From NCBI RefSeq assembly GCF_028689305.1, contig NZ_JAQTWM010000024.1, positions 1 to 45,388 of the forward strand: DNA of 45,388 bases, written 5' to 3'. This stretch comes from Rhodoferax sp. GTDB taxonomy: Bacteria > Pseudomonadota > Gammaproteobacteria > Burkholderiales > Burkholderiaceae_C. A program made the position numbers and the translations under genes. Of the stretch, positions 1 through 45,388 are shown in pieces (within the stretch, counting starts at the first letter, position 1; each line of letters begins with the position of its first letter). The notes beneath the pieces were generated by a model, which worked only from the letters and a program-made list of their open reading frames with translations, was not told where the DNA came from and searched no databases.

Positions 1-85
1 CCAGCGCAGCCCAAGCCCCATCCCCATCAGAAGCAACTCCAAGAGGTCATTCTTGAGCGCGCATGGGCGTACCCGTAACCATTTC

Positions 86-90
86 GGAGA
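86..90 (+). promoter_or_regulatory. Ribosome binding site deciding the carA start
   Basis: GGAGA lies five bases before a GTG at 96. The upstream in-frame ATG at 63 has no comparable Shine-Dalgarno sequence. Starting at 96 gives an N-terminus reading [19 protein letters not shown], which is how CarA usually begins. No clear promoter is visible in bases 1-95. Confidence 0.7.
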
Positions 91-95
91 ACCCA

Positions 96-1283
96 GTGCT
101 TTTGTCTCTCAAGGGAAATACCCCACCAGCCATTCTGGCGCTCGCGGACGGCACGGTCTATATTGGCAATTCCATTGGCGCCACTGGCTCCACCGTTGGC
201 GAGGTGGTGTTCAACACCGCCATGACCGGCTATCAGGAAATCCTCACGGACCCCAGCTATTGCCAGCAGATCGTCACGCTCACTTATCCGCACATTGGAA
301 ACTATGGTGTCAATCCGCAGGATGTTGAATCTGATCGCATTCATGCCGCGGGCCTGATCATCAAGGACTTGCCGCTGCTGGCTTCCAACTTTCGCTCCAC
401 CCAAACCCTCAGCCAATACCTGGTGGCTGAAGGTACGGTGGCCATTGCCAACATCGACACCCGCCAGTTGACCCGCCAGCTGCGCACCCAGGGTGCCCAA
501 AACGGCTGTATTTTGGCTTTGGCAGCGGGCGAAGCGGTGACCCAGGCGGTGATTGACCGCGCCATCGCCCAAGCCAAGGCCGTGCCCAGCATGGCGGGCC
601 TGGACTTGGCCAAGGTGGTGAGTGCCAAGACCGGCTACGCCTGGGCTCAAACCGAATGGGCGCTGTCCAATCCCGCTTTGAATGGTCAGCCAGGTTTTGG
701 TGAACAAACGGCACCGCGCTTTCATGTGGTGGCTTATGACTTTGGGGTCAAGAAAAACATCCTGCGCATGTTGTCGCAACGCGGTTGCCGCGTCACCGTG
801 GTGCCGGCGCAAACCTCGGCGGCAGAGGTGCTCAAACACCAGCCCGATGGTGTCTTCCTGAGCAACGGCCCGGGTGACCCCGAGCCGTGTGACTACGCCA
901 TTGCCGCAGCGGCTGAACTGATTGAATCCGGCATCCCTACCTTTGGCATCTGCCTGGGGCACCAGATCATGGCCTTGGCCAGCGGCGCCAAAACCTTCAA
1001 GATGAAGTTTGGCCACCACGGGGCCAACCACCCGGTCAAGGACCTGGACACCGGGCATGTCAGCATCACCAGCCAGAACCACGGTTTTGCGGTGGATGAA
1101 AAAACCCTGCCAGCCCATTTGCGCGCCACGCACATCAGTTTGTTTGACGGCACGCTGCAGGGCATGGAACGCACCGACAAGCCTGCGTTCAGTTTCCAGG
1201 GGCACCCGGAAGCATCACCTGGTCCGCAAGACATCGGTTACCTGTTTGACCGCTTTGTGACCAGCATGGCGGCACGCGCATGA
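96..1283 (+). CDS. carA: Carbamoyl-phosphate synthase small (glutaminase) subunit
   Basis: CarA hydrolyses glutamine and passes ammonia to CarB, which makes carbamoyl phosphate for pyrimidine and arginine synthesis in the cytoplasm. The protein is 395 residues from the GTG at 96. The N-terminal CarA-specific domain is followed by a class I glutamine amidotransferase domain. The nucleophile is Cys286 in FGICLGHQ, and His370 and Glu372 in [10 protein letters not shown] complete the triad. The acyl-binding loop [12 protein letters not shown] is intact. An in-frame ATG at 63 would add 11 residues that do not look like CarA. The stop overlaps the start of the next gene (ATGA), so the exporter is probably co-translated. 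Identity is certain; only the start is debatable. Confidence 0.97.
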
Positions 1284-1960
1284 ATGTTTACGGTGTCACC
1301 GATCTGTGGACCTACGTGGTAGGGGCCTTCGGCATCATCTTGTTGCCTGGGCCGAACTCGCTGTATGTGCTCAGCGTGGCCACGGCACGCGGTGTGCGGG
1401 CCGGGTTTCAGGGCGCGTTTGGCGTGTTTGTGGGTGACACCATTTTGCTGATCTGTACCGCGCTGGGCGCGGCCAGTTTGCTGCGCACCCACCCCACAGC
1501 GTTCATGGTGGTCAAGTACGCCGGGGCAACTTACCTGTTCTGGATCGGGTTGACTTTGTTGTGGGGGGCTTTGAAGGGGCTGCGCAACCCGGCTGATGCC
1601 GTGCAGGTGACGGTTGAGGCCTCGGCCCCTCAGACGGCAGCGGCAGCACCTCATTTGCAACGGCCCTTTCGCCGTGCGCTGATTGTGAGCCTGCTCAATC
1701 CGAAGGCGATTTTGTTTCTGCTGTCGTTTTTTGTGCAGTTCATTGATCCCGCTTACGCCCAGCCCGAGGTGCCGTTTCTGATTTTGAGCGCCATCCTGAT
1801 GACCTTCAGTGCGCTGTACCTGACGGCATTGATTTTTACCGGCGCACGGTTGGCGCAAATTTTTCGCCAGCGCCAACGGCTCTCGAGTGGCTTGTCCAGC
1901 CTGGTGGGGGGCTTGTTTGTGTGGTTTGGAACCAAGCTGGCCACCGCCAGCCTGAATTGA
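1280..1960 (+). CDS. leuE: LysE/RhtB-family amino-acid exporter, LeuE-like
   Basis: This is a 226-residue inner-membrane protein of the LysE/RhtB superfamily, which export amino acids by proton antiport. The N-terminal stretch [20 protein letters not shown] carries the family signature (L/V-PGPN) in the first membrane segment. The following [10 protein letters not shown] and the [17 protein letters not shown] block resemble E. coli LeuE as I remember it. About six hydrophobic segments are visible, with a hydrophilic loop near residues 105-135. It overlaps carA by four bases and sits between carA and carB, so it should be transcribed with them. Leucine as the substrate is only an inference from similarity; another neutral amino acid is possible. 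Confidence 0.8.
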
Positions 1961-1965
1961 ATCGT

Positions 1966-2021
1966 TATAAAAATAGGAGCTGCTTCCCCTTGTATCTTCT
2001 GGGCTAGAGGCGGTTTTAATC
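1966..2021 (+). repeat. Dispersed repeat copy A (GGGCTAGAGGC family)
   Basis: The 56-base element starts TATAAAAATAGGAGCTGCTT and ends in TGGGCTAGAGGC followed by a T-rich tail. It aligns without gaps to the reverse complement of 6134-6189, sharing the first nine bases, AGCT at position 13 and TGGGCT at positions 35-40. It fills nearly all the space between leuE and carB, so it forms the leader just before the carB ATG. I remember elements of this kind as common in Comamonadaceae genomes. Confidence 0.7.
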
Positions 2022-2028
2022 GAAAATT

Positions 2029-5331
<3,303 letters not shown>

Positions 5332-5379
5332 ATCTGCGACAAGCAGTTGATGAATGGCGTTCAGGCGCCACAATCGCGG

Positions 5380-5385
5380 CATAAT
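5380..5385 (+). promoter_or_regulatory. Possible -10 box of the greA leader
   Basis: GGCATAATTC contains CATAAT, five of six matches to TATAAT. No -35 hexamer with good spacing is visible. If it is used, the transcript would begin near 5392 and run straight into the hairpin at 5394-5427. Confidence 0.3.
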
Positions 5386-5393
5386 TCAGCCAC

Positions 5394-5427
5394 ACCGCCG
5401 AACGGTAACGTTCGGCGGTTTCATTTT
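5394..5427 (+). terminator. Rho-independent terminator between carB and greA
   Basis: A perfect 11-bp stem, ACCGCCGAACG with CGTTCGGCGGT, encloses the loop GTAA and is followed by TTTCATTTT. It lies 62 bases after the carB stop and 28 bases before the greA start codon. It can end carB transcription, and it would also sit inside any transcript starting near 5392, so it may attenuate greA. Confidence 0.85.
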
Positions 5428-5445
5428 GGATCATCTTTTATTCAC

Positions 5446-5449
5446 GGAG
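5446..5449 (+). promoter_or_regulatory. Ribosome binding site deciding the greA start
   Basis: GGAG lies six bases before the GTG at 5456. The longer reading from 5354 would translate through the terminator hairpin and has no family similarity in its first 34 residues. Confidence 0.75.
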
Positions 5450-5455
5450 CACCCA

Positions 5456-5932
5456 GTGGCGACTCTTCCCATTACCAAGCGTGGCGCCGAAATTCTCAAG
5501 GCCGAGCTGCACCAACTCAAGGCATTTGAGCGGCCGGCGGTCATCAATGCGATTGCCGAGGCGCGGGCCCAGGGTGACCTGAGCGAAAACGCCGAATACG
5601 AAGCGGCCAAGGACAAACAGGGTTTTGTCGAAGGGCGCATCCAGGAAATTGAAGGCAAGTTGTCCGTGGCCCAGATCATTGATCCGTCCGAGCTGGATGC
5701 GGGTGGGCGTGTGGTGTTCGGTACGACTGTGGAGCTGGAAGATGAAGACACCGGTGAGAAGGTGACCTACCAGATTGTGGGTGAGGATGAAGCGGATATC
5801 AAACTGGGTCTGGTCAACATCAACAGCCCGGTGGCGCGCGCCCTGATTGGCAAGGAAGAAGGTGATGTGGCCGAGGTGCAAGCACCCGGTGGTTTGCGCC
5901 GTTATGAAGTGGTGGCAGTCCACTACAAGTGA
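5456..5932 (+). CDS. greA: Transcription elongation factor GreA
   Basis: GreA enters the secondary channel of stalled RNA polymerase and stimulates cleavage of backtracked RNA. The product is 158 residues, the standard GreA length, when read from the GTG at 5456 ([18 protein letters not shown]). Residues 1-75 form the antiparallel coiled coil, and the acidic tip loop [14 protein letters not shown] carries the Asp and Glu that position catalytic magnesium. The C-terminal FKBP-like domain follows ([18 protein letters not shown]). The gene stands behind a terminator hairpin, so expression may need read-through from carB or its own leader promoter. Its stop overlaps the start of the next gene. 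Confidence 0.96.
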
Positions 5933-6366
5933 TGAAGTCAATGTTATCTGCCTGGCCGGTTTGGATCGCTGCCTTTTGGTGGGGTAGTTTGACCACGGTG
6001 GGGTTTTACGTGGTACCGATGTTGTTTGCTCATCTGCCGACACCAGCGCTGGCGGGCAATATGGCGGCCAAACTTTTTGCCGCCCAAACCTGGGTGGCTT
6101 TGGTGTGTGGTTTGTTGTTGCTGATGAATGGCAGGCAAAATCAGCCTTCAGCCCAGACAGAACAATCGCGAGTAGCTATCATTTTTATAGTTTCCGGGAT
6201 GCTGCTGGCGTTGTTGTCGGAGTTTGCTGTGGCGCCGCGCATCATTGCCAGGGAGAACTTGCGGCTGTGGCACAGCATTGGCACCCTGTTGTACGCCTTG
6301 CAGTGGGGGTGCGCCGGGGTGGTGTTTCAAAAGCTGATGACGGGGCGGTCCGGGTCGGCGCGGTGA
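5932..6366 (+). CDS. DUF4149-type (TMEM205-like) membrane protein
   Basis: This is a 144-residue integral membrane protein with about four membrane segments, near residues 5-30, 47-65, 80-97 and 110-132. The N-terminal half, with WWGSLTTVGFYVVPMLF and KLFAAQTWVAL, matches the DUF4149 family as I know it from the same place beside greA in related bacteria. The biochemical role is unknown. Residues 69-86, including the start of the third membrane segment, are encoded by an inverted copy of a dispersed repeat (6134-6189). The ATG at 5932 overlaps the greA stop; a GTG at 5929 would add one residue. The family call rests on pattern and context. Confidence 0.7.
   Translation: MKSMLSAWPVWIAAFWWGSLTTVGFYVVPMLFAHLPTPALAGNMAAKLFAAQTWVALVCGLLLLMNGRQNQPSAQTEQSRVAIIFIVSGMLLALLSEFAVAPRIIARENLRLWHSIGTLLYALQWGCAGVVFQKLMTGRSGSAR
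6134..6189 (-). repeat. Dispersed repeat copy B, inside a coding region
   Basis: Read on the minus strand this begins TATAAAAATGATAGCTACTC and continues to TGGGCTGAAGGC and a T-rich end. It aligns gap-free with copy A over 56 bases. It is open in the reading frame of the DUF4149 gene and contributes residues 69-86 of that protein. Confidence 0.7.
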
Positions 6367-6399
6367 CGTTGGCGCAGGTCCTGGCCTGCACCATGGGGG

Positions 6400-6873
6400 T
6401 CAGCTCTGGTTGCGCTTTTTGATGCTGACGGGTTTGCGTTTGGCGCGCTTGATTTGGCCGCCAGAAGTCAGGCGCTGGTTGCCGAGCACACGCAAGGTCT
6501 TGACTTCGGGGCGCTGGCCGCCACGTTTGCTGAATTTGAGCACCTTGACGTCCTTGGGGCCGGGCATGCGGTCTTCATCCACCGCTTTTTCGCGCTCCGG
6601 CATCGGGCGCCAGAGCACCAGCAGCTTGCCAATATGCTGGATGGGGGCGGCGTTGAGTTCGTCGGCCAGGGTTAAAAACATGGCTTCACGGGCAGCGCGG
6701 TCATCCGAAAACACCCGGACCTTGATCAGGCCATGGGCATTCAGGGCCGCATCAGCTTCTTTTTTCACGGCGGCCGTGAGGCCGTCGCCGCCAATCATGA
6801 CCACCGGGTCAAGGTGGTGGGCATCGGCGCGATGCAGTTTGCGTTGGGCAGGGGTCAGTTGTATTTGAGGCAT
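6400..6873 (-). CDS. yhbY: YhbY-family ribosome-assembly RNA-binding protein
   Basis: This 157-residue protein carries a CRM (CRS1-YhbY) KH-like RNA-binding domain in roughly the first 95 residues: LTPAQRKLHRADAHHLDPVV, then the GxxG-type loop IGGDGLT, then HGLIKVRVFSDDR. The family associates with pre-50S particles. The C-terminal 60 residues are an added tail that ends strongly basic (IKRAKRKPVSIKKRNQS), probably an RNA-contact extension. The start is set at MPQIQLTPAQ; a longer reading to 6966 would run into the divergent rlmE gene and add 31 unlikely residues. Only 28 bases separate it from rlmE, so the two genes share a divergent promoter region and a ribosome-maturation theme. Confidence 0.9.
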   Translation of the reverse strand: MPQIQLTPAQRKLHRADAHHLDPVVMIGGDGLTAAVKKEADAALNAHGLIKVRVFSDDRAAREAMFLTLADELNAAPIQHIGKLLVLWRPMPEREKAVDEDRMPGPKDVKVLKFSKRGGQRPEVKTLRVLGNQRLTSGGQIKRAKRKPVSIKKRNQS

Positions 6874-6901
6874 GGCCGTATTATCGGCGAGATGGGGCAT
6901 T

Positions 6902-7570
6902 ATGAAATCAGCAGTTAAAAGCAGCAAAGTCAATCGGGCGTGGCTCAACGACCATGTGAATGACACTTACGTCAAATTGGCGCAAAAGGATGGTTATCGT
7001 GCGCGCGCGGCTTACAAGCTCAAGGAAATTGACGAAACCTTGCACCTGATCAAGCCGGGGCAGCTGGTGGTCGATCTGGGCTCGGCGCCCGGCGCCTGGA
7101 GCCAATATGTGCGGCGCAAGCTGTCGCCAAAATCGGCCACCGGTGGCGGTGCTGCGGTCGGTGCGCTCAATGGTCGCATTTTTGCGCTGGACATCCTGCC
7201 GATGGCGCCGATTGAGGACGTGGTGTTCATCCAGGGGGATATTCGTGAAGCGTCGGTGCTGGCTGATTTGGCCGCTCACATGCAGGGACAATTGGCCGAT
7301 CTGGTGATTTCGGACATGGCGCCCAATCTGTCTGGCATCGAGTCGGTCGACGCCGCTCGCATCGAACATCTGGTGGAGTTGGCGCTGGAATTCGCCCAGG
7401 CGCATCTCAAGCCACAGGGCGCAGTGGTGGCCAAGGTGTTTCACGGCGGCAGTTACGACATCCTGGTAAAGCGGTTCCGGGAGACCTTTGTGACTGTCAA
7501 ACGCATCAAGCCCAAGGCATCGCGGGATAAGTCGTCCGAAACTTTTTTGGTGGGCCTGGTCTTGAAATAA
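6902..7570 (+). CDS. rlmE: 23S rRNA 2'-O-methyltransferase RlmE (RrmJ/FtsJ)
   Basis: RlmE methylates the ribose of U2552 in the 23S rRNA A loop late in 50S assembly, using S-adenosylmethionine. The protein is 222 residues from MKSAVKSSKVNRAWLNDHVN. YRARAAYKL supplies the first catalytic Lys, VVDLGSAPGAWSQ is the cofactor loop, DLVISDMAPN gives the catalytic Asp, VAKVFHGG the second Lys and SSETFLVGL the Glu, so the K-D-K-E tetrad is complete. An upstream ATG at 6872 would add ten non-conserved residues overlapping yhbY. It is followed, after 123 bases, by ftsH, the classic rlmE-ftsH order of proteobacteria. Confidence 0.96.
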   Translation: MKSAVKSSKVNRAWLNDHVNDTYVKLAQKDGYRARAAYKLKEIDETLHLIKPGQLVVDLGSAPGAWSQYVRRKLSPKSATGGGAAVGALNGRIFALDILPMAPIEDVVFIQGDIREASVLADLAAHMQGQLADLVISDMAPNLSGIESVDAARIEHLVELALEFAQAHLKPQGAVVAKVFHGGSYDILVKRFRETFVTVKRIKPKASRDKSSETFLVGLVLK

Positions 7571-7683
7571 GCCACATTTCCTTGCAGCTGCTGTGGCTGA
7601 TGATGGTTCCCAGGTATCCGCCAGCCAGCGAAAAGCCTAGAATCCTGCCCGGCAAGGCGTGAAAAATTTATTGCGTGTCTATT

Positions 7684-7687
7684 GGAG
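7684..7687 (+). promoter_or_regulatory. Ribosome binding site deciding the ftsH start
   Basis: GGAG lies six bases before a TTG at 7694. Starting there gives [18 protein letters not shown], the usual FtsH N-terminus of related bacteria. An earlier TTG at 7682 overlaps this ribosome binding site and cannot use it. Confidence 0.7.
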
Positions 7688-7693
7688 TTTCGC

Positions 7694-9613
7694 TTGAACA
7701 ATCCATGGTTTTCAAAAATAGCTGTTTGGTTGGTGATTGCGATGGTGCTGTTCACCGTCTTCAAACAGTTTGATACCCGTCCAGCAGGTGGTGCCGGCTA
7801 TCTGGGCTATTCTGATTTTCTGGAAGAAGTCAGGGGCAAGCGGATCAAGAGTGCCATCATTCAGGAAGGCCAGAGTGGTACCGAGATCGTGGCCGTTACC
7901 ACGGATGATCGCAAGATTCGCACCACCGCCACTTATCTCGACCGTGGTCTGGTGGGTGATCTGATTGCCAATGACGTCAAGTTTGATGTCCGTCCCCGTG
8001 AAGAAGGCTCCTTGCTGATGACGCTGCTGGTGAGTTGGGGGCCCATGCTGTTGCTGATTGGCGTGTGGATTTATTTCATGCGTCAGATGCAAGGTGGCGG
8101 CAAAGGTGGTGCCTTCAGTTTTGGCAAGAGCAAGGCGCGCTTGCTCGATGAAAACACCAACACCGTGACTTTTGCCGACGTCGCCGGGTGTGATGAAGCC
8201 AAGGAAGAGGTGAAGGAAGTGGTGGACTTCCTCAAGGATCCGGCCAAATTCCAGAAGCTGGGTGGCCGTATTCCGCGTGGTCTGCTGCTGGTGGGCCCGC
8301 CCGGTACCGGCAAAACCCTGTTGGCCAAGTCGATTGCTGGTGAGGCCAAGGTGCCGTTCTTTTCGATCTCGGGTTCGGATTTTGTCGAGATGTTTGTCGG
8401 CGTGGGGGCATCCCGTGTGCGTGACATGTTTGACAACGCCAAGAAAAATGCACCCTGCATCATCTTCATTGATGAAATTGACGCAGTGGGTCGGCAGCGT
8501 GGTGCCGGTCTGGGCGGTGGCAATGACGAGCGTGAACAGACGCTCAACCAGATGCTGGTGGAGATGGATGGTTTCGAGACCAATATGGGCGTGATTGTGG
8601 TGGCTGCCACCAACCGCCCCGACATTCTGGATGCTGCGCTGCTGCGTCCGGGGCGTTTTGACCGCCAGGTTTATGTAACCTTGCCGGACATCCGTGGCCG
8701 TGAGCAGATTTTGAATGTGCACATGCGCAAGGTCCCGTTGAGCCCGGATGTCAATGCTGCTGTGATTGCCCGCGGTACACCGGGCATGAGTGGTGCCGAT
8801 CTGGCCAATTTGTGTAACGAGGCTGCGCTGATGGCGGCGCGGCGCAATGCCCGCACGGTTGAAATGCAGGACTTCGAAAAGGCCAAGGACAAGATCCTGA
8901 TGGGGCCAGAGCGCAAGAGCATGGTCATGCCCGAGGAAGAGCGTCGCAATACCGCGTACCACGAGTCGGGCCACGCGCTGATTGGCAAGCTGCTGCCCAA
9001 GTGTGACCCGGTGCACAAGGTCACCATCATTCCGCGTGGGCGTGCGCTGGGCGTGACGATGAGCCTGCCGGCACAGGACCGTTATTCCTATGACAAGGAG
9101 TACATGCTCAACCAGATCAGCATGCTGTTCGGTGGTCGTATTGCCGAAGAGGTGTTCATGAACCAGATGACCACCGGTGCCAGCAATGACTTTGAGCGCG
9201 CCACCCAGATTGCCCGCGACATGGTCATGCGTTATGGCATGACAGCGGCGTTGGGGCCGATGGTGTATGCCGAGAACGAAGGTGAAGTGTTTCTGGGCCG
9301 CTCGGTGACCAAAACCACCAACATGAGTGAAGAGACCATGCAGAAGGTGGATGCCGAAGTGCGCAGAATCATTGATGAGCAATACGCCTTAGCGCGTCGC
9401 CTGATCGAAGAGCACAGCGACAAGATGCATGCCATGGCCAAGGCCTTGCTGGAGTGGGAAACCATTGACAGCGACCAGCTGGACGACATCATGGGGGGCA
9501 AGGAGCCGCGCCCGCCGAAAGATTGGACGCCGCGTGTAACGACAGCGGGGTCTGATGGTGGCGGTGGTGGCTCTCCTGCCGTTAAGACGGACGCAGCACC
9601 CACGGCAGCTTGA
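7694..9613 (+). CDS. ftsH: ATP-dependent zinc metalloprotease FtsH
   Basis: FtsH is a hexameric inner-membrane AAA+ protease that degrades damaged membrane proteins and regulators such as RpoH and LpxC in E. coli. The 639-residue product has membrane segments near residues 6-22 and 97-118 with a periplasmic domain between them. Walker A GPPGTGKT is at 201-208, Walker B IIFIDEID around 256-263, and the second region of homology includes [20 protein letters not shown]. The zinc site HESGH is at 423-427. The C-terminus is glycine-rich and low in complexity. The start is a TTG chosen on its ribosome binding site. No strong promoter is evident in the gap after rlmE, so part of its expression may come from the rlmE promoter. 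A good terminator follows. Confidence 0.98.
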
Positions 9614-9632
9614 AGCTGCGTGGCACAAAATG

Positions 9633-9656
9633 ACGGGGCAATGGCCCCGTTTTTTT
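9633..9656 (+). terminator. Rho-independent terminator after ftsH
   Basis: ACGGGGC pairs with GCCCCGT around a four-base loop AATG, followed directly by seven T residues. It starts 20 bases after the ftsH stop and lies just before folP, so folP-glmM needs another promoter or read-through. Confidence 0.9.
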
Positions 9657-9678
9657 ATGTCGACTGCCCGGTGTTTGA

Positions 9679-10599
9679 ATGGATTCCTCACTTATGTATT
9701 GGCAAACCTCCCGATTCCAGATTGATCTCAGTCGTCCTCAAGTGATGGGGATTGTGAACGTGACCCCCGATTCTTTTTCGGACGGCGCTCAACACGCCGA
9801 TACTGCAGCAGCGCTGGTGCACTGTGAACAGTTGATTCAGGACGGGGCTGATATCCTGGACATTGGTGGCGAGTCCACCCGGCCTGGTGCCCGACCGCTG
9901 GGGGTTGAGGAGGAGCTGGCGCGGGTGTTACCGGTGGTCAGAGAGGCTGTCAGACTGGGGGTGCCGGTGTCGGTGGATACCTACAAGCCTCAGGTTATGC
10001 GGGCGGTGCTGGACCTGGGTGCCGACATCATCAATGACATCTGGGCCTTGCGTTGGCGTGGTGAGTCAGGCGTGGCCGAAGCGCCCGGGGTCGTCGCTGG
10101 CCATCCGTCATGTGGTGTCTGTCTGATGCATATGCACCTGGAGCCGCAAACCATGCAAATCCAGCCCATGCAGGGCGATGTGATTCCTCAAGTGCTCTCA
10201 TTTTTAGAGCGATCTGCGCACAATTTGTGCGGGCTAGGGGTCAAAAAGTCCAGAATTCTGGTGGACCCCGGTGTCGGTTTTGGCAAGACGGTGGCCCAGA
10301 ACTTTGTTTTATTGGCCCGTCAGACCGAACTGCTGGCAGCAGGTTTCCCGCTGCTGCTGGGGTGGTCACGCAAATCGTCGCTGGCTGGCATGACTGCTGG
10401 CAGTGAGCGAGGTCAAACCTTGTTGCCTCACCAGCGTCTGGCTCCCAGCCTGGCGGCTGCATTGTTGGCAGCACAGCGTGAGGCCAGCGTGATCCGCGTG
10501 CACGATGTCAAGGAAACCGTACAGGTATTGAAAGTGCTTGAGACGATAAGATCAGTGTCAACTCAATCGATCAATCAGGAAGGAAGAACCCAGTCATGA
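9679..10599 (+). CDS. folP: Dihydropteroate synthase
   Basis: FolP joins p-aminobenzoate to dihydropterin pyrophosphate to make dihydropteroate in folate synthesis; it is the sulfonamide target. The 306-residue TIM barrel shows [15 protein letters not shown] near the N-terminus, [13 protein letters not shown] with the substrate loop, [17 protein letters not shown], and [10 protein letters not shown]. The last helix ends [13 protein letters not shown]. An in-frame ATG at 9694 (MYWQTSRF) is an equally good start. The segment encoding [16 protein letters not shown] resembles a dispersed repeat at the DNA level, but the protein length there matches other FolP proteins. The stop overlaps the glmM start (ATGA). 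Confidence 0.95.
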
Positions 10600-11939
10600 C
10601 ACGCCAATATTTTGGAACCGATGGTATTCGTGGCACCGTGGGGCAAGCACCCATTACGCCGGATTTCGTGCTGCGATTGGCACACGCTGTAGGCCGTGTA
10701 CTCAAACGTTCCGAGGCACGGCCCAAGGTGCTGATCGGCAAAGACACCCGGATTTCCGGCTATATGCTGGAGAGTGCCCTGGAAAGTGGTTTCAATTCTG
10801 CCGGCGTGGAAGTGGTGCTGCTGGGGCCTTTGCCAACGCCCGGTGTGGCCTATCTCACGCGGGCGCAACGGGCCTCTCTGGGTGTGGTGATCAGCGCCAG
10901 CCACAACCCGTTTGATGACAACGGCATCAAATTTTTCAGTGCTCAGGGTACCAAGCTGCCAGATGCTTGGGAGCGTGAGGTCGAGTCCGTCCTGGCCACT
11001 GATCCGGAATGGGTCGATTCGGCCAATCTGGGCAAGTCCCATCGTCTTGAAGATGCGGCCGGGCGTTACATTGAGTTTTGCAAGAGCACGTTTGCCAACA
11101 ATCTGACTCTGAAAGGTCTGCGCATTGTGGTGGATGCCGCCCATGGTGCGGCTTATCAGATTGCTCCCAAGGTATTCCACGAGCTTGGTGCCGAGGTGGT
11201 CTCTATTGGTTGCTCGCCCGATGGACTGAACATCAATCGAGGCGTGGGTGCAACCCACCCGGAGGCCTTGGTGGAGGCGGTCAAGGCGCACCGTGCGGAC
11301 ATGGGTGTGGCGCTGGATGGTGACGCAGACCGCTTACAGCTTGTCGACAGCCAGGGGCGTTTGTTCAATGGCGATGAGCTGCTCTATCTGATGGTAGATG
11401 ACCGCTTGCGTCGTCATGAGGTGGTGCCGGGGGTTGTGGGCACCCTGATGACCAATATGGCTGTTGAAGTGGCATTGAAAGCCAGGGGGGTGGCTTTTGT
11501 GCGGGCCAAGGTGGGTGACCGTTATGTGCTGGAGGAACTTGAAAAGAACCAGTGGCTGTTGGGTGGCGAAGGCTCCGGGCATTTGCTGGTGCTGGACAAA
11601 CATTCCACCGGTGATGGCCTGATTTCGGCCTTGCAGGTGCTGCAAACCGTGGTGCGTAGTGGTCAGTCTCCGGCACAGTTGCTCAAAGATGTCACCCTGT
11701 TTCCCCAGACACTGATCAATGTACGGCTCAAACCTGGTCAGGACTGGAAAAGCAGTGCCCGGCTGGAGTCGGAGACCCGTGTTGTTGAAGAGGAACTGGG
11801 GGCGTCCGGCCGGGTCTTGATTCGGGCCAGCGGCACCGAACCGCTGGTTCGGGTGATGGTGGAAGCCCGGGATGCGGCAAAAGCCAAATCCTATGCCCAG
11901 CGCATTGCTCAAACACTGACGGACAATGAGGAGTGCTGA
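10596..11939 (+). CDS. glmM: Phosphoglucosamine mutase
   Basis: GlmM converts glucosamine 6-phosphate to glucosamine 1-phosphate, the precursor of UDP-GlcNAc for peptidoglycan and lipopolysaccharide. The protein is 447 residues, the normal length. The phosphoserine is Ser102 in [15 protein letters not shown], the same number as in E. coli GlmM. The metal loop DGDADR and the sugar loop GGEGSGH are intact, and the C-terminal phosphate-binding loop [12 protein letters not shown] is present. AGGAAGGA upstream of the ATG serves as ribosome binding site. The gene overlaps folP by four bases, the conserved folP-glmM pairing of proteobacteria, and overlaps the following acetyltransferase gene by one base. 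Confidence 0.98.
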
Positions 11940-12442
11940 TGCTGGCCCCTGTATCCTTGCGCCTGTGCCGAGTGGATTATGCTGATCCAGAACATGTTCG
12001 GATTCTGGTTGATTTACTCGATGGTTATGCCCGTGACCCGGCCGGAGGCGGCGAACCCTTGTCGACCTTTGTCAAGGCCAATTTGCCAGCCGCCTTGCGG
12101 TCACGGCCTTTTATGTTCAGTGTGCTGGCTTTTGATGAAACACAGGACTCGATGCCCGTTGGTCTGATCAACTGTGTCGAAGGTTTTTCTACTTTCGCCT
12201 GCCAGCCTCTGGTGAACATCCATGATGTGGTGGTGGTTGCTACACATCGCGGGCAAGGTATCGGAGAACAGATGTTGGCATTGGTTGAACAACTGGCGCG
12301 TGAGCGCGGTGCCTGCAAATTGACACTGGAAGTGCTTTCTGGCAACACCGCAGCGACCCGCCTGTACCGACGTATCGGCTTTGAAAACTACCAGTTGGAG
12401 CCGACCATGGGGCATGCCCTGTTCATGCAGAAGTGGCTTTAA
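11939..12442 (+). CDS. GNAT-family N-acetyltransferase
   Basis: This 167-residue protein has the acetyl-CoA site of the GNAT fold: HDVVVVATHRGQGIGEQML carries the Q/RxxGxG/A signature, and LEVLSGNTAATRLYRRIGFENY is the C-terminal motif in which a bulge and helix hold coenzyme A. The N-terminal third (LLDGYARDPAGGGEPL) reminds me of acetyltransferases of unknown substrate found singly in betaproteobacteria. The substrate cannot be read from sequence. The ATG overlaps the glmM stop (TGATG) and GAGGA precedes it by about six bases, so it is translated with glmM; a GTG at 11933 is a weaker alternative. Confidence 0.85.
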   Translation: MLAPVSLRLCRVDYADPEHVRILVDLLDGYARDPAGGGEPLSTFVKANLPAALRSRPFMFSVLAFDETQDSMPVGLINCVEGFSTFACQPLVNIHDVVVVATHRGQGIGEQMLALVEQLARERGACKLTLEVLSGNTAATRLYRRIGFENYQLEPTMGHALFMQKWL

Positions 12443-12453
12443 AACGCAGGTTT

Positions 12454-12484
12454 AAAAAAAAGGGCCGGTCTTGCGACCAGCCCT
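12454..12484 (-). terminator. Rho-independent terminator of the phasin gene
   Basis: Read on the minus strand, GGGCTGGTC, a short loop and GACCGGCCC form a stem with one mismatch, followed by eight T residues. It lies about 170 bases past the phasin stop, giving a long 3' untranslated region (12485-12656) in which I see no gene. Confidence 0.75.
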
Positions 12485-12656
12485 GAAGGGATCCCTGAAC
12501 CTGAAGGTTTCGAAAGGACCCGAGGAGACAACTTGCAGAAACCATGGGTTTCAAAATCTAACCAGCACCGAGTATCTCAGGGTTTTCCCTTTATCTTTAG
12601 AGTTGGTGTGCTAATTTTTAAACATCTGCGTCAAGTACGACACAGGACAATTCAAA

Positions 12657-13199
12657 TCAACGCTTTTTGGCGGCCGGTTTGGCAGCGTTAACAGCGGTGT
12701 TGGCCACTGCGTTGAAGTTTGCTTCAGCCACATCTGTTGCTTGTTTAACAGCCTTTTGTACCGACTCCAGGGCGTTGTTGGCAGCAGCTACGGCGCTCTT
12801 CATGACAGCTACGGCTGTTTCGGAACCTGCAGGTGCATTTTTGGCAGCTGAATCAATCAGGCCAGCAAATTTTTGCTGAGCATCCGCAGCCTGGCTTTCC
12901 ATGGTTTTGGTGAATTCGCTGGTGGTACCTGTGGCGATTTCATACAGGTGACGGCTGTAAGCAGCAGTTTTTTCTGCCAGAGGCTGCAGCAGCCCGGATT
13001 GCAGGGCCAGCAACTCTTGTGCGTCTTTGACACTCAGCAAGGCCTTGGCGTTTTCGCCGGATTCAGCCAGAGCCGCTTTGGAGGCGCTCATGTTCAGTTC
13101 AACAATTTTTTCAACGCCTTCAAAAGCCTTGGCGGTCAGGCCCAACAGGGTTTCTACATTTGCTTTTTGCGCAGCCAGAACTTGTTCTACGGTCATCAT
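12657..13199 (-). CDS. phaP: Phasin, polyhydroxyalkanoate granule-associated protein
   Basis: Phasins coat polyhydroxyalkanoate granules and control their size and number. The 180-residue protein is almost all amphipathic helix: [20 protein letters not shown], then [19 protein letters not shown], then a central part with [19 protein letters not shown], and an alanine-, asparagine- and lysine-rich tail ending AAKPAAKKR. This matches the phasin_2 family layout, including the EQ-AxQKANVE opening. GGAGAG six bases before the ATG at 13199 fixes the start; the other in-frame ATG at 13205 abuts that site. The gene has a near-consensus promoter flanked by two TGC-rich near-palindromes, as expected for control by the PhaR repressor. 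It is monocistronic. Confidence 0.9.
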
Positions 13200-13261
13200 T
13201 TTCATCTCTCCATCGGTTGAATAAAAAATATCTGCTCCGTAACTGAGTTGAACTCTGTTCA

Positions 13262-13276
13262 TGTTGCAGTGCAGCA
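13262..13276 (-). promoter_or_regulatory. Downstream PhaR-like operator of the phasin gene
   Basis: TGTTGCAGTGCAGCA is a 15-bp near-palindrome (TGYTGCA-N-TGCARCA). It lies just downstream of the -10 box at about +2 to +16. It fits CTGC-N3-GCAG, which I recall for PhaR of Paracoccus, with one mismatch. Confidence 0.6.
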
Positions 13277-13284
13277 TGTTGTGA

Positions 13285-13312
13285 ATTATAGGGAGAACTT
13301 TGAAGCATGCAA
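13285..13312 (-). promoter_or_regulatory. Sigma-70 promoter of the phasin gene
   Basis: On the minus strand, TTGCAT (13312-13307) and a perfect TATAAT (13290-13285) are separated by 16 bases. Transcription should start near 13278, leaving a leader of about 80 bases before the phasin ATG. Confidence 0.75.
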
Positions 13313-13320
13313 GCACTATT

Positions 13321-13335
13321 TGTTGCAATGCAGCA
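13321..13335 (-). promoter_or_regulatory. Upstream PhaR-like operator of the phasin gene
   Basis: TGTTGCAATGCAGCA differs from the downstream site at one base and lies just upstream of the -35 box. The two sites start 59 bases apart and bracket the core promoter, a layout suited to repression. Confidence 0.6.
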
Positions 13336-13486
13336 ACTTAGTCTGTGTCACCTAAAAAAGAGATCATTTCATCCATACGACACCATCCTGTGACCATGAC
13401 TGTCGCTTTGCGTATCACCAATCGGTGGTTATCCGAAACCGAAATTGAAGCCTTTGAGTGGGCGAGTGCGTCGTGCAATTGGCACC

Positions 13487-14011
13487 AAAGATGTTGATGC
13501 ATTGATCCAGATTGGTTGACGTGTATTGCGCCGCAAGTTTGCCGAGGCGGATAGGGGTCTGTCAGTCGTCAATTTTGCGGTGACTGAAACCGGCACCTTG
13601 TTTTGGTGGAAAACGAGGGTCATGGTCGTATGTGCACCACGGCACCCAGGGTGCATATGGCCATCACTGGCATTGAAAAGACGGTGGAAAAACTGGAGCA
13701 AGGCCCATCGTTGCTGAGTTGGCTGACACGGTCAGCTACCGGGCAATCGGTCACCACTTCTGTCAACATGATCACCGGGCCGCGTCGACCCGATGAGAAA
13801 GATGGACCGCGGGAAGTTCATTGACGGATATTCTGGCGCGATTGTGCAAGGACGCCCAGGCTCGCCCGGAAGGTGAAGAGGTTGCTTGCGTGGCAGCGGT
13901 GCGGCGCATCGCATGACGGTGTCAGCGGTTTGGCGTGCCTGGTCGCAGGTATGTCGCACATCGGGCTTGTACAAGCGGTTGCGGGATCTGTTGAAGAAGC
14001 GGCACAAGTAA
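13487..14011 (+). pseudogene. Decayed lutB-like gene (lactate-utilisation iron-sulfur protein)
   Basis: Pieces of a LutB/YkgF-type protein appear in order but in different frames. First comes TKDVDALIQIG, then a TGA at 13517-13519 where an Arg codon CGA is expected, then in the same frame LRRKFAEADRGLSVVNFAVT. Near 13603 the frame shifts, and VENEGHGRMCTTAPRVHMAI, GIEKTVEKLEQ and LLSWLTRSATGQSV follow, ending GPRRPDEKDGPREVH-stop at 13824. The next recognisable piece (LTDILARLCKDAQARPEGEE, from 13821) would belong much later in LutB, so the ferredoxin-like cysteine region is deleted. A last piece runs from 13913 to the TAA at 14011. Intact LutB proteins are about 470 residues. No lutA or lutC is nearby. 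The later fragments are less certain than the middle. Confidence 0.7.
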
Positions 14012-14062
14012 AACCCGCCGTGCGGCTGAAAGTGCCGGTCATGCTGGCAAAATCAGGGCCAT

Positions 14063-14536
14063 ATGAATGACGCTTTCCAGCCTTCAATCGCCCAGGTCTG
14101 CCGCCCGGCCAGCCCTCAACCCGAACCCCGTTCTGGCTACAAAGTCTTTCGCACCATTGGTACCCGCTGGATGGACAACGATGCCTACGGGCACGTCAAC
14201 AATGTGGTTTATTACAGTTGGTTTGATACGGCGGTGAACACCTACCTGATTGAACAGGGTGTGCTGGATATCCATCATGGGCAGACCATTGGTCTGGTTG
14301 CTGAAACGCACTGCAACTATTTTGCGCCGCTGGCTTTTCCGCAATCGGTGCAGGCCGGGATTCGTGTTGCTAAGCTGGGCAATACCAGTGTGCGTTATGA
14401 AGTGGGCTTGTTTGCACAAGATGAGCCGTTGACAGCCGCCAAAGGCCACTTCATTCACGTTTATGTGGACCGGCTAACGCGACGTCCGATGCCGCTTCCT
14501 GCCAATTTCATACATGTCCTGGAAAAACTTTTATGA
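14063..14536 (+). CDS. Hotdog-fold acyl-CoA thioesterase (4HBT family)
   Basis: The protein is 157 residues and carries the 4-hydroxybenzoyl-CoA thioesterase motif RWMDNDAYGHVNNVVYYSWF near residues 35-55. The Asp of MDNDAYGHVNN is the usual catalytic residue and the HVNN segment packs against coenzyme A. The N-terminal 25 residues are a proline-rich extension. Such proteins are usually cytoplasmic and hydrolyse medium or long acyl-CoA; the actual substrate is unknown. The gene begins just after the lutB remnant and overlaps the next gene by four bases (ATGA), so the two are one transcription unit. Confidence 0.88.
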   Translation: MNDAFQPSIAQVCRPASPQPEPRSGYKVFRTIGTRWMDNDAYGHVNNVVYYSWFDTAVNTYLIEQGVLDIHHGQTIGLVAETHCNYFAPLAFPQSVQAGIRVAKLGNTSVRYEVGLFAQDEPLTAAKGHFIHVYVDRLTRRPMPLPANFIHVLEKLL

Positions 14537-15255
14537 CAACCATTTCTGCCAACCTGATGCCATATGCCCAAGCGGTGGACGACACCATCACTTCGCGTAT
14601 GTCGACACGTGCCTTTACTGCGCAGCCGGTATTGCGTGATGTTTTGACACATCTGCTGGAGGTGGCCAGCCGCGCTCCGTCAGGCACCAATACCCAGCCC
14701 TGGAAAGTCTACGTACTCCAGGGAGAAAGCCGCAATCAACTGGTCAGCAAGGTGTGTTCAGCCCATGATGCCTTGCGCGCTGACCCCGGCCTGGCCGCAG
14801 AATATTGTGAAGAGTACGACTATTACCCTGAGAAATGGGTGAGTCCCTACATAGACCGTCGCCGCGAAAACGGTTGGGGTCTGTATGGACTGCTAGGCAT
14901 TGGCAAGGGTGACAAAGACAAGATGCACCTGCAGCATCAGCGCAACTACCGCTTTTTTGACGCACCTGTAGGGTTGATGTTTACCATTGACCGGGTCATG
15001 GGGCGCGGTTCCCTGTTGGACTATGGCATGTTTTTGCAGAGCTTGATGGTCAGCGCCCAGGCGCATGGGTTGCATACCTGTCCGCAAGCAGCTTGGAACG
15101 TCTTTTCAAAACTGGTGTTGCCACATATTGGTGCGGGTACAGATGAAATGCTGGTGTGTGGCATGGCCTTGGGTTATGCCGACGAAACCGACACGGTCAA
15201 TCAATTCCACACCCCCAGAGTCAAGGTTGATGAGTTTACTCATTGGCTGGATTGA
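14533..15255 (+). CDS. Nitroreductase-family FMN oxidoreductase
   Basis: This 240-residue protein belongs to the NfsB/PnbA-like nitroreductases, which use FMN and NAD(P)H and usually act as dimers. SRMSTRAF near residue 21 and APSGTNTQPWKVYVL near residue 48 contact FMN phosphate and ring. LLDYGMFLQSLMVSAQAHGL is the helix at the dimer and cofactor interface, and CGMALGYAD is the C-terminal signature. The natural substrate is not predictable; quinones or nitroaromatics are typical. It is coupled to the upstream thioesterase by a four-base overlap. Nothing in the following 124 bases encodes a product. Confidence 0.9.
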   Translation: MTTISANLMPYAQAVDDTITSRMSTRAFTAQPVLRDVLTHLLEVASRAPSGTNTQPWKVYVLQGESRNQLVSKVCSAHDALRADPGLAAEYCEEYDYYPEKWVSPYIDRRRENGWGLYGLLGIGKGDKDKMHLQHQRNYRFFDAPVGLMFTIDRVMGRGSLLDYGMFLQSLMVSAQAHGLHTCPQAAWNVFSKLVLPHIGAGTDEMLVCGMALGYADETDTVNQFHTPRVKVDEFTHWLD

Positions 15256-15379
15256 CCTGAATCCCCTCCACGACGGTTCATTCATCAGTGGATTGTTAAT
15301 ATAGACACCAACATGCGGTCTGGACCATGTCAAAGTTCAGCCTTAGGATTGGTTTGGCAAGCGATTCAGGAGAATAAAA

Positions 15380-15742
15380 ATGCGTACGGATATGTTTCAG
15401 CATTCGTTGGAAGACCTTAACGGGTCAACCGCGGACATTGAGGCCTCGGCCCTGATTTCAACGGATGGTTTGATGATTGCATCGGCTCTACCGCAGGGAA
15501 TGGATGAGGACCGTATTGGCGCCATGTCTGCTGCCCTGTTGTCCCTTGGCGAACGCACGGCTCGCGAATTGGCGCGAGGAAAACTGGAGCGTGTGTTGAT
15601 TCAGGGTGAGCGCGGTTATGTGATCATGAGCGCAGCCGGTCCTGAAGCGGTGTTGACGGTTCTGGCCAAATCCAACGCCAAACTGGGCCTGATTTTCCTG
15701 GATATCAAGCGTGCGGCCGAAACGCTGTCTAAATTGATTTGA
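15380..15742 (+). CDS. Roadblock/LC7-domain protein, first gene of the six-gene operon
   Basis: The protein is a single 120-residue Roadblock/LC7 domain: IEASALISTDGLMIASALP is the first strand pair, DRIGAMSAALLSLGERTARE the long helix, and GYVIMSAAGPEAVLTVLAKS with LGLIFLDIKRAAETL the C-terminal strands and helix. Roadblock proteins form dimers and often regulate small Ras-like GTPases (for example MglB acts on MglA), but no GTPase gene is in the window. AGGAGA six bases before the ATG makes a strong ribosome binding site. A 124-base gap precedes it, in which TAATAT at 15297-15302 is only a weak -10 candidate. It opens a compact operon of uncharacterised signalling proteins. Confidence 0.9.
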   Translation: MRTDMFQHSLEDLNGSTADIEASALISTDGLMIASALPQGMDEDRIGAMSAALLSLGERTARELARGKLERVLIQGERGYVIMSAAGPEAVLTVLAKSNAKLGLIFLDIKRAAETLSKLI

Positions 15743-15753
15743 TGGAGGTCCGT

Positions 15754-16248
15754 ATGGGTCTTACAGATATGTCTTTGCCTGCAGTTCCTTCGACAGGCTA
15801 CACGCTGACCTACACCGATGGTACGTCGCGTCAGGTCTATGCGACTGAATTGGAAGTACCGTTTCCTTTGGGTCGCCTGATTGTTTCCCGCACGGATTTG
15901 GCCGGCGTCATCACACATGCCAACGACGCTTTTGTCGAAATGAGCGGGTATTCTCGGGATGAGCTGATTGGCTCGCCGCACCATATTCTTCGTCACCCGG
16001 ATATGCCCAAGATAGCTTTCAAGGGGCTGTGGGAGGACTTGAAGGCCGGGAAAAAATGGCACGGTTATGTCAAGAACCTGCGTAAAGATGGTGCCTATTA
16101 CTGGGTTTATGCGACGGCAGTCCCCAATATTCGCAATGGGGTCATCGTGGGCTACACATCGGTTCGCCGTAAGCCATCGCGTACCCGGGTCAACGAATTG
16201 ATTCCGCTTTATCAACAGTGGCTGGCGCAGGAGAGGGCAGCAACATGA
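15754..16248 (+). CDS. Free-standing Aer-type PAS domain protein
   Basis: This 164-residue protein is essentially one PAS domain with no membrane segment and no methyl-accepting or kinase domain. It resembles the FAD-binding PAS of the aerotaxis receptor Aer: RHPDMPK at residues 80-86, Trp93 in GLWEDL, Trp102 in KKWHGYVKNLRKDG, and YYWVYATAVP. The spacing between Arg80, Trp93 and Trp102 equals that of Arg57, Trp70 and Trp79 of Aer as I remember it, and His81 and Asp83 match Aer His58 and Asp60. It may therefore bind FAD and sense redox state or oxygen. GGAGG five bases before the ATG at 15754 fixes the start. It follows the Roadblock gene by 11 bases and overlaps the next gene. Confidence 0.88.
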   Translation: MGLTDMSLPAVPSTGYTLTYTDGTSRQVYATELEVPFPLGRLIVSRTDLAGVITHANDAFVEMSGYSRDELIGSPHHILRHPDMPKIAFKGLWEDLKAGKKWHGYVKNLRKDGAYYWVYATAVPNIRNGVIVGYTSVRRKPSRTRVNELIPLYQQWLAQERAAT

Positions 16249-16994
16249 CACTTCAATTTTTGATTGCCCCTGATTTCTCCCCTGATCGTTTTGCTGGCTG
16301 GCACATGCTCAATACCGTGCTGCAGCGGCGCTCCGGTATCCATTTGCACTTGGTGACGCCGGTTAGTGCACAGGAGCAGGCCGATGCCTTGGCTGCTGGG
16401 CAGGCTGACATCGTTTATGCCAATCCGTTTGACGCCACAGACATGATTCGGTCGATGGGGTATATCCCCTTTGCCCGCCCGGCGCAACGTTATGATGAGA
16501 TGGTGATTGCAACGGGTGCAGAGTCAGGACTGAAAAGTCTTGAAGAACTCAAGCCGGGCTGCAGGATTGCCCTGACCGACAACCGGGACGTCAAATTGAT
16601 CGGCCTGCGTTTGCTGGAGCCGGCGGATCTTGCTGAATCGTTGATTGAGTGGGTCCAGGTGGATAGTTACCAGGCGGCTGCCCGGAAAGCCATCAAGGGT
16701 GAAGTGGACGCGGCCTTCTTTCTGGCGGATGCCTTTGCCTCGTTGACGCGTATTTCACGAGCTCAACTGCATGTGCTGGTTGAAAGTGCCATCAGCGATA
16801 TTTCGCACGTTTTATTGGCTCATCCCCGCGTCATATCTGATTTGCCTGCTATCAAAAATGCTTTTGTGGAGATCGGGAAAATGCCTGGCGACAACGACTT
16901 GTTGGAAGCGCTGGGTTTGCCCAAGGGGTTTGAATCCCTGAGTCAGGAACAGGCCGAATTCATGATTGACCTCATGGACACGTTGTTGGACTGA
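16245..16994 (+). CDS. PhnD-like periplasmic-binding-protein fold without a signal peptide
   Basis: The 249-residue protein has the type 2 binding-protein fold of the phosphate/phosphonate PhnD family: it opens with LQFLIAPDFSPDRFAGWHML, and has QADALAAGQADIVYANPFDA, the hinge region CRIALTDNRDVKLIGLRLLE and the second lobe IKGEVDAAFFLADAF. Normal PhnD proteins are exported, but this one starts directly in the first strand with no hydrophobic leader, so it should stay in the cytoplasm. No ABC permease or ATPase is adjacent, so it is more likely a ligand sensor than a transport component. The start at 16245 overlaps the PAS stop (ATGA); GGAGAGG lies eight bases upstream. The ligand is unknown. 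Confidence 0.8.
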   Translation: MTLQFLIAPDFSPDRFAGWHMLNTVLQRRSGIHLHLVTPVSAQEQADALAAGQADIVYANPFDATDMIRSMGYIPFARPAQRYDEMVIATGAESGLKSLEELKPGCRIALTDNRDVKLIGLRLLEPADLAESLIEWVQVDSYQAAARKAIKGEVDAAFFLADAFASLTRISRAQLHVLVESAISDISHVLLAHPRVISDLPAIKNAFVEIGKMPGDNDLLEALGLPKGFESLSQEQAEFMIDLMDTLLD

Positions 16995-17005
16995 GGCCTG
17001 TTTTC

Positions 17006-17593
17006 ATGGATCAAACCCCTGAACAGATGGAGCGGCTGGCGCGCAGGACCATGCGTCGTCATGCTCGGTTCTTGAAACAGAACGTTCTGGACACGCGTGT
17101 TCATTCGGCACGACTTGACGCAGCACTGCTGTTGCCGGGGGCCGAGCCTGTCCAGGGGGCTTTGGCAGATCTGTTTGCCAGTGTTGGTGCCGAGCAAGCC
17201 CAATTCAAGCGTGATGCGTTGAGTCTTGCCAGGGAGCGTCTGGCTCCTCATGTGTCGAGTTGGTTTGAATCACAAATTGACGCACCTGTACTGCCACGCA
17301 TCACTCCACTGGCAACACGCTGGAGTGTGCTGGCCATTCCGTCTGCAGACATTTCCACTCGGGCGCGTCGCTGCAGCGTGGACGATTCGCGTGCATTGGC
17401 CGCTCAGGTGATTGATGCTGTCGCGCAGGGTGATGCCCAAGGTGAACAGTTGTTTTTGCATCATTGTGTGACCTGTCATGACAACTTGGCGTTCATGCTG
17501 GCCAGACGGGCTTTGCTGAAAGCCAATACGCGCCTGCCACCCGGCTGGGATACGGTGAGTCAGCAACTAGAACAAGCCATGCAAGTCGTATGA
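17006..17593 (+). CDS. Unknown protein with a CxxCH motif, operon member
   Basis: I do not recognise this 195-residue protein. It is mostly helical, begins with a basic stretch (MERLARRTMRRHARFLKQNV), and has no signal peptide or membrane segment. Near the C-terminus HHCVTCHDN gives His152-His153-Cys154-x-x-Cys157-His158, formally a CxxCH motif. Covalent haem attachment needs export to the periplasm, which is not visible here, so a metal or redox-active Cys pair is as likely. The gene lies 11 bases after the PhnD-like gene and overlaps the next one by four bases, so it belongs to the same operon and presumably the same complex or pathway. Confidence 0.7.
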   Translation: MDQTPEQMERLARRTMRRHARFLKQNVLDTRVHSARLDAALLLPGAEPVQGALADLFASVGAEQAQFKRDALSLARERLAPHVSSWFESQIDAPVLPRITPLATRWSVLAIPSADISTRARRCSVDDSRALAAQVIDAVAQGDAQGEQLFLHHCVTCHDNLAFMLARRALLKANTRLPPGWDTVSQQLEQAMQVV

Positions 17594-18495
17594 AGGTGAT
17601 TCTGTCGGGTTTTTCCCAACGAGATGGGTTGGTGTTTGACATGTTTTTAAAGCGCTCCTTGCCGACTTGGAGGTGGCAAAGTGTGCCTCCCGGTCGCGAC
17701 AGCGCCTTTCCTGAGGCAGATCTTTTGATCGTTGACCTTGCTGCTTGTGGCTGGGCTCAGTATTCGGAGTTGGCACAAGCGCGGTTGATGGCTGCAACAG
17801 CTGGCCAAGTAGCGATTCTGCTGGTGTCAGCACAGGACCGGTCGTGGAGTCAAAAGTTGCCTGCTGATCAGCATACCCTTTGGATCTGGCTGGCCAAGCC
17901 TTACGGCAGTCAGGGGATGCTCCGAGCGCTGAAGCAGGCAGAAGTCCTGTGCCAGAACCGACGAGCGCCGAGCCGAGATCAAAATTCAGTCCCAATGGGA
18001 GTGGGCACGTCGTTGGCGAGACAAACACAGCCGCCCGAGGCAGAGCAGGGTGTGGCGGCTGTCAGCCCTGCGCCAACCGGTCAGCAGGTCAAACCTCAGG
18101 TTCCGGCGGTCAGTGCCCCTGTGCCTGAATTCAGTCTTGTGGAGCTGGCAGCCCGGCTTGACCGTTTGCCGGTTGATCGGTTTTTGCTGCTCAGAAAATT
18201 GCTGACCGGTTTGCGGCAGAAGCAACCGTTCGAGATCCGGTTTACTGTCCAACATTTCCTGATTGTCCATCCTGTGGATGGCTGGGTGGCCAGCAACACA
18301 CCGATCAAGGTCATCATGCAGGTCTGTACCAGTGATACCTTGGCGCGCTCTGTGTCGGTGCGGGAAATGACGGTTGACCAGACGGAAGCGCGTCTACTGC
18401 AACTGGGGATGACGCCACAGGAACTCAATGCCTTTTTGTTAGACATCGTGACGGCAACGCTACCCCCGTCAATTAACATGGACACTGGCTCATGA
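17590..18495 (+). CDS. Pseudo-receiver protein with an unknown C-terminal domain
   Basis: Residues 1-120 look like a response-regulator receiver domain: Asp49 in LLIVDLAACG is at the phospho-acceptor place, Ser80 in ILLVSAQD at the Thr/Ser place and Lys103-Pro104 in LAKPYG at the conserved Lys. The spacing (31 and 23 residues) is close to CheY. The acidic pair that binds magnesium at the end of strand 1 is missing (VILSGFSQRDG), so phosphorylation may not occur. A proline- and glutamine-rich linker (about 125-180) leads to a C-terminal domain I do not recognise (residues 185-300, with FEIRFTVQHFLIVHP). There is no obvious DNA-binding or enzymatic output domain. It overlaps both neighbours by four bases. 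Confidence 0.7.
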   Translation: MKVILSGFSQRDGLVFDMFLKRSLPTWRWQSVPPGRDSAFPEADLLIVDLAACGWAQYSELAQARLMAATAGQVAILLVSAQDRSWSQKLPADQHTLWIWLAKPYGSQGMLRALKQAEVLCQNRRAPSRDQNSVPMGVGTSLARQTQPPEAEQGVAAVSPAPTGQQVKPQVPAVSAPVPEFSLVELAARLDRLPVDRFLLLRKLLTGLRQKQPFEIRFTVQHFLIVHPVDGWVASNTPIKVIMQVCTSDTLARSVSVREMTVDQTEARLLQLGMTPQELNAFLLDIVTATLPPSINMDTGS

Positions 18496-19109
18496 ATAAC
18501 GCCTCGCCTGAATGGTTTACTCTGACGCCACAGGGCGTTATGCGCGCTTTCGGTCAGCCGGAAGTGGATGCCGTGTCCAGAAAACTGCAGGTTTTGCTCA
18601 CGGGAGAGCAGGCACTGGATGCGATGGGGTGGTCGCAGAAGTCGGGCATCGATGCATCCGAAATGCTGGAATTCGAGACGCAAGGTTGGGTTCAGCGTTT
18701 GCTGCGGCCTTTGCAGGGGCCTGACGCCCGGCTGGACGATTTCTTGCAACATGTGATTGCTTCTTTGTCCAGCGAGCGGCGTGTTGTGCTGGCGTCTGAC
18801 GGTGGCTTCTGTCTGGGGCGGGCAGGTATCGAACAGGAAGAAGCGGATGTGCTGAGTGCTGCGGCAGCGGACTATGCCGCATTTGCCGCACGCCAAGCAC
18901 GGCGGGGTTGGGCGGGTGCGTCAGGTTATGTTGCCTTTCATACCGACCCGGAGTTCCTGCTGCCCAGCTATTCCTTTGTTCCGTTTTGGGTCGACGAGGC
19001 AGGCTATTGGCTGGTGATCCTGGGCGAACCCCTGCTCAACAGCCCCGCCTTGGTTGAGCTGTTGTGGGGCATCAAGGAGGCTGGGACCCGCTTTGCCGTC
19101 AGCGGCTGA
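18492..19109 (+). CDS. Roadblock-like C-terminal domain protein, last gene of the operon
   Basis: The 205-residue product has an N-terminal helical part (residues 1-90) that I do not recognise, and a C-terminal part that reads like a divergent Roadblock/LC7 domain: RRVVLASDGGFCLGRAGIEQ matches the first strand pair (compare ALISTDGLMIAS in the first gene), DVLSAAAADYAAFAARQA the long helix, and FVPFWVDEAGYWLVILGEP the later strands. A second Roadblock-type protein in the same operon suggests heterodimers. The gene overlaps its predecessor by four bases and ends 20 bases before the convergent bamC gene. The domain call is from pattern only. Confidence 0.65.
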   Translation: MNNASPEWFTLTPQGVMRAFGQPEVDAVSRKLQVLLTGEQALDAMGWSQKSGIDASEMLEFETQGWVQRLLRPLQGPDARLDDFLQHVIASLSSERRVVLASDGGFCLGRAGIEQEEADVLSAAAADYAAFAARQARRGWAGASGYVAFHTDPEFLLPSYSFVPFWVDEAGYWLVILGEPLLNSPALVELLWGIKEAGTRFAVSG

Positions 19110-19129
19110 ACCGCTGCTGGCCGTATTGA

Positions 19130-20212
19130 TTACTTCAGGTCTTCGGCAATCACCGCGACAATACGCTGCACATCGGCCACAGCGGCGCTGGAGCCATCTG
19201 CATTCTGAACCGATACGGTCGTCGCATTCCCCTGGCTGACCACGGACACCCGGTATTTCTGGGGAGCACTGTCAGGCTTGGAAGAGCTGAACAATTTGCT
19301 CAGGAAGCCGGGTTCGGTTTTGTCCGTCACCGGGGCAACGTAGCGCACAAAGTAAATGCCTTTGCTGCGGTCGCGGTCTTCTACCGTGAAATTGGTGCGG
19401 TCCAGCGCCAGACCGACCCGGCGCCAGGCGCGATCAAAACTATCTTCGATTTGCACCACGGGTTGTCCGTTGACCGTAGCGATCCGGGTACTGTTTTTGA
19501 CCGCACCTGCCGCCACCAGTGCTTTCGATTGTTCTTGCGTCACACCCAGCTTGACCATCAAGCGCCGCAGAAATTCTGCTTCCAGCTCGGGGTCGGTGGC
19601 ACGAGGCTGCCACATTGTCTGGTCTTTTTGCGTGGTGCTGTAGACCTCGATCATGCCGCGATGGCTGATGAAAATGTCGGTACCGCCTGTGGCATTGCGT
19701 TCAAGGCGGGTGCGGAACTTGTCACGTTCCCCAGTAGAGTACAGCGAGTCAAATATTTTGCCCAAGGTTTCACGGATCACGTCTTGTGGCAATTTCGCCC
19801 GGTTTTCAGCCCAATCGGTTTCCATGATGCCCAGGTTGGTCTGATCCATGGTCAGCAGAAAGCCGTTTTCCTGCCAGAAGTCCTTGATCGGCTCCCACAG
19901 CTTGTCAGCCGGGCGATTCACCACCAGCCAACGTTGAGTTCCTGCGCGTTCAATACGCACGTCACCCAAAGCAACAGCGGCGGTCGGTATCGCTTGACTC
20001 GTGGCCTGTCCCAACTGATAACTTGACGCCGTTACCGGGGCTCCCGGCACAGCGTAACGGCTTTCACGCGAAAGTTGTGTCAGGTCCGGCGGGACTTCAA
20101 GCGTTGGGGCTTTGCCCGCGCTTTTATAGTCAACTTTGTCGCCCTGGAGTGTGGAACACGCGCTCAGTGTAAGTGTCAGACCGAGAGCGGCAAGTCTGGA
20201 GAATGGATTCAC
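19130..20212 (-). CDS. bamC: Outer-membrane assembly lipoprotein BamC
   Basis: BamC is a lipoprotein of the BAM complex, which inserts beta-barrel proteins in the outer membrane. The 360-residue precursor has a lipoprotein signal peptide with lipobox LSAC and acylated Cys19. The disordered N-terminal segment with the BamD-binding region follows (KAPTLEVPPDLTQLSRESRY), then two helix-grip domains: one around RWLVVNRPADKLWEPIKDFW and one around VQIEDSFDRAWRRVGLALDR. The pairing dapA-bamC is conserved in proteobacteria, and here the bamC start lies 39 bases after the dapA stop on the same strand. Confidence 0.93.
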   Translation of the reverse strand: MNPFSRLAALGLTLTLSACSTLQGDKVDYKSAGKAPTLEVPPDLTQLSRESRYAVPGAPVTASSYQLGQATSQAIPTAAVALGDVRIERAGTQRWLVVNRPADKLWEPIKDFWQENGFLLTMDQTNLGIMETDWAENRAKLPQDVIRETLGKIFDSLYSTGERDKFRTRLERNATGGTDIFISHRGMIEVYSTTQKDQTMWQPRATDPELEAEFLRRLMVKLGVTQEQSKALVAAGAVKNSTRIATVNGQPVVQIEDSFDRAWRRVGLALDRTNFTVEDRDRSKGIYFVRYVAPVTDKTEPGFLSKLFSSSKPDSAPQKYRVSVVSQGNATTVSVQNADGSSAAVADVQRIVAVIAEDLK

Positions 20213-20251
20213 AAAAATTCCTTCGGGAAAAAGTTTGACAGTTGAACCGGA

Positions 20252-21145
20252 CTACAACAAGCCCGCAGCGCGCATGGCACCTTCAACAATGGGTTCATTC
20301 GCCGGTGTCAGCGGCGTCATGGGCAAACGCAGGGTTCCGCCGCACAAATTCATGCGGGCGACTGCCCACTTGACCGGAATCGGGTTGGCTTCGACAAACA
20401 GATGTTTGTGAAGGGGCATCAGCTTGAATTGAATTTCCATAGCTCGGCGGGTGTCGCCTGCAATGGCGGCCATGCACAGTTCATGCATCAGGCGGGGGGC
20501 TACATTGGCCGTCACGCTGATGTTGCCTTGACCACCGCAGAGCATCAGTGCCACAGCGGTTGGATCATCTCCTGAATAAATGGCAAAACCCTTGGGGGCT
20601 TCGCGGATCAACCACTGCGCCCGGTCAATGTTGCCGGTGGCTTCCTTGATGCCCACAATGCCAGGGACTTGAGCCAGGCGCAACACGGTTTCATGGGACA
20701 TGTCTGCCACCGAGCGGCCAGGGACGTTGTACAGGATGATTGGCAGGTCAACCGCTTCCGCAATGGCTTTAAAGTGCAGATACTGACCTTCCTGGGTCGG
20801 TTTGTTGTAATAAGGTACAACCTGCAGTTGGCAGTCAGCGCCGACTTTTTGGGCAAACTTGGCCAATTCAATCGCTTCGGCAGTGCAATTGGCGCCGCAA
20901 CCGGCCATGACGGGAACCCGCCCGGCTGCCTGCTCCACAGCAACACGAATGATTTCACAATGCTCTTGCACGCTCACGGTGGGCGACTCGCCAGTGGTTC
21001 CAACCACGCCGATGCAATCCGTACCCTCGGTGATGTGCCAATCGACCAGTTTACGTAGCGCCGGGTAGTCCACACTGCCGTCTGGCAGCATCGGGGTGAC
21101 CAGGGCAACAATGCTGCCAGTGATGGGGCGGGCGAAAGAAGTCAT
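20252..21145 (-). CDS. dapA: 4-hydroxy-tetrahydrodipicolinate synthase
   Basis: DapA condenses pyruvate with aspartate semialdehyde, the first committed step to lysine and diaminopimelate for the cell wall. The 297-residue TIM barrel has GTTGESPT near residue 49, Tyr139 in ILYNVPGR and the Schiff-base Lys167 in [10 protein letters not shown]. The length is normal for the family. It is followed by bamC and preceded, after only 27 bases, by a methyltransferase gene on the same strand, so it may be transcribed from further upstream. No strong ribosome binding site is evident. Confidence 0.97.
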
Positions 21146-21172
21146 CGTGTGGGTGTTGTGGAGGTTAACGGG

Positions 21173-21793
21173 TTATTTTAGCGAGAGTGGATGACGCACC
21201 GGCTCCCGGTTTTCCCCGGGGTCGATGGTTGGTGCCATGGCTGCAATGCGTTGTACAAAACGCTCCGGCTGTGGCAAAAAGCCGTTTTCATAAGCCACGA
21301 CGTGCAGGCCCTGGCAAGTCTGAAGCAGTTCTGCGGGCTGCAGTAAGAAATCGGGTCTGGACGGTTTGCCAACAGTCTCGTTGCCGCAGGCGAACGTTTC
21401 GTAGAGCAGCAAGCCACCGGGGGCCACACTCTGCACGATGGTTGGCAACAGAGATCGCCACAGGTAATTGGTGACAACCACCACATCAAATGGCTGCGGT
21501 ACGCCGGCCTGCATCAAAGGCCAAGGGCCATTTTCAATGTCGGCTTGAAGGCAGGTTCCATATTGGCCGGCTACGGCGATGGCTTCGGCAGAGCGGTCAA
21601 TCCCCATGGTTTCGCATCCCAGTGTGGCAAACCAGGCCATGTGTCGGCCGTAGCCGCAAGCAATGTCCAGCAACCGACCTCGTGGTTTGGCCAGATGCGA
21701 CCAGCGGCGCACCCAGTCGGATGGTTCACCAGCACCGTGCAGGGGCGCCTGGGTGTGAGGAACAAGGGCCGCCAGGGTCAAAAGCAACTCCAC
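21173..21793 (-). CDS. Class I SAM-dependent methyltransferase, TehB-like
   Basis: The 206-residue protein has a Rossmann methyltransferase core: LLDIACGYGRHMAWFATLG is the S-adenosylmethionine glycine loop, GIDRSAEAI carries the acidic ribose contact, FDVVVVTNYLWRSLLP is the strand-4 region, and PGGLLLYETFACGNE follows. The substrate is unknown; small molecules or a tellurite-type detoxification role are the usual guesses for this subgroup. The start is a GTG at 21793 that lies inside the end of the 41-residue gene upstream, so translation is probably coupled to it. No separate ribosome binding site is visible, and a later start would still leave the core intact. Confidence 0.85.
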   Translation of the reverse strand: MELLLTLAALVPHTQAPLHGAGEPSDWVRRWSHLAKPRGRLLDIACGYGRHMAWFATLGCETMGIDRSAEAIAVAGQYGTCLQADIENGPWPLMQAGVPQPFDVVVVTNYLWRSLLPTIVQSVAPGGLLLYETFACGNETVGKPSRPDFLLQPAELLQTCQGLHVVAYENGFLPQPERFVQRIAAMAPTIDPGENREPVRHPLSLK

Positions 21794-21903
21794 AACTGGT
21801 TGGCCAAAGTCATCATGAAATCAGGTTGGCCATACATGGCAAACACCAAGGCGAATAACCCCAACATCAACGCGTAGAAAAGGAATTTGACGCCGGGTTT
21901 CAT
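21778..21903 (-). CDS. Small 41-residue single-pass membrane protein
   Basis: The product starts MKPGVKFLFYALMLGLFALV and ends near DFMMTLANQLWSCF. One hydrophobic segment spans about residues 6-24, with Lys6 on the N-terminal side and a short polar tail, so it should be a single-pass inner-membrane protein. I recall similar short proteins in related betaproteobacteria, but no function. The ATG lies five bases after the stop of the upstream MFS gene, and its last 16 bases overlap the methyltransferase start. The ordered spacing supports it being real despite its size. Confidence 0.65.
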   Translation of the reverse strand: MKPGVKFLFYALMLGLFALVFAMYGQPDFMMTLANQLWSCF

Positions 21904-21907
21904 GAAT

Positions 21908-23128
21908 TCAGCCGGCTTGTGGGGCCGGTGCACGAATGATCGCGGCCTCCTTGACGGGCAGATTGACCAACGCCGCCAGCACACCCAAGGCAATGGCGAT
22001 ATACCAGACGATGTCGTAACTGCCGGTTCGGTCATAGAGAAAACCGCCAAGCCAGACCCCCATGAACGAGCCGATCTGATGGCTGAAAAACACAAAACCG
22101 CTAAGCATCGACAAATGGGCCACGCCAAAAATCTGCGCTACAACCGCGTTGGTGGGGGGAACAGTCGACAACCATAACAACCCCATCACCGCGGAGAATA
22201 CATACACAGTCATGGGGGACAGGGGCACCAGCAGAAACACGCTGATCACGGCTGCCCGGGTCAGGTAAATGAAGGCCAGGATGTTTTTCTTTGGCATGTG
22301 CTGACCCAAAACACCTGCTGCATAGGTACCAAATACGTTGAACAGCCCGATCAAGGCCAATGAGTAGCTCGCCACCTGGGGCGACAGGCCGTGGTCTTTC
22401 AGGTAACTCGGCATGTGCACACCAATGAACACCACCTGAAAGCCGCAGACAAAATAACCCGCTGTCAGCAATTGGAAACTGCGGTACCGAAAGGCCTCGC
22501 GCACGGCTTGCATGATGGATTGTTCGCGGAAATGACCTGCACCGTCCCTGAAATGGGGTTCCCGCAACCACGCAGCCAGCGGCATCATCATGAGTGATGC
22601 AAAGGCCAGAACCACCAAGGCCTGTTGCCATCCCAGGTTGCTGATTAAGAGACCCTCGGTGGGCACCATCAGAAACTGGCCAAATGAGCCGGCAGCGGCG
22701 GCGATGCCCATGGCCCAGGAACGCCGGTTGGCCGGAACATTGCGGCCAATCACGCCATACACAATGGCGTAAGTGGTACCGGCTTGCGCGAGCCCGATCA
22801 GCACGCCGGTGGTCAAGGAGAACAACAGCGCCGAACTGGCGTAGGCCATGCCAACCAAACCCAGTGCATACAGCACGGAGCCGCCCAGAATGACCCGGAA
22901 AGCACCAAACCGGTCGGCCAGCATGCCGGCAAAAATACCTGAAAACCCCCACACCAGATTCTGGATTGCGATGGCGAAGGCAAAGGTTTCACGGCTCCAG
23001 TTCTGGGATTGTGTGACGGGTTGCAGCCACAAGCCAAAGCCGTGGCGAATGCCCATGGACAGTGTGACGATGGCGGCACCGCAGACCAGGATCTGGTTGA
23101 TGGAGAGGCGTTGAGCGTGTTTGGACAT
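21908..23128 (-). CDS. Major facilitator superfamily transporter
   Basis: This is a 406-residue inner-membrane protein with about twelve hydrophobic segments. GMLADRFGAFRVILGG is the loop 2-3 signature of the major facilitator superfamily. The opening RLSINQILVCGAAIVTLSMG and the layout resemble the monocarboxylate or oxalate/formate group, but the substrate cannot be assigned. The start is placed at MSKHAQRLS; the open frame continues far upstream across the parE start with no transporter similarity, so that extension is rejected. It is divergent from parE with 124 bases between them and heads a minus-strand run that continues to bamC. Confidence 0.9.
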   Translation of the reverse strand: MSKHAQRLSINQILVCGAAIVTLSMGIRHGFGLWLQPVTQSQNWSRETFAFAIAIQNLVWGFSGIFAGMLADRFGAFRVILGGSVLYALGLVGMAYASSALLFSLTTGVLIGLAQAGTTYAIVYGVIGRNVPANRRSWAMGIAAAAGSFGQFLMVPTEGLLISNLGWQQALVVLAFASLMMMPLAAWLREPHFRDGAGHFREQSIMQAVREAFRYRSFQLLTAGYFVCGFQVVFIGVHMPSYLKDHGLSPQVASYSLALIGLFNVFGTYAAGVLGQHMPKKNILAFIYLTRAAVISVFLLVPLSPMTVYVFSAVMGLLWLSTVPPTNAVVAQIFGVAHLSMLSGFVFFSHQIGSFMGVWLGGFLYDRTGSYDIVWYIAIALGVLAALVNLPVKEAAIIRAPAPQAG

Positions 23129-23252
23129 CTCTGGAATATAGCCAATCGGCAAGCCTCTGGTCCCCAGTCGGGCTATTGGCAGCAGCTGGGTTTCTGTGGT
23201 GGCTGTATTTACATCCAGTTGTTTTATCGTCAAAAGATTACAATGATCGACT

Positions 23253-25223
23253 ATGGCAGTGAAACCCAATACCGAATACTCAGAGAGATCCATCCGTGTC
23301 CTCAAGGGGCTGGAGCCGGTCAAGCAGCGTCCGGGCATGTATACCCGCACCGACAACCCCTTGCACGTTATCCAGGAGGTGCTGGACAACGCTGCAGACG
23401 AAGCCTTGGCGGGGCATGGTCGCAAGATCAAGGTGGTTGTGCACATGGACGGCTCGATCAGCATTGAAGACGATGGCCGTGGTATTCCGTTCGGTCTACA
23501 TCCTGAAGAAAACGCGCCGGTGATCGAACTGGTATTCACCCAACTGCATGCGGGCGGCAAGTTTGACAAGGGCAAGGGTGGTGCCTATAGCTTCTCAGGC
23601 GGTCTGCATGGCGTGGGTGTCAGTGTGACCAATGCACTCAGTACCCGGCTGGAGGCCACCACCTACCGCGAAGGCAAGGTGGCACGATTGGTTTTTGCCG
23701 GTGGTGACGTGCTTGAACCTTTGACCGTGCGTCTGGCGGCGGAGGGTGACCGCAAGTCTGGAACCACCGTGCGGGTCTGGCCGGATGGCAAATATTTCGA
23801 ATCCCTGGCCTTTCCGATGCTTCAGCTGGCGCATCTGCTGCGTAGCAAGGCCGTGCTGATGCCGGGTGTCACCGTGACGTTGGTCCAGGAAAAGACCAAA
23901 GAGACACAAACCTGGGTTTACAAAGGGGGATTGCGTGACTACCTCACGCAGACCATGCCTGCCGAGCCTGTGATCCCGTTGTTTGAGGGTGAAGGGTTTG
24001 CTGATGCCCAGAATGAAACCTTTGCTGATGGCGAAGGGGCTGCCTGGTGCGTGGCGTTCACCGAAGACGGTCAGCCGGTGCGTGAGAGTTATGTCAATCT
24101 GATTCCCACCAGTGCTGGCGGCACCCATGAACTGGGCTTGCGCGACGGCTTATTCAATGCTGTCAAAAGTTTTATTGAATTGCACTCGTTACTGCCCAAG
24201 GGCGTCAAGCTGCTGCCCGAGGATGTCTTTGCCCGTGCCAGCTATGTGCTGTCGACCAAGGTGCTGGACCCGCAGTTTCAGGGGCAGATCAAAGAGCGGC
24301 TCAATTCGCGTGACGCCGTGCGGCTGGTGTCCGGCTTTGTCCGTCCGGCATTGGAGCTGTGGCTGAACCAGAACGTGGAATATGGCAAAAAATTGGCCGA
24401 GATGACCATCAAGGCGGCTCAGTCACGTCAGAAAGCCGGGCAGAAGGTTGAAAAACGCAAAGGTTCCGGTGTGGCCGTGCTGCCGGGCAAGTTGACCGAC
24501 TGTGAAAGCCGCGACATTGCCGATAACGAGGTGTTTCTGGTTGAAGGAGATTCGGCCGGTGGCAGTGCCAAGATGGGGCGCAACAAGGAAAGTCAGGCCG
24601 TTCTGCCGTTGCGTGGCAAGGTGCTCAACACCTGGGAAGTTGAGCGCGATCGCCTGTTTGCCAACACTGAAATTCATGACATTGCGGTGGCGATTGGTGT
24701 CGATCCACACGGACCAGGTGACACCCCCGACCTGAGCGGCCTGCGTTACGGCAAGGTCTGCATTCTGAGTGATGCGGACGTAGACGGTTCACACATTCAG
24801 GTGCTGCTGTTAACGCTGTTTTTCAAACATTTCCCCAAGCTGATCGAAGCCGGTCATGTGTTTGTGGCGCGCCCCCCGCTGTTTCGGGTGGACGCGCCAG
24901 CGCGTGGCAAAAAGCCGGCATCCAAGGCGTATGCGCTGGACGAAGGTGAGCTGACGGCCATTCTGGACAAACTGCGCAAGGAGGGGGTGCGCGAAGGGGC
25001 CTGGACCATCAGCCGTTTCAAAGGTCTGGGCGAAATGAATGCTGAGCAGCTGTGGGACACCACCCTCAACCCCGATACCCGGCGTCTGTTGCCAGTGCAA
25101 CTGGGCAGCTTCAGCCAAGACCAGACGACTCACCTGATGACCAAGCTGATGGGCAAGGGCGAAGCGGGTGCGCGCCGGGAATTGATGGAACTGCATGGTG
25201 ATTCGGTGGAGATCGATGTGTGA
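23253..25223 (+). CDS. parE: DNA topoisomerase IV subunit B
   Basis: ParE is the ATPase subunit of topoisomerase IV, which unlinks daughter chromosomes. The 656-residue protein has the GHKL ATP site (EVLDNAADEA, DDGRGIP, GGLHGVGVSVTNALS), the transducer domain with the switch-lysine region, and the TOPRIM domain (EGDSAGGSAKMGRNK, LPLRGK and the metal triad SDADVDGSH). The length and the absence of the GyrB-specific insert fit ParE rather than GyrB, and parC lies two genes downstream. A weak -10 (TACAAT at 23239-23244) lies just upstream of the ATG. The stop overlaps the lytic transglycosylase start. Confidence 0.96.
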   Translation: MAVKPNTEYSERSIRVLKGLEPVKQRPGMYTRTDNPLHVIQEVLDNAADEALAGHGRKIKVVVHMDGSISIEDDGRGIPFGLHPEENAPVIELVFTQLHAGGKFDKGKGGAYSFSGGLHGVGVSVTNALSTRLEATTYREGKVARLVFAGGDVLEPLTVRLAAEGDRKSGTTVRVWPDGKYFESLAFPMLQLAHLLRSKAVLMPGVTVTLVQEKTKETQTWVYKGGLRDYLTQTMPAEPVIPLFEGEGFADAQNETFADGEGAAWCVAFTEDGQPVRESYVNLIPTSAGGTHELGLRDGLFNAVKSFIELHSLLPKGVKLLPEDVFARASYVLSTKVLDPQFQGQIKERLNSRDAVRLVSGFVRPALELWLNQNVEYGKKLAEMTIKAAQSRQKAGQKVEKRKGSGVAVLPGKLTDCESRDIADNEVFLVEGDSAGGSAKMGRNKESQAVLPLRGKVLNTWEVERDRLFANTEIHDIAVAIGVDPHGPGDTPDLSGLRYGKVCILSDADVDGSHIQVLLLTLFFKHFPKLIEAGHVFVARPPLFRVDAPARGKKPASKAYALDEGELTAILDKLRKEGVREGAWTISRFKGLGEMNAEQLWDTTLNPDTRRLLPVQLGSFSQDQTTHLMTKLMGKGEAGARRELMELHGDSVEIDV

Positions 25224-26110
25224 TGGCCACCGAAACTGCCATGGTGCCCCATTTTTTCAATAAAAACAGCATTTACCCCACGTGTTTATTTGGTTTGTTG
25301 CTATTTTTTTTGATTAATTTCGCGCATGCAGATGTCTGGACCTATATTGACGAAAAAGGCGTGGCTCACTTCGCACCCGAACAGCTGGATGCCCGTTATG
25401 AGGTTTTTTTCCGAGGTGGTGATGGGGTAACTCAGCCAGCGGGTGTATCGCCACCGAACTTGCTTGATCTGGACACCCGGACCACCCCGGCGCCGGCCGG
25501 AACCTCTCGGGTTGTGACTTATTTTGAAATTTCACCAGGGGTCAAAGCGGTCAGGCACCATGTGCGTGAAGCGTCGCGTAGTTTTCAGATTGACTTTGAG
25601 TTGCTGCAGGCCATCATTGCCACCGAATCCGGGTTTGATCCCCGGGCAGTGTCCCCCAAAGGGGCGATTGGTTTGATGCAACTGATGCCGGCGACCGCCG
25701 AGCGTTTTGGGGTTGTGGCTGATAAGAAGACATCGGTCGAGAAAAAACTCGCGGACCCATCCATCAATATTCGTGCGGGCAGCCGTTATCTGAATTATCT
25801 GCTGGGCCTGTTCGCGGGGCAGGTGGAACTGGCGGTGGCTGCTTACAACGCGGGGGAAGGTGCGGTTCAGCGTGCAGGTAATCGTATTCCCAATTTTTCC
25901 GAGACCCAGAATTACGTCAAAACCGTGATGCAGCTTTACCAGTTGCTCAAACCTCCGGCCCAACTGGTTGGGCGCAGGGGGGCCGCCAATTCGGCTGGTG
26001 GACGTGTTCAGATGACGATCGGCGGCGCGGTCAATCGCGGCGCCATGCCACCAACGCTGTTGCCCCTGGGCTCGGCGCTGACTCTTATCGCCAACAGAAA
26101 CTATGACTGA
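25223..26110 (+). CDS. Secreted lytic transglycosylase (SLT family)
   Basis: The 295-residue precursor has a signal peptide: polar N-terminus, hydrophobic core [13 protein letters not shown] and a likely cleavage after AHA. Next is a DUF4124-like segment ([17 protein letters not shown]) and then the SLT domain from about residue 118, with catalytic Glu in ATESGFDP, the signature [20 protein letters not shown], and [14 protein letters not shown]. It should cleave peptidoglycan glycan strands in the periplasm. The start at 25223 overlaps the parE stop, and its own stop overlaps the parC start, so it is locked between the two topoisomerase genes. GTG at 25220 is a possible alternative start. Confidence 0.92.
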
Positions 26111-28490
26111 CCAACTTTTCACTGATCTTTCAGCCTCGGCACCGTCCGATGGTTTTGATGATGCGCTCAACCTGGCCAGCTACGCCCAGCGCGCTTATCT
26201 TGAATATGCCCTGAGTGTGGTCAAAGGCCGCGCATTGCCTGATGTGTGTGATGGCCAGAAACCTGTGCAGCGCCGTATTTTGTATGCCATGAGCCGGATG
26301 GGTCTTGGCTTTGGCGGGGCCAACGGCAATGTGGGGGCCAAGCCAGTCAAGTGCGCGCGTGTGGTGGGTGATGTGTTGGGGCGGTTTCACCCGCATGGTG
26401 ATCAGGCAGCCTATGACGCGCTGGTGCGCATGGCGCAAGACTTCAGCCAGCGTTACCCACTGATCGACGGCCAGGGTAACTTTGGTTCCCGTGATGGCGA
26501 CGGCGCTGCAGCCATGCGTTATACGGAAGCCCGGCTGGCCAAGATCACCAGTTTGCTGCTGGATGAAATTGACGAAGGTACGGTGGACTTCATCCCCAAT
26601 TACGATGGTAGTACCGAAGAACCCCGTCAGCTGCCGGCGCGTCTGCCGTTTGCCTTGCTCAACGGGGCCAGCGGGATTGCTGTCGGTTTGGCGACGGAAA
26701 TTCCTAGCCACAACCTGCGTGAAGTCGCTGACGCTTGCGTGGCGCTGATCAAATCCCCCGAGATGTCGGACGATGAACTCTTTGCTCTGTTGCCCGGGCC
26801 AGATTATCCCGGTGGTGGCCAGATCATCAGCAGCGCCAGCGATATCGCCGATGCCTATCGCAGTGGCCGCGGTTCACTCAAATGCCGGGCACGCTGGAAG
26901 ATCGAGGAACTGGCCCGCGGGCAGTGGCAACTGGTTGTGACCGAGCTGCCACCTGGCGTGAGTACCCAGCGGGTACTGGAAGAAATTGAAGAACTCAGCA
27001 ACCCAAAAATCAAGGCTGGCAAGAAAGCGTTGTCGCTGGAGCAAAACCAACTGAAGGCCACGCTGCTGTCGGTGCTGGACGGCGTGCGTGATGAGTCCAG
27101 CAAGGATGCCGCCGTGCGCCTGGTGTGTGAACCCAAGACCAGCAAGATCGGCCAGCAGGAATTGATCAATACATTGCTCGCGCACACCAGTCTGGAGACC
27201 AGCAGTCCGATCAATCTGACCATGATTGGGATGGATGGGCGGCCCACACAAAAGTCGCTGCGCCAGATGTTCACCGAGTGGATAGCCTTCAGGCAGACCA
27301 CCATTGAGCGGCGCTCGCAGCATCGCCTGAACAAGGTACTGGACCGTATCCACATCCTGGAGGGCAGGGCGCTGGTACTGCTCAACATCGACGAAGTGAT
27401 TGCCATCATCCGTCAGGCTGATGAGCCCAGGGTCGCCTTGATTGAACGCTTTCGATTGTCGGAACGACAGGCCGAAGACATTCTTGAAATCCGTCTGCGT
27501 CAGTTGGCCCGTCTGGAAGCCATCAAAATCGAACAGGAGCTCTCCAGCCTGCGCGATGATCAGAAAAAGCTCGAAGAGATATTGGGGAGTCCGGCAGCTT
27601 TGCGTCGCTTGATGATTCGGGAAATCGAAGCGGATGCCAAAACCTTTGCCGACCCCCGTCGCACCCTGCTTCAGGCAGAGAAAAAGGTGGTGCTTGAAAT
27701 CAAGGTAGTGGATGAGCCGGTGACTGTCGTGGTCAGTCAGAAAGGCTGGGTACGCACACAGAAGGGTTGGAGCAAGGACCGTGCAGGCAATGCAGGTATG
27801 GCGCCAGCCGAGTACAGCTTCAAGTCAGGCGATGCGTTGTATGGCACGTTTGAATGCCGCACGGTGGATAACTTGCTGGCTTTTGGCAGCAATGGTCGTG
27901 TTTATTCGGTGGCGGTGTCTTTGTTGCCGGGGGGGCGTGGTGATGGTCAGCCGATCACCAGTTTGATCGAACTGGAAGCCGGAACCCAGTTGTTGTACTA
28001 CTTTGCCGGTCCACTCAACGCCAGTTTGCTGATGTCCAGTTCGGGTGGTTATGGATTTGTAGCGTCCGTGGAGAGCATGGTGTCGAAATTCAAGGCGGGC
28101 AAGGCTTTTGTTACTGTCAATGATGGTGAGGTTCTGTGTCGACCATCCGTGGTGTTTTGTGACGCAGGTGCCGCACCGCCGGCCCCAGCCACCCATGTGG
28201 CCTGCGCTTCGACCGGTGGACGGATTTTGACGTTTGAGATCACTGAACTTAAAACCATGGCTCATGGCGGGCGTGGTCTGATGTTGATTGATCTGGAGGC
28301 CAAAGACGCTTTGGCGGGTGCGGCAGCCTACACCCGGAGTGTGCGTATCGAAGGTGTTGGCCGGGGAGGCCGGGCACGCGACGAAACGCTGGAGATCCGC
28401 AGTTTGAACAACGCACGGGCGGCGCGCGCTCGCAAGGGCAAACTCGCCGATCTGGGTTTCAAACCAGTGACCGTGACACGCGTTGAATGA
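26103..28490 (+). CDS. parC: DNA topoisomerase IV subunit A
   Basis: ParC is the DNA cleavage subunit of topoisomerase IV. The 795-residue protein carries the catalytic Tyr140 in [11 protein letters not shown] and the quinolone-resistance region around [20 protein letters not shown], where Gln101 and Asp105 stand at the positions of E. coli Ser80 and Glu84. The coiled-coil gate and tower lie around residues 330-500, and the C-terminal beta-propeller has degenerate blades ([15 protein letters not shown] and later repeats). It overlaps the lytic transglycosylase gene by eight bases. A short inverted repeat (ACCTGT, ACAGGT) follows the stop but has no T-tract. Confidence 0.96.
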
Positions 28491-28534
28491 GACCTGTCAA
28501 CACAGGTATGGCGCCAGGTGAATCATCACCAGCT

Positions 28535-29596
28535 TCAGCTTTCCCTGTGAGGCTGCGTGTGCGGATTAAAGATTTTTTTGAATTTGAGCGCCGGCTTTTC
28601 TACCAGATGCCAGGAAACCACCGCTAGGGGAACTGTGATCAGCATCGTGATGGCAAAGAGCAGAAGAGGAGACTGGACCGGCATCGAATGCACAATGGCC
28701 TGTTGTACTGGGAAAGCATACAAATAAATGCCATACGAATAATCGTTGGGAAGAGGCAGGTGCAGTTGCAGATACCTGTGAAAGCCTGTGGTAAGAACCA
28801 CATACCCAAGCGTGATGGCGAAGATGAAATGAATCCACCCATGCTGCCTGAAATAGTAATAAACAAGCAGGCAAATGACTGCATAAGAAATTTTGCAATC
28901 GATGTGATCCCTGTTGACGTAAACCAAGGTGCCAAAAATGAAACCCATGAGGGGGACATACATGACGGCATTCCAGTCGCCAGGAATGAGCAGCATACCA
29001 ACAGGCTCTTTGGCGTACAGCAGCAGACACGCTATCATCAACGCATTAAAAGCCGATCGATTTGAGACGAGACCACTGACGCCGACGAGCAACAGCAGCA
29101 AATAGGCATAGACCTCATATCGCAATGTCCATATCGAACCATTGACGGACATCGAAAAACCACCAGCCTCAGAAAATACCCCTGGCAAGCCTTGATTCAG
29201 CTTAAATAAAAGGTTGTCTTCCACATAACGCCGTACTTCATCACGGACAAGGTAGTCCGTCGGGTTCAAGGTGGTGTAAAACGGGCCCAAAACAAAGGCA
29301 CTTAGCAGCAAGACAATTATCAGTGCGGGATACAGGCGTAACGCCCGCGCTGCAAAAAAGCCGACAACACTTTTCGAACGGTTGAAACTCTGTGCTACCA
29401 GCAGTCCACTGATGACAAAAAAAATAAAAACCGATAAAAAGCCAAGCGTCACATTACCGGTCAGTTTGAACAGCGGTTCAGAGGGGAGTTGCCCGGTGAA
29501 GTTGTAAGAGTGTGAAAGTGCGACGGCAGAAGCTGCGATCAGTCTCATCAGGTTGAGATTATTTTGGCGTCCATCAATCAGATCTGCAAATTTCAT
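28535..29596 (-). CDS. Acyltransferase 3 family membrane protein (OafA/YrhL-like)
   Basis: This is a 353-residue integral membrane protein with about ten hydrophobic segments. It has the acyltransferase-3 pattern: NLNLMRLIAASAVALSHSYN with the conserved Arg and His, FFVISGLLVAQSF, ARALRLYPALI, and SIWTLRYEVYAYLL. Such proteins O-acetylate or otherwise acylate lipopolysaccharide, exopolysaccharide or other envelope sugars. The gene is visibly richer in A and T than its neighbours, stands alone, and lies beside two tRNA genes, which suggests acquisition by transfer. There is no glycosyltransferase or other polysaccharide gene nearby to indicate the acceptor. Confidence 0.88.
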   Translation of the reverse strand: MKFADLIDGRQNNLNLMRLIAASAVALSHSYNFTGQLPSEPLFKLTGNVTLGFLSVFIFFVISGLLVAQSFNRSKSVVGFFAARALRLYPALIIVLLLSAFVLGPFYTTLNPTDYLVRDEVRRYVEDNLLFKLNQGLPGVFSEAGGFSMSVNGSIWTLRYEVYAYLLLLLVGVSGLVSNRSAFNALMIACLLLYAKEPVGMLLIPGDWNAVMYVPLMGFIFGTLVYVNRDHIDCKISYAVICLLVYYYFRQHGWIHFIFAITLGYVVLTTGFHRYLQLHLPLPNDYSYGIYLYAFPVQQAIVHSMPVQSPLLLFAITMLITVPLAVVSWHLVEKPALKFKKIFNPHTQPHRES

Positions 29597-29770
29597 TTGT
29601 TCTTATTAATGAAAACCGGGGTTCAGTTCCGCAATCGCAGGGAGGGTATGGCGAGTCCGAACTCAAATAGACCAAGAACGTGAACGATGAGTGGTCAGTT
29701 TGTGTCGGCATGAGGCGGGTATCGTACTACGCCATGGGCGTCGTATGGTGATGACGCGCCCAAGAAAGAC

Positions 29771-29800
29771 AAAACCCCCAAGCATTCGCACACTTGGGGG
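29771..29800 (-). terminator. Rho-independent terminator after tRNA-Asn
   Basis: On the minus strand, CCCCCAAG and CTTGGGGG form an eight-base stem with a ten-base loop, followed by TTTTG. It lies 11 bases past the 3' end of the tRNA-Asn gene. The stretch 29597-29770 between it and the acyltransferase start holds nothing I can recognise. Confidence 0.85.
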
Positions 29801-29810
29801 GTGAATCATT

Positions 29811-29886
29811 TGGCTCCTCGACCTGGGCTCGAACCAGGGACCTACGGATTAACAGTCCGGCGCTCTACCAACTGAGCTATCGAGGA
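29811..29886 (-). tRNA. tRNA-Asn (GTT anticodon)
   Basis: The 76-base gene reads TCCTCGATAGCTCAGTTGG at its 5' end. The acceptor stem TCCTCGA pairs with TCGAGGA, the anticodon loop CTGTTAA gives GTT between CCGGA and TCCG, and the T arm is CCTGGTTCGAGCCAGG. The CCA end is encoded. It is divergent from tRNA-Val with 139 bases between them. Confidence 0.97.
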
Positions 29887-30025
29887 ACAAGACCAAAATT
29901 ATAAAACGACTTTTAATGCATTTCGTTTGGCCGAGTTATAAAAACACAAAATTTTGCAGTGGTGATTTTTGGTGAAAAGATGAGAAAGTTGTGGCATAAT
30001 ACTAGGCTTTCCTGCAAAGGAAAAA

Positions 30026-30100
30026 GGGCGGTTAGCTCAGGGGTAGAGCACAGCATTCACACTGCTGGGGTCGGAGGTTCGAAGCCTCCACCGCCCACCA
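30026..30100 (+). tRNA. tRNA-Val (CAC anticodon)
   Basis: The 75-base gene begins GGGCGGTTAGCTCAGGGG and ends CCGCCCACCA, with CCA encoded. The stem CAGCA-TGCTG encloses the loop TTCACAC, giving anticodon CAC for the GUG codon. A CATAAT -10-like box lies at 29995-30000, with no good -35 partner. Confidence 0.97.
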
Positions 30101-30107
30101 GAATTTG

Positions 30108-30142
30108 AAAAGGACTTGGCGTTGGCCAAGTCCTTTTTTTTC
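30108..30142 (+). terminator. Rho-independent terminator after tRNA-Val
   Basis: GGACTTGGC and GCCAAGTCC form a perfect nine-base stem, extended by A-T pairs, around the loop GTTG, followed by nine T residues. It starts seven bases after the tRNA. Confidence 0.93.
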
Positions 30143-30189
30143 GTCTGTTTGTGCGGTTGAATGCTGGCAAGGCCGTCAGATGAGGTGTT

Positions 30190-31293
30190 ATGGAACACGT
30201 TGATTGTGTGGTGGTGGGGGCGGGTGTTGTTGGTCTGGCGGTCGCTCGGGCTTTGGCGCTGGCGGGGCGTGAGGTGTTGGTGCTGGAGGCCGCTGCTGCT
30301 ATCGGCACCGGAACGAGTTCGCGCAACAGCGAAGTGATCCATGCTGGCATTTATTACCCTCAGGGCACATTAAAAGCCAGCTTGTGTGTGCAGGGCAACG
30401 CATGGCTTTATGACTACTGCACAGTGCGTGGTATCAGTCATCAGCGCTGCGGCAAGCTGATTGTGGCGACCTCTGCGGCGCAGCTGGAACAACTCGAGCT
30501 GATTCGGGATAAGGCTGTGTGCAACGGGGTGTTGGATCTGGTGTATTTGACCGGAGAAGAGGCTCAGCGCCTGGAGCCTAAGTTGTGTTGCGAAGCAGCC
30601 CTGCTTTCGCCCAGCACCGGCGTGGTGGACAGCCATGCCCTGATGCTGACGTTACAGGGCGATCTGGAGAACGCTGGTGGCATGGTGGTGTTGAATTCAG
30701 CAGTGCGGCGTATGGGCCGTGTGTCATCGACAGTGGTGTTGGAGACTGCTGACGGCTCCTCACTCTGTGCCAGTCTGGTTGTCAATGCTGCTGGCCTGGG
30801 GGCGCTTGATCTGGCGCGGCAGTGTGTCGGTCTGGCGCCGCAGTATGTTCCGCAAGCCTTTTATGCCAAGGGTAATTATTTCACCCTGGCCGGACGTTCT
30901 CCTTTTTCGCACCTGATTTACCCGGTGCCGGAGCAGGCTGGTTTGGGGGTACATCTGACAGTGGATCTGGGCGGACAGGCCAAGTTCGGCCCGGATGTGC
31001 AGTGGGTGGCCTCTGCCGATGATCTGATGGTTGACCCGGCGCGGTCCAACGCGTTTTACGCGGAAGTGCGCAAATACTGGCCCGAGTTGCAGGATGGCGC
31101 CTTGCTGCCAGGCTATGCCGGGATTCGGCCGAAGGTCAGCGGGCCAGGTGAACCTGCTGCTGATTTCATGATTCAAGGTCCAGCCAGCCATGGGGTTGCG
31201 GGGTTGGTGAACCTGTTTGGCATCGAGTCTCCCGGACTGACCGCAGCCTTGGCCATTGGGCAATATGTGGTCGATATGAATTTGCTATATTAA
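30190..31293 (+). CDS. FAD-dependent oxidoreductase, LhgO-like
   Basis: This 367-residue flavoprotein of the DAO superfamily starts with the FAD-binding dinucleotide fold [20 protein letters not shown] and ends its fold strand with [31 protein letters not shown] and [18 protein letters not shown] are typical of L-2-hydroxyglutarate oxidase and related proteins, as is [12 protein letters not shown]-2-hydroxyglutarate is the best substrate guess, but sarcosine-like or other hydroxyacid substrates remain possible. The last codons (NLLY) and the TAA stop lie inside a dispersed repeat, so the natural C-terminus may have been trimmed or replaced. It is monocistronic and convergent with pyrD. Confidence 0.85.
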
Positions 31294-31337
31294 ATATAGC
31301 TAGCTATTAAGTAAATACGTGGGCTAGAAGGTTTTTT
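31284..31337 (+). repeat. Dispersed repeat copy D, overlapping a stop codon
   Basis: The element opens with the hairpin GCTATAT-TAA-ATATAGC, then TAGCTATTAAG, and reaches GGGCTAGAAGG with a following T-tract. It matches copies A and B with about one base missing between the hairpin and the GGGCTAG block. It supplies the stop codon of the oxidoreductase and lies just past the convergent pyrD stop. Confidence 0.6.
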
Positions 31338-32418
31338 TAATCAAAGAGGCAGCACTCTTGACGAGCCCTGGCCCTTGATAAATCAAACCGGTATAGATCT
31401 GCACCACGTCGGCTCCCGCCTGGATCTTGCTCACTGCGTCTTGTGCACTCATGATGCCCCCCGTGCCGATGATGGGGAAATGCTTGCCCAGCGCAGCACG
31501 CAATTGACTGACGACATGATTGCTCACGGTCAGCACTGGCGCACCTGACAAGCCACCGGCTTCGTCCGCGTGCGGCAAACCTTTGACCGCTTCGCGGCTC
31601 AGTGTGGTGTTGGTGGCAATGACCCCCCAGGTGTTGTTGACCTTTCCGGCGCTGTCGGCGCCGTAGCGTTGCAGTGTTTGAGCAATCACGGTGATCTGAT
31701 CGACATCGAGATCAGGTGCAATTTTCAGAAAAATCGGGATTTGTTTGCCATGCTGTTGCGCCAGCAATTCACGCCGCTCGGAAATGGCGGCGAGCAAGGC
31801 ATCAAGCGCATCGTCGTTTTGCAGGCTGCGCAGGTTTTTGGTGTTCGGGCTGGAGATGTTGACGGTGACGTAATCCGCATAAGGGTAGACCCCGTCCAGG
31901 CAGGTCAGATAGTCATCGGTCGCCCGTTCGATCGGGGTGGCGGCATTTTTGCCGATATTCAGCCCCAGCAGCATGGGTGCACGGTCGTCGTCACTGGTCC
32001 CGCGCTGCTGGTAGAGCCTGGATTGCTTGACATTGGCAATAAAGGCCTGCAGTCCGTCATTGTTAAACCCCAATCGGTTGATGAGCGCGCGAGCCTTGGG
32101 CAGGCGGAACATGCGCGGCTTGGGATTGCCACTTTGCGCCAGCGGGGTTACCGTGCCCACCTCCAAAAAGCCAAAACCCATGGCGCCCAGGCCGTCAATG
32201 CAACGGGCATTTTTGTCCAATCCTGCTGCCAGACCGACCCGGTTGGGGAAGGTCAGACCAGCCAATTCCAGCGGGTCATCCACGCGTGAACTGCCATAAG
32301 CCCACTGCAGGGCCGAGCCCTGCGTTCGCGCCAGCGCAGCGATGGTGAGCTCATGAGCGGCTTCGGGGTCCATGCCAAATAAAAAGGGGCGCGTCAGCGC
32401 GTAGGGGACGAGAGCCAT
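31324..32418 (-). CDS. pyrD: Dihydroorotate dehydrogenase (quinone), class 2
   Basis: PyrD oxidises dihydroorotate to orotate with FMN and passes electrons to membrane quinone. The 364-residue protein has the class 2 N-terminal membrane-associating helices ([20 protein letters not shown]), [35 protein letters not shown], the catalytic serine region [36 protein letters not shown] and the FMN phosphate site [19 protein letters not shown]. The start is [11 protein letters not shown] with AGGA about eight bases upstream; the longer frame to 32496 would overlap the divergent rpiA gene. With carAB at the window start it belongs to pyrimidine synthesis. Confidence 0.97.
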
Positions 32419-32465
32419 TGGATAATTCCTGAAAATAAACCGATCAACCAGCCGGATTTTCCCAG

Positions 32466-33170
32466 ATGACTCAGCCTCCCACTTCTTCCGTCGCAACTTT
32501 GTCCCAGGATGACCTGAAAACCCTGGTTGGCCAGGCAGCGTTGCGTTATGTTGTACCTGGTGACATTGTGGGTGTGGGCACCGGCTCCACCGTCAACAAA
32601 TTCATCGATGCATTGGCGGGCATGAAGGACCAGATCAAGGGGGCTGTGTCAAGCTCACTGGCCAGTACCGAGCGTCTGCAGGCCTTGGGTATCCAGGTGT
32701 TTGACAGCAATGATGTGGCTGAGCTGTCGGTTTATATCGATGGTGCCGACGAAATTGATCATCAGGGGTACATGGTCAAAGGAGGGGGGGCAGCGCTGAC
32801 CCGTGAAAAAATTGTCGCGGCGCAGTCGCGTCAATTTGTCTGCATTGCCGACGAATCCAAGTTGGTGCAGACACTGGGCAGGTTTCCGCTGCCGGTGGAG
32901 GTGATTCCGATGGCCGCGCAGCGCATCATGCGGCAATTCGAAGCCATGGGCGCGCAGGCGCGATTGCGGCTCAAGGATGGCGCTCCCTTGGTGACCGACA
33001 ACGGTCAGCACATTGTGGATGTGACAGGCCTGCAGATCACAGATCCGCTGGCGTTTGAAACGCAGGTCAGCCAATGGCCCGGTGTGGTGACGGTTGGTGT
33101 TTTTGCACACCAGAAAGCCCAAGTCTGCCTGTTGGGCACAGCCACTGGGGTGAAGACTCTGACTTTCTAG
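32466..33170 (+). CDS. rpiA: Ribose-5-phosphate isomerase A
   Basis: RpiA interconverts ribose 5-phosphate and ribulose 5-phosphate in the pentose phosphate pathway. The 234-residue protein has the family sites [30 protein letters not shown] and [12 protein letters not shown], and the C-terminal block [17 protein letters not shown]. It is about ten residues longer at the N-terminus than E. coli RpiA. It is divergent from pyrD with 47 bases between starts, and convergent with the nucleoside hydrolase gene. The neighbouring nucleoside salvage genes produce ribose 5-phosphate, the substrate of this enzyme, so the placement is biochemically sensible. Confidence 0.97.
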
Positions 33171-33199
33171 GCAGTCTAGGCAGCGCCGCTGTTTTTGGG

Positions 33200-34198
33200 C
33201 TAGGCGGACGGGCGCAGCCAGTTGCGCATCAACGTCGTTTTGATAACGTCCTTGCAGGCATTCGCCTGAACTTTCAGGCACACCTGCGTGTGAGGAATTT
33301 CCTCATGCCAGCCGTGTTGTGGATAACTGATGTCCTTGCGGCGCATGATGGTTTGTCCCTGTGCCAAGCCTTCGGTGGCGACCCGGACTCGGCCGGTTTG
33401 CAGAGTGAACAATTCGGGGTTGGTCAACACCACAAAAGCCAGCACGTCGTGGCCGTAACAGCCATGAACCTGGCCCACGATCTGATCGTGCTGACTGTAA
33501 AAAGCACTGTAAAAATCCACCGCGTGGTACAGCGTATCGGTGGCTACATGCTGATGGTGTTCCGCAATGGATTTGAACAGGGCTAACGGCAGGATCACTT
33601 GGTGTGTGACATCCAGACCCACCATGATCAAGGGCCAGCCAGCGGTAAACACGACATCGGCGGCGTGAGGGTCGTTCCAGATATTGGCCTCTGCCACAGG
33701 TGACACATTGCCGGCTTCCAGCACGGTGCCGCCCATCAGAATGACTTCGCGTACCAGCGTGGGCAACTCGGGTGCCAGGGCCAGTGCCGCCGCCAAATTG
33801 CCCAGTGGTCCGACCGCGACCAGTGTGATCTGGCCAGGATATTGGCGGGCCATGTCAACCATGAACTGGGCTGATGATCTGGTATCCAGTTGGCCCGTGG
33901 CATCAACCCGGCGAGGCAAATTACCCAGACCATCCACGCCGTGAATATAGGTCGGCGGTGCTTCCGCTGTCTTGACCATTGGCTGGCTTGCTCCCAGGGT
34001 GACCGGGATGGCGCGTCCGGTCAGGGTGCAAAGGTATAACGCATTGATGGCCGCTTGCTCCACATGGACGTTGCCAAAAGTGGTGGTGATGCCGACCACG
34101 TCAATGTCTGGATGCGCCAAGGCATAGTACAACGCCATGGCGTCGTCCACGCCTGGGTCGGTGTCAAAAATGACTTTGCGGGGGAAAGAGGATGTCAT
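33200..34198 (-). CDS. Inosine-uridine-preferring nucleoside hydrolase
   Basis: The 332-residue enzyme of the nucleoside hydrolase family cleaves nucleosides to free base and ribose. The hallmark DTDPGVDDAMAL starts at residue 12 and provides Asp14, Asp18 and Asp19 for calcium and catalysis. VAVGPLGNLAAAL, VILMGGTV, EANIWNDPHAADVVF and GCYGHDVLAF (His and Asp of the active site) follow. Substrate preference (purine or pyrimidine) is not certain. No signal peptide is seen, so it acts in the cytoplasm on imported nucleosides. It starts four bases after the ribokinase stop, so the two are one operon. The long open frame to 34399 is not used because it would run into rbsK. Confidence 0.93.
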   Translation of the reverse strand: MTSSFPRKVIFDTDPGVDDAMALYYALAHPDIDVVGITTTFGNVHVEQAAINALYLCTLTGRAIPVTLGASQPMVKTAEAPPTYIHGVDGLGNLPRRVDATGQLDTRSSAQFMVDMARQYPGQITLVAVGPLGNLAAALALAPELPTLVREVILMGGTVLEAGNVSPVAEANIWNDPHAADVVFTAGWPLIMVGLDVTHQVILPLALFKSIAEHHQHVATDTLYHAVDFYSAFYSQHDQIVGQVHGCYGHDVLAFVVLTNPELFTLQTGRVRVATEGLAQGQTIMRRKDISYPQHGWHEEIPHTQVCLKVQANACKDVIKTTLMRNWLRPSA

Positions 34199-34202
34199 GG
34201 AT

Positions 34203-35150
34203 TTACCGGTCAGTAGGGCTGGGCAGGCCACAATAGTCATACAAGGCTTGCCGCCGTGAAGATGCGAATTCACCTTGGCTGAGCAGAAATGTATCAACCG
34301 CGCTTGAGTTTGGCACGCTTGACTGTGCGCCGTTGCGCGTGCAGGCCAGCGCTGCCGCGGCACTGGCTTGCCGCAGCGCTTCCTGTGGTGCCAGTCCACG
34401 GCTCAATGCAGCCACCAGTCCGCCACAAAAAGTGTCACCAGCGCCGGTGGTGTCCAGTGCCTCAATGTCAAATGCCGGCTGGACAAAATAGTCATTATCC
34501 AGACGGGCGGCGCAACCGCGATGTCCCAAGGTGACCACGACGCCCGGTACCGCTAGTTGCCGCAAATTGCTGGCGACATTGCCTGGGTGTTCCACCAGGG
34601 TAGAGAGTTCCCCTTCATTGACGATCAACAGGTCAAGCGCGTCCAGAAGGGGGGCAGGCAATGGCTGGGCAGGGGCAGCATTGAGGACCACCTTGATGCC
34701 CTGGGCTCTGGCCGCTTGCGCATACGCCGTGACGGTGCTTATCGGTATCTCAAGCTGCATCAGCAGGTGGGTGAATCCGGTGAGATCGGGCAGATGGTTG
34801 GCCTGCAGACACAGATTGGCTCCGGGGGCCACGGTGATAGCATTTTCGGCGTTGTCCGCAACGCAGATGAAAGCACATCCTGTAGGCTGGTTGGTGCAGT
34901 CGATCCTGTGGATCTGCACATTGGCGTCTCTCAAGGAAGCCTGCAGTGGTTCGGCGTAAGCATCCTGCCCCAGAGCCAGCAGCATGTGAGTCGCCACACC
35001 ACCCGCCCTGGCACAGGCTACGGCTTGATTGGCACCTTTGCCACCAGGGTAGGTTTTGAATTCCTGCCCCATCACGGTTTCACCCGGACCGGGAATGTGA
35101 TGGGCGCGGACCACAAAGTCCAGATTGGCGGAGCCGGCAACCAGAATCAT
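34203..35150 (-). CDS. rbsK: Ribokinase
   Basis: RbsK phosphorylates ribose to ribose 5-phosphate with ATP. The 315-residue PfkB-family protein starts MILVAGSANLDFVV; GGKGANQAVACARAGG from residue 36 is the first family signature, and DTTGAGDTFCGGLVAAL carries the catalytic Asp and anion hole of the second. NEGELSTL and VVTLGHRGC are also typical. It is the first gene of the minus-strand unit with the nucleoside hydrolase, which releases its substrate. A promoter with -35 TTGGAC and -10 CATAAT lies 32-59 bases upstream of the ATG. Confidence 0.93.
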   Translation of the reverse strand: MILVAGSANLDFVVRAHHIPGPGETVMGQEFKTYPGGKGANQAVACARAGGVATHMLLALGQDAYAEPLQASLRDANVQIHRIDCTNQPTGCAFICVADNAENAITVAPGANLCLQANHLPDLTGFTHLLMQLEIPISTVTAYAQAARAQGIKVVLNAAPAQPLPAPLLDALDLLIVNEGELSTLVEHPGNVASNLRQLAVPGVVVTLGHRGCAARLDNDYFVQPAFDIEALDTTGAGDTFCGGLVAALSRGLAPQEALRQASAAAALACTRNGAQSSVPNSSAVDTFLLSQGEFASSRRQALYDYCGLPSPTDR

Positions 35151-35181
35151 GATGATTTTTTTGAACAAGTGAAGGGTCGTG

Positions 35182-35209
35182 ATTATGAGTGCTGGACAAA
35201 GTGGTCCAA
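35182..35209 (-). promoter_or_regulatory. Promoter of the rbsK-nucleoside hydrolase operon
   Basis: On the minus strand, TTGGAC (35209-35204) and CATAAT (35187-35182) are 16 bases apart. Transcription would start near 35175, leaving a leader of about 25 bases. Confidence 0.6.
35193..35208. promoter_or_regulatory. Operator-like inverted repeat in the divergent promoter region
   Basis: TGGACAAAGTGGTCCA has perfect five-base arms TGGAC and GTCCA with a six-base spacer. It overlaps the -35 box of the rbsK promoter and lies 81 bases before the BMP gene start. No regulator gene is adjacent. Confidence 0.45.
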
Positions 35210-35288
35210 AATCGTGGCATAGTCATTGCTGGCTTAGCGGTGCCCCTTCTTGTTCGGGGTTGTGTACCACTTTTGAAAGAGATTTGTC

Positions 35289-36275
35289 ATGACTGTGAAA
35301 TTCGTTTTTTCTCTTCGACTGAGTGTTCTGGCTTGTGCATGTGCCACCAGTTCTGCGTTGTGGGCCGAGCCCGCTGTTGTGTTTGACATGGGAGGCAAGT
35401 TTGATAAGTCGTTCAACGAAGCAGCATTTAACGGCATGGAAAAGTGGAAAAAGGAAACCGGCAAAAACTACCTCGAGTTTGAAATTTCCAACGAATCCCA
35501 GCGTGAGCAGGCTTTGCGTCGCATGGCCGAGCGTGGTGCCAGTCCGATCATTGGGATTGGCTTTGGTCAGGCCTCTGGCATTGAGAAAGTCGCCAAGGAA
35601 TTTCCAAAACTGAAGTTCGCGATCATTGACATGGTCGTGAATCTGCCCAACGTGCAATCGGTGGTGTTCAAGGAGCAAGAGGGCAGTTTCCTGGTTGGCA
35701 CCATGGCTGCGTTGGCCAGCAAGACTGGCAAGGTGGGGTTTGTCGGTGGTATGGATATTCCGCTGATTCGCAAATTCCAATGTGGCTACGAGCAGGGGGC
35801 CAAGTATGCCAACCCGAAAACAGAGGTGTACGCGAACATGACCGGCACCACAGGTGCTGCTTGGAACGACCCGGCACGTGGAGGTGAATTGGCCAAGGCG
35901 CAGTTTGCCAAGGGGGCCGATGTGGTGTTTGCTGCAGCGGGTGGCACCGGTATCGGTGTGTATCAGGCCGCCAAGGACAGTGGCAAGCTGGCCATTGGCG
36001 TGGACAGCAACCAGAACCATTTGCAGCCCGGCACCATGCTGACTTCCATGCTCAAGCGGGTTGATGTGGCGGTGTATAACGTGGCCAAGGCGCATACCCC
36101 TGGTGTGGCGGTGCTGGGTCTCAAGGAAAACGGTGTTGACTATGCCCTGGACCAGCATAACGCCAAGCTGGTAAGCGCTGACATGAAGAAGAAGGTCGAG
36201 GCGGCCAAGGCGGACATCATCAGCGGCAAGATCAAGGTTGCCGACTACATGGCGGACAACGCCTGCAAGTACTGA
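35289..36275 (+). CDS. BMP-family ABC transporter substrate-binding protein
   Basis: The 328-residue precursor belongs to the BMP/PnrA-like family, which binds purine nucleosides or related compounds for ABC import. The signal peptide ends near SALWA; VLACAC contains cysteines but only a poor lipobox, so lipidation is uncertain. The mature part opens VVFDMGGKFDKSFNEAAFNG, typical of the family, with GFVGGMDIPLIRKFQCGYEQ and VVFAAAGGTGIGVYQAAKDS lining the ligand site. The following ATPase and two permease genes make a full importer. It is divergent from rbsK and the nucleoside hydrolase, which supports nucleosides as ligand. Confidence 0.93.
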   Translation: MTVKFVFSLRLSVLACACATSSALWAEPAVVFDMGGKFDKSFNEAAFNGMEKWKKETGKNYLEFEISNESQREQALRRMAERGASPIIGIGFGQASGIEKVAKEFPKLKFAIIDMVVNLPNVQSVVFKEQEGSFLVGTMAALASKTGKVGFVGGMDIPLIRKFQCGYEQGAKYANPKTEVYANMTGTTGAAWNDPARGGELAKAQFAKGADVVFAAAGGTGIGVYQAAKDSGKLAIGVDSNQNHLQPGTMLTSMLKRVDVAVYNVAKAHTPGVAVLGLKENGVDYALDQHNAKLVSADMKKKVEAAKADIISGKIKVADYMADNACKY

Positions 36276-36319
36276 GCCTGGAGCAAATTGGTCCTCCGTT
36301 AGTCAGACAGCCAAACTGC

Positions 36320-37852
36320 ATGGCAGAGACGACCGCGCCCGCAGTGCGCATGACTGGGATTCACAAGCATTTTGGAGCGGTTGCTGCCAATGCGGATGTC
36401 TGCCTGAATGTGACTGCAGGCACGGTACATGGCATCGTGGGTGAAAACGGTGCAGGCAAAAGCACCCTGATGTCCATTCTGTATGGGTTTTACCAGGCTG
36501 ACAGCGGGTTGATCGAGGTATCGGGCAAACCTGCAGACATTCGCAATGCCGATGACGCCATTGCGCTGGGTATTGGCATGGTGCATCAGCACTTCATGCT
36601 GGTGGATACACTCAGTGCGCTCGACAACGTGATGTTGGGAGCGGAGCCACATTGGCTCCTGAAACGCGCTGACACACAGGTGCGCAGCAAGCTCATGGCC
36701 CTGATGGAGTCTACCGGCTTGCATATTTCCCTTGACACCTTGGTTGCAGATTTGCCGGTGGGGGACCGCCAGCGCCTGGAGATTCTGAAAACTTTGTACC
36801 GTGGTGCCAGGATTCTGATTCTGGATGAACCCACCGCTGTCTTGACGCCACAGGAGACAACACAGCTGTTTGCTGTATTGCGGCGTTTGCGTGATCAGGG
36901 AACCACCCTGATTCTGATCACCCACAAGCTCAAGGAGGTGATGGCCTTGTGTGACAGGGTGACGGTCATGCGGGAAGGTCGGGTGGTGGAAGACATACCG
37001 ATCAAAGCTGCGTCGGTAGAAGGACTGGCGTTGGCCATGGTGGGGCGACGGGTTAACATGGGCCGCTCGCTTGATGATGTGGCGGTGACTGGCGAGGTTG
37101 TCTTGCAGGCCACCCACCTGTCTGTCACTGACAGCATGGGCGTACATCGACTCAAAGACATTAGCCTGACTCTTTGCGCTGGCGAAATTGTGGGGGTGGC
37201 CGGGGTTTCTGGCAATGGGCAAAGTGAATTGATGGATGTCCTCTGTGGCCTATTGGTCCCCAATCAGGGACAGATGCGGCTGCTGGACACGTCGTTTGAG
37301 AGCGCCCATTGGCTCGACCCTGACACCGCGCGTGAGTTGGGTCTGGCGCATGTGCCGGAGGATCGACAGGCACGTGCACTGGTGATGGGATTTGCCGCTT
37401 GGGAGTCGGCTGTTCTGGGGTATGACGATTTGCCCGAATACGCCACGCATGGCTGGATGAACCATGCCCATATGCGCCAGGCGACCGCCGACATGATGAC
37501 GCGTTTTGATGTCAGGCCACCGGACGCGGAACTGCTTTGCAGCAAATTCTCTGGCGGTAACCAGCAAAAACTGGTGCTAGCTCGCGAGCTGGGGCGCGCG
37601 CCCAAGGTTCTGCTGGTAGGGCAGCCGACACGCGGCGTAGACATCGGCGCCATTGAATTCATCTACACCCAGCTGCGTGCTCTGCGCCAGGCTGGGTGTG
37701 CCGTTCTGGTCGTGTCCAGCGAGCTTGATGAGATTTTGGCACTGGCTGACCGGGTACTGGTCATGAACCAGGGGCGAATTGCGGGTGAGCTGCCCATTGC
37801 AGAATGCTCCGAATCCGCACTGGGTTTGCTGATGACGGGTGATAACGCATGA
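36320..37852 (+). CDS. ABC transporter ATPase with two nucleotide-binding domains
   Basis: The 510-residue cytoplasmic protein carries two ABC cassettes, as in sugar and nucleoside importers. The first has Walker [11 protein letters not shown], a divergent signature [12 protein letters not shown] and Walker [14 protein letters not shown]. The second has a degenerate Walker A ([14 protein letters not shown]), a classical signature [14 protein letters not shown] and VGQPTRGVD in place of a standard Walker B, so the two sites are unequal, which is normal for this subfamily. It lies 44 bases after the binding-protein gene and overlaps the first permease gene by four bases. Confidence 0.95.
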
Positions 37853-38970
37853 AAACTTTGCCTCGTTGGGCGGATCTGGCTTTGCTGCCGCTGGTGAGTC
37901 TGCTGGTGGCCTTGCTGGCGGCGGGGGGGGTGGTCGCCTTGGTCGGGCAGGAGCCACTGGTGGTGATTCAGGTCCTGTTGCATGGCGCATTTGGGACTGC
38001 CAGGGGCTTGAGTTACACGCTCTATTACGCCACCACCTTTGTGTTTACCGGTCTGGCGGTTGCGGTGGCATTCCATGGTGGCCTGTTCAACATCGGTGGG
38101 GAAGGGCAGGCCATCATGGGGGGATTGGGCACAGGTTTGGTGGCCCTGTGGTGGTCGGCTTTTTTGCCGGCTTGGCTGATGTTGCCGCTGATGATGGTCT
38201 CGGGCGCCCTGTTTGGCTTGGCCTGGGCGGCAGTGCCCGCCTACCTGCAAGCCTACCGGGGGAGCCATGTGGTGATCACCACCATCATGTTCAACTTCAT
38301 CGCCAGCAGTGTGCTGGTGTATCTTCTGGTGAACCATTTACGACCCAGAGGTACGATGTCGGTGGAGAGCGCTGAATTTGCTGACTCTGCCAAATTACCG
38401 GGCATGCACCAGGCCCTCGCTTGGGTGGGCATCGATTGGCCGGCCTCACCTTTGAATCTGAGCGTGGTACTGGCAGCGTTGGCGTCGGTGCTGATCTATC
38501 TTTTCCTGTGGCACACCCGCGCCGGGTATCGACTCAGGGCGGTGGGAACAAGTCCGGGGGCTGCGGAATACGCCGGCATCAAGGCGCGGCATCAGGTGTT
38601 GATCTCCATGTCGATTTCAGGGGCCTTGGCTGGTCTGGTGGGCATGAACGAAATTGCCGGTGTCAATGGCAAGTTGCTGCTGGAGTTCGTCAGTGGTGCT
38701 GGGTTTACCGGTATTGCCGTGGCACTGATGGGGCGCAATCATCCGCTGGGCATCGTGTTGGCGAGTGTGCTTTTTGGTGCCTTGTTTCAGGGCGGAGCCG
38801 AGGTCGCCTTTGAGGTGCGCGGCTTCAGCCGCGATATGGTCGTGATGTTGCAGGGTTTTATTGTGCTTTTTTCCGGTGCCATGACTTATGTGATCGCTCC
38901 CTTGTTGGCACGCGTGTTGGGCTGGATAAGCCGGACTGAAAAGGCTGCGACAGGAGTTGTCCATGGATGA
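37849..38970 (+). CDS. ABC transporter permease 1 (nucleoside type)
   Basis: The 373-residue inner-membrane protein of the BPD_transp_2 (RbsC/LivH-like) family has about nine hydrophobic segments. FNIGGEGQAIMGGLGTGLVA and TRAGYRLRAVGTSPGAAEYA are conserved in permeases that partner BMP-type binding proteins; the second is the loop that contacts the ATPase. AGLVGMNEIAGVNGKLL follows. It overlaps the ATPase gene by four bases and the second permease by eight. It should form the channel together with the next product. Confidence 0.94.
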   Translation: MKTLPRWADLALLPLVSLLVALLAAGGVVALVGQEPLVVIQVLLHGAFGTARGLSYTLYYATTFVFTGLAVAVAFHGGLFNIGGEGQAIMGGLGTGLVALWWSAFLPAWLMLPLMMVSGALFGLAWAAVPAYLQAYRGSHVVITTIMFNFIASSVLVYLLVNHLRPRGTMSVESAEFADSAKLPGMHQALAWVGIDWPASPLNLSVVLAALASVLIYLFLWHTRAGYRLRAVGTSPGAAEYAGIKARHQVLISMSISGALAGLVGMNEIAGVNGKLLLEFVSGAGFTGIAVALMGRNHPLGIVLASVLFGALFQGGAEVAFEVRGFSRDMVVMLQGFIVLFSGAMTYVIAPLLARVLGWISRTEKAATGVVHG

Positions 38971-39931
38971 AGCCTTGTTGGGCGCCATGCTGGCGTCCAC
39001 CTTGCGGGTGTCTACCCCGTTGATTTTTTGCGCCTTGGCCGGTTTGTTGTCCGAGCGCTCAGGCGTGGTAGATATTGCGCTGGAAGGCAAGATGTTGTTG
39101 GCAGCTTTTGCCGCGGGTGCCTGTGGCGCCGCTTTGGGTTCCACCCTGCTGGCCATGCTGGCTGCGATGGCCGTAGCGATCAGCATGTCCTGGGTGCATG
39201 GCCTGGCGTGTGTCAGTCACCGAGGTGATCAGGTCGTCTCGGGCGTTGCCATCAACATCATTGCGGCAGGGATCACCGCTGTGCTTGGTGCCGCCTGGTT
39301 TGCCCAAGGCGGTCAGACGCCTCCCGTGTCAGCTGATGTGCGAATTCAGACCCTGTGGCCGGGTGTGGCCGCAGCCGTGCGTGGATGGCCGATGCTAGGT
39401 GCGGTGTTGGGGGACGGCATTCTGGGCCATAACGCGCTGGTCTATCTGGCGCTGCTGCTGGTGCCGCTGGTCTGGTGGTTGTTGTTCAGAACCCGTTTTG
39501 GCTTGCGCTTGCGCGCAGTAGGCGAAAACCCGCAGATGGTGGACGCGGCGGGGGTGTCGGTCCTGCGCCTGCGTTATACCGCGCTCACTTTGAACGGTTT
39601 GTTGTGTGGGCTGGCAGGCAGTTATCTGGTGCTGGCACAAAGCGCCAGTTTTTCCCAGAACATGACGGCGGGGCGTGGGTTCATGGCTCTGGCCGCTTTG
39701 ATTTTTGGTCGCTGGCACCCGGTCAGGGCACTGTGGGCTTGCCTGTTGTTCGGCTTTCTGGATGCAGCGGCGATTCGCCTGCAAGGCGTTGAGATCCGTG
39801 GCATTGGTGAGGTGCCGGTGCAAGTGATCCAGGCGCTGCCTTACGTTTTGACTGTGGTGTTATTGGCTGGTTTCATGGGCAGGGCTGTCGCACCCAAGGC
39901 CTTGGGAATACCCTATATCAAAGAACGGTGA
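38963..39931 (+). CDS. ABC transporter permease 2 (nucleoside type)
   Basis: The 322-residue permease belongs to the same family as its neighbour. LLSERSGVVDIALEGKMLLA and TRFGLRLRAVGENPQMVDAA mirror the first permease, and the ends are hydrophobic with about eight segments. GGAG lies just upstream of the ATG at 38963, inside the end of the previous gene. It closes the importer operon and is convergent with mnmC with only 15 bases between stops. No terminator is evident there. Confidence 0.94.
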   Translation: MDEALLGAMLASTLRVSTPLIFCALAGLLSERSGVVDIALEGKMLLAAFAAGACGAALGSTLLAMLAAMAVAISMSWVHGLACVSHRGDQVVSGVAINIIAAGITAVLGAAWFAQGGQTPPVSADVRIQTLWPGVAAAVRGWPMLGAVLGDGILGHNALVYLALLLVPLVWWLLFRTRFGLRLRAVGENPQMVDAAGVSVLRLRYTALTLNGLLCGLAGSYLVLAQSASFSQNMTAGRGFMALAALIFGRWHPVRALWACLLFGFLDAAAIRLQGVEIRGIGEVPVQVIQALPYVLTVVLLAGFMGRAVAPKALGIPYIKER

Positions 39932-39946
39932 ACGATGGAAGGTTGC

Positions 39947-41785
39947 TCAGATGCGTCGTGCGTCAAGCGCCTTGGCCAGATTGGTTGCCACCGGCAACGG
40001 TTCGGCCCCCCAATGTGCTGCCAGCAGCTCGGCACACAACACCGAAAAACTCAGCCCCCTTGAACCCAGACCCGTACAGACCCACAAGCTGGGGTTGTCG
40101 CCATCATCCAAGGGCCCGACCAAGGGCAAGCGGTCTGTTGTGACGCAACGGATATTTTTCCAAGCGTTGATCGTGCCAGAAGTAAAAGCCGTTTCAAGCG
40201 TTTTGGCCAACGTGGGCAGCAGCTGTTGCAGATGCTCAAGATTGCGGACGTGGTTGTCCAGATCGCAGCGCTCCGTCTGTTGCTCGGGTTGATAAGTCGA
40301 CCCCATGAACCAGGCCAGCCCCTGCTCAGTCGGGATTGGGGGCACCAGGCTGCTGAAGCCGTTGACTGGAAAAGGCGGAAATACCTCTTGTGCGTTGTTG
40401 TGCTGCGCCCAGCTGAGCAAGCCGCGCATGCCCTGCATGGTTGGCAAAGCGTGGATGTGGTCTGCCAGCTCTTTGTTTTGTGCGCTCAGTTTGGCCAGCA
40501 GGTCGCGGACTCCACAGGCGTTGGCCAGCACCACTCGTTCCGCACTGCACAGCCGTTGGCCGGCTCCGTCCAGCAGATGCCAGATGCCCGCGTCCTTTCG
40601 CAGCTCGCACACTCGGGCATGACCCTGAAAAACGACGCCAGGCAGACTGAGCCATGCCTGTACCAGGGCCGCGGGTTTGAGCCAGCCTCCTTTCGGATGC
40701 CACAGACCCGGGCCCAAGTCACTTCTACCGCTGTATTGGGGGGCATCGGCTCCTGCGACAGTCCAATCGGCACCCTCTGTGGGCCATGACGCTGGCAACT
40801 GGGGAGTGCCGCCCACCTGCCGTTCCAGTACACCGCTGGCAGACCAATCGTGACCTTCTTGCAGCAGCTGTTGGGCCTGTTGCAGCATCAGCCGCACGCC
40901 GGCACGCGACAGACGCGACAACACGCAGTCGTCACTCGATACATGAGGTACCACCAGGCCCACTGGTAATCCGGAGGCCCCCGCAGCTGGCGTTGCGGCT
41001 TGATCCAGCACCTGTACCTGCCAGCCGCGCCGGGACAGGGATGCCGCGACACTGGCGCCAGCCAGGCCGGCGCCAATGACCGCGCAGCGTTGAACTGGCA
41101 GCGCTGCGGTGCTGATGCGACGGGTCTGCTTCAGCGTCCAAGATGGGGCAAAGTGCGCCTTCAGCTCAAAGGGCGCTGGTTGAAGCGTGTCTGGGGGCTC
41201 TGAGGCAAGGACAAAGCCGCACTGCTTGAAATGACCGTACCAGCCACCTGTGTCTGCCCCGGCTGGCCACTGACCATGTAGGGTGGTTCCGCGTCGGCAG
41301 CAGCGCGCCAGTGCCTTGACGGACCACAATACATTGGCGTCAAAGGCAGCGGCATGCTGCGGTTGTGGCCATGTCAGCCGGACTGCATCTGCCTGGAATG
41401 ACTGCTGGCGCAGTGACTGCGTGGCATCACCGACACACAGGGTCAGAATGATCCGCCCTTCGGACAGCAAAAAGCGGTGAAAGCCGGGTAACAAACCAAA
41501 CCACTGATTGGCCAGGGTTTGTGCCAGAGGCAGCAGGAGGGCGTTGATTTGGCCCGCATCAAGCAATTGCCTGGCGGTTGGCGCAGCAGGGCACAGAGCC
41601 ACAAAATGCAGCACCCGTGGGCGATCAGCATCGTCCAGCCAGTGACGCCAGGTGTTTAAAAAATGCTGCCCGTGATGGAAATGGGTGTCAAGAACACACC
41701 AGCTGGGCAAGTTTTGCCAGTCAGGCATGGGTTTGAGAAAAGGCCCGCCATCAGCTACTTGCCCGCCTGGGGGCATGGGCGTCAC
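39947..41785 (-). CDS. mnmC: tRNA wobble-uridine modification protein MnmC with a degenerate methyltransferase half
   Basis: MnmC finishes mnm5s2U34 in tRNA: the FAD domain removes the carboxymethyl group and the methyltransferase domain adds a methyl. Here the C-terminal oxidoreductase is intact, with [17 protein letters not shown] at about residue 234, [16 protein letters not shown] and the end block [20 protein letters not shown]. The N-terminal 215 residues align with the methyltransferase domain but lack its opening and catalytic motifs: the glycine loop usually reading ETGFGLGLNF is [10 protein letters not shown] at residues 33-42, and the acidic DGFAPxxNPxMW block is [18 protein letters not shown]. 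The start is a GTG overlapping the yggX stop; ATG at 41776 is possible. Confidence 0.88.
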
Positions 41786-42054
41786 GCAGATGGGGGAACA
41801 TACCCCTGGGCGGCATCCGCTCCACCGCCAAAAAAGTGATTTTCCATCTGGCGCGCCAGATATTGCCGCGCCCGGGCATCGGCCAGATTCAAGCGGTTTT
41901 CATTGACCAGCATCGTCTGATGCTTGAGCCATTGAGCCCAAGCTTCCTTGCTGACACTCTCCCAGATGCGTTTGCCCAGTTCACCAGGATAGGGGGGAAA
42001 GTCCAGCCCCTCAGATTCGATACCCAGTTTGATGCATTTCACAGTGCGCGCCAT
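41782..42054 (-). CDS. yggX: YggX-type iron-trafficking / oxidative damage protection protein
   Basis: The 90-residue protein matches Ygg[21 protein letters not shown], then [20 protein letters not shown] and a C-terminal helix with [21 protein letters not shown]. Cys7 is the conserved cysteine. YggX proteins bind iron and protect iron-sulfur enzymes from oxidants. The stop overlaps the GTG start of mnmC by four bases on the same strand, so the two are translated together. It is divergent from the small zinc-ribbon-like gene. Confidence 0.95.
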
Positions 42055-42100
42055 GACTAACCTTTGATGTGTCTAACAAAAGGCTAACTTTAGCAAGCTT

Positions 42101-42129
42101 TTGGCGTTACGCGCGCGCTGAAGTAAAAT
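42101..42129 (+). promoter_or_regulatory. Sigma-70 promoter placing the start codon near +1
   Basis: TTGGCG (42101-42106) and TAAAAT (42124-42129) are separated by exactly 17 bases. Transcription would start near 42135-42137, immediately before the ATG at 42138, implying an almost leaderless messenger. Confidence 0.5.
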
Positions 42130-42137
42130 CCGACCCT

Positions 42138-42365
42138 ATGGCAAAAGCAGATACCAAAACCAAAATCGTGGCCGATGGCCTGCGTTACAAATCCAAAGTG
42201 TCGGGTTCACCCTTCACAGCGGCGACCTCCTTTGGTGCAGCAACCATGTCCTGTTTCCTGTGTGGCAAACACCGCGCCCGCTCCCAGATGGTTTCCAAGA
42301 AGATTCTGGGTAAATCGCAGGCTGTTTGTTCACCCTCCTGCAAAGCGCTGGACGAGGCTTCCAAA
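42138..42365 (+). CDS. Small zinc-ribbon-like protein of unknown function
   Basis: The product begins MAKADTKTKIVADGLRYKSK and ends SPSCKALDEASK. Four cysteines in two pairs, CFLCGKHR and VCSPSCK, about 22 residues apart, suggest a small zinc-binding fold. The rest is basic, so RNA or ribosome binding is possible, but there is no known function that I can name. An in-frame start at 42069 would add residues that overlap the predicted promoter, so the ATG at 42138 is preferred. The open frame is closed by TAA at 42366-42368. A GGTGCCT/AGGCACC hairpin at 42396-42413 follows without an adjacent T-tract. Confidence 0.7.
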
Positions 42366-42471
42366 TAAACATGTTCCCGGGTCTGGGTGCCTGACCAGGC
42401 ACCACGCCAGTTTTTGCATGGCGAGATGCCGTCGGCGCGGGGCACGGCGGCACATCTGTTGACTCAGCCCG

Positions 42472-43647
42472 TTACAGCACAGCGCTGGCGGGATGTTCAC
42501 CACGCTCATACACCACGTGTGCACGGCCAACCAGCAATGTGTCCAGCGTCCCGATATTGTTCAGATCCTTGTTGCTGTAGGGCAATTTGTGCAGAACGTA
42601 ACGCATGGCATTGAGCCGAGCACGCTTTTTGCAGTCTGACTTGATCACTGTCCAAGGGGCGTCGGCAGTGTCGGTTTCAAAGAACATGGCTTCCTTGGCC
42701 TTGGTGTAGTCGTCCCATTTGTCCAGTGAGGCCAGGTCAATCGGGCTGAGCTTCCACTGTTTGAGCGGGTGCAATTCCCGCTCTTTGAACCGGCGGCGCT
42801 GCTCCTTGCGACTCACGGAAAACCAGAACTTGATCAAGTGAATGCCACTTTGCACCAGCTGGCGCTCGAACAACGGTGCTTGATGGATGAACTGCTGGTA
42901 CTCTTGTTCGGTACAAAACCCCATCACACGTTCCACTCCGGCGCGGTTGTACCAGGAACGGTCAAACAGAACGATTTCGCCTGCGGTGGGCAGATGTTGC
43001 ACATAGCGCTGAAAGTACCACTGCCCGCGCTCGGCATCAGATGGCTTTTCCAGGGCGACCACGCGGGCGCCGCGCGGATTCAGGTGTTCCATGAAACGCC
43101 GGATGGTGCCGCCCTTGCCAGCCGCGTCGCGCCCCTCGAACAGGATGACAATGCGCTGCCCGGTTTCCTTGGCCCAGCTTTGCAGTTTGAGCAACTCCAC
43201 CTGCAGTTTGTATTTGTCGGCCTCATAGTGCTTGCGCGACATGAGGTTTTTGTAAGGGTAGCCACCGGTGCGCCAGTCGCTGGCCAATTCATCATCGGGT
43301 TTGGTGGACTTGCCATTGGGATTGCGCTGGCTGTCGAGCAGCATCTGGCGAATCGCTGCCACATCGTCTGGCGAACTGCCGGCCAGCAGCGTCTTGAGTG
43401 CCTCCACCTTGTCGTCGGTGCTGGCCAGAATGGTTTTCACCGCGTGTTTTTTGCTGGTTTGCGCTGCATCGATATTGGCCTGGACGGCGCGCCTGGTGAC
43501 TCCTGCGGTAGTTCGGGCGCCGCTGGTGTCTCCCCGCGCCGCACGGCGCACCCGCGCGCGGGTGCTGGCCTGCCGCTGTGGCTTTTCCAGAGGTGGTTCG
43601 GCAGCACTATTGGTTGCGCTTGGCTGGGTGATCTTGAGATGGGTCAT
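42472..43647 (-). CDS. ppk2: Polyphosphate kinase 2 family protein
   Basis: PPK2 enzymes use polyphosphate to phosphorylate nucleotides. The 391-residue product has a basic, low-complexity N-terminal extension of about 120 residues, then the kinase core: YPYKNLMSRKHYEADKYKLQ, Walker A FEGRDAAGKGGTIRR, PRGARVVALEKPSDAERGQW, Walker B and lid VLFDRSWYNRAGVERVMGF and the C-terminal WKLSPIDLASLDKWDDYT. It reads as a single-domain (class I-like) PPK2 that favours nucleoside diphosphates, but the class is inferred. I take the ATG at 43647 because a promoter-like arrangement lies just upstream; ATG at 43674 or TTG at 43680 would extend it. It lies downstream of argA on the same strand. Confidence 0.92.
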   Translation of the reverse strand: MTHLKITQPSATNSAAEPPLEKPQRQASTRARVRRAARGDTSGARTTAGVTRRAVQANIDAAQTSKKHAVKTILASTDDKVEALKTLLAGSSPDDVAAIRQMLLDSQRNPNGKSTKPDDELASDWRTGGYPYKNLMSRKHYEADKYKLQVELLKLQSWAKETGQRIVILFEGRDAAGKGGTIRRFMEHLNPRGARVVALEKPSDAERGQWYFQRYVQHLPTAGEIVLFDRSWYNRAGVERVMGFCTEQEYQQFIHQAPLFERQLVQSGIHLIKFWFSVSRKEQRRRFKERELHPLKQWKLSPIDLASLDKWDDYTKAKEAMFFETDTADAPWTVIKSDCKKRARLNAMRYVLHKLPYSNKDLNNIGTLDTLLVGRAHVVYERGEHPASAVL

Positions 43648-43672
43648 GAGATGTCTTGATGGTGCTGCGGAC

Positions 43673-43678
43673 ATTGTC
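43673..43678 (-). promoter_or_regulatory. Possible -10 box of ppk2
   Basis: Minus-strand GACAAT has four of six matches to TATAAT. A start near 43666 would place the TTGAC-N4-GTCAA palindrome at about -41.5. Confidence 0.3.
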
Positions 43679-43700
43679 AAACCAGCTCAAACGACCTTCC

Positions 43701-43714
43701 TTGACTCAGGTCAA
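43701..43714. promoter_or_regulatory. FNR/Crp-type palindrome upstream of ppk2
   Basis: TTGACTCAGGTCAA has perfect five-base arms TTGAC and GTCAA around a four-base spacer, the geometry of FNR-family sites (TTGAT-N4-ATCAA). It lies in the 82-115-base gap between argA and ppk2. Confidence 0.45.
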
Positions 43715-43762
43715 TCGTCAACGACTTTGCGCCCGGCGCTGATGTGGCCTGAAACAACTGGA

Positions 43763-45112
43763 TCAGCTGATTTTTTTCACCAACACCTGGCTCTTGCGAT
43801 CCCAGTTGTATTTGCGTTTGCGCGCCTCAGGCAGCCAGTCGGGGTCAACCTGCACAAAGCCGCGCTTGATGAACCAGTGCATGGTGCGGGTGGTCAGCAC
43901 AAAAATGCTGTCCAGCCCGGCCAGTTTGGCGCGTTGCTCAATGCGCTTGAGCACCCGCTCGCCGTCACCCTGGCCTTGTACCTGGGGCGACACCGTCAAC
44001 GCGGCCATTTCTGCCGTGCGCGCCTCCGGGTAGGTGTAGAGCGCCGCGCAGGCAAAAATCACGCCGTCATGCTCAATCACGGTGTACAGGCCCACATCAC
44101 GCTCGATCTCGGTGCGGCTGCGTTTGACCAGCGTGCCATCTTTCTCAAACGGTTCAATCAGTTGCAGAATGCCACCTACATCGTCCACGCTGGCTTCACG
44201 CAGGCTTTCCAGCTTTTCATCGACCACCATGGTGCCGATGCCGTCGTGCACATAAACTTCCAGCAAGATCGAGCCGTCCACCGCAAACGGAATGATGTGG
44301 CTGCGCTCCACGCCACCCTTGCAGGCTTTGACACAGTGCTGCAAATAAAACGCGGTGTCGCTGGGTTTGTCGGCAGCGGGCAAGTCGGCCAGCAGCTTTT
44401 CAGCGGCGGCCAGCGGCAGCTCGGTGTCGATCGGGTTGTCTTCGCTGACCGGTTGGCTGACATCGGTGGCAATGCCCGGCACTTCGGTCACAAAAATCAG
44501 CTTGTCGGCTTGCAGCGCGGTGGCAACCGAGGTGGCCACTTCTTCCATCGTCAGGTTGAAGGCTTCGCCCGTGGGCGAGAAACCAAATGGCGACAACAGC
44601 ACCAGCGCCCCCATGTCCAGCGAACGCATGATGCCGGCCGTGTCGATCTTGCGCACCAGCCCCGAGTGCTGAAAATCCACGCCCTCCACAATACCCACCG
44701 GCCGTGCGGTCAAAAAGTTGCCTGAAATCACCCTCACCGTGGCACCGGCCATGGGGGTGTTGGGCAGCCCCTGGCTGAACGCGGCCTCGATTTCGTAGCG
44801 CAACTGGCCAGCCGCTTCCTGCGCGCAGTCCAGCGCGATCTCGTCCGTGATGCGAATGCCCTTGAAGTAGCGCGGCGTGTGGCCTTTGGCCTTGAGCTGC
44901 TCGTTCACCTGGGGCCGAAAACCGTGCACCAGCACCACCTTCACCCCCATGCTCTGGATCAGCGCCAGGTCTTGCGCCAGATTGGGCAGCTTGCCCGCCG
45001 CAATGGCCTCGCCACACACGCCCACCACAAAGGTCTGGTTGCGAAACTTGTGGATGTACGGTGCCACCGAGCGGAACCAGGGCACAAAGGTGAAGTTGAA
45101 GATCAAGGACAT
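43763..45112 (-). CDS. argA: Amino-acid N-acetyltransferase (N-acetylglutamate synthase)
   Basis: ArgA makes N-acetylglutamate from glutamate and acetyl-CoA, the first step of arginine synthesis. The 449-residue protein has an amino-acid-kinase domain (about residues 20-285; FRNQTFVVGVCGEAIAAGKL and VVLVHGFRPQVNEQL, which holds the allosteric arginine site) and a C-terminal GNAT domain (about 300-445; MAALTVSPQVQGQGDGERVL is the acetyl-CoA loop and TTRTMHWFIKRGFVQ the terminal motif). It matches ArgA as in E. coli rather than the kinase ArgB. The ATG is near the start of the conserved region; no strong ribosome binding site is visible. Confidence 0.96.
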   Translation of the reverse strand: MSLIFNFTFVPWFRSVAPYIHKFRNQTFVVGVCGEAIAAGKLPNLAQDLALIQSMGVKVVLVHGFRPQVNEQLKAKGHTPRYFKGIRITDEIALDCAQEAAGQLRYEIEAAFSQGLPNTPMAGATVRVISGNFLTARPVGIVEGVDFQHSGLVRKIDTAGIMRSLDMGALVLLSPFGFSPTGEAFNLTMEEVATSVATALQADKLIFVTEVPGIATDVSQPVSEDNPIDTELPLAAAEKLLADLPAADKPSDTAFYLQHCVKACKGGVERSHIIPFAVDGSILLEVYVHDGIGTMVVDEKLESLREASVDDVGGILQLIEPFEKDGTLVKRSRTEIERDVGLYTVIEHDGVIFACAALYTYPEARTAEMAALTVSPQVQGQGDGERVLKRIEQRAKLAGLDSIFVLTTRTMHWFIKRGFVQVDPDWLPEARKRKYNWDRKSQVLVKKIS

Positions 45113-45223
45113 AGGGGCAGTAGGGGCTTGGAAACCGGTGAATCGGATGCAAAAAGTGTATCAGTCAGCGCGCCGCGCCATGCAGCACCTGCCGCCCGTT
45201 CAAAAGGACGGTGTGTGCGACCT

Positions 45224-45388
45224 TTACCGTTCGCGCAAACGATCCAGCTGCACTTGCAAGTCAGCTGCATTGAGCATGCCAAAGTGGGCATCCACGCGCT
45301 TGCCCGTGGCATCAAAAAACAAAGTGGTGGGCAGGCCCCGGGAGCCAGCGGCTGGCCCCAGGCGGCTGGTCGGGTCAAGCCAGACATT
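45224..45388 (-). CDS. C-terminal end of a thioredoxin-fold (TlpA-like) protein, cut by the window edge
   Basis: The last 54 residues of a longer gene are visible, with the stop codon at 45226-45224. SRGLPTTLFFDATGKRVDAH holds the cis-proline strand of the thioredoxin fold (GLPTT), and LNAADLQVQLDRLRER is the final helix, as in TlpA/ResA-type thiol-disulfide proteins. The CxxC active site and N-terminus lie outside the window. It is on the same strand as argA, 111 bases upstream of the argA start. Confidence 0.7.
   Translation of the reverse strand, partial: NVWLDPTSRLGPAAGSRGLPTTLFFDATGKRVDAHFGMLNAADLQVQLDRLRER

Follow-up and report, generated by a model that had tools for sequence, protein, structure and literature searches.

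The closest described relatives of the locus reported here are the Group 3 MglA systems of beta- and gamma-Proteobacteria. They consist of a receiver-linker-winged-helix protein, MglA, and one or two MglB proteins (Wuichet and Sogaard-Andersen 2014, PMC4316618). A Group 3-associated Roadblock gene (mglB-3) of Snodgrassella, a bee symbiont, is described as uncoupled from mglA, with a complete mglA operon elsewhere in the genome, and a missense allele of this orphan mglB altered soft-agar spreading and colonisation (PMC11112851). Actinobacterial conservons (CvnA-D) are described as joining a Roadblock protein, a small GTPase, a partner, and a sensor in one operon (PMC4316618). Finally, the MglA/MglB/SgmX polarity module of Myxococcus, which is tied to type IV pili, combines Roadblock proteins with a small GTPase (PMC7519303).

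The window, a stretch of 45,388 nucleotides from Rhodoferax sp., contains six open reading frames, A to F, all on the + strand with spacings of +11, -4, +11, -4, and -4 bases (Table 1). These coordinates agree with the first-pass annotation, which had described six co-directional genes with two 11-base gaps and three 4-base overlaps. Its naming of a Roadblock protein, an Aer-type PAS protein, and a PhnD-like protein without export signal is borne out as well, by matches to Robl_LC7, to PAS_3 and Aer, and to Phosphonate-bd, and by the lack of a hydrophobic N-terminal stretch in C. In the domain search of the window proteins, D, E, and F matched no family above the cut-off, and no histidine kinase of the CvnA type was found among A to F.

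Table 1. The six genes of the operon, in window coordinates.
Gene	Position	Strand	Product	Basis
A	15380..15742	+	Roadblock/LC7 (MglB-like) protein, 120 aa	Pfam Robl_LC7 3.8e-18
B	15754..16248	+	Soluble PAS protein of the Aer type, 164 aa, predicted to bind FAD	Pfam PAS_3 9.3e-17
C	16245..16994	+	Cytosolic PhnD/phosphonate-binding-fold protein, 249 aa	Pfam Phosphonate-bd 3.5e-40
D	17006..17593	+	All-helical, possibly TPR-like protein, 195 aa	AlphaFold model
E	17590..18495	+	Receiver-like N-domain, linker, and middle domain, 301 aa	Alignment, relative's model
F	18492..19109	+	Divergent Roadblock-like (MglB-1-like) protein with N-terminal extension, 205 aa	Sub-threshold Robl_LC7 in homologues

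Roadblock A, Roadblock-like F, and the N-domain and linker of receiver-like protein E are common to the window operon and to Group 3 as described. One of the two Roadblock assignments is strong (A) and the other, F, is sub-threshold in homologues only; the closest named relatives are Comamonadaceae/Burkholderiales records, within the beta/gamma-proteobacterial host range of Group 3. In contrast to that description, the window copy has no operon-coupled MglA-family GTPase, lacks the C-terminal region of E, and carries PAS protein B and PhnD-like protein C. The first-pass annotation knew of no described system with this set, a view that cannot stand, since the set of GTPase, Roadblock, and receiver/winged-helix proteins is already described as Group 3 (PMC4316618). 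It had also named homologous operons already described with a function as a refuting finding; this holds only in part, the description being bioinformatic and mostly giving no function. The words 'PAS' and 'phosphonate' have 0 occurrences in the main text of the paper, and literature searches found no description of the attached PAS and PhnD-like partners or of the GTPase-less state. Compared with conservons, the window operon has no kinase, its sensors are a soluble PAS protein and a PhnD fold, and its GTPase appears to have been lost.

All 71 named loci with open A, B, C, D, and F frames share the order A-B-C-D-(E)-F; they belong to Comamonadaceae and their relatives, Moraxellaceae, and a few others. 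Because gene set and order are the same in all of these loci, the arrangement is not due to chance. The relative set of 80 loci was found via C, which is therefore no independent evidence of co-occurrence, and L125 and L140 contain just part of the A frame. The first-pass annotation had named a lack of co-occurrence outside this genome as a second refuting finding; the gene set does recur in other genomes, and a unique orphan system is rejected.

Across the class the order is D-E-GTPase-F-A(-B-C), as against A-B-C-D-E-F in the window. Among 16 Neisseriaceae loci, 11 have E-GTPase-F-A and four hold A', B, and C as a locus of their own; in one Neisseriaceae locus (L113), B and C are present and A is not beside them. 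Since A'-B-C can stand apart in some Neisseriaceae, A-B-C resembles a sensor module that has a Roadblock protein of its own. By description, the uncoupled A' of some Neisseriaceae genomes resembles the orphan mglB of Snodgrassella; the difference is that the window lineage has no detected counterpart of the GTPase that Snodgrassella encodes elsewhere. ORF clustering of 29 representative loci, which scores recurrence only and leaves families unnamed, found no widespread recurring family other than the operon genes. The larger clusters are operon genes, or antisense and other-frame ORFs over them, and the remaining clusters span 4 loci.

The first-pass annotation had inferred a cytoplasmic signalling complex with several inputs and no visible GTPase. 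This agrees with the window, where the 4-base overlap of E and F leaves no room for a GTPase remnant, but the absence appears to be a derived loss, as relatives carry a GTPase gene between E and F. It is present there in 26 of the 76 named loci spanning D to F, a count made without L081, L083, L103, and L113, which have no complete D-F stretch. Class-wide, a GTPase lies near A in 33 of 40 A loci (29 arranged GTPase-F-A); L211 and L212 are weak matches among the 33, and the 40 come from 41 strong places, one in G311 being left out. The relatives' GTPase belongs to the Ras superfamily. Its profile matches Rab/Ras chains, the best at 2.7e-9 among the matches listed, and MglA is not among the best 60 of its 428 PDB matches. 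Coupling and architecture suggest that it is a putative MglA-family member. The same profile found no match in the window MAG (G000, 86.5% complete), in the complete same-genus genome G121, or in G123, G050, G131, G025, G516, G521, G522, and G523; four positive controls were detected in this search.

Of 50 named loci that lack the GTPase, 49 also lack the C-terminal domain of E, and of 60 loci that carry the GTPase, 58 have this domain (114 of 120 rows, without L081, L103, L113, L196, L198, and L200). L075 is the only true GTPase-bearing locus with a shortened E, the missing E of L197 being due to a contig start. In L082, L190, L203, L207, and L214, E is intact and no GTPase was detected. Counted by independent pairs, the co-loss is not significant (6 pairs: 3 the same way, 0 opposite, 3 without difference; median p 0.25). 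Loss of the GTPase as one event was rejected, with 7 changes on a quick tree that has long branches and no bootstrap; recoding L083, which is cut by a contig end, as GTPase-bearing had lowered the number from 8. The window copy is probably a derived form that has lost the GTPase and the C-terminal domain and tail of E.

In alignment A6, made without the E of L050, window E ends before the C-terminal domain that its relatives have and before their basic amphipathic tail. This shared tail, GFFKSLLDKLF, would fit a protein attached to a membrane better than one that binds DNA freely. An AlphaFold model of the full-length E of one relative (L087) has receiver domains as its best matches, at E 1.5e-3 and probability 1.00, and no structural match at E <= 0.001. 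The earlier reading of E as a pseudo-receiver is thus supported through a relative's model, not through one of the window protein itself.

Roadblock proteins form dimers. Protein A was aligned with 11 homologues and is 82-97% identical to those of nine operon relatives, 68% to that of L051, and 93% to its own-genome paralogue L052; its PDB relatives include MglB and the conservon protein CvnB5. In nine GTPase-less pairs its dN/dS is 0-0.04, the lowest of all genes in eight of the nine, and A is under very strong purifying selection in these lineages. In relatives, F comes after the GTPase gene. Sub-threshold matches to Robl_LC7 occur in 13 of 27 members of the F family (best 0.0017) and in 6 of another 7 F proteins; the F alignments exclude L062 and L042 (internal stop in F). 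These matches suggest that F is Roadblock-like, as the first-pass annotation had it, but window F itself has no Robl_LC7 match, and a profile-profile comparison of A with F is not significant (probability ~4%).

The AlphaFold model of D is helical, with pLDDT 91. Its Foldseek list holds many TPR and helical-repeat proteins, all weak (best E 0.35), TPR matches below the threshold occur in a divergent homologue in L051, and no TPR family is listed for the 31 aligned D proteins. D is possibly TPR-like, as SgmX of Myxococcus is (PMC7519303), although D is short and the Myxococcus module is Group 1, not Group 3. The CxxCH by which D was first characterised is present, but it is not a conserved haem motif. 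It occurs in just 24 of 79 homologues, with only the first Cys invariant in the 31 aligned, and the haem protein reading was rejected.

The closest solved relative of B is Aer (1.5e-36, PDB search). In the PAS domain of E. coli Aer (PDB 8dik), H53, R57, W70, N85, and R115 contact FAD (PMC9668731), and window B has H76, R80, W93, N108, and R138 at these five positions. Among B homologues, R57, W70, and N85 are kept in 79 of 80, R115 in 79 of 80, and H53 in 67 of 80. The B proteins differ from Aer at its positions 27 and 69, the first being variable and the second L in 78 of 80. B is a predicted FAD binder and a candidate redox sensor; it differs from Aer in being a free-standing soluble protein without a HAMP or signalling domain. 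C differs from PhnD-type transport binding proteins in having no export signal and, among the 29 representatives, no widely recurring neighbour family. A profile search for its solved relatives gave 0 matches at E <= 0.01, and C is predicted to report a cytosolic small ligand.

The identity of the operon is well supported, and we infer its mechanism and output. We consider it slightly more probable than otherwise that this is a Group 3 Mgl system in a derived form without GTPase, combining FAD-redox and ligand sensing on a Roadblock platform and acting on type-IV-pilus surface behaviour. The ancestor would have comprised the two Roadblock or Roadblock-like proteins A and F, PAS protein B, the PhnD-like C, the helical D, E as a receiver/winged-helix protein, and a Ras-like (MglA) GTPase. 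The window lineage would since have lost the GTPase and, from E, the C-terminal domain and the basic tail, and kept the remainder. A, as a dimer, would be the platform to which B reports FAD redox state or respiration and C a cytosolic small ligand. The remaining proteins, D, E, and F, would link this platform to a target, most likely type-IV-pilus based surface behaviour. With no GTPase, the Roadblock complex itself, not a GTP/GDP switch, would have to carry the signal.

Type IV pili are very common, and their link to the operon is indirect. The gene pilM is present in 17 of 20 operon genomes, none being seen in the 86.5% complete window MAG. Among the genomes of the class it occurs in 52 of 57 that are A-positive and in 230 of 312 that are A-negative (Fisher p 0.0035), or, with strict orthologues, in 37 of 40 and 245 of 329 (p 0.0096); both values are uncorrected for phylogeny, and the table was tallied by eye from genome lists and recounted once.

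Roadblock proteins usually regulate GTPases. A and F may therefore still regulate a GTPase or other NTPase encoded elsewhere in the genome. Distant GTPase paralogues do occur elsewhere in G063, G008, and G519, and many unrelated bacterial P-loop NTPases would be invisible to the profile used. Such a split system is nevertheless unlikely, as the window MAG, the complete G121, and eight further operon genomes gave no match, and the G063 paralogue adjoins its own Roadblock-like genes. Alternatively, the operon could be drifting toward loss, without function, after the GTPase was lost. E is the fastest-evolving gene in most pairs and is shortened or absent, the F frame of one MAG (G008) contains an internal stop, A or D frames seem broken in Psychrobacter records L125 and L140, and an insertion interrupts C in G058, where the GTPase remains. 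Decay is improbable, however, given six open and tightly spaced frames in the window, dN/dS values of genes A to D and of F that stay under 0.4 across the nine GTPase-less pairs, and the order kept in every one of the 71 loci.

The output might instead be transcription, controlled through the winged helix of E, as proposed for Group 3, and fed by the PAS and PhnD-like sensors. Receiver and winged-helix folds are predicted for the E-like protein in PMC4316618, from which the winged-helix label is taken, and the L087 model agrees for the receiver part. We give this equally little probability: window E has no C-terminal region, 25 of 26 Psychrobacter loci have no detected E, and the tail shared by its relatives would favour a membrane over DNA. 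Aer being the closest relative of B could also point to an aerotaxis or chemotaxis accessory acting on flagella. This is very improbable, since no widely recurring family lies beside the operon in the 29 representative loci (recurrence only) and the operon occurs in Moraxella and Psychrobacter, which are not known to be flagellated.

Returning to the derived Group 3 system, a further proposal concerns A-B-C. We suggest tentatively, at a little under an even chance, that it is a GTPase-independent sensory platform, in which a Roadblock dimer binds a FAD-redox PAS protein and a PhnD-like sensor. It would be separable from the MglA switch, would have outlived the GTPase in several lineages (about six on the quick tree), and would signal directly. 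Almost everywhere, Roadblock proteins are interpreted as partners of GTPases; in the natural lineages described here, a complete genome included, one is very strongly constrained with no Ras-like GTPase of this kind detected. The PAS protein B and the PhnD-like C become candidate inputs for Group 3 Mgl systems. The orphan MglB gains predicted partners, a FAD PAS protein and a PhnD-like binder, and its role becomes directly testable. If the proposal is true, Roadblock/MglB proteins would be signalling hubs in their own right, and the persistence of 'orphan' mglB genes would be explained.

The operon is compact, as the first-pass annotation had described it, and all six of its frames are real and open. 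Pfam supplies family names for A (Roadblock/LC7), B (PAS) and C (Phosphonate-bd). The same scan found no family above cut-off for D, E or F, and none of the six proteins matched an NCBIfam equivalog above that collection's cut-off. The window makes up contig 55 of its MAG, which totals 3.83 Mb and is 86.5% complete. The two genes 5' of the operon are thioesterase-like and nitroreductase-like; on the upstream side, the nine genes scanned beyond them belong to ordinary metabolic, transport or housekeeping families.

The grouping proposed from this single contig also recurs outside its own genome. A scan of the genome collection with C yielded 80 named loci (the best 80 of 123), hosted by Rhodoferax, Polaromonas, Tibeticola, Ottowia, Vandammella, Variovorax, Accumulibacter, Moraxella, Psychrobacter, one Neisseriaceae MAG and others. 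Open A, B, C, D and F were found together in 71 of these, in identical order every time; in L125 and L140 the A frame is no more than a piece. Within the window's family, F occurs in 12 of 150 genomes (own genome counted) and C in 21 (own genome and distant matches of 22-29% identity counted). Conservation of the flanks was looked for across 29 representative loci and none was found, so the operon can be regarded as a free-standing unit.

Several loci depart from this pattern. L044 (contig 40 of genome G050) is reduced to D-E-F and lacks A, B and C. F carries an internal TGA in L042/L062, from the G008 MAG, which reflects either sequencing error or decay. A Moraxellaceae-like operon of 44% GC stands in a record titled Streptomyces cinereus JCM 3040 (L104), probably through contamination.

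Coordinates and contents of individual loci
Locus	Coordinates	Host	Content
L051	7392-13727	G058, window's own family	Order D-E-GTPase-F-A-B-C; C interrupted by an insertion whose ORF is presumably transposase-like, judged by look
L052	8781-10111	G000 contig 89, window's genome	Second Roadblock (identity to A 92.5%) and a PhnD-like protein (identity to C 57%), no PAS; the pair faces an opposite-strand FIST-domain gene about 5 bases away
L075	12270-12806	Rhodoferax ferrireducens OTU1	Sole GTPase in the otherwise GTPase-less Rhodoferax/Polaromonas clade
L141	4691-9660	Window's family	Other GTPase/Roadblock locus; nearby lie a protein of receiver-like appearance and one that weakly matches 7TM/GGDEF
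L144	5784-9234	Window's family	Other GTPase/Roadblock locus; stand-alone 141 aa protein whose helix-turn-helix matches are sub-threshold and whose basic tail resembles the C-terminus of E

Loci from Ottowia, Vandammella, Moraxella and others have one more gene, between E and F, for a protein of 173-190 aa. In Pfam this protein scores best against ATP_bind_1 and next against Ras-type GTPase models. A PDB search with its profile hits Rab and Ras chains, the best at 2.7e-9, and 428 sequences reach E <= 0.001. PMC4316618 defines the MglA family by coupling to Roadblock genes; being coupled to such genes, this GTPase would belong to that family. It is present in 26 of the 76 named loci with both D and F (from the best 80 of 123). 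A itself was found in 57 of 369 genomes of a class-wide sample (E <= 1e-8). Among the 40 strong loci fetched, of 41 outside the window's own genome, 33 have the GTPase near A (two of them weak); 29 are arranged GTPase-F-A, and B and C are present as well in 14. Set against these relatives, the window's gene order is a permutation, and its lack of the GTPase is secondary.

E and F overlap in the window, leaving no remnant of the GTPase there. The GTPase profile gave no match elsewhere in the window's MAG, in the complete same-genus genome G121, or in G123, G050, G131 and G025, nor in Psychrobacter G516 and G523 or in G521 and G522. It recognized the positive controls G520, G518, G004 and G517, and it found a distant paralogue elsewhere in the genomes G063, G008 and G519.

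E is 366-558 aa long in most GTPase-bearing loci (270 aa in the shorter frame of L090) and its last residues there usually form a basic amphipathic tail, for example GFFKSLLDKLF. The E proteins of the window's clade are 268-327 aa long and end after the middle domain. E went undetected in 25 of 26 Psychrobacter loci and in L102, L104, L105, L066 and L069. Across 114 loci, GTPase and E C-terminus are both present in 58 and both missing in 49; two have only the GTPase (L075 and L197, the latter at a contig start) and five only the C-terminus (L082, L190, L203, L207, L214). By phylogenetically independent pairs the link is not significant (p 0.25; of six pairs, three agree, none oppose and three show no difference). 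The L075 GTPase adjoins a truncated E and has a long branch (0.68). A gene whose role is fading would be expected to look like this, but it is a single case. An AlphaFold model of full-length E from L087 predicts a receiver-like N-domain (pLDDT 83); its best Foldseek match has E 1.5e-3 (prob 1.00), with none at E <= 0.001.

According to PMC4316618, Group 3 MglA systems of beta- and gamma-Proteobacteria combine MglA and either one or two MglBs with a further protein that has a receiver-like N-terminus, a variable linker and a winged-helix C-terminus. The paper also reports orphan MglBs and, where conservon genes flank them, ascribes many to mglA loss. PMC11112851 assigns a Snodgrassella mgl operon to Group 3; of the three mglBs that accompany its one mglA, one is an orphan distant from the operon, and a missense allele of that orphan altered both how the bacterium spread on 0.5% agar and how it colonised in competition. 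A-like proteins occur in 34 of 41 Neisseriaceae genomes (E <= 1e-8). Of 16 loci fetched from such genomes, 11 are E-GTPase-F-A operons, four are separate loci of B, C and A', a Roadblock of A's family, and one is an orphan A' with neither B nor C. At a further locus, L113, B and C stand with no A beside them. The separate loci indicate that an orphan MglB of A's family can travel with PAS and PhnD-like proteins. Among the titles listed by searches of an open-access library, none dealt with this association or with GTPase-less Group 3 operons. The window operon is best read as a derivative of Group 3 Mgl systems that lacks the GTPase and is equipped with sensors.

The closest solved relative of B is Aer (1.5e-36), whose FAD contacts are named in PMC9668731. 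All B sequences but one (79 of 80) have R57, W70 and N85; the remaining one is cut off at that point. R115 likewise occurs in 79, and H53 in 67, its place being taken by Q in 12. L occupies position 69 in 78 of 80, and position 27 is variable. G28, which stabilises flavin binding in engineered Aer, is native in 79 of 80. C has a PhnD fold by Pfam and lacks a hydrophobic N-terminus; a profile search for solved relatives found none. D is helical, and TPR-like at best.

The most telling fact is the constraint on A in GTPase-less lineages. Across nine pairs its dN/dS is 0-0.04, the lowest of the operon in eight, and it is equally constrained in four GTPase-bearing pairs (0-0.031). In the same nine pairs all values for B, C, D and F are under 0.4, and E has the highest value in four of the five that allow comparison. 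Silent sites are mostly saturated in pairs involving the window itself. Since A is constrained without the GTPase, it must have another partner.

Of the 20 genomes with the operon, 17 carry pilM, of the type IV pilus; the other three, the window's included, are MAGs of 65-87% completeness. The gene is enriched in A-bearing genomes of the class (52/57, against 230/312 of the others, kinship ignored). Together with the Snodgrassella result and what Mgl proteins generally do, the pilM counts favour type-IV-pilus surface behaviour as the inferred output. The main interest of the window operon lies in a Roadblock protein outliving its GTPase.
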